Shown one piece after another: positions 1-64,000 of a stretch of DNA of 64,000 bases (position 1 is the stretch's first letter; the number at the start of each line of letters is the position of its first letter). Position numbers and translations under genes: made by a program. Source of the DNA: Gemmata palustris (lineage in GTDB: Bacteria; Planctomycetota; Planctomycetia; Gemmatales; Gemmataceae); NCBI RefSeq assembly GCF_017939745.1, contig NZ_JAGKQQ010000002.1, positions 496,001-560,000 on the forward strand, in the 5' to 3' direction. Under the pieces are notes generated by a model. It searched no databases and was not told where the DNA came from. It saw nothing but the letters and a program-made list of their open reading frames with translations.

Positions 1-907
1 CGAGCCGCTCCTCGAACATCCGCTTGCGGTGCGGCTCTTCGATTGCCGCGACCTGCTTGCGCAAGTCTTTTGTCAGCTCTTCGTAGTTGCGAAGCGCGAT
101 CGCGCGGGCTTTAGCTTCTGCTGAAGTCGCAACGGGAACGTCTTTGCGGAAATTCGCGGGCGTGAAGAACGCTTGCAGCCGGAAGTAGTCCTTCTGCGAG
201 ATCGGTTCGAACTTGTGATCGTGGCACCGCGCGCAGGTGACCGTGAGCCCCAGAAATGCCAGGGCCGCGGTATCGGTCATGTCGGTCAGGGTGTTCAGGC
301 GCCGTTGGGCCTGGTCCGCGGAGTCGGTCATGTCCGGGCCGAGCAAGTTGAAGCCGGTCGCGACGAGTGCTTCAGGGTTGTTGGGGAAGGCCTCATCCCC
401 CGCGAGTTGCTCGATGATGAACCGGTCGAAGGGCTTGTCGTCGTTGAACGATTTGATGACGTAGTCGCGGTACCGCCACGCATCCGGGCGCGGTTCATCG
501 AACTCGTAGCCGTTGGTGTCCGCATAGCGCGCCAAATCGAGCCAGTGCCGGCCCCAGCGCTCGCCGTATCTGGAACTCGCGAGCAAGCGATCGACCACCT
601 TGGCCCACGCATCGGGGGCCTTGTCGTTGACGAACGCATCAATTTCTTCGGGCGTCGGTGGCAGACCGTGGAGGTCGAACGTGACGCGCCGGATGAGTTG
701 CTCGCGTGTCGCGGTCGGCGCGGGCGACAGTTTCGCAGCGACCAACTTCGCGCGAATGAAAGCGTCGATGGGGTTCGCGAACGAGTGCCCTTCAACGGCG
801 GGCACCTTCGGGCGCTCGGGTTTCTTCCAGGCCCAGTGGTTTTGCGGCTCGTCCGCCTGACACGGCGCGAGCGCGACGAAGATCAACAGTGCGGCAGCGG
901 TTCGCAT
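1..907 (-). CDS. DUF1549 (PSCyt2) secreted protein, 3' end outside window
   Basis: The protein runs off the left edge, so only about 302 N-terminal residues are present. It begins MRTAAALLIFVALAPCQADE, a Sec signal peptide, and continues into a DUF1549-like region with LIRRVTFDLHGLPPTPEEID, YGERWGRHWLDLARYADTNG and a cytochrome-c-like CARCHDHKF motif near residue 225. These are hallmarks of the planctomycete PSCyt2 family, usually followed by DUF1553 and often paired with a DUF1501 gene; the role is unproven, with polysaccharide or sulfatase-linked degradation often proposed. The ATG at 905-907 gives a good signal peptide. It is divergent from the PARG-like gene, with a 165-bp gap that should hold both promoters. 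Confidence 0.9.
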   Translation of the reverse strand, partial: MRTAAALLIFVALAPCQADEPQNHWAWKKPERPKVPAVEGHSFANPIDAFIRAKLVAAKLSPAPTATREQLIRRVTFDLHGLPPTPEEIDAFVNDKAPDAWAKVVDRLLASSRYGERWGRHWLDLARYADTNGYEFDEPRPDAWRYRDYVIKSFNDDKPFDRFIIEQLAGDEAFPNNPEALVATGFNLLGPDMTDSADQAQRRLNTLTDMTDTAALAFLGLTVTCARCHDHKFEPISQKDYFRLQAFFTPANFRKDVPVATSAEAKARAIALRNYEELTKDLRKQVAAIEEPHRKRMFEERL

Positions 908-1072
908 CGTTGAGCGCCGGGAGGGAGAGCGGGCGGGTTGAAGAAAGTATACCCGCACCGCGAACCGCGTCACAAGCACGCGCCGTCTGTTTGTCGGGTG
1001 CGATTTTTACCTTCGGGACCGCGCACGAATACACCAACGAAGGGTTCGCTCTCCTTACTTCGCGGGGCGCTC

Positions 1073-2074
1073 ATGTCCGAAATACCCGAACCGATTTGCC
1101 GCCGGGAGTTCGATACGGCCGCGCTCGTCGCGGAGTTCCCACCGCGGTTCTACCACCCGAACAAGAAAATTGTGTACGGCATCTCGTGCCCGCTCGACTC
1201 GGTTCATTCCGGGCGCATCACGTTCTCGCGCTGGTCCGCGCTCGAACTCCCAACGGAGGTGCCCCAAAACGCAATCGCCATTGAGTCGCGCGAGGATTAC
1301 TTCGGCTACGAACCCGTACCCGCCGGCGCGGCGCGCGTGGAGTGGTACCTGAACTTCTCTCACTACGATCTGTTCTGCGCATACAGCGGAGCACTATTCG
1401 CGCAGGATGAAATGCAGGTGACGGAGCACCCGGCGCTGGGCTCACTTCGCGAATCGCTGTTGAAATCAGACCTCGAACCGCTGACGGTCAAAGACGGAAC
1501 GCCCACTCCGGCGCTCGTTGCGGGAGTCGAGCGCCGGTGCCGCGTGGCGATTAACCCGGACGCCTCGCTCGGCCGCCCGGTCGGGCTGTACGGCAACAAT
1601 TTCACCCGCGCGAAACCCGACGCGATCGCCCGCGCGACCGAACCACTCGTTCCGCCGACAATCACAAATGTGCTCGCGATGGAAGCCCCGACCGGCGGCT
1701 CCGGGCGTTACGCACGGAACGAAATCGAGTACATCCTGCGCACCGCGTACACGGGCTTTGTGGCCACGCGCATCGAATCGGCCCGGCTGTCCGCATCGCC
1801 AGAGGTGGTGATCCACACCGGGTACTGGGGGTGCGGCGCTTACGGCGGGCACCGCACTCTGATGGCGCTGCTTCAGATCCTGGCGGCACGAATGGCGAAA
1901 CTCGATCGACTGGTGTTTCACACCGGTGACGCGGCCGGCTCCGCGACGTTCAACAACGCGCTCACGGTAGCCGAACGCGACCTCGGATTGGGAACGTCAC
2001 CAACCCCGCTCGCGGCAGTCATCGACAAACTCGACGCGATGGCGTTCCGCTGGGGCGTCGGTGACGGGAACTGA
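1073..2074 (+). CDS. PARG-like (poly-ADP-ribose glycohydrolase) macrodomain protein, divergent
   Basis: 333 residues from ATG 1073; an upstream in-frame ATG at 938 gives a non-conserved Arg-rich extension and is rejected. The C-terminal half carries HTGYWGCGAYGGHRTLMALL, which matches the GNWGCGAFGG block of eukaryotic and bacterial PARG, and LRTAYTGF, which matches PARG LNKAYCGF. Residues about 96-117 read NFSHYDLFCAYSGALFAQDE; this aligns without gaps to the PARG catalytic loop NFANRFVGGGVTSAGLVQEE as I remember it, but the GGG is FCA and the acid pair is DE instead of EE. It would remove ADP-ribose chains if active. The altered glycine loop makes catalysis uncertain. No signal peptide, so probably cytoplasmic. 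Family assignment rests on motif alignment by eye. Confidence 0.75.
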   Translation: MSEIPEPICRREFDTAALVAEFPPRFYHPNKKIVYGISCPLDSVHSGRITFSRWSALELPTEVPQNAIAIESREDYFGYEPVPAGAARVEWYLNFSHYDLFCAYSGALFAQDEMQVTEHPALGSLRESLLKSDLEPLTVKDGTPTPALVAGVERRCRVAINPDASLGRPVGLYGNNFTRAKPDAIARATEPLVPPTITNVLAMEAPTGGSGRYARNEIEYILRTAYTGFVATRIESARLSASPEVVIHTGYWGCGAYGGHRTLMALLQILAARMAKLDRLVFHTGDAAGSATFNNALTVAERDLGLGTSPTPLAAVIDKLDAMAFRWGVGDGN

Positions 2075-2119
2075 CTATTCATTCCCCAACACCGCCGATC
2101 CCGTACCCGCGAAGCTCGG

Positions 2120-3523
2120 TTACTGATTCGCCCCTTGCTGTAAGTGCAGCGCGACGCGGACCGCGGTAGCTTCGGCTTGCTCCACGCAGTCGGCCATTGC
2201 GACGCCGCGATAAGCGTTACCGGTCAGGAACAGGCCGGCGTGCTTCGCGGCCAGCGCGTCGATTCGGGCCACGCGGTCGAGGTGGCCGATGACGTACTGG
2301 GGGATCGCGTTCGGCCACCGCACGATGCGCTGAAACACCGGCTCACCGGTCACGCCCATTGCGCGCCGGATCTCGTCGTGGACGGCCCGCGCCAGGCGCT
2401 CGTCGTCCCACTCTACTTGTTCGGCGCGGTGGACCCCGCCGCACAGTGCGCGCCACAACACGAACCCCTGCGGCGCGCGGTCCGGGAAGATGCTCGAACA
2501 CCACTGCACGCCGAGCACGTCGCGCCGGGTATTTTGTGGCGCGATATAGCCGAACCCGTCGTGTTCACCGGGGCAATGCTCGGCGCGGTAGCCCAGTGCC
2601 ACCACCGCGATGCGGTTGTACGGGATCGCGCCCACTTCATCTGCCAGTGCCGGGTCCAAGTCCGCGAGGATCACGGCCTGTTCGTAGGCCGGGCACGCCA
2701 GTACGACCGCGTCCGCGGACCACGAGTACCCGGTCTGATCGTAGACCTGCCACGGCGCCACGCTCGCGGTCTCGGTGACGGTCTGAACCTCGACCCCGCA
2801 CCGCACGGAATCGCCGAGGGTCTCGCACAGGCCGTCGACGAGCACGCCCAGGCCCTCGCGGAACGACCACATCTTCATCGGGCCGGGCACGGGTTCGCCG
2901 CGCGCCTTCGCGTCGCGCTTCCGCTTCTTCGCGGCGCGCATGAACCCGCGGACCACGCTGCCCGCTTCGCGCTCCATCACGGGCAACCGGGGGAACGCCG
3001 CGGCCACACTGAGCATCGCGGGGTCGCCGCCGTGAATGCCGGTCACGAGCGCGTCGGCGAACACGTCCGCGGCTTCTTTGCCCGCGCGCCGCGTGGCGAA
3101 CTCCTGGACCGATTCTTCCGTGCCCGGGGGCGGGGCTTTTCGCCACGGTTCGGTGAGCAGTTGCCACTTACCGCGGCGCGAGAGAAGGGGCGTGGTGAGC
3201 AACCCGAGGGGGCCGCTCGGGAGCTTGTGGAGCTTGTTCCCGACGAAGACGTAGCGGTTCTTGCGGCTCCCGTCGCTGGCCGCGACGAGCCGGTCCGAGA
3301 GCCCCAAATCGCGCACGAGGTTCGGGATCGCGGGGGTGCGGTCCAGGAACCCGTTCGGCCCGCACTCGACGCGGAACCCGCGGTGGTCTTCCGTGACGAT
3401 GTTCCCGCCGGGCCGGTCACGCGGTTCCAGAACCGTGACCGCCGTACCCGGGGCGAACTGCTTGAGCCGGAAGGCGACCGTTAGCCCGGTCAGCCCCCCG
3501 CCCACGACGATAACGTGCGGCAT
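2120..3523 (-). CDS. hemG: Protoporphyrinogen/coproporphyrinogen III oxidase (FAD)
   Basis: 467 residues. The N-terminus VIVVGGGLTGLTVAFRLKQ is the FAD-binding Rossmann dinucleotide fold, followed by LEPRDRPGGNIVTE and GFRVECGPNGFLDRTP, typical of HemY-type protoporphyrinogen IX oxidases. The C-terminal GLFLTGNAYRGVAMADCVEQ is the second FAD-contact motif. It catalyses oxygen-dependent six-electron oxidation of (copro)porphyrinogen in haem synthesis, at the membrane or in the cytosol. Length is normal for the family. It begins 3 bp after the stop of the small secreted-protein gene upstream, so the two are probably co-transcribed. Some databases call this family hemY or cgoX; which porphyrinogen is used cannot be told from the sequence. 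Confidence 0.93.
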   Translation of the reverse strand: MPHVIVVGGGLTGLTVAFRLKQFAPGTAVTVLEPRDRPGGNIVTEDHRGFRVECGPNGFLDRTPAIPNLVRDLGLSDRLVAASDGSRKNRYVFVGNKLHKLPSGPLGLLTTPLLSRRGKWQLLTEPWRKAPPPGTEESVQEFATRRAGKEAADVFADALVTGIHGGDPAMLSVAAAFPRLPVMEREAGSVVRGFMRAAKKRKRDAKARGEPVPGPMKMWSFREGLGVLVDGLCETLGDSVRCGVEVQTVTETASVAPWQVYDQTGYSWSADAVVLACPAYEQAVILADLDPALADEVGAIPYNRIAVVALGYRAEHCPGEHDGFGYIAPQNTRRDVLGVQWCSSIFPDRAPQGFVLWRALCGGVHRAEQVEWDDERLARAVHDEIRRAMGVTGEPVFQRIVRWPNAIPQYVIGHLDRVARIDALAAKHAGLFLTGNAYRGVAMADCVEQAEATAVRVALHLQQGANQ

Positions 3524-3526
3524 GAG

Positions 3527-3997
3527 TTATTTCGGTACCCCGACGACCTTCGCTCGGCCGTCCTTGATGCGGACCAGAAGTCCCCCGCGTTCCTTCCCGT
3601 CCCGCACGATCATCACGACGTAACCGGTTTTACCGAGAACCGTTTCAATGTCCGCGAGTTGTTTTTCCCGCTCCTTGTTCAAGCCCCGGTCTTCAAATTT
3701 CTTGCGGAACGCGGTGCTATCGAGGAGCGTGCCGAGTTCGGTCGGCACCCTCTCCGGCTCCACTTTTTCCAGGAACGGCTTGAGGGCGTCCTTCAGTTCT
3801 TCGGACTTGGTGATCGGTTCGGCTTTCCCGTCGAGGATGAACGGCACGTCTACCGTCTTGAGCACGGCGTCGAGATCCTTGGCTTTGACGGCTTTCAGGA
3901 AAGCGAGGGACACGTCCTTCACGTTCTCTTCGTCCTTGTCGGCGGCCGATACCGGCACGGCGAGCGCGACCAGCAGAGCAACGGCGAGCGGGCGCAT
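3527..3997 (-). CDS. Small secreted protein of unknown function upstream of hemG
   Basis: 156 residues from ATG 3997, which has a strong GGGAGG ribosome site just upstream; a longer open frame to 4144 adds a Cys-rich tail that lacks protein character. Residues 1-19 (MRPLAVALLVALAVPVSAAD) form a Sec signal peptide. The mature part is charged and alpha/beta in pattern (AFLKAVKAKDLDAVLKTVDV, then VVMIVRDGKERGGLLVRIKD), resembling the NTF2/SnoaL-like DUF4878-type secreted domains. I do not recognise a specific family. It ends 3 bp before hemG and is probably in one transcript with it, but no functional link to haem synthesis is visible. Confidence 0.8.
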   Translation of the reverse strand: MRPLAVALLVALAVPVSAADKDEENVKDVSLAFLKAVKAKDLDAVLKTVDVPFILDGKAEPITKSEELKDALKPFLEKVEPERVPTELGTLLDSTAFRKKFEDRGLNKEREKQLADIETVLGKTGYVVMIVRDGKERGGLLVRIKDGRAKVVGVPK

Positions 3998-4138
3998 TGG
4001 CGGAACCTCCCGTGGGGCAAAACACCCGCGGTATTGTACCGAACTCCAAGTTGCGAACTTGGAAAGAGTCTCCGGGCACGCGACCGAATTGCGTTCTAAG
4101 CTCAAAACGGACCCTTTTTGGCAACCGGAACCGCAGCC

Positions 4139-5224
4139 ATGCAATTATTTTGCCCCGCCTGCCAAACCGCGTTCGCGGGAACGCAGCGGTGCCCGCGGTG
4201 CGAGGGATTGCTGCTGCTCCCGCACGAAGCGGCCACCGTAGAGTCGCCCCACTTCAAGGCGCCCGCGCCCCCGCCGCCCGAGCCGACGCCGTTCGGCCGG
4301 GTCATTGTGGGCGCGGTGTTCGCGCTGGGGTTGTACCTCGGTTTGCGGAAGCTCGCGATGGGCGCGGTCCTCGCCGCGCACCCGGAACCGGATTCGTGGT
4401 GGACCTCGTTCGAGGGCCTCGCCACCGTGTGCGGCGCGCAGGTCGTGGCGGTCGTGTTCGGGGCCGTGCTCGCCGCGGCCGGTCGGGTCGGCGGGTTCGT
4501 GTTCGGCGCGACCGTCGGCGGGGTGTGCGGCGGGCTGTTCCTCGCGTCCGAACTCGTGGCCGGCGCGCCGTTTCGCGACCTCGTGCTGTACATCCAACCG
4601 CTGGTACTGGTCGCCGTGGGCGGGATCGCGGGGGTGTTCGCTGCGCGCGTGTGGGGCGCAGTGCCCGTGATCGACATGCCGATCCCCCCAGCGCACAAAC
4701 TCAGCTCGTTGTGCTTCACTCCGGACCCGCGCGCGGCGACCGGGCGCCCGACGGCCTGGGGGCGCGTTTTGATCGGTGCGGTGCTGATGGTGATCGCGAT
4801 CGCGGCGTCCGACCAGGTGCGCCAGGGGATGCAGAAGTATTCCGACGGGATGCTGAAGGTCGGGAGCGTGGGACAGGCGCAGTTCATCACCTGGCAGTTC
4901 GCGGTGCTCGGCGTACTGACGGGCGGGGCGATCGCCGGGGCGACCACCGGCGCGGGGCTCCGGCACGGGCTCGTTGCCGGCGTGTTCGGTGCGGTCGGCG
5001 TACTCGGTGCGACGGCCCTGCACGGGGAAGCGCTGAGCCCCGTGAATTACTGGTTGGGACAATTATCGCTCAGCGAACTCGCGCCAACGGACCCCGCCGC
5101 GGTCGGCGCCGCGGTCGGCGGGGTGCTGTTCCTCGCGCTGCTCGGCGGTTGGCTCGGCGGGGCGCTGTTCCAGCCCCTCGCACCCGATTATATGCGCGGG
5201 CGGCTGAAGACGGGAATGTATTGA
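4139..5224 (+). CDS. Zinc-ribbon multi-pass membrane protein
   Basis: 361 residues from ATG 4139 (MQLFCPACQTAFAGTQRCPR). An N-terminal zinc ribbon has two CxxC pairs, CPAC and CPRC, within the first 21 residues. A proline-rich linker (about 45-56) leads to six to eight hydrophobic segments rich in Gly/Ala/Val, from about residue 60 to 345, arranged as two similar halves: each starts with a PFGRVIVGAV- or AWGRVLIGAV-like segment. Such zinc-ribbon membrane proteins are common in planctomycetes and have no assigned role. Function unknown; a duplicated membrane domain is inferred from the repeated segments. Confidence 0.8.
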   Translation: MQLFCPACQTAFAGTQRCPRCEGLLLLPHEAATVESPHFKAPAPPPPEPTPFGRVIVGAVFALGLYLGLRKLAMGAVLAAHPEPDSWWTSFEGLATVCGAQVVAVVFGAVLAAAGRVGGFVFGATVGGVCGGLFLASELVAGAPFRDLVLYIQPLVLVAVGGIAGVFAARVWGAVPVIDMPIPPAHKLSSLCFTPDPRAATGRPTAWGRVLIGAVLMVIAIAASDQVRQGMQKYSDGMLKVGSVGQAQFITWQFAVLGVLTGGAIAGATTGAGLRHGLVAGVFGAVGVLGATALHGEALSPVNYWLGQLSLSELAPTDPAAVGAAVGGVLFLALLGGWLGGALFQPLAPDYMRGRLKTGMY

Positions 5225-5328
5225 AGGGGTTCCGAATACCATGTGCCCGGCGCCCGTTCCTGGGCCGTTCGGACGTCGGGGCTGAACCGATATGTGCCGA
5301 TTGACCGCACGGGAACTCGCCCTCCACC

Positions 5329-5436
5329 GCCGAACACCAAGCTCACCGGCCGCGCACACCGCGCCACGGTCCTGAAGCCATGCAATTTACCCCGGTCTGT
5401 TGCAGCGGCGGGCTCCGGCAGACGCCCTTACCAGGC
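5329..5436 (-). repeat. attC-like site 1 (end of array)
   Basis: The right half is clear: GGTG box, 8-nt spacer AGCTTGGT, core GTTCGGC (5329-5335 on the plus strand as GCCGAAC). The left half is weak: TGCCGGAGCC at about 5408-5417 may be the L'' box, and GCCTGGT overlapping the stop codon of the 5428-5754 gene may be a decayed left core. No gene follows it, so it closes the array. Confidence 0.4.
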
Positions 5437-5754
5437 CTCTTTGCGCGCGGCCCGGACCCGCTGCCAAACCGCGTCCGGCATCCCGCCCTGCCACACCCCA
5501 CCGAGCAAGTGATTGAACCGCGGATCGCTCGCCCCCCGATCCTCCACGCGCCCGATGAAGGCGGCACCGTGCGAGCCGAGGAGCGTTTCCAACGGCCCCG
5601 CCGCGAGCAGGGCCAGATCGTCGGGCGACAGTTCATGTTGGAGAAGCGCGAGGACGGCGCCCCAGGCATGTTCAGGTTGCTCGGTGCATGCCTCGAACAG
5701 GCAGTGGTCGCCCGCGAACCATGCCGCGACCAATTCTTCGACCGCTGGTTCCAT
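5428..5754 (-). CDS. Small DUF6869-like protein, cassette gene
   Basis: 108 residues from ATG 5754, chosen because it lies 8 nt after the cassette core and follows a GAGG ribosome site; the open frame extends to 5811 but that part lies inside the recombination-like site. The sequence (VEELVAAWFAGDH, WGAVLALLQHELSPDDLALL, LLGSHGAAFIGRVEDRGASD, FNHLLGGVWQGGMPDAVW) resembles the short planctomycete and proteobacterial DUF6869 family. Cytoplasmic, alpha-helical, function unknown. Last gene of the cassette array. Confidence 0.75.
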   Translation of the reverse strand: MEPAVEELVAAWFAGDHCLFEACTEQPEHAWGAVLALLQHELSPDDLALLAAGPLETLLGSHGAAFIGRVEDRGASDPRFNHLLGGVWQGGMPDAVWQRVRAARKEAW

Positions 5755-5762
5755 GACGCCTC

Positions 5763-5901
5763 GCCGAGCATACAGCTCACCGGCCCGGCCGCGCAACCCC
5801 GCGCGGCACATTAAGTAGGGAGCGGTGAGAATCAGATCATGCCCCGCCGGTCAGGTGCTGCGCCTGCTCCGGCGCGACACGGGCGGCTCGAACCGTTCAG
5901 T
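5763..5901 (-). repeat. attC-like site between cassettes (site 0)
   Basis: Minus-strand order: left core ACTGAAC (overlapping the TGA stop of the upstream cassette gene), 9-nt spacer GGTTCGAGC, CGCC box, long centre, GGTG box, 8-nt spacer AGCTGTAT, right core GCTCGGC. It is the longest of the sites at 139 bp. Confidence 0.55.
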
Positions 5902-6394
5902 CTTCTCGCCGCCTCAAGAGATCAAGTGCCCTGTTCTTCGCATCAACGACCCTCTGCGACTGGAGATCGGTGTTGCCCTGTAGGTGCTTCTCGTAGCGCT
6001 TCTGCCACTTCCCGGGACCGTACTTCCGGTCCAACATCACGGTTACGTCCGCGTGCCTCAATAGGAGTGCGTAACAACACATCCGCTGGAACATTGAGAT
6101 CGATACGTCGAGGCATTCCTCAACCCACCCCAAGCCATCGAACTTCATGAGCATGAGTTGGACTTCCACCCCGATGTCGATGCCGCGGATCACCAGTTCC
6201 TCGAACTCTTCGGAGCTGTCGCTGACGACAGCGATGCGGTCACCCTGCCAAGTACCGTGCTCGGAAAGGAGAATCGCCAGAGCCCGCGAACCAGGCTCGG
6301 TACCAACCCTATTGAAACGGTTATTCAGGCCGTCGAGGCCACAGCGGAAAAACTGCTCCTTATCGCGGTTGACGTAGAAGTAACTTAAACTCAT
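5897..6394 (-). CDS. Hypothetical protein, cassette gene
   Basis: 165 residues from ATG 6394 (MSLSYFYVNRDKEQFFRCG), which lies 10 nt after the cassette core GTTCGGG; the open frame upstream to 6427 runs through the recombination-like site and is excluded. The protein is soluble, with a central acidic stretch (DSSEEFEELVIRGIDIGVEV) and a basic C-terminus (KNRALDLLRRRED). I do not recognise the family. Base composition is noticeably less GC-rich than the neighbours, fitting horizontal acquisition. Confidence 0.7.
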   Translation of the reverse strand: MSLSYFYVNRDKEQFFRCGLDGLNNRFNRVGTEPGSRALAILLSEHGTWQGDRIAVVSDSSEEFEELVIRGIDIGVEVQLMLMKFDGLGWVEECLDVSISMFQRMCCYALLLRHADVTVMLDRKYGPGKWQKRYEKHLQGNTDLQSQRVVDAKNRALDLLRRRED

Positions 6395-6404
6395 CGGCCT
6401 TATC

Positions 6405-6495
6405 CCCGAACGACACAGATCACCCACACCGCGCCTTGGCGCGGTGGTCAGGGGCGCCTACACGCGGCCGGATCAGGTGCAGCGCTCGGTTTGGC
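6405..6495 (-). repeat. attC-like site between cassettes (site 5)
   Basis: Left core GCCAAAC, 9-nt spacer CGAGCGCTG, box CACCTGATCC, a strong central hairpin ACCGCGCC-AA-GGCGCGGT, GGTG box, 9-nt spacer ATCTGTGTC, right core GTTCGGG. The left half overlaps the last 16 codons of the 6448-6948 gene. Confidence 0.6.
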
Positions 6496-6948
6496 CCCTC
6501 CCGGATGTCCACAATGGGAGCATGTGGTGCCATCCCAACGATAGGCGAATCCGCAGTGGGGACAGCTCCCGACTCGCCCCCACTGCTCACGTGCGGCGGT
6601 CGGGTACTTCAACCAGCCGCAATGCGAGCACTCGGATTCCTCGCCGAAGGTCAATTTGGCCCGGCACCCAGGGCAACGAGGCGCGGGTGGCTGCTGTTCC
6701 TCGACCCGAGGAACCGTGCGGGGATCGGATTCGACACTGAACCAATCCAACGGCGCGCCCGCCAGCACCGCATCAATCAGGGCCAACGCCTTCCACAGCA
6801 CGCTACAACCACGACACCGCACCAACCAGTTCATGCCCGGTCCGCGCCCCCCGCTCATGTGCCCCGGTTCAAAGCGGTCGAAATCCGAGGCCCCGCACCG
6901 CAAGCAGGACTCGGGAGTAAGCTGTCGGAGATGACGCACGTCGATCAA
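6448..6948 (-). CDS. Multi-zinc-ribbon protein, cassette gene
   Basis: 166 residues if translation starts at TTG 6948, which is 18 nt after the cassette core and preceded by GAGGG; a GTG at 6939 is an alternative. It carries successive Cys pairs: CLRC and CRGC (about 15-48), CPGC and CSHC (about 91-110), CPHC and CSHC (about 129-147), making three zinc ribbons. No enzymatic domain is visible. A nucleic-acid or protein-binding role is typical for such ribbons but is only inference here. Confidence 0.75.
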   Translation of the reverse strand: MIDVRHLRQLTPESCLRCGASDFDRFEPGHMSGGRGPGMNWLVRCRGCSVLWKALALIDAVLAGAPLDWFSVESDPRTVPRVEEQQPPAPRCPGCRAKLTFGEESECSHCGWLKYPTAAREQWGRVGSCPHCGFAYRWDGTTCSHCGHPGGAKPSAAPDPAACRRP

Positions 6949-6966
6949 CGAAAGATCCCTCGCGGA

Positions 6967-7053
6967 GCCGAACGACCAAGCTCACCAGCCGCACATACGG
7001 CAACTGGTGCTGAAAAACTACGTGGCTGGGTCCGGTGCAGTACCCGGTTCAGC
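6967..7053 (-). repeat. attC-like site between cassettes (site 2)
   Basis: Left core GCTGAAC, 9-nt spacer CGGGTACTG, box CACCGGACCCAGC, centre with CACCAG/CTGGTG inverted repeat, GGTG box, 9-nt spacer AGCTTGGTC, right core GTTCGGC. The left core begins 6 bp after the stop of the upstream cassette gene, as expected for an attC site. 87 bp. Confidence 0.62.
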
Positions 7054-7059
7054 GGTGGG

Positions 7060-7470
7060 CTATTCACCCCAAAAACCGCGGACGAATGGCGGAAAATTGA
7101 GAGCGTCGGCCGATGCCACTCCGAACGCGCTCATCAACTCCAGGTAGGTCGGTTCCACCGTATCACGACCCGACTCGTCCACCGGGCCAAATGCCCGCCC
7201 AGCCGACGATCCCAGCCCGTACACGCAGTCGATGCGGCCGCCCCAGGTCGAGTAGTCAATGAACAGCCAGTTGGTCGTATCGCCCAGCCCAGCCTCGGCG
7301 AGCAACCGCCGCACCTCGTCTGGACCTGGCTGTTTGCCAGTGTGTCCGGGCAGGCTGATCCCGACACCCGTGAACGGTGCGGATATTTCCCGCCAAACCG
7401 CTCCGATGGGGAGCTTGGCAGGTCGATCGACTCGCGGTTGTGCGAAGAACCCAGTAAACCGATACCCCAC
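7060..7470 (-). CDS. Hypothetical protein, cassette gene
   Basis: 136 residues from GTG 7470, preceded at 7 nt by a strong AAGGAGG ribosome site that itself lies just after the cassette core GTTCGGC; this decides against the longer frame to 7503, which would begin inside the site. The protein contains GVWREISAPF-, DEVRRLLAEAGLGDTTNWLF- and STWGGRIDCVYGLG-type segments and no signal peptide or membrane helix. Family not recognised. Confidence 0.72.
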   Translation of the reverse strand: MGYRFTGFFAQPRVDRPAKLPIGAVWREISAPFTGVGISLPGHTGKQPGPDEVRRLLAEAGLGDTTNWLFIDYSTWGGRIDCVYGLGSSAGRAFGPVDESGRDTVEPTYLELMSAFGVASADALNFPPFVRGFWGE

Positions 7471-7484
7471 CGACGGCCTCCTTC

Positions 7485-7597
7485 GCCGAACGACCACGCT
7501 CACCGGCCGGGCCGGGATCGCAACCGGCTACAGCGATGCGCGGCGAGCAACACCAAACCAATCACGTAGCCGGGTCCGGCGCCGCGGCGGGTTCGGC
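7485..7597 (-). repeat. attC-like site between cassettes (site 3)
   Basis: Left core GCCGAAC and right core GTTCGGC are exact complements. Plan: left core, 9-nt spacer CCGCCGCGG, box CGCCGGACCCGGC, centre, GGTG box, 9-nt spacer AGCGTGGTC, right core. The left box is nearly identical to that of the 6967-7053 site. It overlaps the last 12 codons of the 7562-7861 gene. 113 bp. Confidence 0.62.
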
Positions 7598-7861
7598 CTC
7601 TGCGACCCAGACTTGTGTCCCGACCGGCGCGTCCAACGGCTGCCAGTCCGGTAGCACCAACGCCCAGAACGGCGTCGGGTTGGCATGCACAGGGTTGAGG
7701 CACACGACCGTCGTCCGGCGGGCGCTCTCATCTGGCCGCCGCAGTTCCAGCGTGTCGCCGATGCGCAGCCCGTGATCGAGCTGACCGACGCTCGGGAAGA
7801 GGATCAGCCCGAGCCTCCGCACCGTGAAACTATCGCCCACCGTGAACGCGAAACGCCACAC
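7562..7861 (-). CDS. Small EF-Tu-domain-2-like beta-barrel protein, cassette gene
   Basis: 99 residues from GTG 7861, which follows GGAGGG at 10 nt and lies 21 nt after the cassette core; the frame to 7960 runs back through the site and is rejected. The sequence WRFAFTVGDSFTVRRLGLIL, LRIGDTLELRRPD, ARRTTVVCLNPV and APVGTQVWV resembles short bacterial proteins with a translation-factor beta-barrel fold (EF-Tu domain 2-like), where the family pattern is F-x-V-x-D-x-F and PVGTEVW. Function unknown; likely soluble. Confidence 0.7.
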   Translation of the reverse strand: MWRFAFTVGDSFTVRRLGLILFPSVGQLDHGLRIGDTLELRRPDESARRTTVVCLNPVHANPTPFWALVLPDWQPLDAPVGTQVWVAEAEPAAAPDPAT

Positions 7862-7882
7862 GCCACAGCGCCCTCCGGGACG

Positions 7883-7973
7883 GCCTAACATACGGCTGAC
7901 CGGTCGCGGGAGCCGACTGAACGACAAACGAGCCGGGTAGTTTGCCGCTGTCAGGTTCAACGTCGGGTTCGGC
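7883..7973 (-). repeat. attC-like site with canonical GTTAGGC core (site 4)
   Basis: Left core GCCGAAC, 9-nt spacer CCGACGTTG, box AACCTGAC, centre, GGTC box, 8-nt spacer AGCCGTAT, right core GTTAGGC, which fits the integron consensus GTTRRRY. It lies just after the stop codon of a gene remnant (7982-8101) and just before the 7562-7861 gene. 91 bp. Confidence 0.6.
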
Positions 7974-7981
7974 CGTTGATG

Positions 7982-8101
7982 TTACTCCTTCCTCAACACC
8001 AAGTCCACCACCCAGCACCCGTGCAGGATCAGAACCCACGGCCCGGCGGGCGCCGGGTACCGTGGACCGGTGTCCAAGGTTTGTTTGGCTTGTTTGAGCT
8101 G
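7982..8101 (-). pseudogene. C-terminal remnant of a GCWVVDLVL-family protein
   Basis: A 39-codon frame, open between an in-frame TGA (8102-8104) and TAA (7982-7984), ends PWVLILHGCWVVDLVLRKE. This is the C-terminal signature shared with the genes ending at 19944 and 57283 (HVRGCWVVDLVLG[LK]E). There is no usable start codon and the N-terminal part of the family is absent, so it is a truncated relic at the entry side of the cassette array. Confidence 0.6.
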
Positions 8102-8194
8102 TCAGACGAAATAGAATCGTCATTGGACACAGCGGCCGTTCTTCAGAAGCGGTTGTTGTGCCCCGATCGGGGGCGTTACCAGCACCCTCCGTCG

Positions 8195-8225
8195 CCCACG
8201 AGTGATACCGGGTGTCACTCGTGGG
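8195..8225. terminator. Hairpin, 11-bp perfect stem
   Basis: CCCACGAGTGA and TCACTCGTGGG are separated by 9 nt. No T-run follows on either strand, so it may be a factor-dependent terminator or simply a palindromic repeat. Confidence 0.35.
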
Positions 8226-8271
8226 TAGAAGGCAAAGGAAAAGCCGCAAGCGATTGGGAAATAAGGCATTC

Positions 8272-8314
8272 GCCCTTGTAGCTCAGAGGATTGGGCAGCA
8301 GTTGCTGAAACGGT
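8272..8314 (+). other. tRNA 5'-half-like sequence (probable relic)
   Basis: GCCCTTGTAGCTCAGAGGAT begins like the acceptor stem plus D-arm of a bacterial tRNA and continues TTGGGCAGCAGTT. The expected anticodon stem, T-arm and matching acceptor 3' strand (CAAGGGC) are not found downstream. It is best read as a partial copy left at the edge of the cassette array rather than a functional tRNA. Confidence 0.3.
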
Positions 8315-8401
8315 ATTCGTTTCGTAGTACGGCCCTGCCGACCGGTTCCATACCGCTTTCGGGTGTGTTATCCTGGGGCTTCCTTCCGACCGAGAGCCGC
8401 C

Positions 8402-9895
8402 ATGAGCGACACCGGCGACCGGCCCCCGACCGAAAACGCACCCGGACCCGCGCCCCTCGAAATCCCCCAACCGGAGGCGCGCTCCCGGTTCGCGCCCGGC
8501 GACCCGCTCCCCAATCTGGAAATGTGGGTACTCGAGCGGTGGCTCGGGGGCGGCGGGTTCGGCGAGGTCTGGCTCGCCCGGCACGAGCGCAAGGGCACGG
8601 CCGCCGTTAAGTTCTGCACCGACCCGACCGCCCGGCACCAACTCGTCACCCACGAACGGACCGTCGTCGCCCGCGTGATGAAACACGGCGACCACCCGAA
8701 CATCGTCCCGCTACTGGAGTGCAACCTCAGCGGCGACATTCCGTGGCTCATGTACGAGTTCGTTGAGGGCGGTACGCTCGCCGAAGCGGTCGCGGAATGG
8801 AGCACGTTACCGCCCCCGCGCCGGCTCGGCCGGACCGTGCGCGTGCTGCACGTCATCGCCGGCGCGCTGGCCAAGTTCCACCAACTCGCCCCGCCGCTCG
8901 TCCACCGCGACCTGAAGCCGCAGAACGTGCTGATGTCGCGCGGCGTCCCGCGGATTACCGACTTCGGGATCGGCGGCGTGGCCGCGGAAGCGGCCCAATC
9001 CGAGCGCCCGGACGCCAACACCAGCATCCTGGCCCGCGTGCCGACGATGCTCCGGGCGATGGGGAGTTCGCGGTACGCCCCCCAGGAGCAACTCTTCGGG
9101 AGCCCGCCGAACCCGCGCGACGACGTGTTCGCGATCGGCGTACTCGCCTACCAGATGATGCTCAGCGACCTGACGGCCATTCCCGGTCCCGACGCGGCGG
9201 CCGAACTGCGCGCGCTGAAGATCCCCGTGGAACTGGCGTCGCTCATCGTGCGGAGCGTCGCCTTCGACCCGGAACGGCGCCCCAAGGACGCGGTCGAGTG
9301 GGAAGCCAAACTCGCGGCCGTGTTGCAGAAGAAAACGGTCGCGCGGCGCGCGCCCACCCAGCCCCCGGACGTGTCGCGCGACACCCCGACCGAGGAACTC
9401 GACATCCTCAGCGAATCGGGGAGCTCGAGTGGGACGAGCGGGTCCGTGGTGACGCAAATGCTCGACGTCCCCGCGCGGGGGCGCTGGTACTCGCGCCCGG
9501 CCGATAAATCCGCGGTCGAATGGCAGATCGTCGCAACCACGCCCGCCGAAGTGCGGATCGCGCCCGGCGAACTGTACCGGTTCTCGATCAAGTCCACCGC
9601 GACCGAAAAGGACGTGGCCGCGCTCGCGGTTCTGGGCGGGCTGCGCGCGCTCTATTATCTGAACCTCTCGTACTGTGCCGGGGTCACCGATAGCGGTTTG
9701 ACGCGCCTCAAGGACTTCACGCACTTGCGGCAACTGTTCCTGCGGGCGTGCCCCAACATCACCGACGCCGGGTTGGTTCACCTCCACGGCCTCGCCCAGC
9801 TCCGCACGCTCGAACTGACCGACTGCCCGAAACTCACGACCGTCGCAATCGACGCCGTTCAAAAAGCACTTCCGAAGTGCAAGATCCAGCGCTGA
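8402..9895 (+). CDS. Ser/Thr protein kinase with C-terminal leucine-rich repeats
   Basis: 497 residues from ATG 8402. After a proline-rich start the kinase domain spans about 40-310: glycine loop GGGGFGEVWLA, Lys in AAVKF (about 69), catalytic HRDLKPQNVL (Asp about 170) and the DFG motif in ITDFGIGG. A low-complexity Ser-rich linker (about 325-360) leads to a C-terminal region with three to four leucine-rich repeats (LYYLNLSYCAGVTDSGLTRL, LRQLFLRACPNITDAGL, LRTLELTDCPKLT). These match the cysteine-containing AMN1/F-box type of LRR. There is no membrane helix, which is unusual for planctomycete Hanks-type kinases; it should be cytosolic, with the LRR choosing substrates. Confidence 0.92.
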   Translation: MSDTGDRPPTENAPGPAPLEIPQPEARSRFAPGDPLPNLEMWVLERWLGGGGFGEVWLARHERKGTAAVKFCTDPTARHQLVTHERTVVARVMKHGDHPNIVPLLECNLSGDIPWLMYEFVEGGTLAEAVAEWSTLPPPRRLGRTVRVLHVIAGALAKFHQLAPPLVHRDLKPQNVLMSRGVPRITDFGIGGVAAEAAQSERPDANTSILARVPTMLRAMGSSRYAPQEQLFGSPPNPRDDVFAIGVLAYQMMLSDLTAIPGPDAAAELRALKIPVELASLIVRSVAFDPERRPKDAVEWEAKLAAVLQKKTVARRAPTQPPDVSRDTPTEELDILSESGSSSGTSGSVVTQMLDVPARGRWYSRPADKSAVEWQIVATTPAEVRIAPGELYRFSIKSTATEKDVAALAVLGGLRALYYLNLSYCAGVTDSGLTRLKDFTHLRQLFLRACPNITDAGLVHLHGLAQLRTLELTDCPKLTTVAIDAVQKALPKCKIQR

Positions 9896-9908
9896 TCCCC
9901 CTGGGACC

Positions 9909-9925
9909 GCGGGCATCTTGCCCGC
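9909..9925. repeat. Short hairpin GCGGGCA-TCT-TGCCCGC
   Basis: A 7-bp perfect stem with a 3-nt loop directly after the kinase-LRR stop. The same short hairpin is frequent between genes in planctomycete genomes, from memory. It may help end transcription. Confidence 0.5.
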
Positions 9926-9996
9926 ACTTCGCATTGACACAACGACCGCAGTTTGCCTAATGAGCCGCGCTCCCAGCCCCCTCGGAGGGAACGCCC

Positions 9997-11814
9997 ATGT
10001 CGGCCCGGCTCGCTCTTCTCGCCGCGTTGCTATCAACCGCCACCGCATCGGCCCGGCCCCCGGCCCCTCCGTACTCAGCGCTCAAAGCCGCCGCCGCCAT
10101 CGGTCGGGCCGACCGATTGTGCGACGAGAGCAGGTTCAATAAAGCCATCGAAGAGTGCGACACGGCCGTTCGCCTCGACCCACACAACGCAAAAGCGTTC
10201 CGCTTCCGCGGTTGGGCGCTCGTTCAGAAGGGCGACTGGCTCCGCGCCCTCCCCGATTGCGATCGGGCCATTCAACTCGACCCAACGGCCGCCCCGCCCC
10301 ACTACACCCGTGCCCGAGCATGGGCCGAACTCGGGAAACTCGACAACGCTCTGAGGGACGTGGACGAAGCCCTTCGGTTGGCCCCTAAAGACGCCGTTGC
10401 ACTCCAATTCAAGGGCGCCATTCACGGACGAAAGGGCGAAGTCGATACTGCACTCGAGTACCTGAGTGCGGCGATCAAAACCGAGCCGCGGTACGCGCCG
10501 AGCTACTCCGCGCGCGGCGCGCTCTGGTGTATGAAAAAGGAGTGGCGCAAAGCTATCGCGGACTGTGACGAGGCCATTCGCCTGAACCCGAACGACTCCG
10601 ATGCCTTCTCGAACCGCGGCGGCGCCTGGAGCGAACTGGGCGAAATAGACAAGGCGATTCAGGATCTCAACGAAGCGATGCGCCTCAACCCGCGCCACAC
10701 GGGAGCGGCCTATAACCGCGGACGCATTCGGGAGCAGCAGCACCCGGATCTGGCGCTCACGGACTACACCCAAGCACTCGCGCTCAACCCGAACCAGCCG
10801 GCGGTGCTGTTAAAGCGCGTCTCGCTCTGGTGGGCCAAAAAGGACTGGAAAAACGTCATCAGCGATCTCGACGCGGTGCTCCGGCTCACCTCCGGTCAAA
10901 ACAACCGCTACCGGATGCCCGGGGACCTAATTGCCGCTCCAGAGGGCTTCGTTGCGGGCCAGGTTCCCCCCGAAGCCGAACTGTACCGGACGCGCGGGCA
11001 AGCGCGATTGGAAGCCGGTGATTTGAAGGGCGCGAAGACCGATCTCGAAACGGCCGTCCAACTCGACCCAATGGACACCACAACGCTGGCCGCACGGGCG
11101 CTCGTTCACCTCCGGCTCGGCGACCCGGATTCCGCACTCACGGATTACAACAAAATCCTGCTCATCAACCCGAAAGAGGCCCGCGCGTTCGTCGGGCGGG
11201 CCTCGGTGATGGTTCAAAAACAGCAGTGGGACAAAGTTCTGTCGGAGTGCGACGAGGCCATCAAACTCGACCCGAAAAATGCCGAGGCGTTCGCGCTGCG
11301 TGCGCCGCAGTGGATACTTCGAGGCGACATCGATCGCGCGCTCAAGGATCTCGACGAGGGCGTCAAACTCGATCCGAAAAACGTCTCCATCCTGTCGAAC
11401 CGCGGGTGCGTGCTGCTCAACTTGGGGCGCTGGGAGCAGGCGCTCGCGGATCTCGACGCGGCCCTCGCGCTCAACCCGAGCGAGGGCACCGCCTTACACA
11501 ACCGAATCGTCATTCGGGCGGCGTGCCCCGACGCCAAGTTCCGCGACGTGAACCGAGCGTATGCCGATGCGAAGCAATTGTGCGACATGACCGCGTGGAA
11601 GTCGGGAACCCCGCTGGACCTCCTGGCCTGCGTCTATGCCGAGTCCGGTCAGTTCACCGACGCGGTAAAGCTCCAAAAACGTGCCCTGGAAGACCCGAAC
11701 TTTGCCACCGCGAGCGGGAACCCGGCTCGCGACCGGTTGAAGCTCTACGAGCAGAAGTTGCCGTTCCGCTTGCCCGAAAAGTGGAACCCGCCCGTCACTT
11801 CTCAACCCCGCTGA
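9997..11814 (+). CDS. Secreted TPR-repeat protein
   Basis: 605 residues with a signal peptide (MSARLALLAALLSTATASA). From about residue 25 to 520 the protein is a solenoid of about 12-13 tetratricopeptide repeats with the pattern A-x-x-D-x-D-x-A-[IL]-x-L-[DN]-P, for example EECDTAVRLDPHNAKAFRFR and ALADLDAALALNPSEGTALH. The DLD/DCDEAI[RK]LDP wording in each repeat is typical of planctomycete TPR proteins. No enzyme domain is present, so it is a periplasmic or surface protein-interaction scaffold. Its 3' end overlaps the convergent ubiD gene by 20 bp. Confidence 0.92.
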   Translation: MSARLALLAALLSTATASARPPAPPYSALKAAAAIGRADRLCDESRFNKAIEECDTAVRLDPHNAKAFRFRGWALVQKGDWLRALPDCDRAIQLDPTAAPPHYTRARAWAELGKLDNALRDVDEALRLAPKDAVALQFKGAIHGRKGEVDTALEYLSAAIKTEPRYAPSYSARGALWCMKKEWRKAIADCDEAIRLNPNDSDAFSNRGGAWSELGEIDKAIQDLNEAMRLNPRHTGAAYNRGRIREQQHPDLALTDYTQALALNPNQPAVLLKRVSLWWAKKDWKNVISDLDAVLRLTSGQNNRYRMPGDLIAAPEGFVAGQVPPEAELYRTRGQARLEAGDLKGAKTDLETAVQLDPMDTTTLAARALVHLRLGDPDSALTDYNKILLINPKEARAFVGRASVMVQKQQWDKVLSECDEAIKLDPKNAEAFALRAPQWILRGDIDRALKDLDEGVKLDPKNVSILSNRGCVLLNLGRWEQALADLDAALALNPSEGTALHNRIVIRAACPDAKFRDVNRAYADAKQLCDMTAWKSGTPLDLLACVYAESGQFTDAVKLQKRALEDPNFATASGNPARDRLKLYEQKLPFRLPEKWNPPVTSQPR

Positions 11815-12141
11815 GCGGCCCGCCGCGCGCGAACAGTGCGTCCACGCGCCGGGTCACGGCGGGGTCCGCGTCCAGCGGCGGCGGCATGTGCGGCTTCAGG
11901 CGCGCGTCAATCACGAGCGGCCCGCGGCACCCCCAGTGCTTGCGGCGCGTGTGTGCGCCCACACCGTGGACGTCGTTTGCCGGGTCCGAGCGCGTGAACA
12001 CCGCCCACAAGAAATTGGTCAGCGTGCGCGCAACGAACTCACTGTCATCGACCACGACAATAACCGGCAGGGGTTCCAGGTCCACGTTCCGCGTTCCGAG
12101 ACGGGCACACAGTCGGACAATGTCAGGGTCTTCGTCGTCCG

Positions 12142-12172
12142 TTCCGCGCTCCGCACCCCGCGCTCCGCACTT
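12142..12172. repeat. GCGCTCCGCAC-type tandem repeat inside ubiD
   Basis: Two copies of CCGCGCTCCGCAC lie in the C-terminal ubiD frame and are translated (minus strand) as KCGARGAERG, a segment not expected in UbiD proteins. The same GCGCTCCGC unit makes up the palindrome at 18054-18122, so this may be a fragment of the same repeat family that kept the reading frame. Confidence 0.45.
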
Positions 12173-12904
12173 CGGCCCCTTCAGGGCCAACACACCGGGC
12201 ATCACGATGCGCGGGTCCGAGAACGCATCAGGAAGACTCAGATTCGCCGGTACTGTTGTCCCGAGCGTGCGCCGAACGGGACCGGCGGCAGCGATCACGA
12301 GTTTACTGCCCGAATTCAGCCCCGATCCCGCCGAGTAATCGAGCGTGTCGACGGTCGTCCGCGTTTGGAAGTGCAGGTCCGCTTCCGGGTCGAAGCGTTC
12401 GAGCAGGTGTCGCAAAAACGCACCGATGTCGTGAATATCGAGATCGGGGTTGTCTTCCTTCGCCACGATGAACAGGTACTTTGCCAGCGATAATTGCCCC
12501 TGTCCCAGAACCGCGTTCGCGAGCGTGAGCAGTTCCTGCGGGCGCCGGATACCGGCATAGGGAACGTACCGCTCCGAGCCGATCGCGAGCAACAGCGGGT
12601 GAACGCCCGCCGCGTCCACCGCGTGGACCGCGTGCAAACCGGGGATCACCGTGGGAATGACGGGTCCGGTCAATTCGTGGATCAGGTCGCCGAACGTGGT
12701 GTCTTCCTGTGGGGGGCGCCCGACCACCGTGAAGGGCCAGATCGCGCCGGGCCGGTGGTACACCGCGTCCACCGTCATGACGGGAAAGTCGTGCGTCAAA
12801 CTGTAGTAACCGAGGTGGTCGCCGAACGGTCCCTCGGGCTTCGTTCGCGTCGGATCGATCCACCCCGAGATGACGAAATCGGCCCCCGCAGGAGGGGTGA
12901 GTTC

Positions 12905-12992
12905 GGGCGAACGGCCGGCGGCCGGCTGGTGAGAATTCCCGCGACTACCGACCGCGCGACCGCACCAGCCGGCTCACGCCGGCCGTTCGCCC
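12905..12992. repeat. Palindromic element copy A (family 1), inside ubiD
   Basis: Arms of 27 and 30 nt (left arm GGGCGAACGGCCGGCG..., right arm its complement) are separated by a 31-nt loop. The left arm lacks the TGA triplet present in the right arm (CGGC[GTGA]GCC). Flanking codons show the target was a GGCGAACGG sequence. The copy puts the two halves of ubiD out of frame. Confidence 0.85.
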
Positions 12993-13834
12993 GGATCATC
13001 GCTAACCTCCGCCCGCCCAGCGCGCCCGCAAACGCGAGTTCCGGCAACCCCTCGGGTAGCGGCATCACGGCCGCGACCGCCAGGGCGGGGGGGCCGCCCA
13101 CGATCACGTTCACGCGCAAGCGTTCCCCGCGGCGCACAGCAGCGGCGTGATGAACACCGATACCGCGGTGGATCTGGTAGTGCAGTCCCACTTCGCGGTC
13201 CGGCTCGAACTCGTTGCCGCTCAACTGCACGCGGTACATCCCGAGATTCGATTTCATCCAGCCGGGGGCGTCCGGGTGCTCGGTGTACACTTGCGGGAGC
13301 GTCACGAACGCGCCGCCATCGAGCGGCCAGCACTTTAATTGCGGCAACTGCGAAACGGTCGTGGTGTGTTTGAGGATCGGGCCGGAGCGGACGAACTTCG
13401 GGCGCAAGCGCCACGCGAGGAGGGGCAAGTTCCAATACCGCCACGGGCGCTTGCGGGCGTTCGTCGGGTCGGTCTTCAGTTCAACGAGTTTGCGCACGCC
13501 CTCGAGTGCGTCGCGGAAGAGGAACTTCGCGCGATCGAGTGTGCCAAAGAGGTTCGACACCATCGGGAACGGCGAACCCTTCGTTCGCGCGAAGTAGATC
13601 GCCGGCCCGCCCGCGGCATAGACGCGCCGGTGGATCTCGGCCGCCTCCAGGTGCGGGTCGATTTCTTGCTCGATGCGGACGAGGTGCCCGGCGCGTTCCA
13701 GGTCGGCGACGGCGGCGGACAGATTTCGGTGACCCATCGGAACTCGGCTCGGAATTTGGCGCGGGGAGGGGCGGGTGAAGAACCGCGGCGGGGTTCCGCC
13801 GGATAACTACGAGAGTTCGCGCCGGGCGCTGACA

Positions 13835-13880
13835 ATTCCTCCCGGTTACTAACGATTCCTGCCCATTTCAGAAGATTCCT
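13835..13880 (+). promoter_or_regulatory. Three ATTCCT direct repeats at exact 20-bp spacing
   Basis: ATTCCT occurs at 13835, 13855 and 13875, each in a GA[CA][AG]ATTCCT-like context, about 105-150 bp upstream of the hybrid sensor kinase start. Spacing of two helical turns on one DNA face is typical of binding sites for a dimeric regulator. No regulator can be named. Confidence 0.4.
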
Positions 13881-13984
13881 GAACGGACCCCAACCGGACC
13901 CGTGTGTTTCCCAATCGGGCGTTTGGAACCGGCCCGGATCGGGCTTATGGTAGGGTATGAACCCGACCCCGGGTTTCGCCCACT

Positions 13985-16900
13985 TTGGTCGCGGACACCG
14001 CGAACCGACCTCCGCCTGGACCGTCAGTGACATTCTCACCGCCCAAAAAACCATTCCCGTTGTTCCCGATCGCCCTCGTGGTGGCCGCGGCGAGCGGGGC
14101 CGCGGTGTGCGTGACCGCAGCGCCCCCACCGGTCGCCGGGCCGCTCGTCGGGGCGCTCGTGCTGGCGGCCGCCGCTCTGGGGTGGTGGGCCAACCGCCCC
14201 GCCCCGCCCGCGCGCGCCGTGGTGAACGTCGGGCCGCACGATTCGCTCCCCGAGTCCGAAACGCGCCTCCGGCTCCTCGAGTCGGCCGTGGTCCACGCGC
14301 ACGACGCGGTGGCCATCGTCGAGGCTCGCCCGGATAAGGGACCGGGCCGGTCCGTGATGTACGTGAACGAGGCGTTCTGCCGGCTCACCGGGTACTCGCG
14401 CGCCGACGTGATCGGGCGCTCGCTGTACATGCTCCGCGGCGCCGGGTCCGACCCCGACACGCTCGCGCGCCTCAGTTCCGCGATGAACGCGGGCACGCCG
14501 CTGCGCGTGGAGCTGCGCAACTACCGCAAGGACGGCACGCCCTTCTGGGTGGACCTGAGCGCGGTCCCGGTCCCGGACCCGGACGGCAACTTGTCCCACT
14601 GGGTGATGATCCAGCGCGACATCGACCGGCGGAAGTCGGCCGAGCGCCGGGCGCGCCAAACCGGCCAGCTGCTCCGCGCCATCATTGATGCGTTCCCCGG
14701 GCCGATCAGCGCCAAGGACCGGGACAGCCGGTACCTGGTGATGAACCAGTTCCAGGCCGAGCTCCTGGGCGTGACGCCCGAGGACGCCGTGGGCCGGACC
14801 GCGGCCGAACTGGTCGACGCGGCCTACGGCGCGATGACGGTGGAGCGGGACCGCGAGGTGATGTCCACGTGCCGCCCGATCCAGTACGAGGCGCGCTACC
14901 CGGCCCCGATCGGCGACGCGCGCCCGTGGCTGACGAGCAAGGCCCCGCTGTGGATGCCCGACGGGATCGACAGCGAGCCGGCCGGCGCCCGCGGCGTGGT
15001 CACCGTGGCGCTGGACATCTCCGCGCTCAAGACCGCCGAGGACGCGCTGCGCCGGAGCGAGGAGCGGTACCGGCAACTGTTCCGGGCGGTGCCGCACCCG
15101 GTGTTCGTTTACGACACCCAGACCCTCCGCATCCTCGCGGTCAACGAGGCCGCGATCCGCAAGTACGGGTACACCCGCGACGAGTTCCTGGCCCTCACGG
15201 TGCCCGACATTCGCCTCGCGGACGACGTGAACTACGCCTTCTCGTCGGCCACCGACAGCGGGCTGCCCGACGGCCCGCCCGCGCTCCGGCGCCACCGGAC
15301 CCGCAGCGGCGCGCTCATCAACGTCGAGGTGTCGTCGTTCGCCCTGAGCCTGGAGGGGCGCGGGGTCAAGTTGGCCCTTGTTAACGACGTGACCGAGCGC
15401 TACAAGGCGGAAGAGGAACTGCGCCGCAGCGAAGAACTGTTCCGCGGGATCTTCGAGAGCACCTCCGCGGGCGTCTCGCTCACCAACGCCGAGGGCCTGT
15501 TCGTCTCGTGCAACCCGGCGTTCGCCGCCATGCTCGGGCGCACCGTCCCCGAGGTACTGAAGCTCACGCCCGCGAGCATCACGCACCCGGACGACCTGGC
15601 CGAACAACAGATCCTGATGGACGAGGTGCGCACCGGGGTCCGCGACCGGTTCAGTTACTCCAAGCGGTACCTCCGGCCCGACGGGCACATCGTCTGGGTC
15701 GAGCTCTCGTTCTCCGCGGTGCGCGACGCCGCGGGCGGGTACGAGTACGGCCTGGGCGTCTCGGTCAACGTCACCGAGCGCCGGCTCCTGGAGGACCAAC
15801 TGCGCCAGGCCCAGAAGATGGAGGCCATCGGCCAGATGGCCGGGGGCGTGGCCCACGACTTCAACAACCTGCTCACGGCCGTGCTCGGGAACCTGTCCCT
15901 GGTGCGCCTGCCGGACCACGACCCGAACCGCTCCCTCCTGGGGGCCGTGGAACAGGCCGCGGCGCGCGCGGCCGACCTGACCCGCAAGCTCCTGGGCTAC
16001 GCCCGCCGCAACCAGCTCGTGTTCGCCCCGGTCGAACCGCGCGAGGCGCTCGGCGAGGTGCTGGCGCTCCTCCGGCACACGGTGGACCCGCGCATTCACC
16101 TGGCACTCGAGGTCGACCCCGACTGCCCCGCGGTTCACGCCGACCCGACGCTACTCGTTCAGGCCATCATGAACCTGGGGCTGAACGCCCGCGACGCGAT
16201 GCCCGACGGCGGGGCGCTCACGTTCACCGCCGAACCGGTTAACCTCCACGACGCCGACTCGTGCCCGGCCGGGTGGGACGACGTGCGCCCGGGCCGGTAC
16301 GTCCGGCTCGCGGTTTCCGACACCGGCACCGGGATGACGCCCGAGGTGCAGGCCCGGCTGTTTGAACCGTTCTTCACGACCAAGGGGATCGGCAAGGGAA
16401 CGGGCCTGGGCCTCCCGATGGTCCACGGCATCGTGAAGCAGCACCACGGGTGGATCGAGGTCCACTCCAACCCCGGCGCCGGAACCCGGATCGAACTGAA
16501 CCTGCCGATGTCCGAAATGATGGCCACTCCGTCGCGCGCCCACGCGCGCACCCCGCTCCCGATTCCGATCCCGGCGCCGTTCCCAATGCTCACCCCGAGC
16601 GCGCCGGCGCGAACACCGATCGCGCCCGCCCCGGCGACCATCCTGTTGGTGGACGACGAGCAGATGATCCGCGACCTCGGCACCGCGGTCCTCACCCGCG
16701 CCGGGTACCGGATCATCACCGCCGAAGACGGTCAGGAAGCGGTCGAAGTGTTCGAGCGCGAGTGCGCGGACATCGCGCTCGTGATTCTGGACGTGACCAT
16801 GCCGCGCATGTCGGGCAGCGACGCCTCGCGCCACATGATCCGCATCGACCCGGGCGTGCGCATCCTGTTCTCGACCGGGTACTCGGCCGACGATTTGGCC

Positions 16901-17005
16901 GAACTCGACGGGTCGCAGGGCCTGTTGAGCAAACCCTACCGGCCCCAGGAACTGGTCGCCGCCGTGCGCGCGGCACTCACGATCACGCCCCAACCCGTCG
17001 GTTAG
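13985..17005 (+). CDS. Membrane PAS hybrid histidine kinase with receiver domain
   Basis: 1006 residues if started at TTG 13985, the first start before the hydrophobic part. Two membrane segments lie at about 26-44 and 49-66. Four PAS domains follow (about 95-210, 215-345, 355-470, 475-595); the first ends [20 protein letters not shown] and resembles LOV domains but has no flavin-binding NCRFLQ cysteine. The HisKA H-box is [19 protein letters not shown] (phospho-His about 623), then N-box [15 protein letters not shown]-boxes DTGTGM and [14 protein letters not shown] Pro-rich linker joins a receiver domain [13 protein letters not shown] with phospho-acceptor Asp near 936 ([13 protein letters not shown]). 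It should sense a cytosolic or membrane signal and phosphorylate itself and a partner. No output domain or adjacent regulator gene. Confidence 0.93.
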
Positions 17006-17051
17006 TCCGGTTTCCGTTTCCCCGTGGCGGGCCGCGAGCGCCGGGGACCGC

Positions 17052-17071
17052 CCGCGCCCTTGCGGGCGCGG
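17052..17071. terminator. Hairpin between convergent genes
   Basis: CCGCGCCC-TTGC-GGGCGCGG, an 8-bp GC stem between the 3' ends of the sensor kinase and the glycosyltransferase. It has no T-run, but its position suits a bidirectional stop signal. Confidence 0.4.
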
Positions 17072-17102
17072 CTCGTGCAATCGCTGAAGTGCTCCGCCTC
17101 GT

Positions 17103-18110
17103 TCACCCCATCACGGCCCGGCAGCGCCCCAACAACCACGGCAATAGTGCGCCTTCCTGCCACCGGCGGAGCGCTTTGCCGGCCAGCACCGCGGCGTGGC
17201 GCGGGAGGCATTTCACCAGTCGGCGCCCGCGCACGTTCCGCCAGAACACCCGCTCCTCGTTACACGATTGGCGCTCCAGCGTTCGGCGCGACGGCTTTCG
17301 GCCGTAACTGCCCGACACCCGGTGCCACACCACCGCGGCCGGGTCGTACACGATCTCGAAGCCGAGCCGCCGGAGCCGGAACGACAGGTCCACGTCCTCG
17401 AAGTACGCGCCGAAGTGTTCGGGGAACCCGCCCGCGGCGAGCACCGCCTCGCGCCGGTAGAACGCGGCACACGCACTGGCACCAAAAACGTACTCGGGCG
17501 ACCGGCCGGTGTGAGCCGGCCGGTGAGAGCCCGGACCGACGTGTGGTTCTGCACCCTCACCGGCCGGCTCACACCGACCGGTCGCCCAAACCGAGCCGTG
17601 CCCCCGCTTGGCGGCGAACCCGCCGAAATCGTACTCGTCGCCGGCGGTGTCGATGAGCGGCGGGAGCCCGCAGGCCCTGCGGTGCGGGTCGTTCTGGAGC
17701 ACGAGCGGCGCGACCGCGGCCACACGCGCGTCCGCGAACCACGCGAGTGCGGAATCGGCCCACCCTTCGGTGACTTCCGCGTCGTCATTGAGCAGTTCCA
17801 CGACCGGAGCCGAGGCCGCCGCGATGCCCGCGTTCGCCGCGACGCAGAACCCGCCCGCCCGCGCCCGGCGCACCACTTTGATTCCTGCAAACTCGGCGGC
17901 CGCGCGAGAGACAATCGCGTCGCGCGAACCGTCGTCCACGACGATCACTTCCGCCCCCGCGGGAGCGTACCGTGACACACTCGTGAGACATAGCCGGAGT
18001 AAATCGGGGCGCGAGTGCGAGGGGATGAGGATCGAGAGCGCGGAGCGCGGAGCGCGGAGCGCGGAATGAAGAGGAATCGGGTCGGGGGCTCGCGTGCCTG
18101 GGTTCCGCAT
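17103..18110 (-). CDS. Family-2 glycosyltransferase carrying an in-frame palindromic insert
   Basis: 335 residues. The GT-A fold starts at SILIPSHSRPDLLRLCLTSV, with VIVVDDGSRD, LLNDDAEVTEGWADSALAWF (DxD-like DDA) and a C-terminal FGAYFEDVDLSFRLRRLG, typical of rhamnosyl/galactofuranosyl-type GT2 enzymes. Two features are odd. First, the start codon (ATG 18110) and about 25 N-terminal residues come from a palindromic repeat (18054-18122), and no better start exists. Second, residues about 175-202 (GRCEPAGEG... HRPAHTGRSPEY) are the translation of an inserted palindrome; removal restores WATGRSPEYVF. It lies 14 bp after a second GT2 gene and is probably in the same transcript. Substrate unknown; activity with the insert is untested. 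Confidence 0.85.
   Translation of the reverse strand: MRNPGTRAPDPIPLHSALRAPRSALSILIPSHSRPDLLRLCLTSVSRYAPAGAEVIVVDDGSRDAIVSRAAAEFAGIKVVRRARAGGFCVAANAGIAAASAPVVELLNDDAEVTEGWADSALAWFADARVAAVAPLVLQNDPHRRACGLPPLIDTAGDEYDFGGFAAKRGHGSVWATGRCEPAGEGAEPHVGPGSHRPAHTGRSPEYVFGASACAAFYRREAVLAAGGFPEHFGAYFEDVDLSFRLRRLGFEIVYDPAAVVWHRVSGSYGRKPSRRTLERQSCNEERVFWRNVRGRRLVKCLPRHAAVLAGKALRRWQEGALLPWLLGRCRAVMG
17496..17587. repeat. Palindromic element copy B (family 1), in frame inside glycosyltransferase
   Basis: 32-nt arms (GGGCGACCGGCCGGTGTGAG... and complement, one mismatch) around a 28-nt loop. It is translated without a stop in the host frame because the coding strand reads CGG TGT GAG CCG. The flanking target is again GGGCGACCGG, matching the element's own ends. 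Confidence 0.88.
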
Positions 18111-18122
18111 TCCGCGCTCCGC
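18054..18122. repeat. Palindromic element, family 2 (GCGGAGCGCGGAATG arms)
   Basis: Perfect 15-nt arms at 18054-18068 and 18108-18122; the left arm is preceded by further GCGCGGA units from about 18036. It lies between the two glycosyltransferase genes and supplies the start codon and first residues of the 17103-18110 gene. Confidence 0.8.
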
Positions 18123-18123
18123 A

Positions 18124-19212
18124 CTAACTCGTTCGGCCGTCTTGTTCGGCGGCGATCGGGTGGAGGAACGACGCGGCGAAGCGGATGCGTTCGGCGGCCT
18201 CGTGCTCGCGCCCGGCGGCCACGTCCTCGACCAGCCGGCGCATTTGATCGAAACAGTGCGCGGCGTCCGTTTCGCCGCGCGCCTTCGCCCACAGGTGCCG
18301 CGCCCCGGCTTCCACCCACACCGCGCTGGAAAGGAGCCGCGCCTGCCACCCGGACCAGTGCCGGCGCGTGTACGTCAGGAGGGCGTGCCGGGTAACGAGG
18401 CGGAGCGGCGGCGGCACCCGGCGGGCGTGCAGCGGCCAGTGGTGCGTGACCTGCAGCGCCGGGTCGTACCGCACCTGCCACCCGCTCGCGGCCGCGCGCC
18501 GGCAGAAGTCCACGTCCTCGTAATAGAGGAAGAACGATTCGTCCAGGCCGTTGAGTTGCTCGAAGCACTCGCGGCGCACCAGCAGGCACCCACCGGTGGC
18601 CCACTCGACCGGGCTCTCGACGGTGCGATTGTTCACCTGGCACTTGCGCCGGGCGCGCGGGAGGCACAGGCCCGCGAGCGTGCGCCCGAGTGACGGGAAC
18701 GGCCCGGTGGACGGTTGCGGCGAGCCGTCGCGGTTGAGGAGGCGGAAGCCGACCACGCCCACGTCGGCCGGCAGGTCCCCGCGGGCCGCGCGCCCGAGCA
18801 CGTCGTCGAGGAACCCGTCGGGCACGGTGATGTCGGGGTTCAGCAGCAGCACCCACGGCCCGGCGCTCTGCCGGCACCCGCGGTTCACGGCCGCCGCGAA
18901 GCCCAGGTTGGCATCGTACCGGCGCACCGACACGCCCCGGAGCCGCGCGACGCGGTCCGCGAGCGGGTGCGCGGGCGAACCGTTATCGATGATCTGGATG
19001 TGGGCGGCGCCCGTGCGAACGACGGCCGCGCGCCGGAGCTGGCGCACGAGGCGGGCCGTGTTCTTCCACTGGCAGAAATTGACGACGACTACCGCGAGCT
19101 CGGTCACCGGCGGCGCGGGGGCGCGGCGCGGGGTGACGAGCGCGAGTTCGTGACCGGGTGCGGCCACGGGCGCGTGCGGCGAAGTGCCGTCTGGCGAGTG
19201 TGCCAGGGCCAT
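18124..19212 (-). CDS. Family-2 glycosyltransferase (rhamnosyltransferase-like)
   Basis: 362 residues from ATG 19212, preceded by GGAAGG; the frame open to 19416 has no protein character before this. GT-A motifs: ELAVVVVNFCQWKNTARLVR, IQIIDNGSP, RRYDANLGFAAAVNRGCRQS, WVLLLNPDITVPDGFLDD (DxD-like PDI) and the acceptor-side LDESFFLYYEDVDFCRRAA. This arrangement is typical of WbbL-type rhamnosyltransferases and related GT2 enzymes of polysaccharide assembly. Cytosolic, acting on nucleotide-sugar and lipid-linked acceptor. It is followed after 14 bp by the next GT2 gene. Confidence 0.9.
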   Translation of the reverse strand: MALAHSPDGTSPHAPVAAPGHELALVTPRRAPAPPVTELAVVVVNFCQWKNTARLVRQLRRAAVVRTGAAHIQIIDNGSPAHPLADRVARLRGVSVRRYDANLGFAAAVNRGCRQSAGPWVLLLNPDITVPDGFLDDVLGRAARGDLPADVGVVGFRLLNRDGSPQPSTGPFPSLGRTLAGLCLPRARRKCQVNNRTVESPVEWATGGCLLVRRECFEQLNGLDESFFLYYEDVDFCRRAAASGWQVRYDPALQVTHHWPLHARRVPPPLRLVTRHALLTYTRRHWSGWQARLLSSAVWVEAGARHLWAKARGETDAAHCFDQMRRLVEDVAAGREHEAAERIRFAASFLHPIAAEQDGRTS

Positions 19213-19312
19213 GCGGGTTCCTTCCCTGTGCCGGCCGCGGGTCCGCCCGCGGTCGCACGATGATACGCACAGTACGAAACCCGATGCAAGCGCAACCTGC
19301 GCGGGGGCGCGG

Positions 19313-19912
19313 TTACGGCACCAAATCCGCAACGCGGACGGGCGCGTGCGGTGCGGCGAGGGGCGCAACCGCATCGTTCGGGCCGAACACCTGGCGCGAG
19401 GCGTACCCGTGGCCATGAGACTGTGTCGAATCCGGCTGCGGATCGCGAAAAACCAGTAATTGCCGGCCGCTCACGTCCACGACCCAGTAATCGGCGATCG
19501 CGCCCGCAGCGTACAGGCTCATCTTCTCCGTGGTATCGTACCGGAGCGAAGAATCCGAGACCTCCACAACGAGCGCGGCACTCGTCGGGTGCGTACTGGC
19601 ACCGCGGGGCGAACCGGCAATCACCGCCAAGTCCGGTTCGGGGTCGGTCGTCTGTCCGAGAACGAGCGGCATCTGGTTACAGACGCGCCAGCCGGCGCCG
19701 AACGCGCCCCGCAGGGCGTTCTCGCTCAGTTCGAGCGCGATCCGGTGCGGTGGGTTCATCGGCCCCTCCTCCACGATCACCCCGTTAATGAGCATCGCCC
19801 GCCGGCCTTCAAACATGCCGAGGTCACCGAGATGGTGGAACTGATCGACCGTCCAGAGCAAATTGCGCGGAGGGCCAGTCAGAACCGGTGTCGTAATATT
19901 TGCTGGCATCAT
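19313..19912 (-). CDS. Uma2-family restriction-endonuclease-fold protein
   Basis: 199 residues from ATG 19912 (an alternative ATG is the next codon, 19909). The PD-(D/E)xK core is visible as DPEPDLAVI, then ALVVEVSDSSLRYDTTEKMS and YAAGAIADYWVVDVSGRQLL, exactly the DUF820/Uma2 pattern in which Asp, Glu and Lys/Ser positions coordinate metal. Multi-copy family in planctomycetes and cyanobacteria with unknown biological role; some members sit in mobile contexts. Begins 31 bp after the stop of the gene upstream. Confidence 0.9.
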   Translation of the reverse strand: MMPANITTPVLTGPPRNLLWTVDQFHHLGDLGMFEGRRAMLINGVIVEEGPMNPPHRIALELSENALRGAFGAGWRVCNQMPLVLGQTTDPEPDLAVIAGSPRGASTHPTSAALVVEVSDSSLRYDTTEKMSLYAAGAIADYWVVDVSGRQLLVFRDPQPDSTQSHGHGYASRQVFGPNDAVAPLAAPHAPVRVADLVP

Positions 19913-19943
19913 GCACGTTCTCCCTTCTGATCTCAAAATACCG

Positions 19944-20714
19944 TCATTCCAGCCCGAGAACGAGGTCAACGACCCAACACCCGCGGACGTGAGTTTGCTT
20001 GGTATCGCGGCAGTGATCGAGGAGCGCGGGTTCGTTGCAGCCCGCGTCTTGAAGTGCGTCCGCGAGAATCGGCATCGCGCTGAAGTCGCGCGACTCGTAC
20101 ATTCCGCGAGCCAGCGCTACGACGGTATCCGTGCGCCAGGATGGAGCGAAGGTGACGGGTTGGAACGGATTGCCCATCACGCAGCGGTACAAATCAGCGA
20201 TACCCCGCATCTCCGCAATACGCGCGGCCTCCCACTCATCTGAACGCTCCGCACCGGCCAAGACAGCAACAGCATCCGAGACACTGTGGAGGACGTACAC
20301 GGTCTCTTCGGCGTTGCCGTGGTTATGGCGAATGTCGTGACGCAACCGCGAAGCCGCCAGAGCCGCACAGAAGTGGTAACTGACGGGAGGGAATTGATCG
20401 TAAACAACCGCAGTCAAACTGGCCGTGCCCAGTTCGTCGCGGCTTATGTAGCCATCGGCGAAGAGTTCTGCCGCCTCTACCGCCGCTCGCGACTCGGGAC
20501 GTTCCAAGAGATGCCAGACGCGCCGGACGCACGCCGCGCCGGTAAGGAAGAACTTGCGCCGACTCGCAGTGTCTTTCTGGGTCAAATATTCGAGGAGTGC
20601 CACTGGATTCGGGCACGAAAGCCAATCGGTTTCGGTTACGACCTGTCGGTGGTGATTGAACCACTGCCAATCGTCGGTTTCCCACGGTTCCAGTGGTGGG
20701 CTTCCGGTGTACAT
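19944..20714 (-). CDS. GCWVVDLVL-family protein (TIGR02996-associated type)
   Basis: 256 residues from ATG 20714. The family pattern seen elsewhere in the window starts at MTEAEW; here the matching VTETDWLSCPNPVALLEYL is preceded by about 25 extra residues including LEPWETDDWQWFNHHRQ. Other blocks are FFLTGAACVRRVWHLL, GNPFQPVTFAPSWRTDTVVA, MYESRDFSAMPILADALQDA and the C-terminal THVRGCWVVDLVLGLE. This is an abundant Gemmata-type family with no known function, often next to other accessory genes. It ends 31 bp before the Uma2 start and begins 5 bp after the gene upstream. The same family is broken at 56585-57283 and truncated at 7982-8101. Confidence 0.78.
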   Translation of the reverse strand: MYTGSPPLEPWETDDWQWFNHHRQVVTETDWLSCPNPVALLEYLTQKDTASRRKFFLTGAACVRRVWHLLERPESRAAVEAAELFADGYISRDELGTASLTAVVYDQFPPVSYHFCAALAASRLRHDIRHNHGNAEETVYVLHSVSDAVAVLAGAERSDEWEAARIAEMRGIADLYRCVMGNPFQPVTFAPSWRTDTVVALARGMYESRDFSAMPILADALQDAGCNEPALLDHCRDTKQTHVRGCWVVDLVLGLE

Positions 20715-20719
20715 CGCGG

Positions 20720-21451
20720 CTACTGCTTCTCGGCGTTGGCGTTCTTCTTCGCTTTGGGCGGGCCGAGGATCTCTTGCAGCACGACCGCCATCGCGACGCC
20801 CTGGCCCGAGCCGAGGAGCGCGGTGAGGTTCTTGCCGAAGTTGGTCTTCGCGGTCGGGCGCGGGCGGTTGAAGAACCGAGTCACCTTCGTCGCCGGGGCG
20901 CCCGTGGAGGAACTCGGGCGCAGCACCTGCGCGACCGGCAACTCTTCGATCTGCCCGGCGATCGGGGCGGAGCGCGTCGGCGCTTGTGGGGACGTGCTGA
21001 ACCCGGCCGCGGCGCTCGACGCGGCGGCGGTATCCGCCAGGTCCGCGACCACGCGGGACCGGGGGCGCTCCGTGGGCGGCTTGATCGGCTGAACCACCGG
21101 CGCGACCGGGGCCGACGAACCGGGTTGGGGCGGACTCGGGCTCGTCCCGGCCTTGCGCCGCAAGCGGTCGATCTCGGCGAGGAACCGGTCCATGTCCGAG
21201 TTCGCGGCCCGCACCGAACCGGTGCTTGTGCTCTCCGTGTTCGTGGACCGACTGGCGCGCGGCGAGGGCCGCTCCGCGCGCTCGTTGTCGCGCTCGTTCC
21301 GGGCGCGCTCCGTCCGCCCGGCGCGCTCGTACCGCTCGCGCTCGAGGCGGCGGGTGTTGCTCGCCTCCTGCATGTTGTTCAGGATCTTCGCCAGCGCCCC
21401 CACCGCGGTGGAGACGAGGACGAGGATGACCACGACCGCGAGAGCACCCAT
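20720..21451 (-). CDS. Membrane-anchored disordered protein downstream of floA
   Basis: 243 residues. An N-terminal membrane helix (MGALAVVVILVLVSTAVGAL) is followed by an Arg/Glu-rich coiled stretch (NTRRLERERYERAGRTERAR), a Ser/Thr/Pro-rich disordered region, and a short conserved-looking C-terminal helix (VAMAVVLQEILGPPKAKKN). The LQEILGPP tail resembles a peptide repeated in planctomycete membrane proteins, from memory. It starts 62 bp after floA in the same direction, so it is probably part of the flotillin operon and may be an adaptor. Confidence 0.75.
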   Translation of the reverse strand: MGALAVVVILVLVSTAVGALAKILNNMQEASNTRRLERERYERAGRTERARNERDNERAERPSPRASRSTNTESTSTGSVRAANSDMDRFLAEIDRLRRKAGTSPSPPQPGSSAPVAPVVQPIKPPTERPRSRVVADLADTAAASSAAAGFSTSPQAPTRSAPIAGQIEELPVAQVLRPSSSTGAPATKVTRFFNRPRPTAKTNFGKNLTALLGSGQGVAMAVVLQEILGPPKAKKNANAEKQ

Positions 21452-21513
21452 GACGAAATCCGCCCAACGGAGACGAGGAACGAACCCGTTTTACACCACC
21501 CCGGCCCGAGCGC

Positions 21514-22626
21514 TTACCGCCCGGACCCGCTCTGCCCCTCCGCGCCGCCGGTCATGGTCGCGATGTTGTTCCGCATGAGGGTGTCGGACTGCACGTTCTT
21601 CATGTTGTAAAAGTCCATCACGCCCAGGTTGCCCTTCTGGAAGGCCTCCGCGATGGCCTGCGGGACCTGGGCCTCGGCCTCGACGACCTTCGCCCGGTTC
21701 TCCTCGACGAGCGCCCGCATTTCCTGCTCGCGGGCCACGGCCGCGGCCCGGCGCTTTTCGGCCTCGGCCTGGGCCACCCGGAGGTCCGCGGCGGCTTGGT
21801 CGGCCTGGAGCTTCGCGCCGATGTTCTCGCCGACTTCGATGTGCGCGATGTCGATGGACACGATCTCGAACGCGGTCTGGGCGTCGAGGGCGTTGTGCAA
21901 CACGGTCTGCGAGATCATGCCGGGGTTCGCGAGCACCTCCTTGTGGTCGTGGGCCGAGCCGATGGCCTTCACGATGCCCTCACCGACGCGGGCGATGATG
22001 GTTTCTTCGGTCGCCCCGCCGACCAGTCGCTCGAGCTTGGTGCGCACGGTCACGCGGGCCTTCGCGAGCAACTGGATCCCGTTGCGGCACACCGCGTCGA
22101 GGAACTGCTTGCCCTTGGCCGGGTCCGGGCAGTCGATGACCTTCGGGTTCACGCTCGTGCGGACGGCCTCGAGCACGTCGCGCCCGGCGAGGTCGATCGC
22201 CGCGGCCGTGCGCCACGGCAAATCGAGCCCGGCCTTGTGCGCCGCGATCACCGCGGTCGCGGTCTTCGGCACGTTCCCGCGTGCGAGGAAGTGACTTTCC
22301 AGTTCCCCGGTAGTGACGCGCACCCCGGCCTGCACGAGCGCGATCTTCTGGCGCACGATCATCGCGTAATCGACGTTCCGCAGTTTCATCCCGATCAGGC
22401 TGCCGATGCCGATGTCGGCCTTCGTCAACAGGGCCTGAATCCAGAGCCGGATGAAGCTGAAGAACAGGAAGAGGAACACCACGAAAATGAGGACCGCGAC
22501 CAGCGCCACCACGATGATGATGATGCTGACGGTACTGACCTGGTTAGGCCCGCCCCCGTCCTTTACCGCGTCCTTGCCTTGGGCGAACAGAGCGAGCGCG
22601 GTCGAGAGCGTCGTCGAAAGCGTCAC
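21514..22626 (-). CDS. floA: Flotillin-like protein FloA
   Basis: 370 residues. A hydrophobic N-terminal hairpin segment (about 33-60, [19 protein letters not shown]) is followed by the SPFH/band-7 domain: [79 protein letters not shown], and the coiled-coil stalk [20 protein letters not shown] with [14 protein letters not shown]. Order and wording match bacterial FloA (YqfA). It oligomerises at the inner membrane and organises functional membrane microdomains. The two NfeD genes upstream are its usual partners. Length is slightly above the family's typical 330 because of the N-terminal extension. Confidence 0.95.
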
Positions 22627-22688
22627 GGGTGTCGGTCCTTTCGGGTTCCGGGTGCGTCACAGCGACCCGGCGATTACGTTACTGTTTG

Positions 22689-22847
22689 TTACTGGTCATC
22701 AGTTTCGTCGTCGAAGTCGTCGCGCTTCGCTTTTTGAGCAGACAGACGGATCACGGCGAACGCGATCCCGGCCGCGCCCACGGGCACCGTAGCGCAGCAG
22801 ACGAGGATCAAGATTTCCGGGCCGCCCAGTCCAAATATACCGAACAT
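22689..22847 (-). CDS. 52-residue single-helix membrane protein in the NfeD-flotillin operon
   Basis: Starts at ATG 22847 (MFGIFGLGGPEILILVCCAT), a form common to short planctomycete membrane proteins that resemble TatA-like MFGLGPXEILIL starts. One membrane helix (about 10-33) is followed by a charged tail KAKRDDFDDETDDQ. The acidic DDFDD run is echoed at the C-terminus of the short NfeD encoded just upstream (RDDFDDFDIGLDKI). It sits 50 bp after nfeD and 62 bp before floA, so it is probably co-expressed. Function unknown. Confidence 0.7.
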   Translation of the reverse strand: MFGIFGLGGPEILILVCCATVPVGAAGIAFAVIRLSAQKAKRDDFDDETDDQ

Positions 22848-22897
22848 GCGTGGCCCCGAACCGCGGAGCAGTGTTTCGTACCGAACACCGGTTCGTG

Positions 22898-23545
22898 TCA
22901 AATCTTATCGAGACCGATGTCGAAGTCGTCGAAGTCGTCGCGCGGGCGCTTCGGCTCGTCGCGCTTGGGTTCGTCCGCCCGAGGGTCTTCGCTGCCCGGC
23001 GCGCCGGCTTTTGGTTGCGCGGACAGCCCGGCATCAGCGCACTCCACCTCCGAGACGTCCGGGGGCGTTTCCATCGCGCGGACGATCACCTGTCCGCGCC
23101 GCACCTCCACGCACCGCACCCACACGCCCGAGTCGAGCATCATGCCTTCCGTCATCGCGTCGATGCGGGTACCGTCGATCTCGACCGTACCGGAGGGCCG
23201 CAAGGGGGAAACCGTCTTCCCGACGCGCCCCTTGAGCGTGACCACTTCGGGCGCGGCCCCGATCGGCGACTCGGTCGGGACGTCGTCGAGCACCGTGTCG
23301 AGTGACATCCGGCGCCACGCCGCGACCGCGACGAACCCGGCCGCGGGCAGCCCGACCGCCAGCCCGCCGACCGCGACCACGGCCTCAACGGTCGTGCCAT
23401 AGTACATGATGACGACGACACCCAGCGCGAAGAAAACCAGAGCGCCCACCACCAGAATGCCGCCGGTCGGCACCAGGATCTCGGCGCCGAGCAGCGCCAC
23501 ACCGAGGGCCATCAGAACGAGTGCAATGATCAGGTAGTCTTCCAT
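22898..23545 (-). CDS. nfeD: Short NfeD-family membrane protein
   Basis: 215 residues from ATG 23545 (MEDYLIIALVLMALGVALLG). Three membrane helices fill residues 3-85. A C-terminal OB-fold NfeD domain follows (about 125-180): LKGRVGKTVSPLRPSGTVEI, DGTRIDAMTEGMMLDSGVWV and RGQVIVRAMETP, the standard NfeD signature. The tail is Asp/Glu/Arg rich. NfeD proteins work with flotillins or stomatins; the gene lies between a long NfeD and floA in one direction. Confidence 0.9.
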   Translation of the reverse strand: MEDYLIIALVLMALGVALLGAEILVPTGGILVVGALVFFALGVVVIMYYGTTVEAVVAVGGLAVGLPAAGFVAVAAWRRMSLDTVLDDVPTESPIGAAPEVVTLKGRVGKTVSPLRPSGTVEIDGTRIDAMTEGMMLDSGVWVRCVEVRRGQVIVRAMETPPDVSEVECADAGLSAQPKAGAPGSEDPRADEPKRDEPKRPRDDFDDFDIGLDKI

Positions 23546-23763
23546 GCGGAGCGTGCGTGTGGGTGTGATCGGGCCGACACATTCTGTCCGGTACCACGGG
23601 CAAGAGTATGAATATTCGGGCTGCAGAGAGACCCAATTGCGGCGCGCGTTCCCGAACACCGCCCGTGCCACCCGGCTCAGCCCGGGTTCGTAAGGCGCGG
23701 GGAACCACGTTCGTGTGATTCGTTCCCGCGCAACGCACCCCCGACCACAGGGCGCGTTCGCAC

Positions 23764-25950
23764 TCACACTTCCTTGACGACGATCCGCGTCCCCTCGACC
23801 GCGATCACCTGGACCCGGGTGCCGGACGGGATGAACCCGCCGTCCGAAACCACGTCCACGAACTTCTCCCCGAACCGTACTACGCCCGCCGGCCGTAACG
23901 GGGTCGTGCTCGCGCCGATCGCGCCGAGGAGCTCCGCGGCCGCGCTCGCCCCGGGCAACTGTGATTCGACGGCGTTCGCCTGGTCGCTGGGCGGGTTCAG
24001 CATCATCCGGTTCGCGTAGGGCACTTGCGGCAGGAACCGCGCGATCACGAACGCCGCGACCATCGCGCCCATCATCGCGAACAGGTACGTGGAGATCCGC
24101 ACCCCGAGCGGGACCGCCTCCTCCCAGGTCTGCGGAAAGCGCTCCAGCGTGACCAGTCCCAACCCGGCCAGCATGAACAACACGCCGCTGATCCCGCACA
24201 CCCCGAACCCGGGCAGCACGAAGATTTCCAACCCGATCAGCACCAACCCGAGGAGGAACAGCAGCAGCGCGAGCACGAACATTTCGCCGCTGAACCGCGA
24301 CTGCGACCAGAACACCATGATGAAGCACACGGCCGCGACGATCCCCGGTACGGTCAGCCCCGGCACCTTCAGTTCGAGGATCAACCCGATGAACCCGATC
24401 ATCACGAGGATAACGGTCACCGCGGGGATGCGCAAGAACTCGGCGAACTTGTCGAGCCAGCCCGGGTCCGGGCTCTTCGCTTTACCCAAACCGTAAGCGC
24501 TGCACACCTCGTCCACGCTGGTCGTCGGGACCGTGAGCCGAGCCACGCCGAGTTCGGCCGCGAGGGTCGCGCTCAGTTCGAGCCGCTTGCCCGGTTGCTT
24601 CACGACCCGCCCCTGCTTCCACTGCCCGGGGCTGGCCTTCTGTTCGGTTTCAAATTCGGAGCGCGTCATGAGCTTCCGCTTGTTGCGGTTGTTGCCCTCG
24701 CCCTCGGCGCGGACGACCTCCAGGTCGCGGTTGAGCATCCCCTCGAACAGCACCCCGGGGTAGCCGCGCTGTTCGGCGAAGTCGCGCAGGCTCTGGCGCT
24801 CGGCGGCGACGGCGGACGGCTTCGCGCTCTTGGTGTAGCGCTCGAAGTTCCCAAAATCGGCCTCTTTCGCCTCGCCCTCGGCCCCCTTCGGCTTGGTCAT
24901 CACGATCTCGGAGCACCCGAGCGCCACGACCGCGGCCGCGTCGGGCGCGGATTCCGGGACGAACCCGATGATGAGCAGGGCGTCGTCGCCGCTCTGCGCC
25001 TTCACGAGGTCGTCGGCCAGCCCGCGCGCCGCTTCCAGATCGGTCCCGCCGCAACTCAGGACCAGAATGAGAACGTTCCCCTTCCTCTTGCGCACGTCGC
25101 GAATGACGCGGTTCACGGACTCCTTCATCGCGCCGTCCACGTCCCCCTTGAGGGCCCACTGGTACGCATCGGGCGTGCGCCCGGCGAGCGGGTCGTCGCG
25201 GAGCGGCGGGAGCCCGAACAGTTCCGCGATCTCGCGCCGGTTCTCGGCGGTCCCGCTGGCCAGTTCGACGGCGCGCGCGACCGGGGCCGGGTAGCTCGCG
25301 ACCTGGTTGTCCTGGACGCCGTTCACCGGCGCCGCCCCCACGACCTGCTTCAGCGAATCCGGGGTGTTCGCGTCCGCGTACCGGGGGGCGCCCTCTTTCG
25401 TTACGCCCTTCACCAGCGCCACGTTGGGGTCGAACATTTTCTGGACGATGGGCCAGCGGTCGTCGCGGTTGAACCGGGTCTTGTACGCGACCTGCTCGGA
25501 CGCCTCCAACGGGGGCACGCCCTCGACCACGACGGGGCCGAGGGCGCCGGCCTTGCTCATCACCACCTCTTTACACGCGAGCACCGGGAGCACCGTGTGT
25601 CCGGTCACCGGCGCGTGAACGAAACCGATGGTCTTCACGCCCGCCATTTTGGGGCTGCTCAGGAACTTGGCGAGGTCGGAGCACGGGCCGAAGTTGGTGG
25701 TCGCCGCGGGCTTGCCGTCGGGGTTGAAGTCGAGCACCACGATCCACACGCGGCGCTCCTCGTTCTTCTCGTTGACGCGCGCGTTGATCTGGTTCTCGAT
25801 CCGCGTGGCGACGTCGCTGGTGATCGGGTTCTGAACGGTCACGAACAGCGCACTGTTCGCGTCTTGCGCGCCCGCGACGGACCCGAACAGCGACACCAAA
25901 ACGATGGCCGGGGCAACAATGCCCGTCCAGCGGCGCAGAGAGAAGAGCAT
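23764..25950 (-). CDS. Long NfeD/ClpP-class membrane protein (nodulation efficiency D, NfeD1b type)
   Basis: 728 residues from ATG 25950. A signal peptide (about 1-28) is followed by two ClpP/crotonase-like units: residues about 33-180 (LFVTVQNPITSDVATRIENQ, then HTVLPVLACKEVVMSKAGAL) and about 300-480 (NVLILVLSCGGTDLEAARGL, then AAAVVALGCSEIVMTKPKGA). Next come four to five membrane helices (about 535-660) and a C-terminal NfeD OB domain (STTPLRPAGVVRFGEKFVDV, SGTRVQVIAVEGTRIVV). In active NfeD proteases the catalytic Ser lies in an ASAG-type motif before the cADxIvM block. Here those positions read VTGHTVLP and DAAAVVA, so no catalytic serine is evident and it is probably a structural partner of FloA. 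First gene of the flotillin operon. Confidence 0.88.
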   Translation of the reverse strand: MLFSLRRWTGIVAPAIVLVSLFGSVAGAQDANSALFVTVQNPITSDVATRIENQINARVNEKNEERRVWIVVLDFNPDGKPAATTNFGPCSDLAKFLSSPKMAGVKTIGFVHAPVTGHTVLPVLACKEVVMSKAGALGPVVVEGVPPLEASEQVAYKTRFNRDDRWPIVQKMFDPNVALVKGVTKEGAPRYADANTPDSLKQVVGAAPVNGVQDNQVASYPAPVARAVELASGTAENRREIAELFGLPPLRDDPLAGRTPDAYQWALKGDVDGAMKESVNRVIRDVRKRKGNVLILVLSCGGTDLEAARGLADDLVKAQSGDDALLIIGFVPESAPDAAAVVALGCSEIVMTKPKGAEGEAKEADFGNFERYTKSAKPSAVAAERQSLRDFAEQRGYPGVLFEGMLNRDLEVVRAEGEGNNRNKRKLMTRSEFETEQKASPGQWKQGRVVKQPGKRLELSATLAAELGVARLTVPTTSVDEVCSAYGLGKAKSPDPGWLDKFAEFLRIPAVTVILVMIGFIGLILELKVPGLTVPGIVAAVCFIMVFWSQSRFSGEMFVLALLLFLLGLVLIGLEIFVLPGFGVCGISGVLFMLAGLGLVTLERFPQTWEEAVPLGVRISTYLFAMMGAMVAAFVIARFLPQVPYANRMMLNPPSDQANAVESQLPGASAAAELLGAIGASTTPLRPAGVVRFGEKFVDVVSDGGFIPSGTRVQVIAVEGTRIVVKEV

Positions 25951-26392
25951 TGGTAGTCGTTCCTTCAGAGTGCGCTCGGATGGTTCTCCACCCCCGCCCA
26001 CTTGTTCAGATTATAACGCCGCAGCAGGCCGGGACCAAAGAACGTTCCGGGTACTCCGTCGCGCGGCCCCGCAAGCCGGCACACGCTTCGCATTCTCACT
26101 ACCAAACGCTCGCGATGCACACACCCAATCGGGCCGGGGCACACAATTGAGGGCCGGTTGTGCCGAGTTTAGCGAGTTAATCTGCACAGTTTGAGTGAGA
26201 TAACCCGATTCCCCGCCATCAAGGGGATTGAAGGAAGCAACAAGGCGGATTAACTTTATGGAAGATGGTGTAGATGGGGGTTTTAAGGGACCGGCGGGTT
26301 CGGCGGTGCCAGTGACGAGTCGGCCCGGGGGTGGCGTGACGAGTCGTTCCCCTTCACGGATCGAAGACGGAACGGCCGATCGGGGTAGCGTC
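25951..26392. other. Divergent intergenic region between NfeD and fabF
   Basis: About 440 bp, relatively AT-rich from 26160 to 26290, that must hold promoters for the leftward flotillin operon and rightward fabF. I see no RNA gene, repeat or clear operator. A frame open from 26228 into fabF adds a Gly/Ser-rich stretch without protein character. Confidence 0.5.
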
Positions 26393-27685
26393 ATGCGCAG
26401 GGTGGTAATTTCCGGACTGGGCGTCGTTGCGCCCAACGGGGTCGGTAAAGACGCCTTTTGGCAGGCGTGCGTGGACGGGCACAGCGGCATCGGGCCGATC
26501 CGCTCGTTCGACGCCTCGAACCACCCAATCCGGGTGGCGGGCGAGGTGCTCGATTTCGACCCGGAACCGTTCATCCCGGACAAGTTCCGCAAATCGGTCA
26601 AGGTCATGGGCCGGGCCGCGAAGTTCGGCATCGGCGCCGCGGGGCTGGCCGTTTCGGACAGCGGACTCGACGTCGCCGGCATGGACCCGGAGCGGTTCGG
26701 CGTGGTGATGGGCACGGGCCTCGTGCCGATGGATTTGGGCGAACTCGCGCCGCTCCTCGCGCGCGCCTGCCAGGAAGACGGCGAGTTCGACGAGACGAAG
26801 CTCCCGGACCCGAACCGGACGGATTCGCCGCTGTTCCCGCTGTGGCTGCTGAAATACCTGCCGAACATGGTGGCGGCGCACATCTCGATGGCGTTCAACT
26901 GCCAGGGGCCGAACAACACGGTGGTGACCGCGTGCGTGGCCGGTACGCAGGCCGTGGGCGAGGGGTACCGGCTCGTGGCCCGGGGCGACGCGGACGTGAT
27001 GCTGTGCGGCGGGGCGGACAGTCGGATCGACCCGCTCATGCTCCTCGCGTACACCGCACTGGGCACGCTCAGCAAATCGAACGGGCGCGCGCCGGAGGAG
27101 CGCTCGCGCCCTTTCGACCGGCTCCGTGACGGGTTCGTGATTAGCGAAGGCGCCGCGGTCCTGGTGCTCGAAGAGTACGAGCGGGCGAAGGCCCGGAACG
27201 CACCGATCTACGCGGAAGTGAAGGGTTGGGGCAGCACGTTCGATGCGTACTCCGTGACGAAGCCGGACCCGGAAGGGCGCGGCGGCGCGCGGGCGATCCA
27301 GTCGGCCCTGACGGAAGCGGAAGTGGACTTCCGCGACGTCGGGTACATCAACGCCCACGGCACCAGCACGAAGCTGAACGACCTGATGGAAACGGCGGCC
27401 GTGAAGCGCGTGTTCGGCGAGCACGCCAGGAGAGTTCAGCTCTCCTCGATCAAGTCCATGATCGGACACTCCATCGGCGCGAGTGGCGCGATTGAAGCGG
27501 CTGCGCTGGCGATGAGCTTAAAGACGCAGGTGTACCCGCCGACGATCAACCTGACGAACCCGGACCCGGCGTGCGACCTGGACTACATCCCGAACACCGC
27601 CCGCGAAGCGAAAGTGAAGTACGGCCTGTCCACGAGCTTCGGCTTCGGCGGACAGAACGGCGCGCTGGTGATGGCCGCGGTGTAG
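26393..27685 (+). CDS. fabF: Beta-ketoacyl-ACP synthase II
   Basis: 430 residues from ATG 26393 (MRRVVISGLGVVAPNGVGKD). All three catalytic residues are present: Cys in VVTACVAGTQA, His in NAHGTSTKLND and His in KSMIGHSIGASG. The terminal STSFGFGGQNGALVM is the FabF GFGG motif. It condenses malonyl-ACP with acyl-ACP in fatty acid elongation. TACVAG rather than TACAAG and a longer loop (GTGLVPMDLGELAPLLARAC) suggest a planctomycete FabF variant; a role in a secondary pathway cannot be excluded because no acyl-carrier gene is adjacent. Confidence 0.93.
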   Translation: MRRVVISGLGVVAPNGVGKDAFWQACVDGHSGIGPIRSFDASNHPIRVAGEVLDFDPEPFIPDKFRKSVKVMGRAAKFGIGAAGLAVSDSGLDVAGMDPERFGVVMGTGLVPMDLGELAPLLARACQEDGEFDETKLPDPNRTDSPLFPLWLLKYLPNMVAAHISMAFNCQGPNNTVVTACVAGTQAVGEGYRLVARGDADVMLCGGADSRIDPLMLLAYTALGTLSKSNGRAPEERSRPFDRLRDGFVISEGAAVLVLEEYERAKARNAPIYAEVKGWGSTFDAYSVTKPDPEGRGGARAIQSALTEAEVDFRDVGYINAHGTSTKLNDLMETAAVKRVFGEHARRVQLSSIKSMIGHSIGASGAIEAAALAMSLKTQVYPPTINLTNPDPACDLDYIPNTAREAKVKYGLSTSFGFGGQNGALVMAAV

Positions 27686-27700
27686 CAGAATCGCTCGGTT

Positions 27701-27726
27701 GAGCGGCCCTCTGCTCAAGGCCGCTC
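27701..27726. terminator. Hairpin after fabF
   Basis: GAGCGGCC and GGCCGCTC separated by 10 nt, 15 bp past the fabF stop and overlapping the end of the opposing frame. No T-run. Confidence 0.4.
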
Positions 27727-28067
27727 AGCGCCCTTCCCTACTTCACCAACCGCCCACGTCCCCGTGCCGAGCGCGTGTTTGTCCACATACACGACAGCCA
27801 CGCACAGCTCCTTCCCAGCGATCGCGAGTCGAGCCGTCTGGGTGTAGTAAGCCGTACACTCCCGGCGCGACGCGATCACCCGCGCCGGTTCGATTAGCGG
27901 GAAAACCACCTGCTCCCCGGTGGCCTTTTGCTGGAGCAGGTTCTTCACGATCGTGATGTCATCGCGGCACTCTTCAAAACGAACCGGACTGGCCACACCA
28001 GTCCGCGGCACCAATCCACAAATAGTTGTTCGTTGACTGGCACCGGCGCCGTTCGCACAATCACCAC
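27715..28067 (-). pseudogene. Probable frameshifted small gene of unknown family
   Basis: Two minus-strand frames read like one small protein. From GTG 28067 the first gives IVRTAPVPVNEQLFVDWCRG followed by LVWPVRF. One frame over, the text continues FEECRDDITIVKNLLQQKAT, then EQVVFPLIEPARVIASRREC and ARLAIAGKELCVAVVYVDKH, ending at 27715. The switch falls near 28000 in GTCCGGTTCG. The codon pattern is less GC-rich than in shadows. A shorter intact alternative starts at GTG 27948 (77 residues). Family not recognised; an assembly error could also explain it. Confidence 0.4.
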
Positions 28068-28098
28068 ATCCCCGACCGCGATCCCCTCGGTAGTGCCG

Positions 28099-28635
28099 AT
28101 GCCGTTCAACCCGCGCGTGTTCTTCCGCAAGGCGCACCGTTGGGGCGCGATCGTCGTCGCGGTCCCGCTCTTCCTGGTGCTCACCACCGGGGTGTTGCTC
28201 CAGCTCCGAAAAGAGATTTCGTGGGTGCAACCGCCCACGAATAAGGGCAAAGGGAAACAACCGACGGTGTCGATGGACGCGATCCTCGCCGCGGCGAAGT
28301 CGGTGCCCGAAGCGGGCGTGTCGTCGTGGGCGGACATCGACCGCGTGGACGTGCGCCCCAAAGACGGCATCGTGAAGGTGCAGTGCAAATCGCGCTGGGA
28401 AGTGCAGGTCGATTTCCAGACGGGCGAGGTGCTCCAGTCCGCGTACCGGCGCCAGGAACTGCTTGTGGACTTGCATGAGGGGAGCTGGTTCGCGGAGTCC
28501 GTGCGCCTGTACGTGTTCCTCCCGGCCGCGGTGATCGTGATCGGGCTGTGGGCGACGGGAATGTACCTGTTCGTGCTCCCCCTTGCTGTAAGATGGCGAA
28601 AGAAATCCCCGCCCCCGCCCACCTCACCCGCATGA
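28099..28635 (+). CDS. PepSY-associated membrane protein
   Basis: 178 residues from ATG 28099. The form is helix (about 13-35, GAIVVAVPLFLVLTTGVLLQ), periplasmic PepSY-like domain (about 60-120, containing IDRVDVRPKDGIVKVQCKSR and WEVQVDFQTGEVLQSAYRRQ), DLHEGSWF motif and a second helix (about 137-160). The HEG.W motif between domain and helix is characteristic of the PepSY-TM family, here in the short two-helix form. Likely inner-membrane. Its TGA overlaps the start of the next gene (ATGA), so the two are coupled. Confidence 0.85.
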   Translation: MPFNPRVFFRKAHRWGAIVVAVPLFLVLTTGVLLQLRKEISWVQPPTNKGKGKQPTVSMDAILAAAKSVPEAGVSSWADIDRVDVRPKDGIVKVQCKSRWEVQVDFQTGEVLQSAYRRQELLVDLHEGSWFAESVRLYVFLPAAVIVIGLWATGMYLFVLPLAVRWRKKSPPPPTSPA

Positions 28636-29102
28636 CCGCACTCCGCCGGTTCCTGGTCGTTCAGCTCCTCCTGCTCTGGCAGGGCGGGTTCCTGTTCTAC
28701 ACCGCGTGCGTGGTCCCCATCGGGACGCGCGTCCTCGGTTCGGGCGCGGCACAGGGCGCAATCACCGCCCGCGTAACGGACGTGCTGAACGTCATCGGCG
28801 CGGTCGCGCTCGCGGGACTGGCACTCGACTTGATCTTCGCGCGCGATCCCGCCCGGCGCCGGACCGTGTACCGGTGGGTCGCCTGGGGAGTCGCGCTCGC
28901 GTGTCAGGTGGGGCTGTTCTACCTGCACCTGCGGTTGGAATCGTACATGGACGAAGAGCGGCGGTTCGTCATGGTCCTGCCGCCGTTCTACCCGACGCAC
29001 CGCGTCTACTTGTGGACGAGCACCGTGCAGTGGGCCGCGTGCCTGTTATTGACGTGGGGAACGTTACGAGCGTGGCACGCCGAAGCCGGAGGGCAAAAGT
29101 AA
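28632..29102 (+). CDS. Four-helix membrane protein coupled to the PepSY gene
   Basis: 156 residues from ATG 28632, whose ATGA overlaps the upstream stop, a strong reason for this start over ATG 28593. Hydrophobic segments lie at about 4-25, 48-70, 81-100 and 128-148, with a periplasmic or cytosolic stretch LRLESYMDEERRFVMVLPPF. The layout resembles DUF4149-type membrane proteins (FLVVQLLLLWQGGFLFYTAC then VPIGTRVL). Function unknown; probably a partner of the PepSY protein. Confidence 0.8.
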   Translation: MTALRRFLVVQLLLLWQGGFLFYTACVVPIGTRVLGSGAAQGAITARVTDVLNVIGAVALAGLALDLIFARDPARRRTVYRWVAWGVALACQVGLFYLHLRLESYMDEERRFVMVLPPFYPTHRVYLWTSTVQWAACLLLTWGTLRAWHAEAGGQK

Positions 29103-29208
29103 GGAAGCGGAATGTTGCACCGGGCGGAAGTAGTGCTCTTCGCCCCGGAGGGGCCGACTTTCGTAGCACAGGGCGGGAGCCCGGTGCGTGCTGTGTGCTT
29201 CCCCGCGC

Positions 29209-31125
29209 CTACTTCTGCTCCACCAACTCCTCGATGCTCGCGGACTCGATGCGAATGAGGCCGCTCTTGACCTCGACGCGGAGTTCGGTGGCGCGCAGCC
29301 CGGCGTCCGAAGTGCTGCCGAGGAGTTGGCGGTTGAACCAGACCGTCAGCGTGTCGCCGGCGCGCGCGTACTTCAGTTGCACATACGGCGATAGCCCGTC
29401 GTCCGCGCGGTCTTTCGCGGTCGGCAGCGGCACGGCGGAACCCACCGGCTCGAACGCCCCCGTCGGCCCCGCCCGCTTACCGAACGCGGCCCCCGTAACG
29501 CGGTCCAAGCGCACGAGCCACTGCGCCGCGGACGCGGGCGGACCGTCGGCCGTGGCGAGCACCAGGTCCACGGCCGCGACCTCGTGCGGGCACAGGTCCA
29601 GCGCGACGCTGAAGTTCGGTAGCTCTGGTAACGCGCGCGTCACCGTCCCGCGCCCGGTCAGAACGGACTTCTTCTCCCCGTCCAGCTCGATGTCCAGGTT
29701 CTTTCCGCTCCAGGGGAGCACGGTCTTGCCGTCGAAGAGTGCGTGCTGCGCTCCGGCAACGTAGGTCGCGGGCGCTTTCGCGGGTGCGGTTTCCGGGGGC
29801 CGATTGAACGCCCCGGTAAGAACCGCCACCCCCGCGGCAGCGCTGAGAAGGAACACCCCAGCGGCCCCCGCGAAGACCCAGCGCTTGCGCTTCGGGCGCG
29901 GGCTCGGTGCCGGCACGTCGGGGGCGGGAGCCGGGACCGCGCGCGCGGCCGGGAACCCGGCCCCACTGAACGAACCATCGAGGCACGGCAGTGCATCGAT
30001 GCGCGCGATCAAGTCCTTGTAACTGGCCGGGCGGTCCTTTGCGTCGGGCGCCATCAGTGCGGCCACGAGTTCTACCGTTGACTCGGAAATCGGCTCCGGG
30101 AGGCGCGGCGGCGGCCCGGACTTCTGAGCCATCACGTCGAACACGGTAAGGCCGTCGAACGGGATGCGGCCCGCGAGGACGTGAAATAGCGTCACGCCGA
30201 GCGAGTACATATCGGCCAGCGCGTCCACCGGTCCGCCGCGGAACTGTTCCGGCGCCATGTACACCGGCGTGCCGAGGATGAGGCCCGCCGTGGTCCGCGC
30301 GGATTCGGCCTCGTCCGGGCCGCGCTGCGTGAGCGCGAGCCCGAAATCGGTCACCTTTACCATCGGCACCCCGGCCGGGAGCGGGAACCCCGTCGGCGGC
30401 GGCACCAGGAACAGGTTCGCGGGCTTCACGTCGCGGTGAATCACCCCGTGCCGGGCCGCGTGGTCGAGCGCCGCGGCCGTCTGGCGCGCGACCAGCCACG
30501 CGGTGCGCTCGTCGAGCGGGCCGTCGCGCGCGAGGCGCTGACTCAGGTCTTCGCCGTCGAGCAACTCCATCGCGAAGAACGCGCGCCCCTCCGTGTGCCC
30601 GCAGTCGTACACGGCGACGATGTTCGGGTGCTGCAACCGGGCCAGGGACACCGCTTCCTGCTCGAACCGGGCGATCACGTCGTTCGTGGTTCCGCGCGCC
30701 ATCAGGACCGTTTTCAGCGCGACGACGCGGTTCAGTTTCTTCTGCACGGCGCGGTACACGATCCCGCACGCGCCGGTGCCGAGCGTGCCCTGCAACTCGT
30801 ACCCCGGGACGGAATCCAGCGGCACGAACGCCGACTCCTCCGCCGAGGAATCGAGGAGGTGGTTCGACGCGGACACGACCGTCTCGGTGAGCGGGCGCGG
30901 CGCCGGCGGGGAAACGGACAGGGGCGGCTCGGAGCTCGAAATGATGGTCGCGAGGTGCGGGAACGTCAGGTCCGGTACGGTTTCCGCGGTCACCCACGTC
31001 CGCCGATCGCGGCTGACGCGGTCGGTGGGGCGCAGCGCCCCGGCGGCGGCGCGGGTGCGCAACTCGCTCTCGGAAAGGGGGCCGTCCGTTCGGCCGCCCG
31101 CATCAATGTACCACTCGTTCGCCAT
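29209..31125 (-). CDS. GYF-domain transmembrane Ser/Thr kinase with DUF1080-like exterior domain
   Basis: 638 residues. An N-terminal GYF_2-like module (WYIDAGGRTDGPLSESELRT, about 5-50) is followed by a kinase domain (about 105-370): GTGACGIVYRA (last Gly of the loop is Cys), VVALKTV Lys, HRDVKPANLFL and VTDFGLAL, plus GTPVYMAPEQFRGG. A membrane helix lies at about 418-440 after a basic stretch PRPKRKRW. The exterior part (about 460-638) has ALFDGKTVLPWSGKNLDIEL and TLTVWFNRQLLG, resembling the DUF1080/laminin-G-like 3-keto-disaccharide hydrolase family and probably a ligand-binding sensor. Inner membrane, cytosolic kinase. Confidence 0.92.
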   Translation of the reverse strand: MANEWYIDAGGRTDGPLSESELRTRAAAGALRPTDRVSRDRRTWVTAETVPDLTFPHLATIISSSEPPLSVSPPAPRPLTETVVSASNHLLDSSAEESAFVPLDSVPGYELQGTLGTGACGIVYRAVQKKLNRVVALKTVLMARGTTNDVIARFEQEAVSLARLQHPNIVAVYDCGHTEGRAFFAMELLDGEDLSQRLARDGPLDERTAWLVARQTAAALDHAARHGVIHRDVKPANLFLVPPPTGFPLPAGVPMVKVTDFGLALTQRGPDEAESARTTAGLILGTPVYMAPEQFRGGPVDALADMYSLGVTLFHVLAGRIPFDGLTVFDVMAQKSGPPPRLPEPISESTVELVAALMAPDAKDRPASYKDLIARIDALPCLDGSFSGAGFPAARAVPAPAPDVPAPSPRPKRKRWVFAGAAGVFLLSAAAGVAVLTGAFNRPPETAPAKAPATYVAGAQHALFDGKTVLPWSGKNLDIELDGEKKSVLTGRGTVTRALPELPNFSVALDLCPHEVAAVDLVLATADGPPASAAQWLVRLDRVTGAAFGKRAGPTGAFEPVGSAVPLPTAKDRADDGLSPYVQLKYARAGDTLTVWFNRQLLGSTSDAGLRATELRVEVKSGLIRIESASIEELVEQK

Positions 31126-31178
31126 GCGAGAAGATTACCCACCAGGTCCGTCGGCCGGGTCCGCGCGTGCGGGCGATG

Positions 31179-31823
31179 TCACTTCTTGCCGTTTAACTTA
31201 TCCAGTCGGGCGAGAAGTGATTGGACCGAGGGCCGGTCCGTCGTGTCCTCGCCGACAAAGGCGAAGACCGCGTTCCCCTTCTTGTCCAGAATGTACGTCG
31301 AGGGCTTCGCGAGATCGCCCTTAATTCCGAGCGCGTTGACCGCCTTCAGGTCCGTATCGAGGAGCAGCGCGAACGGCACGTTCGGGCTCCCACTCTCCCC
31401 ATCAACCTTGCCGTCGTGGAGGAACTGCGGCAACTTGTCTTTCGGGCCGGGGAACACCATCAGGATCTCCGCGTCTCGCTTCTTGAACTCGTCGTAGTTG
31501 GCGGTCAGCGCGTTGACTTGCGCGAGGCACCCGGGGCAGAACAGCCCGCCGGGGTACCGGGGCATCCCCTTCACCACGACCAGAACCACGTTCGATTTAC
31601 CGCGGAACGACGCGAGATCGACGTCCTTGCCGTTCGTATCGACGAACTGGAGCGGCATGCTCTCGCCGGACACGGTCCGGTTCGGCTCCTTGTTGTGGAA
31701 CCGGCCCGCGACCGCCTTCAGGTCCGGCGGGCCGTACATTGGCGCGGGCAGGTCCGACGAACCGCCGCACCCGGCGAGGGCGGCGAGAAGCGCGAACAGT
31801 CCGGCGGCGGTGAGGGAGCGCAT
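31179..31823 (-). CDS. Redoxin-domain lipoprotein (AhpC/TSA-like)
   Basis: 214 residues. The start MRSLTAAGLFALLAALAGCG has a lipobox LAGC (Cys 18). The thioredoxin-fold domain (about 50-205) shows VDLASFRGKSNVVLVVVKGM, the redox motif FCPGCLAQVNALTANYDEFK, VMVFPGP and KPSTYILDKKGNAVFAF, the layout of peroxiredoxin-like proteins that carry CxxC. It could act as a periplasmic thiol peroxidase or reductase. A single gene, 54 bp from the kinase that follows in the same direction. Confidence 0.88.
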   Translation of the reverse strand: MRSLTAAGLFALLAALAGCGGSSDLPAPMYGPPDLKAVAGRFHNKEPNRTVSGESMPLQFVDTNGKDVDLASFRGKSNVVLVVVKGMPRYPGGLFCPGCLAQVNALTANYDEFKKRDAEILMVFPGPKDKLPQFLHDGKVDGESGSPNVPFALLLDTDLKAVNALGIKGDLAKPSTYILDKKGNAVFAFVGEDTTDRPSVQSLLARLDKLNGKK

Positions 31824-31932
31824 ATCGACCCCGAAACGATGAGCGACCTTGCCCCTGTTCTATACGCCCGGAGCCCCCACGCGGTTTCCCGGGCGCCGGT
31901 TTCGGCCCGCGGCGCCGATTTCGGGAGGGGGG

Positions 31933-32024
31933 CCGCTCGCTCCGCGAGTAGGTGGGGCGACGAGGCGCGGGCGGCTCGAATGATTCACTTCACTGCAAAA
32001 GCCACCCGCTCGCGGAGCGAGCGG
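31933..32024. repeat. Palindromic element, family 3 (CCGCTCGCTCCGCGAG arms)
   Basis: Perfect 16-nt arms at 31933-31948 and 32009-32024; with two mismatches the pairing extends to 23 nt (GGTGG against CCACC). It lies in the 255-bp gap between the sensor kinase and the redoxin gene. It is unlike families 1 and 2 in sequence. Confidence 0.75.
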
Positions 32025-32078
32025 ACCACACTACCGAAGTCACTCACGGGGCGCGTGCGGTTCCCGGCGCCTCGCGCT

Positions 32079-35000
32079 CTACCCCCGCCGGTCGAGCATG
32101 TCGCGCACTTTACTGACCAACACTTGGGGCGAAAACGGTTTTTGGAGGAAGGCCTCGGTGCGATCGCAGTGGAGCACGACCTCGTCCGTGTAGCCGCTCA
32201 TGTACACGACGCGCAGCGCGGGGTCGTGCCGGTGCAGCACCCGGGCGAGGTGCCGCCCGCCCATTTCGGGCATCACCACGTCGGTCACGAGCAGGTCGAT
32301 GGCGCCCGCGTGCTCCTCCGCCGCGCGAATGGCCTCCGCCCCGCTGCTCACCGCGATCACCCGGTACCCCTGCCCCACCAGAGACAACCGCGTGATCGCG
32401 CGGACGGCGTCCTCGTCTTCGACCAGGAGGATCGTTTCCGTGCCCCCGGCGGACAAATGGGGGGCCTCCGGTGCCGGCTCCGGCGGCGCCGATACCGCCG
32501 GGAACAACAGGGTGAACGTGGTGCCGACCCCGACCTCGCTCGCGACACTGATGTACCCGCCGCTCTGCTTCATCGCGCCGTGAACGACCGCGAGGCCCAG
32601 CCCGGTCCCCTTCCCGACCCCCTTTGTGGTGAAGAACGGCTCGAAGATTTTGGCCCGCACCGGCTCCGTCATCCCGGCGCCGGTGTCGGCCACGGTGAGC
32701 CGCACGTACTGCCCCGGTTTCAGGTCCGGGTCGTCGGGCCAGTCGTCCGCCCCGAGCGCGACGGTCCGCGTCTCGATGGTCACCCGGCCCCCGTTGGGCA
32801 TCGCGTCGCGGGCGTTCACGACGAGGTTCAGGAGCACCTGTTCGATCTGCCCGCGGTCGGCCCGGATCCGGGCGAGGGCCGGGTCCAGGACCGCCGCGAC
32901 GATGACGTCCTCGCCGACGAGCCGGAGCAGCTTGACGGACTCGCCCACGAGCGCGTTGAGGTCGAGCACCTTCGGCTCGATCATCGCCTTGCGGCTGTAC
33001 GCGAGCAGTTGTTGGGTGAGGCGCGCGGCCCGCTCCCCCGCGGCCCGGATCTCGGTCAGCGGGAGCCGGTGCGGGTCGGTCTCGTCCGCGTCGCGCAGGA
33101 CGAGGTCGCTGAACCCGTTGATGACCGTGAGCAGGTTGTTGAAGTCGTGCGCGATCCCGCCCGCGAGGCGCCCCACCGCCTCCATCTTCGCCGCCTGCTG
33201 GAACTGGGCCTCCAGCCGCTTCCGTGCGGTGATGTCCTCGGTGGACATGACGAGCCCGCCGACCGCGCCGTCCGCGCGGAACCACGGGCGGGCCTCCCAG
33301 CGGACCCACTGCACGGTCCCGTCGGCGCGCTCGAACCGGTCCTCGTCGCACCGCTCCACGGCCCCGGCCAGGCACCGCTTGTGGGCCTCTTTCCACCGGT
33401 CCGGGATCTCCGGGAACACGTCGTAGTGGCACAGCCCGGTCACGTCCGGGAGGGCCACGCGGTAGTCGGTGAGCCAGCGCCGGCTCACGTGGATGTAGCG
33501 CATCTCGCGGTCCACCATCGCGATCGGCGCCCACACGTGGTCGACGAACAGCCGGAGCTGCTCCTCGCGCTCGCGCAGGGCGCGCTCGGCGCGCTGGTGC
33601 TCGGTGACGTCGATGGCGATCCCGCCCACGAGGGCCGGGCGCCCGTCCGGCCCCGGGATCGGGAACTTGCCCGAGAGGAACGTGACCTCGGTCCCGTCCG
33701 GCGCCGCCAGCGTTTCGAGAACCTGGAGCCCCGCCCCGTCCGCCAGCACGCGCCGGTCGTTCTCCTGGAACTGCTCGGCCGCGCGCGCGGGCGCCACGTC
33801 GCGGTCGGTGCGCCCGCAGAGGTCGGCCAGGGGGACGCCGAAGACCCGGGCGGTCGCGCCGTTAGCGTACACGTACCGGCCCTCGGTGTCCTTGATCCAC
33901 GCCAGCCCCGGCAGGTGCGCCATGAAGCGTGCGAACCGGTCCTCGCTCTCGCGCAGGTCGCGCACCGCGCGGTCGCTCTCGATCGCGATGCTGGCGAGGT
34001 GCGCGGCCCGTTCGATGAGTTCCCCGAACCGCGGGTCCGGGGAACTCGGGACCCGCGCGTACACGGCGAACGTGCCCAGCACGGTTCGCGGCCCCGGTCC
34101 GCGCGGGGCCGCGAAGACGGGAGCGGACCAGCACGCCCGCAGCCCGTGCCCGAGCGCGAGGTGCTCGTAACCGGCCCACAACGGGTCGGTGGCGATGTCG
34201 TTCACGAACACGGGCTTGCGCGTGTACGCGGCGGTGCCGCACGACCCGACGCCCGGCCCGATCGCGACCCCGTCGATGGCCGCGTTGTAGGGCGCGGGGA
34301 GGTTCGGGGCGGCCCCGAGCCGGAGGCGAACCCCGGCGCGGTCCAGCACGAGGATCGAGCCCGCGGTCCCGGGGAGCTGGCCCTCGACGATCCGAACGAT
34401 TTCTTCGAGCACCGCGGCGAGCGGGGCCCCGCTCGCGATCTGTTCCAGGACGCTGTTCTGGCGCGCCAGGAGCGCCGCCGCGCGCTTCCGCTCGGTGATG
34501 TCTCGGGTGAGGATCTGCATGCCCGTCACGCCGTTCACGACGCACGGCCCGGCGCACGTCTCCACGTCGATGACGGTCCCGTCGAGGCGCCGCACCCGGA
34601 CCTCGCGCGGTCCCATCGTCACCCCGTCCCGGAGGATCACGCGCTGCCGCGCGACGCTCTCCGTCACCTCGTCCGGGTGGAGCTGGGCGTTGAGATCGAT
34701 CCCGATCAGCGCGGCCGCCGAGGGCGCCTTCATCATTTGGGCCGTGGCCGAGTTCGCGAACACCACCCGCCCGTCGCAGACGATGATGATCGCCTCCGGC
34801 GCCAGTTCGACCAGTGCCCGGTACCGCTGCTCGCTGGCCCGCAGTTCCGCTTCCGCGCACTTCCGATCGGTGACGTCGCGCGCGGTCCCGATCACCCCGA
34901 TGGTTCTCCCCGCGGCGTCCCGGTAGGGCACCTTCGTCGCGAAGTACGTCCGCGTGCCCTGCGGGGTGTCGATGTCCGTTTCCCAGGTGCGGAGCTCCCC

Positions 35001-35447
35001 GGAAGCAACGACCGTGCGGTCCTGGTCCATCAGGCGCCGGGCCGTTTCCGGCTCGAAAAGAGCGGCGTCGTCCTTCCCGAGCGCCTCCTCGATCGGCTTC
35101 CCGGCGAACCGGGCCGCGACCGCGTTCATCAGCAGGTACCGGCCCGCCAGATCCTTCACGAACACCGCGTCCGTGGTCCCCTCGGTAACGGCCCGGAGGA
35201 GCCCGATCGCGCGCACCAGGGCGCGCACCTCGCGCCGCACCATCACGTACAGGAGAGCGGACGACAGGGCGACGAACGCGCTCCCCTTCAGGGCCGAGGC
35301 CCAGAACGTCTCGAGCGCCCCCACCCCCACCAACAGGAGGGCGCGGTCGGACAGCCAGATCCACGCGAGCGCGAATAAAAAGTACGCCCCGGCGACGCGC
35401 GCGGGCGAGGCGCGGTGGGTCGAGACGGGCGGGGACGTGCGGCCCAT
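32079..35447 (-). CDS. PAS/GAF hybrid histidine kinase with receiver domain
   Basis: 1122 residues from ATG 35447, with GGGGGAG ahead of it; frames to 35579 cross a hairpin and are excluded. Two membrane helices (about 18-40, 50-70) lead to PAS1 (about 80-195, [20 protein letters not shown]), PAS2 (about 205-320), a GAF domain (about 330-495, [20 protein letters not shown]), PAS3 (about 505-620) and PAS4 (about 630-745). The H-box is [20 protein letters not shown] (His about 767), N-box [15 protein letters not shown]-boxes DTGAGM and [14 protein letters not shown] receiver with [10 protein letters not shown] and Asp about 1056 ([13 protein letters not shown]) closes it. It is an orphan with no adjacent regulator. 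Architecture parallels the 13985 gene but with a GAF added. Confidence 0.93.
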
Positions 35448-35531
35448 TGCGAGCTCCCCCGGAGCGCAAACGGCGACACCCGACCGGCGCACGCGGCGCC
35501 GGTCGGGAGTCGAACGAGTTGTTGTGGTCCC

Positions 35532-35559
35532 CCTGGTGCCCCGTGGGGCACCAGGGGCG
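35532..35559. terminator. Hairpin after the DMFase-like gene
   Basis: CCCCTGGTGCCCC-GT-GGGGCACCAGGGG, a perfect 13-bp inverted repeat, begins 8 bp past the stop of the 35567-37063 gene. No T-run on the transcribed strand; a strong structural stop or mRNA 3' end is likely. Confidence 0.55.
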
Positions 35560-35566
35560 ATTCGCG

Positions 35567-37063
35567 TCACCCGGTCCACTTCGCGAGCAGGTTCGCGGTG
35601 ATCCCCTGGACGCGCGCGTCCGGCCCGTGCGGGCGCCCGTTGTGAACATACGGCAGCCAGTGACCCGGCGGGGCGCTCAAACCTTGTGACCAGAATATTG
35701 TCGAAGCGTTAAACACAGTATTGCCCTTCGGACCGGAATAAATCGTCGCTTCGTAGTGGCTCTCGGCTTCCCCGCCGGTCAGCGTCGTGCCGGCCGCGAC
35801 CACTTCCAGCCCGGCGATTTTGGCCGGATCGCCGTGGAACTCCCACCCGACCAGCCCCGGGATCTTGTCGCCCTTCTTCATTCCCGTGCCCGCGAAGATC
35901 CAGTGTTCGGGCTTCGTGCAGGTCCAGTCGCCCGAGCCGTTGAACGGCGTCACCGTTTGCGCGCCGATGAGCGCGGACTCGTTCGGCGCCTCCTCCGGCA
36001 AGTCGGCCATCCACGGCTCCTCGCCGGGGCGGATGCCGCCGTACCGCCCCACGCGCTCGATCACGCGGTTCGGCACCTTCGTACCGCTCTCGAGCATCGG
36101 CACGACGAAGCAGCACGAGTTGCCCGAGAAGAACCCGAAGTTCACGCCCCGCCGAACCGCCTCCAAACAATTGTCATATTGTCTTCGGCTCCAGTATTCA
36201 TCGTGCCCCACGGAAAGAAACGCCTTGCGCCGCGTAACGGTTTCGAGCGAATTGTGAACGTCCTCGTTCGCGCAGTAAGTCACGTCGTACCCGTGCTGCT
36301 CCAGCCAGTACGCGAACGGGAACTCGAAGAGCAGGAACTCGCCCGAACCGAGTGACAGCGGGTTGTCGGTGACTTGCGGGTACTTCGCATACGGGCGGTC
36401 GAAACTGACCCGCACGCCGGACACGAGCGGCTTCTTGTCCGGGCGATCGTTGTCGTAGAGCGAGTGCGTTTCCGGCCACTTGTTGTAGGCCTGCCACGTG
36501 TTCGTGCTGCACTGGAAGCAGATGTCCGCCGGGCGGTCGTCGCGCACGATGAAGGTGCAGTAGCTCTGGTAGCGGTGCTTTGTGGCGGAGAGCTTCGCGA
36601 GGTAGACGCCACTGAACCAGTCCTTCGGCACCTCGAGTGTGGCGCACGGTTCCCACTGGCACTCACGCAGGCGCTTCGCACCCACGACGGGAACCGGTTG
36701 CGGGCGCCCGGCGAGTCCGGGGATCGACTTCATCAACCGCCCGCCCGTACCGCCGTAATAGCCCAAACGATAGATGTCGATGGTGAACGCGGACGCGGGG
36801 TCGGTGCTGACGCAGAACGCGATCTTCTCGCCCGCCGCGACGCTCGTCCGCGTGCAGTACCCCTCAATGAGCGACTGCCGGTACTTCGCCTTCGCGTCAA
36901 ACTTCACGTAGGTGAGTTGCCAGTCGGACGTTCCCGGCTTCTCGTTCTCTGCGGCAACGACGGTCTTTCGGCGCTCGGCACCCGAAACGGGCGGTACGAG
37001 GCCCCCGGGCGCTCCCGCGAGCGCGGCCAGGGCGAGGGCTTCACGACGGTTCGGTGTGGGCAT
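35567..37063 (-). CDS. N,N-dimethylformamidase beta-subunit-like secreted protein
   Basis: 498 residues. The N-terminus RREALALAALAGAPGG looks like a weak twin-arginine or Sec signal. It carries an immunoglobulin-like first part (FCVSTDPASAFTIDIYRLGY, YYGGTGGRLM) and a central catalytic-like part with FVRDDRPADICFQCSTNTW, FEFPFAYWLEQHGYDVTYC and SVGHDEYWSRRQYDNCLEA. In dimethylformamidase, as I recall it, mononuclear iron is held by two Tyr and the Glu of an HDE motif; GHDEYWS preserves it. Planctomycetes hold many such proteins of unknown substrate, so amide hydrolysis is likely but the amide is unknown. Divergent from thrC. Confidence 0.85.
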   Translation of the reverse strand: MPTPNRREALALAALAGAPGGLVPPVSGAERRKTVVAAENEKPGTSDWQLTYVKFDAKAKYRQSLIEGYCTRTSVAAGEKIAFCVSTDPASAFTIDIYRLGYYGGTGGRLMKSIPGLAGRPQPVPVVGAKRLRECQWEPCATLEVPKDWFSGVYLAKLSATKHRYQSYCTFIVRDDRPADICFQCSTNTWQAYNKWPETHSLYDNDRPDKKPLVSGVRVSFDRPYAKYPQVTDNPLSLGSGEFLLFEFPFAYWLEQHGYDVTYCANEDVHNSLETVTRRKAFLSVGHDEYWSRRQYDNCLEAVRRGVNFGFFSGNSCCFVVPMLESGTKVPNRVIERVGRYGGIRPGEEPWMADLPEEAPNESALIGAQTVTPFNGSGDWTCTKPEHWIFAGTGMKKGDKIPGLVGWEFHGDPAKIAGLEVVAAGTTLTGGEAESHYEATIYSGPKGNTVFNASTIFWSQGLSAPPGHWLPYVHNGRPHGPDARVQGITANLLAKWTG

Positions 37064-37195
37064 TCGCGGTTCCTCGTATTAAGGGGTCCGCTCACGATCC
37101 CGCGCCGACGGGCGCGTTTCAACCGGTAACTCCAGTTCGCGAAACGCGCGCCCCCGGGCCTGCGTGCCCGGTCCGCGAGTCTCTACCATACCCCC

Positions 37196-38419
37196 ATGAA
37201 CCACTACGTTTCGCACCTCGAAGCCGCGATCGACGGTACCGTGCTACCGTTCGGCCAGCTCGCCAACATGCACAACGCGCGCCCAATTTGGGTGCGGTAC
37301 CACCTCGACAAGATCAAATCCGCGGTTACGCCCGCACAGATCGCCGCCCGCGCCCCGTCGCTGTGGCGCTACCGCGAGCTGCTCCCGCTGCCGTTCGACG
37401 TCGAGCCGGTCACGCTCGGAGAGGGCATGACGCCCGTGCTCCACTGCGCACGGCTCGGCAAGCAACTCGGGCTGTCGCAACTGTTCGTGAAGGACGAATC
37501 GCAACTGCCGACGGGCAGCTTCAAGAGCCGCGGAATGGCCGCCGCAGTGAGTATGGCGAAGTGGCTCGGTGTGAAGCGGGTCGCGCTACCGACCGCCGGG
37601 AACGCGGGCGGGGCCGCGGCCGCGTATGCCGCGCGCGCCGGGCTCGAGTGCTTCGTCTTCATGCCGCACGACACGCCCGTCGTGAACCAGTTCGAGGCGC
37701 AACTGTACGGCGCGAAGGCGTTCCGCGTGAACGGGCTCATTAACGATTGCGGCAAGATCGTGAAGGACGGCGCGGAGCGCATGGGGTGGTTCGACCTCTC
37801 CACGCTGAAGGAACCGTACCGGCTCGAGGGCAAGAAAACGATGGGGCTGGAGCTGGCCGAGCAGATGCAGTGGGCCCTGCCGGACGTGATCTTCTACCCC
37901 ACCGGCGGCGGCACCGGGCTGATCGGCATGTGGAAGGCGTTCGCGGAACTGAAGGAACTCGGGTGGCTGCGGGGGGCCACCTTCCCCCGCCTCATCTCGT
38001 GCCAGGCCGAGGGGTGCGCGCCGATCGTTCGCGCGTTCGACAAAGGCGAGCGGTTCGCGGACCTGTTCCCGAACGCGCACACGGTCGCGAGCGGGCTGCG
38101 CGTGCCGGTCGCGGTCGGCGACTTCATGATGCTCGACGCGATCCGCGCCAGTGGGGGGAAAGCCGTCGCCGGGAGCGAGGCCAAAATCGGCGCCTGGATG
38201 CAGCGCGCGAGTTCCGCGGAGGGCATCAGCACCTGCCCGGAAACCGCGGTGTGCTTCGAGATCCTCGAGCGCATGGTGGCCGCGGGCGAGATAAAACCCG
38301 ACGCGCGCGTGGTGGTGTTCAACACCGGGGCCGCGCCCAAGTACCTCGAAGCGATGCCGTACAACCTGCCCGCGCTCGACAAGGATCGGGTGGACTGGGA
38401 CGCGATCGCCCGCGCGTAG
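37196..38419 (+). CDS. thrC: Threonine synthase
   Basis: 407 residues. PLP-dependent fold type II enzyme: EGMTPVLHCARLGKQLG, KDESQLPTGSFKSRGMAAAV (Lys of GSFKSRG forms the Schiff base), PTAGNAGGAAAAYAARAGLE (phosphate-contacting loop) and PTGGGTGLIGMW. It turns O-phosphohomoserine into threonine. It is of the shorter class without the long N-terminal domain of yeast-type enzymes. A related fold, diaminopropionate or cysteate synthase, is less likely given the residue order. Stand-alone; divergent from the DMFase-like gene. Confidence 0.88.
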   Translation: MNHYVSHLEAAIDGTVLPFGQLANMHNARPIWVRYHLDKIKSAVTPAQIAARAPSLWRYRELLPLPFDVEPVTLGEGMTPVLHCARLGKQLGLSQLFVKDESQLPTGSFKSRGMAAAVSMAKWLGVKRVALPTAGNAGGAAAAYAARAGLECFVFMPHDTPVVNQFEAQLYGAKAFRVNGLINDCGKIVKDGAERMGWFDLSTLKEPYRLEGKKTMGLELAEQMQWALPDVIFYPTGGGTGLIGMWKAFAELKELGWLRGATFPRLISCQAEGCAPIVRAFDKGERFADLFPNAHTVASGLRVPVAVGDFMMLDAIRASGGKAVAGSEAKIGAWMQRASSAEGISTCPETAVCFEILERMVAAGEIKPDARVVVFNTGAAPKYLEAMPYNLPALDKDRVDWDAIARA

Positions 38420-38507
38420 GGTCGTTCGACAATGCACCTGGCAGCGCCGGGGCCGGTCCGTATGAAGGCGAAGGGGCTGTCGCGTTCACATCCAGAGGGA
38501 CCGCGTC

Positions 38508-39344
38508 ATGAGAACGGTGTACGTCGGGTGCGTGGGGTTGGTCGCCGCCGCGCTCGTCGGGGTGGCGTGCGCTCAAGAAAAGAAGTCGGCCACCGTTACC
38601 ATCACGGTACCGGAGAGCGGCTACAAGGAAACCATCGTGACGGTGGACGGGGTCGAGCTGAAGGGGACCGGGGCGACCCGGGAGTTCACCGCGCCGAACC
38701 TCGAAGCCGGTAAGGAGTACACATTCAAGGTCGAAGCGCGGATCGAACCGAACAACTACACGAAGATCACCCGGCCGCGCGAGATCACGCTCAAGGCCGG
38801 TGACGCGGCGAAACTCGATCTCACGACCGAGGACAAGAAGCTCGACAAGATCGTCGTCCGCTGGGTGCCGACGCCCGTCGACATCGTGGACGAGATGGCC
38901 AAGCTCGCCAAGATCGGGAAGAACGACGTGGTCTTCGATCCGGGGTGCGGCGACGCGGTCATGCTCATCCGCCCGGTGAAAGAACTCGGGGCCAAGAAGG
39001 GCATCGGCATCGACATCGACCCGAAGATGGTGGCCGCCGCGAAGGACAAGGCGAAGGCCGAGGGCGTCGCGGAGAAGATCGTCATCACCGAGGGCGACAT
39101 CCTCAACGAAAAGGACATGGCCGGCGCCGCGGAAGCGACCGTGGTCCTCGTTTACATCGGCGACGATCTGGGGGCGCGGATGAGCCCGGTGCTCCAGAAA
39201 CTGCTCAAGCCCGGTGCCCGGGTCGTGTCGCACCGGTTCAAACTCGGCGACTGGAAGCCGGACCGGACCGTGACCGTGAAGGGCGCGGACGGCGACGATT
39301 ACGTCCTCCACCTGTGGACCGTGAAGGAAAAAGAGAAGAAGTAA
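38508..39344 (+). CDS. Secreted TIGR03000-like domain plus SAM methyltransferase
   Basis: 278 residues. The signal peptide (MRTVYVGCVGLVAAALVGVACAQ, cleaved near 23) precedes a TIGR03000-like beta domain (about 27-107: VTVDGVELKGTGATREFTAP, LEAGKEYTFKVEA, REITLKAGDAAKLDL). It is followed by a class I methyltransferase domain (about 118-270) with motif I VVFDPGCGDAVMLIRPVKEL, motif II KKGIGIDIDPKMV and the motif for post I GDILN. A methyltransferase fused to an export signal is odd because SAM is cytosolic. Either the domain has been reused for another ligand or it acts in the planctomycete periplasm-like compartment. Ends 12 bp before a palindromic element. Confidence 0.85.
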   Translation: MRTVYVGCVGLVAAALVGVACAQEKKSATVTITVPESGYKETIVTVDGVELKGTGATREFTAPNLEAGKEYTFKVEARIEPNNYTKITRPREITLKAGDAAKLDLTTEDKKLDKIVVRWVPTPVDIVDEMAKLAKIGKNDVVFDPGCGDAVMLIRPVKELGAKKGIGIDIDPKMVAAAKDKAKAEGVAEKIVITEGDILNEKDMAGAAEATVVLVYIGDDLGARMSPVLQKLLKPGARVVSHRFKLGDWKPDRTVTVKGADGDDYVLHLWTVKEKEKK

Positions 39345-39356
39345 CGAACGCCTCTT

Positions 39357-39440
39357 GGCGAACGGCCGGTGTGAGCCGGCCGGTGGAAAAACAGGCGACC
39401 ACCGCGGGTTCCACCGGCCGGCTCACACCGGCCGTTCGCC
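39357..39440. repeat. Palindromic element copy C (family 1), between convergent genes
   Basis: Perfect 30-nt arms (GGCGAACGGCCGGTGTGAGC... and complement) at 39357-39386 and 39411-39440 with a 24-nt loop. It lies between the 3' ends of the methyltransferase gene and the WD40 kinase and could serve as a terminator in both directions. This is the most intact copy in the window. Confidence 0.9.
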
Positions 39441-39463
39441 TGACACTTATGCACGGGGCCGGT

Positions 39464-42181
39464 TCACTTCACCGGTTCGATTTCCAGAACCTCGACCGTT
39501 CGCACCGCGAGCTGGTTCCCCTCGCCCACCGCGCTGTTCAGGACGCACACATCGATCTTCCCACCGACCGGACGCTGGAACGCCATTTCAACGGTCGTCC
39601 ACGTGCCGTTGGTGCCCTCTAGCCGAACTTCCGCGAGCGCGGGGTACTCGTTTCCTCGCGGGTTCCGAACCTGTGCCGTTCCTTGGGCGTCGTTCGCCGT
39701 CCGGTACTCCACGCGCACGCGGTACCGCTTCCCGGGCACCACCGGCAGGTTCAACCCCTCGTCGAACTGAAACAGTACCTGGCTGGACAGATCGGCGTTG
39801 AGGTTCGTGACCCCGATCCACGGCCGCGCCTCGGTCACGTCGCACCGGAACTCGGCCACCGATTCGTTCTTCCAGCAGTGCAGATAAATCCCCTTCCCGG
39901 CCAGCGCCCGGGCGCCCGGGTCGGTGTGCTGCCCGTCCCGGAACGTGGATTTGAACACCGCACTCGCCGGCAGTTGGAAGCCGTAGATCAACGGGTCCAC
40001 CGGGGCGGCCGGGAGGGGCCAGAGCCGCACATTTTGATCGCGCCCGCCGGCCACCGCGAACCGCCCGTCCCGTGACGGCACGATACTAATCAAATCGCTC
40101 CACGGCCCCCCGCGCCAGCACGCGAGCTCGCGCCCGGTCACGGTGTCCCAGATTTTGGCGGTCCCGCCCTCCTCGTTCGGCTTGACGTGCGGCATCGGGC
40201 CGCCGCACGTGAGCACGCGCCGGCCGTCGGGGAGGAAGCGCACCCGCTCGACGATGCTCTCGTGTGCGTCGATGCGGCGGATCTCCGTGCCGGTCGTCAA
40301 GTTCCACAGGCGGATGGTACCGTCGAACCCGCCCGAAGCGAGCACCTGGCCGTCGGGCCGGAACTCGATCGCGCGGACGTCCTGCGTGTGGCCGGTCAGC
40401 CGGTTCAGTTCGCTCCCGTCGGCCGTCGCCCACACCTTGATGAAGTTCGATTCCTCGGGGGCCGGGCCGTCGCCGAACCCGGCCGCGAACTTGGTCCCGT
40501 CCGGGGAAAACGCGACGGTCCAGGCCTGCTTCGCCGCCACCTCGAACCGCCGGATCTCGTCGCCGGTGGTCAGATCCCGGAGGATCACGGTGCCGTCCCC
40601 GCCGCTCGTCAACAGGTACTCGCCCCCGGGCGACACCGCGATCCCCCACGTCGCCTTCTCGTGGGGCTGGTACGCGCGCACCTCCCGACCGGTCGCCCAG
40701 TCGAAGGCCAGGACCGGCATCCGCTCCCCGGCAACCAGGAGGTACCGGCCGTCCGGGGTCGTAGCGCACACCAGTCCGCGTGCGCCCGGTCGGGTCGGGG
40801 AGTTATGGAGCCGCGTGCCCGTTTTGGCGTCCCAGATGAAAAGCTTGCCGTCCCAATCGATGGACGCGCACCGGGTACCGTCCGGGGAAAAGACAATGTC
40901 GTTGACGGCCGAACTGTGCCCGGTCAGTAACTGGGGTTCGGTCGCCGACGGGAACTGGGGTTCGGCTTCCCCGCCGACAACTTGGGGCTGGGCCGATCTC
41001 GCCCCGCCGAGAACCGCGTACAGGAGCCCGGCGCCGAGAACCGGCGCGCACCAAGCGGCGCGCCGCGCGCCGCGGGAGAGGCGCTGGAGCTTCGTCCGCG
41101 GCGCGCGCGCGGGGCGGACGATCGAGGTCGTTTCGGCGGCGCGGAGCACGACCGTGATCTCGCTCGGCATATCGACCGGGAGCCACGGGGAGAGCGCGAT
41201 GATGACCTCGCGGGCCGACTGGTACCGGTCGCGCGGGAGCTTCGCCATCATGCGCGTGACCACCGCGGCCATCCCGGGCGCGACGTCGGGCCGGAGCTTG
41301 CTCACGTCCGGCGTCGCCGCCAGTTGGTGCTGGGCCACTTTCTGCGCGGTCGACCCCTGGAACGGCGCGCGCCCCGTGAGGAGCGCGAAGAACGTCGCCC
41401 CCAGGCTGTAAATGTCGCTCCGCGCGTCGAGGTCCGCGTTGAGGGCCTGTTCCGGGGAGAGGTAGTCGGCGGTCCCGACGATGACGTCTTCGTCCAGGGT
41501 GCCGGTGAGCGAGTCCTTCGGGTTGCAAACGGACCGCGCGAGGCCCATGTCGAGCACCTTCACGGTGCCGTCGCTCGCCAGGATCAGGTTCGCGGGCTTG
41601 ATGTCGCGGTGAACGAAGCCCTTACTGTGGGCGTGCCGGAGCCCGGCGGCGGCCTGGGCGATGTAGTTCGCGGCCCGGGAGTAGAGCAGCGGGCCGGCCC
41701 CGTCGATGAGCGCCTGGAGGTCGGTCCCGTCGACGAACTCCATTACCAGGAAGTACGTTCCGGCCGATTGCGTGATGTCGTGCAAGCGGACGATGTTCGG
41801 GTGGTCGAGGGCCGCGACCGCGCGGGCCTCGCGGAAGAACCGCTCCAGCCCGAGCTTCTCGCGCGCCTGCTCCTCGTTCAGCACCTTGATCGCGACCTTG
41901 CGGCCCAGGTCCACGTGCTCCGCGAGGTAGACGATGCCCATCCCGCCCTTCCCCAACGGGCCGAGAACCCGGTACTGCCCCAGTACCAGCCCGCGCACGC
42001 GCCCGGCGAGGAGCTGCTTCGCCTGGAACGGCGTGAGCACCTCCGCGGTCACGAGTTTTTCCGCGCACGCGACCGGTTCCGGTGGGAGATCACCGGCGAC
42101 GCGGGCGAGCGCACCGTCGTCGAGCAACCCGCTCGCGCGGATCAGATCGAGAAAATCGGGAGTGGTCATCGGCGCGGCCAT
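39464..42181 (-). CDS. Transmembrane Ser/Thr kinase with WD40 propeller
   Basis: 905 residues (ATG 42181; a second ATG at 42169 is possible). A helical lead (about 5-65, LTPFQAKQLLAGRVRGLVLG) precedes the kinase (about 68-340): GKGGMGIVYLAEHVDLGRKV, HRDIKPANLIL and KVLDMGLAR, where DFG is DMG as is frequent in planctomycete kinases. A membrane helix (about 387-405) is followed by a WD40-type propeller (about 425-725), with repeats such as VNDIVFSPDGTRCASIDWDG and IEFRPDGQVLASGGFDGTIR. The C-terminal beta domain (about 760-905) resembles a carbohydrate-binding-like fold (YRVRVEYRTANDAQGTAQVR). A surface-sensing receptor kinase is inferred. Confidence 0.92.
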   Translation of the reverse strand: MAAPMTTPDFLDLIRASGLLDDGALARVAGDLPPEPVACAEKLVTAEVLTPFQAKQLLAGRVRGLVLGQYRVLGPLGKGGMGIVYLAEHVDLGRKVAIKVLNEEQAREKLGLERFFREARAVAALDHPNIVRLHDITQSAGTYFLVMEFVDGTDLQALIDGAGPLLYSRAANYIAQAAAGLRHAHSKGFVHRDIKPANLILASDGTVKVLDMGLARSVCNPKDSLTGTLDEDVIVGTADYLSPEQALNADLDARSDIYSLGATFFALLTGRAPFQGSTAQKVAQHQLAATPDVSKLRPDVAPGMAAVVTRMMAKLPRDRYQSAREVIIALSPWLPVDMPSEITVVLRAAETTSIVRPARAPRTKLQRLSRGARRAAWCAPVLGAGLLYAVLGGARSAQPQVVGGEAEPQFPSATEPQLLTGHSSAVNDIVFSPDGTRCASIDWDGKLFIWDAKTGTRLHNSPTRPGARGLVCATTPDGRYLLVAGERMPVLAFDWATGREVRAYQPHEKATWGIAVSPGGEYLLTSGGDGTVILRDLTTGDEIRRFEVAAKQAWTVAFSPDGTKFAAGFGDGPAPEESNFIKVWATADGSELNRLTGHTQDVRAIEFRPDGQVLASGGFDGTIRLWNLTTGTEIRRIDAHESIVERVRFLPDGRRVLTCGGPMPHVKPNEEGGTAKIWDTVTGRELACWRGGPWSDLISIVPSRDGRFAVAGGRDQNVRLWPLPAAPVDPLIYGFQLPASAVFKSTFRDGQHTDPGARALAGKGIYLHCWKNESVAEFRCDVTEARPWIGVTNLNADLSSQVLFQFDEGLNLPVVPGKRYRVRVEYRTANDAQGTAQVRNPRGNEYPALAEVRLEGTNGTWTTVEMAFQRPVGGKIDVCVLNSAVGEGNQLAVRTVEVLEIEPVK

Positions 42182-42546
42182 TGGGCAATCGCTCGGCAGC
42201 AGAGCGGGAGGGACCGTGAAGGCGGTTCGTGGGAACTGTAGGACGGATTCTCACGGATTTCCTAGGGTATTCCCGCGTTCTCGTGTGGGGCGGGAATTGC
42301 CGCTTCGCCGCAACCGTTCGCTCGTTTTCGTTCCCTTCATTCAACTCCGCGGGGCTACAATTCGCGCCGTAGCGTGAATTCCCTCGGCGGCACGTGACAG
42401 GGGCACTTCAAGTGTGTTCTCGATCTCACCCGACTCGGACCCGCGAATCGGCGATATCCACCCGCTCGCGTGTCGAATTACTCATAAATGGCGGCGCCCG
42501 TTCGTAACACCGCCCCGGAACGAACCCGCGAACCCGAAAGTACCTC
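42182..42546. other. Intergenic region, divergent promoters
   Basis: About 365 bp between divergent genes. I see no RNA, repeat or hairpin above background. Promoters for both directions should lie here. One short frame (42414-42794) overlaps the next gene in another frame and is a shadow. Confidence 0.5.
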
Positions 42547-42945
42547 ATGTTGCGGCTTGTGACGCTCCCGTTCCGCTACCTGTGGGCGCTCCCGGTGACC
42601 CTGCTCGGGGTGCCGATCGCCCTCCTCGCGCTCGTCACCGGCGGGCGGGCGCGCGTGGAACGCGGCGCGCTGGAAGTGCATGGCGGGTTCGCCCGGTTCT
42701 TCCTCTTGCGGTGCCTCGCGGTCAAGGCGTCAGCGATGTGTTTGGGCCACATCGTCCTGGGTCAGGACCGCGCGTGCCTCGACCACTCTCGTGACCACGA
42801 ACACGTTCACGTCCGCCAGTGCGAGCGCTGGGGGGCGTTCATCGTCCCCGCCTACCTGCTGTCCAGTTTTCTGGCGTGGCGGCGCGGCGATCACTTCTAT
42901 TTCGACAACCGGTTCGAGCGCGAAGCTTATGGTTTAAACCGTTAA
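42547..42945 (+). CDS. Small membrane protein with HExxH motif
   Basis: 132 residues. Two hydrophobic stretches (about 7-31 and 95-108) flank a central DHSRDHEHVHVRQCERWG. HEHVH fits HExxH, the zinc-binding motif of metallopeptidases; a Glu for the third ligand could come from RFEREAYGLNR at the C-terminus. Similar short proteins occur in planctomycetes and cyanobacteria without assigned function. Activity is unproven, since the fold is too small for known zincins. Confidence 0.75.
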   Translation: MLRLVTLPFRYLWALPVTLLGVPIALLALVTGGRARVERGALEVHGGFARFFLLRCLAVKASAMCLGHIVLGQDRACLDHSRDHEHVHVRQCERWGAFIVPAYLLSSFLAWRRGDHFYFDNRFEREAYGLNR

Positions 42946-42993
42946 GCGACCGCAGGAATCGTGCCGCTGCGTTTGGTTCCGAGAGGAAACACG

Positions 42994-43278
42994 ATGTTGT
43001 TCATGGTCATCGAGCGGTTCAAGAACCGCGATCCCGTGCCCATTTACCAGCGGGTTCGCGAATCGGGGCGCGCGCTCCCCGACGGGCTGCGGTTCGTGAG
43101 TAGTTGGATCGAAGTCAACTTCGACCGCTGCTTTCAGTTGATGGAGTGTGCCGACGCCCGACTGCTGATGCAGTGGATTTTGCAGTGGCGGGATCTGGTC
43201 GAGTTTGAAGTGGTCCCGGTCTGCCCGTCGCAAGAAACCCGCGAGCTGTTTGCAGGGCCGGGCGACCGGCCGGCGTGA
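42994..43278 (+). CDS. DUF3303-family small protein
   Basis: 94 residues from ATG 42994 (MLFMVIERFKNRDPVPIYQR), with GAGAGGAAA ahead; the longer frame from 42961 adds a basic tail. The pattern YQRVRESGRALPDGLRFVSS, FDRCFQLMECADARLLMQWI and WRDLVEFEVVPVCPS is the DUF3303/ferredoxin-like fold of small dimeric alpha-beta barrels. Function unknown. The last codons and the TGA stop lie in a half palindromic element (43261-43291), so its final GPGDRPA may not be original. Confidence 0.82.
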   Translation: MLFMVIERFKNRDPVPIYQRVRESGRALPDGLRFVSSWIEVNFDRCFQLMECADARLLMQWILQWRDLVEFEVVPVCPSQETRELFAGPGDRPA

Positions 43279-43291
43279 GCCGGCCGGTGGG
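43261..43291. repeat. Half copy D of palindromic family 1
   Basis: GGCGACCGGCCGGCGTGAGC plus CGGCCGGTGGG is a single left arm; no matching right arm follows. It gives the stop codon (TGA 43276-43278) of the DUF3303 gene. Confidence 0.75.
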
Positions 43292-43331
43292 TCGAGGCGC
43301 CACCTCCGGGTGCCAAAGCGCCGGTCCGCGG

Positions 43332-44576
43332 TCACACCCCGCCGACGGTGACGGGTATCTCGAGTTCGTTCGGGTAGCGCTGAATTTTTAGAGCCGCGGT
43401 CGCGCCCGGTTGCAGGTCGCGCATGACGCGCTCGTAGTCCTCGACGTTGTCGATCACCTGGCCGTTAATGGCCACGATCAGGTCGCCGGGCTGAGTGACG
43501 GCCCCGCGCGCGTTGAACGTGCAGCCGCGCAGCCCGGCGGCCTCGGCCGGTCCCTTCGGCACCAGCCGCTCGATCATGACGCCGTGGTCGTAGCGCGCCT
43601 GGCGCAGCCGGCGCTCGTCGAACAGTTTCACGCCCAGGTCCGGGCGGAGCGAGCGCCCCGACTGGATCAGCTCGGTCACCACGCGGTTCACCGTGTCGAC
43701 CGGGATCGCGAACCCGATACCCACGTTGCCCCCGTTGGGGGTCGCGATCGAGGTGTTCACGCCGATCAAGCGCCCCGTCTTGTCGAGCAGCGGGCCGCCG
43801 CTGTTACCGGGGTTGATGGCCGCGTCGGTCTGAATCACCTTCGGGATCTTGATCCCGCTCGGCGACTCGATGATGCGGTTAAGCGAGCTGATGAGCCCCT
43901 TCGTCATGGTCAAACTCAGCCCGAACGGGTTGCCGATCGCGTAGGCCTTCTGGCCCACCTTCAAATCGCCCGACGTGCCGACCGTGATGGGTTTCAGTTT
44001 GTCCTTCGGCGCCGTGATCTGAATGACCGCGAGGTCGCTGTCCTCGGCCGTGCCGATCAGCGCGGCACTGTACGCGGTGCGGTCCGCGAGGACCACGCGC
44101 AGTTCGGTATTGGGCTTCTTTCGCACCTCCGCGACCACGTGATAGTTCGTCACGATGCGCCCGGACGTGTCCCAGACGAAGCCCGATCCGCCGCTGGTTT
44201 GGAGCTCGGTGGGCTGCTCGTCCCACCGGCCCCGCTTCACCATCACCACGTCCACGTTCACCACGGAGTCTTTGACGGTCTCGAAGAGCGAAACCGCTTC
44301 GCTCTCCTCGAGATCGAGCGGCGCGGCCGGTACCGTGGCGCGGAGCTGCGCGTTCGGATCGAGTCCGGGCCGCTCCCCGCGGATCTTGTTCACCACATAC
44401 GTACCGCCCCACAACCCGGCCGCACCCAACCCGAGCCCGAGGAACAGGAACAGCGCGTACCACCCGGCCCCGCGCGCGGGCGGTTCGGCGCGTTGGTAGC
44501 GGTCGCGGGGTCTGGGCCGCGGGCGCCGGTCGTCGCGGTCGTCGTCGTCACGGTCGTCGAGTTCGTAGTCGCGCAT
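43332..44576 (-). CDS. HtrA/DegP-type trypsin-like protease with PDZ domain
   Basis: 414 residues from ATG 44576 (MRDYELDDRDDDDRDD). A highly acidic then basic cytosolic tail (1-40) precedes one membrane helix (about 42-65) and the chymotrypsin-fold protease (about 90-285) with His in IVTNYHVVAE, Asp in DSDLAVIQI and Ser in NPGNSGGPLL. One PDZ domain (about 310-405) has GVMIERLVPKGPAEAAGLRG and GDLIVAINGQVIDNVEDYER. It is a membrane-anchored DegS/HtrA-type quality-control protease facing the periplasm. The alternating D/R cytosolic tail is unusual for the family. Confidence 0.93.
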   Translation of the reverse strand: MRDYELDDRDDDDRDDRRPRPRPRDRYQRAEPPARGAGWYALFLFLGLGLGAAGLWGGTYVVNKIRGERPGLDPNAQLRATVPAAPLDLEESEAVSLFETVKDSVVNVDVVMVKRGRWDEQPTELQTSGGSGFVWDTSGRIVTNYHVVAEVRKKPNTELRVVLADRTAYSAALIGTAEDSDLAVIQITAPKDKLKPITVGTSGDLKVGQKAYAIGNPFGLSLTMTKGLISSLNRIIESPSGIKIPKVIQTDAAINPGNSGGPLLDKTGRLIGVNTSIATPNGGNVGIGFAIPVDTVNRVVTELIQSGRSLRPDLGVKLFDERRLRQARYDHGVMIERLVPKGPAEAAGLRGCTFNARGAVTQPGDLIVAINGQVIDNVEDYERVMRDLQPGATAALKIQRYPNELEIPVTVGGV

Positions 44577-44857
44577 TGCTCGCGCCCCTCGTCTTGGGTC
44601 CGTACTTATACGATACCGCGAACCGGGACCGGGATTCGACCGAATTGAATCCGCCCACAAAACACGGGCAAAAACTCGGTGCGGCGCGATCGGACACGTT
44701 GGGCGCTCCGGGTCGTAGCGGCCCGCCGCAGATTAAAACGGCCGGGCAAATAAAAATCGGTCACTCGTTCACCGCTCCCGGACCGTCGGTTACACTGTGC
44801 GGGTAACCTCGAAACCGGGGTTCCCACTTCACGTCCTTTGTTCCTAAGAGGTTAGCC

Positions 44858-45607
44858 ATGCGGGCGCGTATTTTAGTGGCGGTGCTTGTTCTGACGGGTA
44901 CCGCCGGCCTCACACGGGCGGACGAAAAGCCGATGGCGCCTCCGGCGCTCGAGCGCGGGGAACTGGACAAGCGCATCGTCGCGGTCGTGTACGAAACGGC
45001 GGTGCTCGGCACGGACCTGTTCAACCCCCCGCGGAGCAACCACGAGGGGTGCGCCCGGCTGTACCAGGGCACGCTGCTGGCCGTCGTTCCGCTGCTCGAC
45101 CACCGGCCGAAGGCCCAGGCCGCGGCAAAGGCCCGGCTGGAACGCGCCCGGGGCATGAAGCCGACCGACGCCGCGATCGAACTGCGGGTCGCGCTGGACG
45201 AGATCCAGAACGAGATCGCCCCGGCCAAAAAAGACCCGAACGCTAAGACGAGCTTGTGGGACCGACTCGGCGGCGAGAAGGGCGCGCGGGGCCTGGTCCG
45301 CGCCGCGTGGCTCAACGCCGCCGAGAGCGCGGCGCCGTTCCGCGACAAGAAGATCGACGCCACCAAAGTCGAACAGGCGCTGGTGGCGTTCGTGAGCGCG
45401 AACTCGGGCGGGGCGCTCAAGTACAGCGGCGCGGACCTGAAGTCGGCGCTCGGCGGCGTGGCCTTTAGCGACACCGATTTCGACACGCTCACCAAGAAAG
45501 TGGTCGAGCAGTTCGAGAAAATCAAGGTGGCCGACTCGGAACTCGTGAGCCTCGGCAAAGCCTGGGAGGGGGTCCGCAAGGACTTCGTCGAGAAGCCGAA
45601 GAACTAA
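44858..45607 (+). CDS. Secreted truncated-haemoglobin-like protein without proximal His
   Basis: 249 residues. A signal peptide (about 1-22) is followed by an all-helical region (about 35-115, DKRIVAVVYETAVLGTDLFN) and then a group-1 truncated globin-like domain (about 133-245). Globin landmarks are SLWDRLGGEKGARGLVRAAW, PFRDKKIDATKVEQALVAFV, LKYSGADLKSALGGVAFSDT and TDFDTLTKKVVEQFEKIKVA. In group-1 globins the F-helix motif is AHAGLGI with the haem-binding His; here it is ALGGVAF, so the proximal His is Leu. Haem binding is therefore doubtful. The arrangement resembles a planctomycete family of secreted globin-fold proteins. A T-run terminator follows. Confidence 0.78.
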   Translation: MRARILVAVLVLTGTAGLTRADEKPMAPPALERGELDKRIVAVVYETAVLGTDLFNPPRSNHEGCARLYQGTLLAVVPLLDHRPKAQAAAKARLERARGMKPTDAAIELRVALDEIQNEIAPAKKDPNAKTSLWDRLGGEKGARGLVRAAWLNAAESAAPFRDKKIDATKVEQALVAFVSANSGGALKYSGADLKSALGGVAFSDTDFDTLTKKVVEQFEKIKVADSELVSLGKAWEGVRKDFVEKPKN

Positions 45608-45637
45608 CGGTTCGCACCCGGTCTGGAGCAGAAGACA

Positions 45638-45673
45638 CGAACGGGAGGCGCGGCGCCTCCCGTTCGCTTTTTT
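45638..45673 (+). terminator. Rho-independent terminator after the globin-like gene
   Basis: Perfect 13-bp stem CGAACGGGAGGCG / CGCCTCCCGTTCG with a 3-nt loop, followed by CTTTTTT. It lies 30 bp past the stop codon. The clearest intrinsic terminator in the window. Confidence 0.9.
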
Positions 45674-45717
45674 CGGGCCGCCTTTCTCCGACTTGCCCCC
45701 ACTGATAGGATTGGGAC

Positions 45718-46896
45718 ATGAACGAATGGCACCTCGCCCGCGGCTACCGGTTCGCGGGTATTGTGAGCGGACTGCGCACGGAACCGGACCGGCGCGACCT
45801 CGCCGTGATCGTGAGCGATACCCCCGCCGCGGCCGCCGGCGTCTTCACCCAAAACCGCGTGTGCGCGGCACCTGTGCAGGTGAGCCGCGACCGGCTCCCG
45901 CGCCCGGACGCCCGCGCGATCGTGATTTGTTCGGGGAACGCGAACGCCTGCACCGGCGACCAGGGACTCGCCGACGCCCGGCGCATGACCGATCTCGTAG
46001 CGGCCGAACTCGGGTGCCCACCGGAACAGGTACTCGTCGCCTCCACGGGCGTGATCGGGCGCCCGCTGCCGATGCCCGTGCTCGAAGCCGGCGTGCCCAA
46101 AGCGACGCGCGAAGCCGCAACCGGGCGCGACGCCTTCTCGAACGCCGCCCACGCGATCCTCACCACCGACACCGGCATCAAGATCGCGTCACGGCGGCAC
46201 GCCGGGTTCACGGTCACCGGCTTCGCCAAGGGCGCGGCGATGATCGGCCCGAACATGGCGACCATGCTCGGGTTCGTGCTCACGGACGCCGCCGTCGCCC
46301 CCGCGGACCTGCACCGCATCCTCAAAGTCGCGGCCGAACAGAGCTTCAACAGCATCTCCGTGGAAGGCCACACCAGCACCAACGACACCGTGTTCCTGCT
46401 CGCCAACGGGAGCGGTCCGCCGCTCGCCGGCGCGGAGCTGGAAACCTTCGCCCACGAGGTGCGGCACGTCTGCATCGAACTCGCGCGCAAAATCATCATC
46501 GACGCGGAGGGAGCAGAGCACCTCGTCACGATCGAAGTGGAGGGGTGCCGAACGGACGTCGAGGCGAAGCAGATCGCGAAAACGATTGCCGAGAGCGCGC
46601 TGGTGAAGACCGCGGTGTTCGGCGCCGACCCGAATTGGGGCCGGGTGGTTTCGGCCGCGGGATATTCCGGGGTAGCGTTTGAAGAGAAAGACCTGTCGCT
46701 GTGGATGGGCGACATGCTGCTCTACCGGTCCGGCACCCCGTTGCCGTTCGACGCCGCGTCCGCGTCCGCGTACCTGAAGCACAACCGCGAAGTTCACTTC
46801 AAGCTGAAATTCACACTCGGTTCGGGCCGCTGCACGTTCTACACCAGCGACCTCACCACCGAGTACGTGCGTCTGAACGCGGACTATACCACCTGA
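45718..46896 (+). CDS. argJ: Glutamate N-acetyltransferase / ornithine acetyltransferase
   Basis: 392 residues. ArgJ is made as a precursor that cuts itself between Ala and Thr of an ATM[LM] motif; here KGAAMIGPNMATMLGFVLTD shows it, with the Thr near 183 as nucleophile of the beta chain. Other signatures: VFTQNRVCAAPVQVSRDRL, VICSGNANACTGDQGL and VFGADPNWGRVVSAAGYSG. It transfers the acetyl group from N-acetylornithine to glutamate (and may use acetyl-CoA), part of arginine synthesis. The terminal LNADYTT matches the family's conserved end. Solitary, with no other arg gene adjacent. Confidence 0.95.
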   Translation: MNEWHLARGYRFAGIVSGLRTEPDRRDLAVIVSDTPAAAAGVFTQNRVCAAPVQVSRDRLPRPDARAIVICSGNANACTGDQGLADARRMTDLVAAELGCPPEQVLVASTGVIGRPLPMPVLEAGVPKATREAATGRDAFSNAAHAILTTDTGIKIASRRHAGFTVTGFAKGAAMIGPNMATMLGFVLTDAAVAPADLHRILKVAAEQSFNSISVEGHTSTNDTVFLLANGSGPPLAGAELETFAHEVRHVCIELARKIIIDAEGAEHLVTIEVEGCRTDVEAKQIAKTIAESALVKTAVFGADPNWGRVVSAAGYSGVAFEEKDLSLWMGDMLLYRSGTPLPFDAASASAYLKHNREVHFKLKFTLGSGRCTFYTSDLTTEYVRLNADYTT

Positions 46897-46900
46897 AAGA

Positions 46901-46979
46901 GTCTCAAGTCGTAAAGTCGCAAGTCATAAAGTCTCGAATTCGACCCGACTTTATGACTTGCGACTTTACGACTTGAGAC
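46901..46979. repeat. Long perfect hairpin made of AAGTC repeats
   Basis: 33-nt perfect arms (46901-46933 and 46947-46979) with a 13-nt loop, sitting between the argJ stop and the ABC ATPase start. The arm is built from four AAGTC units (CAAGTCGTAAAGTCGCAAGT...). It is markedly AT-richer than its surroundings. It may be a terminator or mRNA processing site, or a MITE-like insert. Confidence 0.85.
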
Positions 46980-46987
46980 CCCAAAAC

Positions 46988-47917
46988 ATGCCCCTCATCG
47001 AACTCAACGCCGTGACACGCCGGTTCGGTGCGTTCACCGCGCTGAGCGACGTCACGCTGACGCTCCCGCCGGGGCGCATCGGGCTGCTCGGGCCGAACGG
47101 GGCCGGGAAGTCCACGCTGCTCAAGATCCTGATGGGGCTCATCCCACCGTCGAGCGGGACCGGCCGGGTGCTCGACGAGGCACTGGGCGGCGACCGCGAC
47201 GCGGAGGGGAACTGGCGCTTACGGCGCCTCATCGGGTTCATGCCGGAAGCCGATGCCCTCGTTCCCGGATTAACCGGGGTCGAGTACGTCAGTCTGGCGG
47301 GCGAACTGTACGGGATGCCGCGGCGCGAGGCCACGCGGCGCGCACACGAGGTGCTTTCGTACCTGGAACTGGAAGAAGCGCGGTACCGGTGCGTCGAGGA
47401 GTACTCCGCCGGCATGAAGCAGCGGGCGAAGCTGGCTCAAGCGCTCGTTCACGACCCGCCCGTGCTGCTGCTCGACGAACCGACGTCCGGTCTCGACCCC
47501 GCGGGGCGCGACGCGATGCTCCGGCTCGTGAAGGCGCTGGGGGTCGATCACGGCAAATCGGTGCTACTCTCCACGCACCTGCTCGCGGACGTTGAAGCCG
47601 TGTGCGAGCGGGTCGTCATCATGGCGGGCGGGCGCGTGCGCGGGGAGGGAACGGTCGCGGAACTGTGCGCGCGCCGGCAGGACCGGTTCCGGGTCCGCGT
47701 GCAGGGCGAACTGACCGCGTTCCGCGCGGACATTGAGGGCGCGGGCGTGAAGTTCATCGGCGACAACGGCCAGGGCGAGTGGCGCGTGGCGGTCCCGGCC
47801 GGGTGGTCGAACCTCACGTTCTTCCGGCACGCGGACGCACGCGGCGTCGTCATCCGTGCCCTCGCGCGCGACGACGAGACGCTCGAAGAACTGTTCCTGC
47901 GCGCCGTGAGCAACTGA
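46988..47917 (+). CDS. ABC transporter ATP-binding protein (ABC-2 type)
   Basis: 309 residues from ATG 46988. Walker A GLLGPNGAGKSTLLKIL (about 41-57), Q-loop region RLIGFMPEADALVPGLTGVE, signature YSAGMKQRAKLAQALVHDPP, Walker B LLLDEPTSGLDPAGRD and switch His LLSTHLLADVE. The C-terminal part (about 220-309) is a family extension. Drives export with the permease encoded at 48299 and a second ATPase at 49275. The substrate is unknown. The long hairpin directly upstream probably affects expression. Confidence 0.92.
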   Translation: MPLIELNAVTRRFGAFTALSDVTLTLPPGRIGLLGPNGAGKSTLLKILMGLIPPSSGTGRVLDEALGGDRDAEGNWRLRRLIGFMPEADALVPGLTGVEYVSLAGELYGMPRREATRRAHEVLSYLELEEARYRCVEEYSAGMKQRAKLAQALVHDPPVLLLDEPTSGLDPAGRDAMLRLVKALGVDHGKSVLLSTHLLADVEAVCERVVIMAGGRVRGEGTVAELCARRQDRFRVRVQGELTAFRADIEGAGVKFIGDNGQGEWRVAVPAGWSNLTFFRHADARGVVIRALARDDETLEELFLRAVSN

Positions 47918-47919
47918 CT

Positions 47920-48312
47920 ATGGAGCAACCGATCCTTGTGTCCCTGATCCACTTGATCGCCACTCCCGAGAAATACGACGGAAAGCTGGTGATTGTGCAA
48001 GGGTTTCTCAGCCTCGAAGCTGAAGGAACCTGTCTCTTCCTCCATCGCGAGGACTGGGCGCACGGCCTGTACCAAAACGCTTGCTGGGTGAGTGTTCGGT
48101 ACGGTGACCTCACGCTGGATCGCGCGAAGCAGTTACACCATCAATACGTCATGCTCGAAGGAACGTTCCGGCGGGAAGAGACTGGTCACATGGGACTATT
48201 GCAAAACGGCGGCATCTGCGATGTAAAAAGGTACCATCTTCGTCCGCGTGTGCGAGATACGGGTTCCTCTCTGCTCACCACTACGGACACCCCCAAAGAT
48301 GGCGCAAACTGA
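47920..48312 (+). CDS. Small OB-fold-like hypothetical protein inside the ABC operon
   Basis: 130 residues from ATG 47920 (MEQPILVSLIHLIATPEKYD), 2 bp after the ATPase stop. The sequence reads GKLVIVQGFLSLEAEGTCLF, HREDWAHGLYQNACWVSVRY and HHQYVMLEGTFRREETGHMG, with beta-strand spacing like OB-fold proteins of the tRNA-anticodon-like type. Its 3' end overlaps the permease gene by 14 bp. Less GC-rich than the neighbours, so it may have been inserted into the transporter operon. Function unknown. Confidence 0.75.
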   Translation: MEQPILVSLIHLIATPEKYDGKLVIVQGFLSLEAEGTCLFLHREDWAHGLYQNACWVSVRYGDLTLDRAKQLHHQYVMLEGTFRREETGHMGLLQNGGICDVKRYHLRPRVRDTGSSLLTTTDTPKDGAN

Positions 48313-49231
48313 TACCCTGCTCCGCTACCGGCCGTGGCGCGGAACCGCGCGCGGGCCGCTGTTCGCCTCGACCGCGCTGGCCCGCGCTTCGCTGAAGTTG
48401 CTCCTGCGCCGGCGGCTCATGTGGGGGCTGTTCGCGCTGGCGCTGCTCGTGTTCTTTTTCTTCTTCTACGCGCAGTACCTCGTGGTGTGGATCGCGAACC
48501 AGCTCGCCACCGAAACCGTGCGCTTCGCCGGGATTCCGGTCAACGCGCGCAACATCACGCGGTTCCTCGACCGACTCGCACTCAACGGCACCGACCACAC
48601 GTTCGGTAACTTCATCTGGTACCAGGGCTACGTGCTCGTGATCGTGCTGGCGCTCGCAGGGTCGGTGCTGGTGGGCAACGATTTTTCGCACGGGAGTTTG
48701 CCGTTCTACCTCTCCAAACCCATCGGGCGCTGGCACTACGTCCTCGGGAAGTGCCTCGCGATCGGCGCGCTCATCAACTTGCTGACCACGGTCCCGGCGC
48801 TCGTCCTCTGGCTCGAAGCCGGGCTGCTCTACGACTGGAAATCGTACTACCTCGACAACTTCACGCTGTTGCTCGGTATCATCGGTTACGGGTTGGCACT
48901 CACGGTCACGCTGAGTCCGCTCACCGTGGCGACCGCGGTACTGGTTCGGCGCACGGTGCCGATGGCGATGATCTGGATGGGGCTGTTCGTGCTGCTCCCG
49001 ATGCTGTCCAGTTGGCTCGTGGAGACGCTGAAAGACGAGCGCTGGCGGCTCATCGATTTGTGGAACGATCTCTATCTGTGCGGCCTGTCGTGCCTGAGCG
49101 CGGACCCCGCGACCATCCGTCCGCAGCCGCAGCCGGAATACTGGCAAGCGTGGGTCGCGACCAGCACGGTCATCGGCGCGTGCGTATTGTATCTGCGTCG
49201 GCGAATCCAGGCGGTGGAGATCGTTCAGTAG
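48299..49231 (+). CDS. ABC-2 type permease
   Basis: 310 residues from ATG 48299. Six hydrophobic segments: about 38-60 (LMWGLFALALLVFFFFFYAQ), 103-125, 150-175, 192-215, 220-245 and 270-290. The loop LSKPIGRWHYVLGKCLAIGA, preceded by GNDFSHGSLPFY, is the conserved motif of ABC-2 export permeases of the NatB/GldF class. Partner of the ATPases at 46988 and 49275. The start overlaps the 3' end of the small gene by 14 bp, which suggests coupling. Confidence 0.88.
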   Translation: MAQTDTLLRYRPWRGTARGPLFASTALARASLKLLLRRRLMWGLFALALLVFFFFFYAQYLVVWIANQLATETVRFAGIPVNARNITRFLDRLALNGTDHTFGNFIWYQGYVLVIVLALAGSVLVGNDFSHGSLPFYLSKPIGRWHYVLGKCLAIGALINLLTTVPALVLWLEAGLLYDWKSYYLDNFTLLLGIIGYGLALTVTLSPLTVATAVLVRRTVPMAMIWMGLFVLLPMLSSWLVETLKDERWRLIDLWNDLYLCGLSCLSADPATIRPQPQPEYWQAWVATSTVIGACVLYLRRRIQAVEIVQ

Positions 49232-49274
49232 AAACGCGGGGCGAGAGTTCGGGTTGGGGGCACGAGAATCAGCC

Positions 49275-50318
49275 ATGATGCGCACCGAGTCGGAACTCAC
49301 CGCTCCTCCCGAGTCGCGCGCGACTGTTTCCGCCGCCGTTCCTCACGCTTCGCCCCCCACCCCTCATTCAGAAGCGCCTTTACTCCTGTTCGAGCAGGTC
49401 TCCAAGTGGTACGGCACGGTTCTCGCGCTGAACCAGGTTACGCTCGAACTCACGGGCGGAATCACGGGGCTCGTGGGCGCGAACGGCGCGGGCAAGTCCA
49501 CGCTGCTCCGAATGGCAAACGGGCAACTGAAGCCGACGCTCGGCCGCGTCCGCGTGCGCGGAACCGATGCGTGGGACTGGCGCGCCCGGCGGTTGGTCGG
49601 TTACTGCCCGGACATCGATGCGTTCTACGAAGACCTGTCCGGCCGGCGGTTCGTGTGGGTGATGGCCCGGCTGTGCGGCTACACGCGGGCCGAATCGAAC
49701 CGGCGCACGGAAGCGGTTCTCGAGCGCGTGGGCATGACCGACCGCGCCGACCGCAAGCTCCGCGGGTACTCGAAGGGCATGCGCCAGCGCATCAAACTGG
49801 CCCAGGCACTGTTACACGACCCCGAATTGCTGATCCTCGATGAACCGCTCTCGGGAATCGACCCCATCGGCCGACAGGAACTGCTCGAACTCTTTCAGGC
49901 GCTCGCGGCGCAGGGCAAGTGTCTACTCATTTCGAGCCACGAACTCGAGGCCCTCGAGAAGCTGACGAACCACGTCGTCATCATGGCACGCGGGCGCGTC
50001 GCGGCCGTGGGCACGCTCCAGCAGATCCGCGACCTGCTCGACGATCACCCGCTGTCCGTGCGCATCGACGTCGCCCGGGCGCGCGAGGTCGCCCGACTAT
50101 TACTCGCGATGCCGGAAGTGCTCGCGGTGGACGTGGCGCCCAAACTCGCCGACGGGGTCGAGGCGGTGGTGGTGAAGGCCCGCAACCCGAAGCGGTTCTT
50201 CGAGTTGTTCGGCCGGCTCGCGGTCGAGCACCAACTCGACGTTCAGCGCCTCGAACCGCTCGACGAATCCGCCCACGCGATCCTCGGGTACCTGCTCGGC
50301 GGCTCGGGGAAGACGTGA
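49275..50318 (+). CDS. ABC transporter ATP-binding protein
   Basis: 347 residues from ATG 49275 (another ATG follows at 49278). A Ser/Pro-rich start of about 30 residues precedes the ATPase core. Walker A LVGANGAGKSTLLRMAN, signature YSKGMRQRIKLAQALLHDPE, Walker B LLILDEPLSGIDPIGRQE and switch His LISSHELEALEK. The D-loop reads SGIDP rather than the usual SGLDP. The C-terminal extension (about 245-345) resembles the regulatory domain of NodI/CcmA-type exporters. Two different ATPases in one operon suggest a heterodimeric exporter with the 48299 permease and perhaps the unlinked 53901 permease. Confidence 0.92.
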   Translation: MMRTESELTAPPESRATVSAAVPHASPPTPHSEAPLLLFEQVSKWYGTVLALNQVTLELTGGITGLVGANGAGKSTLLRMANGQLKPTLGRVRVRGTDAWDWRARRLVGYCPDIDAFYEDLSGRRFVWVMARLCGYTRAESNRRTEAVLERVGMTDRADRKLRGYSKGMRQRIKLAQALLHDPELLILDEPLSGIDPIGRQELLELFQALAAQGKCLLISSHELEALEKLTNHVVIMARGRVAAVGTLQQIRDLLDDHPLSVRIDVARAREVARLLLAMPEVLAVDVAPKLADGVEAVVVKARNPKRFFELFGRLAVEHQLDVQRLEPLDESAHAILGYLLGGSGKT

Positions 50319-50618
50319 GTGAGGTTCGTGCGCCCGTGTTCGTGATGGCGCAAGGAAGAAGCGTTTTTGACAGGATTAACAGGACCGACAGGCTTGAGAA
50401 GGCAATTTTTTCTGAGAGCAGGGCCGTTGATCTCTAGTGGTTCCACCCGCTCGTTGACGCGCGCCGTTGGCCAAGAAACCTCCGAGCGAACGGCGCGCGT
50501 CAACGAGCGGGTGAGCTGTTACCGCAAATGTCCTGATTTCAAGACCACCGCTCATGTCACCCCGGCACTTGCGGAGTGACATAAGCGGTCGACCGTTACC
50601 GGGGACAAGTGCTTCAAA
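50319..50618. other. Intergenic region with palindrome and short tandem motif
   Basis: About 300 bp between the convergent ABC operon and the acetylation operon. It holds the tandem GACAGGATTAACAGGA-CCGACAGG unit at 50369-50392 (a motif common between planctomycete genes, from memory) and the 25-bp palindrome at 50444-50513. No gene. Confidence 0.6.
50444..50513. repeat. Palindromic element, family 4, 25-bp perfect arms
   Basis: CACCCGCTCGTTGACGCGCG... (50444-50468) and its exact complement (50489-50513) around a 20-nt loop. It lies between convergent transcription units and could terminate both. The arm is unrelated to families 1-3 apart from high GC. Confidence 0.85.
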
Positions 50619-50741
50619 TCAGAACGACATATAGATAAAAGGCTCCATTGGCAGAGTCATGCGGAACAGTGCGTAGTGCAGAACCACAGCGACACCGAGC
50701 CCCAGCACGAACGAAAACAGGTAACGAGCGTACCGGGTCAC
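50619..50741 (-). CDS. 40-residue membrane protein of the acetylation operon
   Basis: Starts at GTG 50741, with GGAGG seven nt upstream, and overlaps the stop of the SGNH gene by GTGA. One membrane helix (about 8-27, LFSFVLGLGVAVVLHYALFR) and a short tail LPMEPFIYMSF. Small proteins of this form follow AlgI/AlgJ-type operons, as I recall. The coupled start and tight position make it a real partner, perhaps a stabiliser of the MBOAT complex. Too short for the usual gene-calling cut-off. Confidence 0.75.
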   Translation of the reverse strand: MTRYARYLFSFVLGLGVAVVLHYALFRMTLPMEPFIYMSF

Positions 50742-51988
50742 GGTTGGGCCTCCTCAAGGTAACCGAGTTGAGCGGCCTTGCGGCGCAATATCGGAGCGAG
50801 TTCTTCGGCCATCCGGCGGCCCCCGGCGACCGACAGGTGAACGTGATCGTAGTACTCGTCGCCCCCGTACCCCCGGCCCACCTCAACGACCGACACCCCG
50901 GCCCGCTCGTAGATCGCGCTCATGGCCGGCCCCATCGCGTCATACGTGAGGCGCTCGTCGGGGGTCAGTAGGTTAATGAAGTGCGGGTGCGAGCGGGTCG
51001 CGACTACGATCAGCCGCTCGCGCATCGGGGCCGGGAAGTCGTTGCGCAGATCCGATTCCGCTGGGAACGTCCCACCGAGTTCGGAGGGGGGGATCGCTTC
51101 ACCCGAGGGCCGGCGCAGTATCGGGCGCAGCGCTTTGGCCGTAGATTGAAGGTGCGGCACAACTTGTGGCTGCAACGCCTCCAACAGGGACATCGGCGCG
51201 GGGGGGCGCATCGGGTCCGAGTCCGGATAGGTCTTCCGAGCCCGGTACCACGTTTTCGCGAGCGGTTTGCACCACACGGACACGGCGTACTCGTACTCGA
51301 ACCCGTTCCACAGGTCGCGGTAATTCAGCCAACGGTCGAGCTGGGACTGTCGTTCCATTTCATCGCGCCGGTTCTGATCCTTCGCGCCGGGCGCGCTCGC
51401 GTCCGCCCGCTGGTCCAGTGGTAGTGTGAGGCGCGTTTCGCGTTCCGGGGACTCGAGCAACCGATTATGGTAGTAGGCGTCCCAGAAGAACCACTGGGTT
51501 GTCGGGCGCCCGTCCGGTTCACCGAGTGGGCTGGCCGGCGTGAGCCAGGTGTTCGTGACAACGAGCATCCGGTGGTGGCCGTCCCGGTACAGCATCTCCG
51601 CGGCCACGGTACCGAACTCCTGGGGGCACAGGCCGGGCAGGGCCAAGTTGATGACCTTGTACCGGTCCCCGAGTGCGGCTTGAAGCGCCCGGGTCCACAC
51701 GCCGTCCGGTCCCTGCCCGCTGCCGAGGAGCACCGAGTTGCCGCCCACCACGACCACGATTTGGTCGGGGCGCGCGGTTTCCCGCATCAGCGCGCGCACC
51801 TGGTTCGGGCCGACCTGATAGTTGGTTCGGTAGTCCGTTTCCGCCGTGAACCGCTCGAAGTTCCGGAAGATGTTGGTCCGCCCGACCGTGTGCCCGCCCC
51901 AGGCGCAGGCCGCGAACCCGACCACCACGCCGGCCAGCAGCGGCACCGGACTGATCACCCGATCGAGCAGACCATCGAACCGGGGCAT
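50738..51988 (-). CDS. SGNH-fold acetyltransferase-like membrane protein (AlgJ/AlgX-type)
   Basis: 416 residues. One N-terminal membrane helix (about 15-35) precedes an SGNH hydrolase-like domain: the nucleophile block VVVGGNSVLLGSGQGPDGVW (Ser in GNS), NLALPGLCPQEFG and the C-terminal Asp-His pair in YYDHVHLSVAGGRRMAEELA. Partner of the MBOAT protein: MBOAT moves acetyl groups across the membrane and the SGNH protein places them on an exported polysaccharide. The gene begins 4 bp after the MBOAT stop. The polysaccharide is unknown; no polymerase is nearby. Confidence 0.85.
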   Translation of the reverse strand: MPRFDGLLDRVISPVPLLAGVVVGFAACAWGGHTVGRTNIFRNFERFTAETDYRTNYQVGPNQVRALMRETARPDQIVVVVGGNSVLLGSGQGPDGVWTRALQAALGDRYKVINLALPGLCPQEFGTVAAEMLYRDGHHRMLVVTNTWLTPASPLGEPDGRPTTQWFFWDAYYHNRLLESPERETRLTLPLDQRADASAPGAKDQNRRDEMERQSQLDRWLNYRDLWNGFEYEYAVSVWCKPLAKTWYRARKTYPDSDPMRPPAPMSLLEALQPQVVPHLQSTAKALRPILRRPSGEAIPPSELGGTFPAESDLRNDFPAPMRERLIVVATRSHPHFINLLTPDERLTYDAMGPAMSAIYERAGVSVVEVGRGYGGDEYYDHVHLSVAGGRRMAEELAPILRRKAAQLGYLEEAQP

Positions 51989-51992
51989 GGTG

Positions 51993-53189
51993 TCACACCT
52001 TTACGAAGAGGAGCCGGGCCATCTTCATCGCCTCCGGCGCCGGGTAGAAGAACAGCAGCCAGCCAATGGAGACGAATCCCAACGTGAGAACCCAGCCCAC
52101 GAACGGGACGCGGTCGAACGCGAAGCCGATCCCGCGCCCGAGCGGCCCCAGTGCGTCCCGGTACGTGGAGGCGACGGCGATGCCGACCCCGTGGTACAGG
52201 CCCCACAGGAGAAAGTTCCACCCCGCACCGTGCCACAGGCCGCAGATCGCGAACGCGAGCAGCCCGTTGAACACCTTGCGCACCACCCCGCGCCGGCTCC
52301 CCCCGAGCGCGAAGTAGATGTAATCCCGGATCCACAGGCTCAGGGAGATGTGCCACCGCCGCCAGAAGCTCGTGACGCTCCCGGCCAGGTAGGGCCAACA
52401 GAAGTTCGCGGGGAGGCGGATCCCGAACATCCGGGCGAAACCGATCGCCATGTCGGAGTAGCCGCTGAAGTCCCACAAGATGCGCAGCGCGAGGAGCCCG
52501 AGGAACTGCCAGCGGTCGAGGACCGTCATTCCCGTGTAGAGCGGGGCGGAGTAGGCGATCCAGCTCGTCAAATTGTCGGCGGCGAACTTCTTCACGAGCC
52601 CGATCGCGACGCGGACCAGTCCGACCGCCACGTCCTGGCTGTTGACGCCCTCGGTACCGCACTGGAGCGCGGCAAAGAAGTGCTGGTACCGCTTGACCGG
52701 ACCGGCAACGATCGACGGCCAAAAGACGGTAAACAGTGCGAAGTCGAACGGGTTCCGAATCGCCCGGTCGCCCCGGCACACGTCGATCAAGTAGTGGACG
52801 AACTCGAACACGAAGAAGCTGATCGCGAGCGGCGCCGTGATCGCGCGGAGCCCCTGGGCGTGGGCCTCCACGTAGCCGGCCGCGCCCGGCCACACCGACA
52901 CCAGCACCTGGGTACAAATAAAAGTGCAGTATTTGTAATAGATCAGCGACAGGCAACTCGCCGCGATGCCCGCGTAGCACGGCCCGCGCCAGCGCGTCGC
53001 CCCCGCCAGATAAACGAACGTCCCCAAGATGGCGATTGGGATCACCCCCGCCGGCCCCGCGAAGTGCGCGTGAAACACGAGGCTACTAGCAAGCAGGACC
53101 AGGCGGCGAAACGCCGGGACGGGGCAAAACCAGTATATCGGATACAGCGCGACGATAAAAAAGACGAACCAGTAAGTCAAGAACAACAT
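51993..53189 (-). CDS. MBOAT-family membrane acyltransferase (AlgI-like)
   Basis: 398 residues with about ten hydrophobic segments. Family motifs: SFFVFEFVHYLIDVCRGDRA, GPVKRYQHFF, LRILWDFSGYSDMAIGFARM, FWRRWHISLSLWIRDYIYFA and the catalytic-His block ICGLWHGAGWNFLLWGLYHG. This wording is that of AlgI and related O-acyltransferases. It transfers acetyl groups from the cytosol to a periplasmic SGNH partner. First gene of a three-gene operon (MBOAT, SGNH, 40-residue protein). Confidence 0.92.
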   Translation of the reverse strand: MLFLTYWFVFFIVALYPIYWFCPVPAFRRLVLLASSLVFHAHFAGPAGVIPIAILGTFVYLAGATRWRGPCYAGIAASCLSLIYYKYCTFICTQVLVSVWPGAAGYVEAHAQGLRAITAPLAISFFVFEFVHYLIDVCRGDRAIRNPFDFALFTVFWPSIVAGPVKRYQHFFAALQCGTEGVNSQDVAVGLVRVAIGLVKKFAADNLTSWIAYSAPLYTGMTVLDRWQFLGLLALRILWDFSGYSDMAIGFARMFGIRLPANFCWPYLAGSVTSFWRRWHISLSLWIRDYIYFALGGSRRGVVRKVFNGLLAFAICGLWHGAGWNFLLWGLYHGVGIAVASTYRDALGPLGRGIGFAFDRVPFVGWVLTLGFVSIGWLLFFYPAPEAMKMARLLFVKV

Positions 53190-53697
53190 AGGGGTCGCCC
53201 CGGACCAGTGATTCGCTGGCTATTCAATACGTATATCGGAGCACTACGAGCCCCAACTACAGTCTTCTTTAGCCGAACGCATATTAAACAAAGTGCGATT
53301 GATAACTCGATCAGTTTCAAGAAACAAGGGCGATTGAGTATGGCCCTAATTCTCTCGGAATCGGGCAACCAAGCCCTGGCGGGTCTCACCCGGGCGCAGT
53401 TGGGCAGATAGTAGTCGCCCCGCGTTGCACGACTTGGGGGCCAACTACGCGGCTAACAGCCGATACGATTCGCGCACACCGCCCGCCTTATGCTGGAAAG
53501 ATTTGCCGCGCGGGTCTCAATCACCCAGGGCATTCCGTTCATATTTGCCGGCAGCTTAGTCGTGCCTCGCAAGGCGGTATTCCGCCCTTTACAAATACTG
53601 GACATACGTTTAAAATCTAAAAGTGGCGCGCCCGGATCGCGACGAGTCGTTTGAAGTGCGTTTCGCGCGCAATTAACGGGTGAATTTCGCGGAAAAT

Positions 53698-53714
53698 GTT
53701 ACCCAATGTTAACC
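53698..53714 (+). promoter_or_regulatory. GTTACCCAATGTTAACC, tandem motif with 10-bp period
   Basis: Two GTTANCC half-sites 10 bp apart, one DNA turn. It resembles the three GTTAGC repeats at 53817, 61708 and 61848. Confidence 0.35.
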
Positions 53715-53816
53715 GTCGGCGCGGAGTAACGAGGGCTCACACCAGCGCCAATTAGCTGGAAATTTCAACCATTGGTACGTTTCGCGACGGGCGCACTGGT
53801 TCCCGGGGACGAAAAC

Positions 53817-53832
53817 GTTAGCAATTGTTAGC
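53817..53832 (+). promoter_or_regulatory. GTTAGCAATTGTTAGC tandem motif
   Basis: Direct repeat of GTTAGC with 10-bp period, 69 bp upstream of the permease start. The same arrangement recurs twice in the gap ahead of the DHH gene. It may bind a regulator; no known consensus. Confidence 0.4.
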
Positions 53833-53900
53833 AGCGCTCCATTAAAAGCCTCGATCGGTGGAGCACCGGGCGCAGATTCCCAACGCGGACCAACACGGGC

Positions 53901-54947
53901 ATGAGTAACGAACCGCTTACCGCACACGCGCCGGTCCCAGCGCCCCACGATCCGCTCCCGAGCGCGTTCCGCGCGTGGGGCGTGCTCGTCGTGCAGAGCT
54001 TCCAGCGCCACTGGCGCGTGCGGCAAATGGGCTGGGTGTCGGTCGCGCTGCTCGGCATCGTGGTGCTGTGGGTTTCGGTCGTGACAGTTCGGGGCGGGTG
54101 GGATCTCGCGAACCAGCGCGCCCGCCGGAGTGCGAACACGAACGCGGAAGAGGCCGAGCGCCTCACCCCCGGCCAGCGCTACCGTGCCCTCGACGCGGAC
54201 GAAATGTTGCTGTTCCGAATGCACGAGGTTCCGAACCCGCTGAACCCGACCGAAGACGCACTCGCCTCGCTGCTCCTGTCGATCCCGCAAGCCGCGATGC
54301 GGTCCGAAGCGTTCCTCAAGAGCTGGGCCTTCATGACCTACTCGCGCTGGGTCGTCATGCTCGTGTTCATGGGGTTCATCCTGCCGCTGTTCACGCTCTC
54401 CTACGCGAGCGGGGCGTTCGGCACGGACCGCGAGAGCCGCTCGCTCGTGTGGCTCATGACGCGCCCCATCCCGCGGAGCGGCATTTACTTGGCGAAGTTC
54501 CTCGGCACGCTCCCGTGGTGCGTCGCGTTCGGCGCGGGCGGGTTCGTGGCGGTGTGCCTCGCGGCCGGTTCCATCGGGCACGAAGCGCTCCTGCGGTACT
54601 GGCCCGCGGTCGCGATGGGCACGGTCGCGTTCTCGGCGCTGTTCCACCTGGTCGGCGCGCTCTTCCGTCGACCGGTCGTGGTGGGGCTCGTGTACGTGTT
54701 CTTCTTCGAGACGGTGGTGGCCGCGCTGCCGGGCAGTTTGAAGTTACTCAGCCTGACCTTTTACGTCCGCTCGTTGATGTATAATGAGGCGGTGGCCGCG
54801 GGCCACCCCGGTGACATGCTCCCCGCGATCACCGCGCAGGCCGTTTCGTCCGAGACCGCGTGGGCGGTGCTGACCGCGGCGCCGGTCGCCATCACGCTCG
54901 TCGGAATGTGGCTGTTCTCCCGGTCCGAGTACCGCGACGACATTTGA
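53901..54947 (+). CDS. ABC-2-like permease with large exterior loop
   Basis: 348 residues from ATG 53901. Helices at about 44-64, 152-172, 196-220, 235-255, 258-278 and 318-340. Between the first two helices lies a long soluble loop (about 65-150, GRYRALDADEMLLFRMHEVP-like). The block SRSLVWLMTRPIPRSGIYLA is the conserved ABC-2 permease motif. It is distinct from the operon at 46988 and 49275 but of the same transport class. No ATPase is adjacent, so it may share one of those. Confidence 0.85.
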   Translation: MSNEPLTAHAPVPAPHDPLPSAFRAWGVLVVQSFQRHWRVRQMGWVSVALLGIVVLWVSVVTVRGGWDLANQRARRSANTNAEEAERLTPGQRYRALDADEMLLFRMHEVPNPLNPTEDALASLLLSIPQAAMRSEAFLKSWAFMTYSRWVVMLVFMGFILPLFTLSYASGAFGTDRESRSLVWLMTRPIPRSGIYLAKFLGTLPWCVAFGAGGFVAVCLAAGSIGHEALLRYWPAVAMGTVAFSALFHLVGALFRRPVVVGLVYVFFFETVVAALPGSLKLLSLTFYVRSLMYNEAVAAGHPGDMLPAITAQAVSSETAWAVLTAAPVAITLVGMWLFSRSEYRDDI

Positions 54948-54995
54948 ACCGTGCCCGTCCGGTCCGCCGGGGGTGAGTTACGAACGAAGGTTCCC

Positions 54996-55727
54996 ATGCC
55001 CTCCCCGCCCGAATTTGTTCACGCGCCCATGCACGGGTACCGCGGCGACGACGCGCGCGCTGCGCTCACGCACCCGCGCGGGCTGACCGTCGCCATCAGC
55101 CGGCAGACCGGCGCGCGCGGCACGGCCGTCGCGCGCAAGGTCGCGGACATCCTCTCGTGGCAGGTGTTCGACCACGACACGCTCGATTACCTCGTGCAGA
55201 ACGACACCGCCCGCGCGCAGCTCCTCGCGGACGTGCCCGCGGACGCGATGCTCTGGGCGGACGCCCAACTCGCGCACCTCCAGCGCGCCCGCAACCTCAC
55301 CGGGTCCCCGGACGCCCTGCGGCTCGTCCGGCTCGTGCTCGCGGTCGCGGCGCGCGGGAACGTGGTGATTCTGGGCCGCGCCGCGGGGTTCATGCTCCCG
55401 CCGGAAACGACCATTCACGTCCGCATCATCGCGCCGGACGAGGCGCGGATCGCGTATGTGGCGCAGGAGCTCCGCATGACCCGACCGGAAGCGGCCGAAG
55501 AGGTCCGCGCCCGCGACGAGCGCCGCGCGCTGTTCCTCGATCGCACACTCGCGCTCGACCCGGCGGACCCGACCGGCTACGACGCGGTGGTGAACTCGGA
55601 GCGCCTCGGCGTCGAGGGCACGGCCCAGTTCATCGGCTGGGCGGTCCGCACCAAGCAGATGTTCACCGAACTGGCCGAAGACCCGCTCCCCCCGTTCACC
55701 GACCTCGACGAACTGGCAGGGGCGTAA
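54996..55727 (+). CDS. Cytidylate-kinase-like protein
   Basis: 243 residues from ATG 54996; a longer frame from 54951 adds a non-conserved tail. The core has VAISRQTGARGTAVARKVAD in place of a P-loop, then FDHDTLDYLVQNDTAR, VVILGRAAGFMLPPETTIHV and the helical part EAAEEVRARDERRALFLDRT. This is the cytidylate-kinase-like family (AAA-type fold, ISREYGSGG pattern). It differs from true cytidylate kinase, so the substrate is uncertain. Its stop overlaps the next start by 1 bp (TAATG), so the two are coupled. Confidence 0.85.
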   Translation: MPSPPEFVHAPMHGYRGDDARAALTHPRGLTVAISRQTGARGTAVARKVADILSWQVFDHDTLDYLVQNDTARAQLLADVPADAMLWADAQLAHLQRARNLTGSPDALRLVRLVLAVAARGNVVILGRAAGFMLPPETTIHVRIIAPDEARIAYVAQELRMTRPEAAEEVRARDERRALFLDRTLALDPADPTGYDAVVNSERLGVEGTAQFIGWAVRTKQMFTELAEDPLPPFTDLDELAGA

Positions 55728-56524
55728 TGCCAGTGCTCGCGGCATTCGCCGAGTTCGCGCGCGCGGTCCGCGCCCGGTCCCCGCGCACGGCCGTCGTTCT
55801 CGGTTCCGGCTTGGGGGGCGCGGCGACCGCGTTCGTGCCCCACGCATCGATCGGCTTCGGCGACATTCCCGGCCTCGTTCCGCCGTCAGTTCAGGGGCAC
55901 GGCGGGAAACTCGCGCTGGGCGAATGGGCCGGCGAGCCCGCACTGCTCTTCTCGGGCCGGTTGCACGTCTACGAGGGGCACCCGTGGCCCACCGTCACGG
56001 GCGCGGTGCGCACGATCGCGGAACTCGGCGCGACGCGCATCGTCCTCACGAACGCCGCGGGCGGAATCCACCCGGCGCTTCACCCCGGCGGGCTGATGGC
56101 GATCCGCGGGCACATCAAGTTACTCGGCCCGACCGCGTGGCGCGCCCTCGCGAGCGGCAAGAAAGCCCTCTCTCCCTATTCCCTACACCTGCTCGATGCG
56201 CTACACGCTCACGAAAGCGCGGCCGGGCGCGATCTGCTCGCGGGCGTGTACGCGACCCTGACCGGCCCGAGTTACGAAACGCCCGCGGAGATCCGCGCGC
56301 TGGCCGCGATCGGCGCGGACGCGGTCGGCATGTCCACCGCGCTGGAGGCGGAAGAAGCCGCGCAATTGGGGCTGGAAGTGGCCGCGATCTCGTGCATCAC
56401 GAACAAGGCCGCGGGTCTCGGCGCCACCGCGCTCGACCACACCGAAGTGCTCACGAACGCGCAGCTCGCAGTGTCCCGCATGGCCGAACTGCTGGCGTGC
56501 CTCGTTCGCGCGCGACCGGCGTGA
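55727..56524 (+). CDS. Purine nucleoside phosphorylase
   Basis: 265 residues from ATG 55727. Trimeric PNP motifs: VVLGSGLGGAATAF (phosphate loop), SGRLHVYEGHPWPTVTGAV, VLTNAAGGIHPALHPGGLM, TGPSYETPAEIRALAAIGAD, VGMSTALEAEEAAQLGLEVA and ISCITNKAAGLG (Asn that recognises the purine base). It splits inosine or guanosine with phosphate in purine salvage. The stop codon is TGA inside a half palindromic element, and the last residues RARPA may be derived from it. Coupled to the kinase-like gene upstream. Confidence 0.93.
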   Translation: MPVLAAFAEFARAVRARSPRTAVVLGSGLGGAATAFVPHASIGFGDIPGLVPPSVQGHGGKLALGEWAGEPALLFSGRLHVYEGHPWPTVTGAVRTIAELGATRIVLTNAAGGIHPALHPGGLMAIRGHIKLLGPTAWRALASGKKALSPYSLHLLDALHAHESAAGRDLLAGVYATLTGPSYETPAEIRALAAIGADAVGMSTALEAEEAAQLGLEVAAISCITNKAAGLGATALDHTEVLTNAQLAVSRMAELLACLVRARPA

Positions 56525-56534
56525 GCCGGCAGGT
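56512..56534. repeat. Half copy E of palindromic family 1
   Basis: GCGACCGGCGTGAGCCGGCA resembles one arm of the element with a shortened centre. Its TGA (56522-56524) is the stop of the phosphorylase gene, as for copy D at 43276-43278. Confidence 0.6.
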
Positions 56535-56584
56535 TGCCACTTCACCAAGCGCTCCGGTCGCCGGCACCGGAGCGGGAAAAGCCA

Positions 56585-57283
56585 ATGACCGAAGCGGAAT
56601 GGCGAGTGTGTAAAAACCCCACACCGATGCTGGTGGCACTGGGTGAAAAGCACGACTTTCAGCAAGACGAACCGACGTTCCGAAAGGCGACATTGTTTTC
56701 GTGTGCATGTTGCAGACGCATCTGATCTTCGTTATCCGATCGCAGATCGCGCGATCTCGTAGAGATAATCGAACGCAAGGTCGACGGGGTCACAGATTGG
56801 ACGGCCGTGTGGGATGCCGAAGACGCCGCCAAAGAAGCTGCCGATGAGGTTCGCGGACTCGCGTCCTCAGCCACATGGCTATTGGCAGAACTTTCATCCG
56901 AAGCGACACCATCTCAAGTTGAGGTGATTGCTGACACTGCCGCCAACGCCCATGTTTTCGCAAGTATCGGTGGCCACGACACGAGTTCACTGATGTGGGT
57001 GGCAGCGGTGGAAGTGGAAAAGCGCGATCAAGCGGACACCCTCCGCGACATTTTCGGTAACACATTTCGTCCCGTATCGCTCTCTCCTTCGTGGCGCACG
57101 GATACGGCCGTTGCGCTGGCCACTCAAATGTACGAAGCGCGTGAGTTCAGCACGATGCCGATCCTCGCCGACGCACTCCAGGACGCCGGATGCGACAGCG
57201 CCGACATCTTGGAGCACTGTCGCAGCAAGGGGCCGCACGTGCGCGGGTGCTGGGTCGTGGACCTCGTGCTCGGCAAAGAGTGA
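56585..57283 (+). pseudogene. GCWVVDLVL-family gene with an internal nonsense codon
   Basis: The frame starts MTEAEWRVCKNPTPMLVALG and continues to LFSCACCRRI, then meets a TGA at 56723-56725. In the family the next residue is Trp (CRRIW or VRRVW), so TGG has become TGA. Past the stop the same frame continues SSLSDRRSRDLVEIIERK, then DIFGNTFRPVSLSPSWRTDT, EFSTMPILADALQDAGCDSA and the end KGPHVRGCWVVDLVLGKE. The two parts are 46 and 186 codons. Otherwise intact, so it was inactivated recently or is a sequencing error. An internal start at about 56807 could give the C-terminal part only. Confidence 0.8.
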
Positions 57284-57336
57284 GCCGATCGAGCGCGAAC
57301 GGCGCCTTCGGGCGTAGTGCGGAATATGAGGGCACC

Positions 57337-58737
57337 ATGACCCAATTGCCTGCGAACCTCATCGATCAGATCGAGTGTCTCGGGGGACGGCCCGCGGCGA
57401 CGGGTCACCCGCTACTCGACGCGGTGTGGCCGGACGGGTGGCGCTACCGTCTCGGACCGGAGTTCAGTCCGTATAAACTCACGCTCGGGCGCGCGACGCC
57501 CGGCCCCACCGCCGAAGACGGGCTTCGCCCCTACCCCGACGCGATCTGCTTCGGCCGAGACGATGACGACGAAATACTGCTCCTGCTCCTCCCGGACGGC
57601 ACTGCGTTCGCGCTGGACACGTTCCCGGAGCGGGCCACGCTAGCCGAATCGCCCGCCGCGTTGCTCGCCAAACTCGAACTGGACGTGGCGGCCAGCTCGG
57701 TCGCCGTCCCTCGGCGCGAGGGGCGGTTCTACCGGACCTTTAACGGGAGCGTGGTATTCGCGCTCGAGAACCAGGACGCCGTTCTCGTTCTGTCCGAGCC
57801 CGACGGGGTCGAAAAATCCGGTTTGCCGGCCGGAACGGTGTACGAGCTGGCTTCCTGGGACGGGGTCTTCGAGTGGCCGGGGTTGCCGACCGACGAGGAG
57901 AACTTTCTCCGCTCGAACGCGATGAGCCTGAAAGAAGAGCTCGAATTCGCGCTTCCCCCCGCTGCACCCACAGCACTACCGGACGTGCCACCGACGTACC
58001 CCGGTGAAACCCTCAGCGCTACGATTTTCGAGCAGGTCTACCGTCTCGGTGGGGCGCTCCCACCCCCTCCAACCGAGATCGCCCGAACGGATTGGAACGG
58101 CGTTCCCGTGCCGGAACCGCTCCGGCGCTTCCTGTTCGACACGCAGTGGACCGCGGGGCGGGTGTTCGCCGACGAGGGCAGTTGCTTTCGCGTGTGGAGC
58201 TATCAGCCGGCGGTAATGGACTTCGGGAAGGAACCGTATGCGTTCTTCCGCGACCACCCGGACGCGATCGTGATTGGGATCGCGGACGGAGGGAACTACG
58301 CCCTCGTTACTCTGGCGAGCGCCCCGGACCCGACCGACCCACCGGTCTACCGCCTCGACCACGACGAGTACCAAGCCCCTCCCAGCGGACCGGTGCCGCT
58401 CTCGCAATTTCTCGCGCGCCTGGGGCCGGACCTGCGGGCCGAAAAGCTCCGGCGCGCCCCGGAACTCGACCAGCCGTCACCGTTCGGTCACCCACCCGAA
58501 CTCGGCCGACTGTTTCGGACCAGGAACGGGAGCATTGTGTACGTGCGCGCGGTCGATTCCACGTGCGGCGAAGTCGTGATCCTGATCGGCGGGCACGACT
58601 TCCCGCGCGACCTGCCGGGCCAGTACCCGGGCCAGGCGTATCGTGTGAACCGGAACGGGTTGTACGAAGGGCCGTGCATTTGGGATTTCCGGCTCCGGTT
58701 GTCCCTGGTCGAGTTGCTTCCCGCGCCTCCGGTGTGA
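57337..58737 (+). CDS. Two-domain SUKH/SMI1-like protein
   Basis: 466 residues from ATG 57337. Two similar parts occur: residues about 1-160 (LDAVWPDGWRYRLGPEF... DDEILLLLLPDGTAF) and about 225-345 (FEQVYRLGGALPPPPTEIAR, LFDTQWTAGRVFADEGSCFR). Later blocks such as FRDHPDAIVIGIADGGNYAL and LASAPDPTDPPVYRLDHDEY match the SMI1/KNR4 (SUKH) fold. A third short part follows (about 390-466). SUKH proteins are immunity proteins for contact-dependent toxins in many bacteria, but no toxin gene is adjacent. Soluble; the role is unproven. Confidence 0.75.
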   Translation: MTQLPANLIDQIECLGGRPAATGHPLLDAVWPDGWRYRLGPEFSPYKLTLGRATPGPTAEDGLRPYPDAICFGRDDDDEILLLLLPDGTAFALDTFPERATLAESPAALLAKLELDVAASSVAVPRREGRFYRTFNGSVVFALENQDAVLVLSEPDGVEKSGLPAGTVYELASWDGVFEWPGLPTDEENFLRSNAMSLKEELEFALPPAAPTALPDVPPTYPGETLSATIFEQVYRLGGALPPPPTEIARTDWNGVPVPEPLRRFLFDTQWTAGRVFADEGSCFRVWSYQPAVMDFGKEPYAFFRDHPDAIVIGIADGGNYALVTLASAPDPTDPPVYRLDHDEYQAPPSGPVPLSQFLARLGPDLRAEKLRRAPELDQPSPFGHPPELGRLFRTRNGSIVYVRAVDSTCGEVVILIGGHDFPRDLPGQYPGQAYRVNRNGLYEGPCIWDFRLRLSLVELLPAPPV

Positions 58738-58770
58738 TCGGGTGGCAAGGGAGTGGCAAGGGGCGATCGA

Positions 58771-59733
58771 TCACCCCCCGTTCTTCGGTTCGGCTCCTTC
58801 GGCCGGAACGATGATCTTGGGCTTCACCACCACGACCCACACCTTGTCCTTTGGCGCGTAGGCGAGGCGGAAAATCGCCGCGCCGCCGTCCGCCACAACC
58901 GTCGACCCGGTCGCGCCCAGGTCTTCGGTTTCCGTCGCTTGCGCGACGATCGGTTGCCCCCCCACCTCTCCCACCGCGGCTCGCTTCACTCGCACGAACG
59001 CCACGGACTGCTCCGTCAGTTTCAATCGCATGGAGCGCCGGTCCGCGGACGCGATCGGGAGCCCGGTGAGTTTGAAGCCTTCCTTGATGAACTGCGCCGT
59101 ATCAGCGTTGCCGCCGGGGTTGCTGAAATTCGATGCCGTCAACCGGGCCGCGAGCGTCGACTCGCGCCCGTTCGCGAACCGGCCGCTCGACGTCTGCACC
59201 ACGCGCCCCGCCTTGAGGATCTTGGTCGCGTCCTCCAGTGCCTTCTGCTCGGCCGCGTCCGGTCGGTGCTCCTCGAACCCCTCACCGGTCACGAACGCCA
59301 CCGGCGAACCGGCCTTCCCGCGGCCCACCTTCGGGAGCGCCTTTTGGTACTTCTCGAACGCCGCGGTATCGAGCTCGATGACCTCGGTTTTCACATCGAT
59401 CATCAAATCGTGGAGCCGCTCCAGCGCCGCGAGCAGGTCCTTGATCTCGGCGTGCAGGTCCGCCGGCGCGCTGACTTCGAGCTGCCCGTTCTCGCGCTCG
59501 ATGACTCGCGGCCCGTCCGCATCAATTTCCCCCGGGCGGAGCTGGGGAATCGCCTCGAAGAGCAATTTAATGACCGTGTCCGCGTCCGGGGCCTTTTGCG
59601 TTTTGGCCATCTCGTTGAGCAGGCGCGAGACGTCGTACATCTTCGTGACGGGCTTTTCGCCCTCGAGCGGCTGCGGCGCGGCGGTCCCCGCGAGCACGAG
59701 TGCGACCGGGAGCGAAAGGAACTTCGCGATCAT
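58771..59733 (-). CDS. Secreted protein with secretin N0-like or NTF2-like domains
   Basis: 320 residues from ATG 59733, the start that gives a signal peptide (MIAKFLSLPVALVLAGTAAP). Repeated pattern: YDVSRLLNEMAKT..., then ENGQLEVSAPADLHAEIKDL and LLAALERLHDLMIDVKTEVI, resembling the N-terminal STN-like and N1 folds of secretins. A C-terminal part has VVADGGAAIFRLAYAPKDKV. Without an outer-membrane barrel it cannot form a pore, so it may bind one. Common in planctomycetes with unknown function. Confidence 0.75.
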   Translation of the reverse strand: MIAKFLSLPVALVLAGTAAPQPLEGEKPVTKMYDVSRLLNEMAKTQKAPDADTVIKLLFEAIPQLRPGEIDADGPRVIERENGQLEVSAPADLHAEIKDLLAALERLHDLMIDVKTEVIELDTAAFEKYQKALPKVGRGKAGSPVAFVTGEGFEEHRPDAAEQKALEDATKILKAGRVVQTSSGRFANGRESTLAARLTASNFSNPGGNADTAQFIKEGFKLTGLPIASADRRSMRLKLTEQSVAFVRVKRAAVGEVGGQPIVAQATETEDLGATGSTVVADGGAAIFRLAYAPKDKVWVVVVKPKIIVPAEGAEPKNGG

Positions 59734-59961
59734 GTCGGGGCTCCGAACCAGCGACGAACGGGAACGCGGCTGCCTGCCAAACGTTCGAGCGGCGCGCACG
59801 TTGGTGGGTGCGCCTCGAGTCGCTACAGAATATGGCAGTTTAACGGTGCGGGGAATACCGACCGGGCGCGAGCCGGCGCTTGAGATTGGCCCCGGGCCGG
59901 CACGGGCCTGGGGCGCGCTCAACGACCCAACATCAACCTCTCGTAGCCTCGAAAAGGCACC

Positions 59962-60213
59962 TCAACTGTTGGACCGGTCGAGTAAGGCGTACTCCGTCAG
60001 AATTTGGTGCGCCCGTTCGGAATCGCTGTCGGAAACCTCGATCCGGTGAACCACGCGACACCCCACCTGTTCGCCATCCTCCACCGCTACCAATTTGTCC
60101 GGGGTGTATTCCGCAACAATGTTGACCGCGGCCAGTACCCTTTGTGCTGCGACCGCCCGGCCCGCAAAGTCGAAGTCGAATACCACGCGCGATCTCCGAA
60201 TTACCAGCGCCAT
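59962..60213 (-). CDS. Hypothetical 83-residue protein
   Basis: From ATG 60213 (MALVIRRSRVVFDFDFAGRA) the frame reads VLAAVNIVAEYTPDKLVAVE, EDGEQVGCRVVHRIEVSDSD and ERAHQILTEYALLDRSNS. It has protein-like composition and a Val-rich strand pattern, but the ribosome site is weak and I do not recognise the family. The frame is open to 60243 without better starts. Confidence 0.5.
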   Translation of the reverse strand: MALVIRRSRVVFDFDFAGRAVAAQRVLAAVNIVAEYTPDKLVAVEDGEQVGCRVVHRIEVSDSDSERAHQILTEYALLDRSNS

Positions 60214-60465
60214 CAGACACCGGGAGGTAGCGGATTTACGCAAAGGTCACCACGAATCCTGCAGGGATCCGACGCAAACCTATACGGAATCGCATTGGTG
60301 TGACAGGAATTGAGATTCACGCAATAAAATTGTGAATGCGAAATGAACTTCGACAGCGAACGGCGCGCCCCCCCCGTTCCGATTTGCCCGACTTCCCCGC
60401 GTCGCCGTACCATGACCGGGTCGAGTGCCCGATCCGTTGCACCAGTTTTTGAAAGGATTCCGCTC

Positions 60466-61350
60466 ATGCTCCGCACGTCCCTGGCTTGCTTCATCGCCAT
60501 TGGTCTGCTGGCGGCCGGTCCCGCTCGCGCTGCCGACGAGACCTACACCATCAAGCTCTATAAGAGCAAAAAAGGCGATAAGACCGAGAACGCGAAAACG
60601 GAAGAGGGTGACACCAAGGTCGTCGTGGACATTGCGGGAACGAACAACAAGGAGAGCATCCCGAGCGGCAAGAAGGAAGTCTACACCGAGGAGATTCTGG
60701 AGAAGAAGGCCGGCGACAAACTGGCGACGAAACTGACGCGGGAGTACACCGTCGCGGAGAAGACCGGGAAGGACGGGGCGACCAAAGCGGTCTACGCGGG
60801 GAAGACCGTCCTCATTGAAAAGAAGGGCGATACGTACCAGTTGAGCATCGACGGCGAAGCCCTGAAGGAAGAAGACGCCCCGGAACTCTTCAAGAGCTTC
60901 AACAAGAAGGACGGCGAGCCCCAGAACGAAGATTTCCTGTCCAAAGATCCCGTTAAGGTCGGCGAGAGCTGGAAGGTGCCGGCCGACAAGAGCGAGCAGA
61001 TGTTCAAAGCGCTCGGCGACGAGAAGATGAAACTCGACGTGAAGAAATCGACGGTGGGCGGCAAGCTCCTGAAGGTCTACAAGAAGGACGGCGCCCAGTT
61101 CGGTGTCATCGAGATCACGCTCACGGCGCTCATTACCGAGATCGATCTCGGCGGGCAGTTCGTCAAAGCCAAGGACGATAGCAAACTGGTGCTCAAAGCC
61201 ACCATCGACACTTGCATCGATGGCACCGTCGAGTTCGAGGACAGCAAGATCGACATGACCATCGACATCTCCGCCGAGCTCCCCAACAACGGGTCGATCA
61301 GCATCAGCGGCGCGACCAAAGGCGTCGAGAAAGTGCGCGTCAAAAAGTGA
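60466..61350 (+). CDS. Secreted Lys-rich protein of unknown function
   Basis: 294 residues from ATG 60466; a longer frame from 60343 is a basic shadow. The signal peptide (MLRTSLACFIAIGLLAAGPA) precedes a mature part very rich in Lys and Asp/Glu (YTIKLYKSKKGDKTENAKTE) with repeated hairpin-like strands (KKSTVGGKLLKVYKKDGAQF, VIEITLTALITEIDLGG, KATIDTCIDGTVEFEDSKID). It looks like an all-beta periplasmic domain. No family name can be given. A hairpin follows the stop. Confidence 0.85.
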   Translation: MLRTSLACFIAIGLLAAGPARAADETYTIKLYKSKKGDKTENAKTEEGDTKVVVDIAGTNNKESIPSGKKEVYTEEILEKKAGDKLATKLTREYTVAEKTGKDGATKAVYAGKTVLIEKKGDTYQLSIDGEALKEEDAPELFKSFNKKDGEPQNEDFLSKDPVKVGESWKVPADKSEQMFKALGDEKMKLDVKKSTVGGKLLKVYKKDGAQFGVIEITLTALITEIDLGGQFVKAKDDSKLVLKATIDTCIDGTVEFEDSKIDMTIDISAELPNNGSISISGATKGVEKVRVKK

Positions 61351-61358
61351 CGTGACAC

Positions 61359-61390
61359 CGCCGAAGGACCCGTGACACGGTCCTTCGGCG
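61359..61390 (+). terminator. Hairpin after the Lys-rich protein gene
   Basis: CGCCGAAGGACC-CGTGACAC-GGTCCTTCGGCG, a perfect 12-bp stem 8 bp past the stop codon. No strong T-run, but position and strength suit a terminator. Confidence 0.7.
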
Positions 61391-61707
61391 ATTGGTCGGA
61401 CCGAACCCGAGGTCCAACACCCACTTCTAAACCGGCGCGTCCACAAATTCACAGCGCCGGCCCCAAAACCACTTGTATCCATTCGTCCACTAGCGTATAG
61501 TTCCGTTGTGTCTCGCGACCGTGGTAAACGAAATGTCGGCTCTCAATGCCTGGAATGATGCTCACGCACCGCGTTACCGCGTTGGGGGTTCGGGAGGGGT
61601 CGCGCTGCCGCTGAACGCGCCCGGGCCACTCGACCGACAGAATCGCTGGTTTTTCAGAGCGAAATGTTACCCGGGCGGCGGCCAAAAACGGCCGGGTTTC
61701 GAGGGTT

Positions 61708-61723
61708 GTTAGCGATTGTTAGC
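61708..61723 (+). promoter_or_regulatory. GTTAGCGATTGTTAGC tandem motif
   Basis: Same 10-bp-period repeat as at 53817; a third GTTA lies 10 bp further (CCGTTACT). Confidence 0.4.
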
Positions 61724-61847
61724 CGTTACTGCCCCCAACGCGACGGCTTTGAAGCGAGTGGGAATCGCCTAAGCCGTTGACAAATAAGCAATTATCGTGT
61801 TTAGCCCCGAACGCGAGAGCCCGCAAACCACCCCAGAGCCCCAAAAT

Positions 61848-61863
61848 GTTAGCATTTGTTAGT
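61848..61863 (+). promoter_or_regulatory. GTTAGCATTTGTTAGT tandem motif
   Basis: Same 10-bp-period repeat with one changed base in the second half-site, preceded by an A-rich CCAAAAT. Confidence 0.4.
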
Positions 61864-62173
61864 GCCGCTGAGGAGACATGAGCAACAGGGGGAATGAACG
61901 AGGTATTCGGATATGAACGCGAGCGCGGAGTGTTTCGGTCAACCGACGGGTTCGCCTCAACGGAGCCTCATATTCGGTCGCCCATTACGATCACCGCAAC
62001 CACTTGCGTGGCAATGATTTCGGCAAATTTCTCCGCGGGAATTCTTATCCGCGCTTGGCAACGCGGAGCCCGCGAGGTACAACGGTACGAGGCTTTTGGA
62101 AGGCCCGTCGCCCCTCCCACCGACCCCTCATCACACGGACGTGACGGGTCGAATGTTAACGAGGACGCTACCC

Positions 62174-63271
62174 ATGGCGCGTCGAAGCGCCGACCCCGAA
62201 AGTACCAGCGCGAAAACGACTTCCTCCGGTTTACGCAGGTCGGACCGGTTCTTGCTCGGCCTCCACTCGTTCGATCGGGTCGTTTTCGTTTCGCACGTTC
62301 AACCGGACCCGGACAGCCTGGGCAGCATGCTGGGGCTGGCCCACCTCGTCGAAACCCGCCTCGGCAAACCTACCGTCATTACCCGCGACGGTCTCATTAG
62401 CCGGGCCGAAAATCGGGCCCTCGTCGACGTCCTCCACCTCGATCTCGTTCCCATCGAAGAGGTGGAATGGGGCACCAACGACGCGGTCGTGATGGTGGAC
62501 AGCCAGCCCCGCACCGGGCGGCACACGTTCCCCGAAGCGGTCCCGCTGTACGCGGTCATCGACCACCACGACACCCCCGGCGACCTCGAGGGCGTCGTCT
62601 TCACGGACATCCGCGCCACGCACGGCGCGACCTGCACGCTCGTCACCAAGTACCTGCTGGAACAGGGGGCCGCGATCCCGGAGAAGGTCGCGACCGCCCT
62701 GCTCTACGGCATCGAAACGGAAGTCACGGGGTACCCGCGCGAGGCCAGCCCCGCGGACGACGCGGCGCTCATCGTGCTGTACCCGGTTGCGGACAAGGAC
62801 GTGATCGCCCAGATCCGCAACGCCCGGCTCCCGCACAGCTACTTCGAGTGTACGCTCCAGGCGATGCAGAGTTCGTTCATCTACGACCGCCTGCTGCTGA
62901 GTTGGGTGAACCCGCTGCCGCTGCCGGAACAAGCGGCCGAGGTCGTGGACTTCATGATCCGCTTCGATCAAGTGGACTACGCGGTGTGCGGCGGGGTCTA
63001 CCAGGACTCCCTGATCCTGTCCGTGCGCGCGTCGATCGAGAACGCACGAGCGGGCGAGATCTTGCGCCAGGTGGTGGGGAAGCTCGGCCGCGCGGGGGGG
63101 CACGACCGGCGCGCGGGCGGGAGCATCCCGCTCCCGAGCACCGCCCCCAGCGCGATCGAGGACATCCAGGGCGAGCTCCGGCGCCGGTTCCTCAAGGCGC
63201 TCAAGATCGAAGACACGCGCGGCCAGCGCCTCGTCCCGCTCCGCGAAATGCTCCAGAACTTGCAATCGTGA
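62174..63271 (+). CDS. DHH-family phosphoesterase (NrnA-like)
   Basis: 365 residues from ATG 62174, with GAGG nine nt before it; ATG 62153 or 62096 would give longer forms. Motifs: FVSHVQPDPDSLGSMLGLAH (DPD in place of DAD, with metal-binding Asp), VVMVDSQPR, VIDHHDTPGDLEG (the DHH motif) and GRAGGHDRRAGGSIP, the GGGH-type DHHA1 nucleotide-binding motif. It degrades short oligoribonucleotides or 3'-phosphoadenosine-5'-phosphate or cyclic dinucleotides; which one is unclear. Downstream an SppA-like gene starts after 56 bp. Confidence 0.9.
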   Translation: MARRSADPESTSAKTTSSGLRRSDRFLLGLHSFDRVVFVSHVQPDPDSLGSMLGLAHLVETRLGKPTVITRDGLISRAENRALVDVLHLDLVPIEEVEWGTNDAVVMVDSQPRTGRHTFPEAVPLYAVIDHHDTPGDLEGVVFTDIRATHGATCTLVTKYLLEQGAAIPEKVATALLYGIETEVTGYPREASPADDAALIVLYPVADKDVIAQIRNARLPHSYFECTLQAMQSSFIYDRLLLSWVNPLPLPEQAAEVVDFMIRFDQVDYAVCGGVYQDSLILSVRASIENARAGEILRQVVGKLGRAGGHDRRAGGSIPLPSTAPSAIEDIQGELRRRFLKALKIEDTRGQRLVPLREMLQNLQS

Positions 63272-63276
63272 GCCGT

Positions 63277-63317
63277 TCCACGTTCCAAACGGGACCGGAA
63301 ACGACCTGGAACGTGGA
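63277..63317. repeat. Palindrome TCCACGTTCCA ... TGGAACGTGGA
   Basis: 11-bp perfect stem with a 19-nt loop between the DHH and SppA genes. It may be a short terminator or a small palindromic repeat. Confidence 0.55.
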
Positions 63318-63327
63318 CCTCTGATAC

Positions 63328-64000
63328 ATGGAACCTACGCCACCGCCGCCGAGTACTCCGCCCGCGAAGTCCACTTTGCGGAGCGGGTGCCTGCTACCGG
63401 CAGCGGTCGTGTTTTTGTTGGTCTCGGTCCTCGTCAACATCGTCTTCGTACTCGGCTACACGGGTGCGATCAGCGATCCGCTGACCGAAGCGCCCGATAA
63501 CCTCAACGAGCAGTTCTACCTCGGCGACGCCAGCGCGAGGGACAAAATCGCGGTCGTTCGCGTGAGCGGCGTCATTACCGAGAGCGGCATCGCGTACCCG
63601 ATTCAGCAGCTCCGTGCCGCCGCCGCGGACCGGCACGTCAAAGTCGTGGTTCTGCGTGTCGATAGCCCCGGCGGAACGGTCACCGCGAGCGAAGAACTCT
63701 ACCAGTGCGTCGTGAACGTGCGGGACAACAGCGGGCGCCGATTCCCCGGCACCGGTCCCAAACCGGTTTCGGTTTCGATGGGCGGACTCGCGGCCTCCGG
63801 CGGCTACTACATCGCCACGGCCGGGAACCCGATCGTCGCGGAGAAGACGACCATTACCGGTTCCATCGGTGTGTTCGCCGCGCTCCCGAACGTGGCGGAG
63901 TGGGCGCACAAGAACGGCGTGAAACTCGAGCTCGTGAAGGCCGGCGGTATCAAGGCGAGCGGATCGTTCTTCCACAATCTCGGGCCGGAAGAACGACAAA
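63328..64000 (+). CDS. sppA: Signal peptide peptidase SppA-type S49 protease, 3' end outside window
   Basis: About 224 residues from ATG 63328 (MEPTPPPPSTPPAKSTLRSG); the gene runs off the right edge. A membrane anchor (about 19-43) is followed by the crotonase-fold S49 domain: IAVVRVSGVITESG, VVVLRVDSPGGTVTASEELY, VSVSMGGLAASGGYYIATAG (catalytic Ser in ASGGYY) and ITGSIGVFAALPNVAEW. KLELVKAGGIKASGSFF has a Lys that could be the general base of the Ser-Lys dyad. It degrades signal peptides or other membrane-released peptides. A catalytic core this short points to the SppA-like 36-kDa form. Confidence 0.92.
   Translation, partial: MEPTPPPPSTPPAKSTLRSGCLLPAAVVFLLVSVLVNIVFVLGYTGAISDPLTEAPDNLNEQFYLGDASARDKIAVVRVSGVITESGIAYPIQQLRAAAADRHVKVVVLRVDSPGGTVTASEELYQCVVNVRDNSGRRFPGTGPKPVSVSMGGLAASGGYYIATAGNPIVAEKTTITGSIGVFAALPNVAEWAHKNGVKLELVKAGGIKASGSFFHNLGPEERQ

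What the first reader, a model, noticed from the sequence alone, without database searches (positions are those of the whole stretch)
5329..7973. Integron-type cassette array with unusual 8-9 nt spacers and no integrase nearby
Seen: five unrelated small genes in one orientation, each bounded by sites with the same plan (left core RYYRAAC, 9 nt, CRCC-type box, variable hairpin-rich centre, GGTG-type box, 8-9 nt, right core GTTCGGC). Every gene starts 8-21 nt after a right core and ends at or just before the next left core, the geometry of integron cassettes. Known: attC sites have R and L boxes with about 5-nt spacers and right core GTTRRRY. Inference: a cluster of attC-like sites lacking an integrase (CALIN) of a divergent type, perhaps served by a recombinase with different spacing needs. 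One site (7883) has a fully canonical GTTAGGC.
Basis: partly seen in the sequence, partly recalled or inferred. Interest (0 to 1): 0.88.

Follow-up and report, generated by a model that had tools for sequence, protein, structure and literature searches.

The report
Decaying integron cassettes, integrase lost
Five small genes sit in a decaying row of integron gene cassettes whose recombination sites are of the kind used by the integrase of related bacteria, but no such integrase was found in this genome.

Summary
The five-gene cassette array is real. The host is a Gemmataceae-like planctomycete (inferred).

The "divergent type with unusual spacing" is not supported. With the whole L box counted, including a bulged base, the spacers are 5 and 5-6 nt; intact sister sites fold that way unaided. 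The departure is the core, GTTCGGC instead of GTTRRRY, shared by IntI-bearing Gemmataceae (70 of 78 scanned sites).

The array looks like a relic: 27-59 bits against 58.6-72.4 beside IntI in a sister genome, and five of six sites fold no better than shuffles. Three cassette genes recur singly elsewhere in the genus. In one sister genome the array's flanks lie 2.1 Mb apart.

In passing: that IntI-bearing sister genome holds 347 pattern-matched attC sites in six arrays.

The parts
7883..7973 (-). attC site F (first of the array): left core GCCGAAC, right core GTTAGGC (7889-7883)
   Evidence: R1 27.0 bits, E 1.5e-5
7562..7861 (-). cassette 1 gene, 99 aa, GTG start 21 nt after the right core, stop inside attC E; unknown function
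   Evidence: sequence; no family in NCBIfam or PADLOC at E <= 0.1; homologous cassette in G026
7485..7597 (-). attC site E: GCCGAAC ... GTTCGGC
   Evidence: R1 59.0 bits, E 5.5e-15
7060..7470 (-). cassette 2 gene, 136 aa, AAGGAGG then GTG; unknown function
   Evidence: sequence; no family
6967..7053 (-). attC site D: GCTGAAC ... GTTCGGC
   Evidence: R1 53.2 bits, E 2.9e-13
6448..6948 (-). cassette 3 gene, 166 aa, several CxxC pairs (zinc-ribbon-like), TTG start; stop inside attC C
   Evidence: translation; weak zinc-ribbon match, 17.6 bits against a cut-off of 130; homologue in G009
6405..6495 (-). attC site C: GCCAAAC ... GTTCGGG
   Evidence: R1 28.4 bits, E 6e-6
5897..6394 (-). cassette 4 gene, 165 aa; rare family (15 proteins at E <= 0.001 in 5.8 billion, the window's own included)
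   Evidence: 82% DNA identity in G015 with other neighbours
5763..5873 (-). attC site B, decayed: left core GCCGGAG, right core GCTCGGC (cleavage triplet lost)
   Evidence: R1 31.5 bits, E 7.4e-7; cores
5428..5754 (-). cassette 5 gene, 108 aa, DUF6869
   Evidence: PF21746, 97 bits on the longer ORF 5428-5811
5329..5419 (-). attC site A (last of the array): left core GCCGGAG, right core GTTCGGC
   Evidence: R1 40.2 bits, E 1.9e-9
7976..8025 (-). 3' tail (...WVVDLVLRKE*) of a gene family common in these genomes, directly upstream of attC F; probably a truncated first cassette (inference)
   Evidence: copies in 14 other held loci, in 5 of them (L083, L085, L087, L088, L090) just before an attC-like left arm

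Best explanation
This is a CALIN: a row of five integron gene cassettes (about 400-640 bp each), every one a small gene plus a downstream attC site, all read leftwards. The cassettes were assembled by an ordinary integron integrase of the Gemmataceae type. It would bind the folded bottom strand of attC (here the window's plus strand) and cut between G and TT of the right core G^TTCGGC. The genome has since lost that integrase, or received the cassettes from a genome that had it, and the array is decaying in place.

Shown: the kinship of the sites to sites beside IntI, the anatomy of those relatives, the failure to find IntI here, lower scores and poorer folds than in a sister genome, and the occurrence of single cassette genes elsewhere. 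Inferred: the strand used, the cut point, and that no recombination happens now.
For: Model R1, made from 42 sites in 10 IntI loci of 10 other genomes, finds exactly the six sites.

The attC stem is supported in those 42 sites: 94.0% of cells paired against 81.5% shuffled and 21-45% slid; 111 both-sided changes against 42.2.

Own genome: best TIGR02249 hit 87.6 bits, cut-off 265. A sister IntI as query finds at most 62.7 bits, over residues 240-301 only, the level of a match found in each of the 19 genus genomes.

IntI passes the cut-off in 36 of 95 family genomes. The IntI of G011 aligns with 2a3v over residues 4-312, 285.5 bits.

Cassette 1 recurs in G026, with homology stopping at the upstream right core. 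Cassette 4 recurs in G015, with homology ending 1 nt from the downstream left core.

Decay: window sites 27-59 bits; the 19 minus-strand sites of L052, none of them in the model, 58.6-72.4. Bottom strands of six G011 sites fold with z -2.1 to -3.8, five of them in the attC shape; in the window five of six lie between -0.5 and +1.1.
Against: Some attC sites elsewhere in this genome are well preserved (72.5, 69.8, 66.7 bits), so loss of the integrase may be recent, or an integrase may visit. Site B still folds better than shuffles (z -2.51), though not in the attC shape.

The R box itself shows no both-sided change in the 42 relatives, and the GCT/AGC part rests on one covarying pair (4 sequences) plus the folds. 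One covariation measure, the number of pair types, does not exceed shuffles (27 against 25.4).

The counterpart of the G011 IntI flank in this genome (C1:5.057 Mb) has no R1 match near it, so loss in situ is not demonstrated. The assembly cannot exclude an IntI on a missing plasmid.
Confidence: 0.86

Rival explanations
1. A CALIN that is still in use: an integrase acting in trans, from a mobile element or an occasional visitor, still shuffles the better sites (E, D).
For: Sites D and E score 53-59 bits and other arrays of this genome hold sites up to 72.5 bits. In G011 the one IntI found coexists with five arrays 1.3-6.2 Mb away from it (linear coordinates); listed sites there score 64-85 bits.
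Against: No IntI found in this genome or over the cut-off in the sister genomes G009 and G010. Site B has lost the cleavage triplet, and the bottom strands of D and E fold no better than shuffles.
Confidence: 0.12
2. One reading: a divergent recombination system with 8-9 nt spacers and its own recombinase.
For: The GTTCGGC core departs from GTTRRRY (3 of 6 window sites; 70 of 78 scanned sites in IntI-bearing relatives).
Against: With the whole L box counted the spacers are 5 and 5-6 nt, the same as in a Planctomycetaceae integron with a mostly classical core (13 of 13 sites). The enzyme next to such sites is IntI.
Confidence: 0.02
3. Not cassettes: hairpin repeats scattered between ordinary genes.
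For: Stretches of the sites recur many times in genus genomes.
Against: In the window all six lie on one strand, one gene apart. In G011 the 347 pattern-matched sites are uniform in strand within each of six arrays. Such sites adjoin IntI. Gene homology stops at or near the site borders for cassettes 1 and 4.
Confidence: 0.01

Closest known systems
[quoted passage not shown] IntegronFinder 2.0, PMC9024848, passages read)
   Same: Several collinear attC sites and no intI; proposed there to be degraded integrons, with almost 6 attC sites on average, at least 2 needed.
   Different: Nothing essential; six sites here.
Chromosomal integrons of Planctomycetes (attC covariance model of Ghaly et al. 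2021, PMC8352920, passages read)
   Same: Same phylum (inferred); attC fold with R and L boxes; a taxon model for Planctomycetes was already built there.
   Different: I could not see whether that model includes GTTCGGC sites; integrase missing here.
Integrons with intI in the cassette direction (Treponema, PMC3607928, passages read)
   Same: In 13 of 15 IntI loci of Gemmataceae (L052-L060, L062, L064-L066) the attC sites lie mainly on the strand of intI.
   Different: Other lineage; the window itself has no intI. L061 has one weak site on the other strand and L063 none.
Classical attC (GTTRRRY core, extrahelical bases T-N6-G on the bottom strand; PMC3518468, passages read)
   Same: Two extrahelical bases six nucleotides apart, R box, unpaired spacer, L box, bottom-strand hairpin.
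   Different: Core GTTCGGC, and extrahelical bases T-N6-C instead of T-N6-G; the C is also seen in 8 of 9 scanned sites of two loci with betaproteobacterial labels (L119, L156), so only the core is peculiar.

Membership tests
attC site | R''/R' boxes pairing, with AAC/GTT at the inner end | tested here: met
   AAC and GTT both intact in 4 of 6 sites (F, E, D, C); A and B have lost the AAC, B also the GTT
attC site | Right core GTTRRRY | tested here: not met
   Only site F fits (GTTAGGC); the others are GTTCGGC (3), GTTCGGG or GCTCGGC. 70 of 78 scanned sites in IntI-bearing Gemmataceae loci also have GTTCGGC, so the published consensus looks too narrow for this family
attC site | L boxes with extrahelical bases and spacers of about 5 nt | tested here: met
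   Met in relatives: covariation in 42 sites and unaided folds, attC shape in 5 of 6 G011 sites. The window sites align to that model with mismatches
attC site | Bottom strand folds into a hairpin better than chance | tested here: inconclusive
   Window: 1 of 6 sites better than shuffles, not in attC shape; G011: 6 of 6
CALIN | At least two collinear attC sites without an integrase nearby | tested here: met
   Six sites, no IntI found
complete integron | intI gene and attI site | tested here: not met
   intI not found in the genome; attI not looked for
gene cassette | Unit moves alone, with breakpoints in the core | tested here: inconclusive
   Cassettes 1, 3 and 4 have homologues singly elsewhere in the genus, with borders at or near the core for cassettes 1 and 4; no strain-level comparison was made
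gene cassette | Excision and integration by IntI | not testable with these tools
   needs an assay

The most novel reading that the evidence does not exclude
Gemmataceae run a dispersed chromosomal integron: one IntI, co-oriented with its cassettes and tuned to a GTTCGGC core, serves several distant arrays in trans (347 attC sites in six arrays in G011). Arrays such as the window's are outposts of that system, left behind where the integrase has been lost.
Probability: 0.35. Interest if true: 0.7.

Novelty: new member of a known kind. Interest (0 to 1): 0.42.

Why it matters
The window's array is an ordinary relic in itself. It leads to a group in which 19 of 19 genomes searched in the genus carry matching attC sites while IntI passes its cut-off in 12 of them. 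There the core of most scanned sites (70 of 78) departs from the textbook consensus, and one genome holds more attC sites (347) than the 'up to 300 cassettes' stated in PMC11023631, spread over six arrays. That gives a natural test of how IntI reads the base next to its cut, and of whether one integrase serves distant arrays.

Tried and rejected
A pattern search of the own genome with the right half of the sites gave 11 matches against 6 for the reversed control; only sites D and E matched without mismatch. The covariance model replaced it.

Rfam has no hit in the window at gathering thresholds.

ARAGORN finds no tRNA in the window or in L050 and L051, so the tRNA-like text near 8277-8302 was not pursued.

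A first pattern for G011 sites was badly tuned (92 hits, both strands, 5 in shuffles) and was replaced by the one (347 hits, 0 in shuffles). The covariance model gave 388 rows in 16 of those loci at E <= 1e-4 (300 listed; overlapping loci and second-strand matches counted twice), so 347 is the count I use.

NCBIfam and PADLOC give two and one matches at E <= 0.1 for the five proteins, none near a cut-off or convincing. The flank of the G011 IntI has its counterpart in this genome at C1:5.057 Mb, with no attC match near it.

A literature search for GTTCGGC with integron returned 115 papers, 8 listed; judged by titles these concern mostly class 1 or clinical integrons, and I opened none. 'Integron' with 'Gemmata' gave 12 papers (listing only); none looked on topic and I opened none.
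Full report
WHAT IS THERE. The window lies in a 9.23 Mb genome in three contigs, 99.1% complete. Named records close to the IntI of its relatives include Gemmata sp. and Gemmataceae bacteria (best 80 of 570 kept), so the host is a Gemmataceae-like planctomycete; the genome itself is unnamed. Between a gene ending at 5224 and a kinase gene starting about 8387, five small genes on the minus strand alternate with six sites. Gene starts lie 21, 14, 18, 10 and 8 nt after the right cores. Three genes end 6, 23 and 8 nt before the next left core; two end 36 and 48 nt inside the site.

INDEPENDENT TEST. IntI passes the TIGR02249 cut-off in 36 of 95 genomes of the family. Several loci beside those IntI genes carry the same motif: 5 of 12 with clear matches, and longer stretches. 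From L053 to L066 I extracted 56 sites. I aligned 42 of them, leaving out 14 that were near-duplicates or weaker, and built covariance model R1 without any window sequence. In the window it finds exactly the six sites, all minus, 27 to 59 bits, E 5.5e-15 to 1.5e-5; the next match has E 0.11.

ANATOMY. In the 42 sites the stem is R box (7 pairs), a spacer of 5 nt on the left and 6 nt (alignment columns) on the right, then GCT[G]CACCNG[A]C pairing with its partner across the site, with two bulged bases six positions apart. Cells paired: 94.0% (shuffled 81.5%, slid 21-45%). Both-sided changes: 111 cells (shuffled 42.2) in 11 pairs (shuffled 8.5). The number of further pair types, 27, does not exceed shuffles (25.4). 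The R box shows no both-sided change, so covariation supports the inner helix; in its GCT/AGC part one pair covaries, in 4 sequences. Unaided DNA folds of six G011 sites give z -2.06 to -3.80 against shuffles. Five of the six show the attC shape, with 5-nt unpaired spacers on both sides in four of them and small extra pairing inside the spacer in one (L052:8942); one (L052:8514) folds otherwise. Published attC sites that are easily excised have bottom-strand extrahelical bases T-N6-G (PMC3518468, passages). Here the two are T and C, six apart: on the top strand G in 72 of 78 scanned sites and A in 70 of 78 (11 loci, strand of intI only). A Planctomycetaceae integron (L182) scanned in the same way has the same geometry in 13 of 13 sites, with core GTTAGGC in 9 of 13 and GTTCGGC in 1. 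Of the 78 Gemmataceae sites 50 have that geometry and 25 are one nt shorter on the right. The core GTTCGGC (70 of 78) is thus the only family-typical departure. The scan itself demands bulges six apart, so it cannot show other geometries; in all 97 loci scanned it gave 158 hits against 25 in shuffles.

NO INTEGRASE. The best IntI-family match of the genome has 87.6 bits against a cut-off of 265. The IntI of G011 as query finds only partial matches of at most 69 bits here and in G009, G010, G021 and G025. In the genus 12 of 19 genomes have IntI over the cut-off (G014 and G024 have pieces below it), while 19 of 19 have R1 matches at E <= 1e-8 (at most 150 candidates scored per genome, so counts are lower bounds). 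The G011 enzyme aligns from residue 4 to 312 with 2a3v.

OTHER ARRAYS OF THIS GENOME. R1 gives 20 matches at E <= 1 (150 of 18395 candidates scored): the six here, five at C1:3065183-3068178 (one weak, E 0.09), two at 3618484-3619136, two at 3209989-3211510, two at 7881687-7882695, one at 1727562, and two that I do not count (C2:744485, only 35 nt, E 0.003; C1:2778538, E 0.11).

MOVEMENT. A DNA search of window 2100-8290 in 19 genus genomes, the own one included (15 candidates scored per genome), and local alignments show single cassettes elsewhere. Cassette 1 with its attC in G026 (75% over 417 nt); upstream of the right core the sequences are unrelated. Cassette 4 in G015 (82% over 556 nt), from 1 nt beside the left core of site B to 14 nt past the right core of site C; G015 has no clear attC there (best 14.9 bits, elsewhere in the locus, filters off). 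The cassette 3 gene in G009 (74% over 447 nt), with an attC of 70.5 bits downstream and the gene tail described under 'noticed' between them. Cassette 2 has only a 191-nt, 66% match in G016, not followed up; for cassette 5 none is listed.

SURROUNDINGS. In G009 and G010 the left flank (window 2131-5208, 85%) and the right flank (from 8290, 87%) lie at different places: 2.08 Mb apart in G010, on different contigs in G009. R1 finds no site at E <= 0.01 in the four loci that hold them. The array therefore sits at a rearrangement junction; which lineage rearranged is not known.

DECAY. Window sites score 27-59 bits. The 19 minus-strand sites of L052 beside IntI in G011, none used in the model, score 58.6-72.4. 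The bottom strands of the window sites fold no better than shuffles in five of six cases (z -0.49 to +1.11); site B has z -2.51 but not the attC shape. The top strands of E, D and A, folded as a control, give -0.22, -0.56 and +0.52. Site B has lost the GTT, and A and B the AAC. Other arrays of the genome hold sites up to 72.5 bits, which speaks against very old loss.

VERDICT. A CALIN of the Gemmataceae integron, most likely a relic. Papers: I read passages, not whole texts, of PMC8352920, PMC9024848, PMC8946536, PMC3518468, PMC3607928, PMC9176274, PMC2426708 and PMC11023631. Integrons in Planctomycetes are in print (PMC2426708, PMC8352920). The one search that named Gemmata listed no paper that looked on topic; that library holds open-licence papers only.

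Noticed in passing
G011:C1 (loci L052, L090-L092, L191-L207): A single-contig 8,999,201-bp genome of the same genus with one full-length IntI found (1377435-1378373) holds 347 pattern-matched attC sites (0 in shuffles) in six arrays: 76 at 1.339-1.377 Mb, 9 at 2.67, 49 at 4.38-4.41, 129 at 5.16-5.23, 44 at 5.49-5.51 and 40 at 7.59-7.62 Mb, each array on one strand (only the fetched stretches were counted). PMC11023631 speaks of up to 300 cassettes.
   Followed up: partly
L052-L066: In 13 of 15 IntI loci of Gemmataceae the attC sites lie mainly on the strand of intI, unlike classical integrons (stray off-strand hits in several; L061 one weak site on the other strand, L063 none); L182 (Planctomycetaceae) is divergent.
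   Followed up: partly
window 7976-8025 and copies in 14 held loci other than the window's own: A conserved gene tail (...GCWVVDLVLGKE*) recurs in genus genomes, in some places as the last codons before an attC (L083, L085, L087, L088, L090), in others with no attC seen next to it.
   Followed up: partly
window 5208-8290: The two flanks of the array are 2.08 Mb apart in the sister genome G010, so a large rearrangement has its junction at the array.
   Followed up: partly
window 8277-8302: Text resembling the 5' half of a tRNA (TTGTAGCTCAGAGGATTGGGCAGCAG) upstream of the kinase gene; ARAGORN finds no tRNA.
   Followed up: partly
window 9997-11814: A gene that looks TPR-like by eye (no family search made) beside the kinase gene lies in a stretch with no match in the sister loci L050 and L051.
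   Followed up: no
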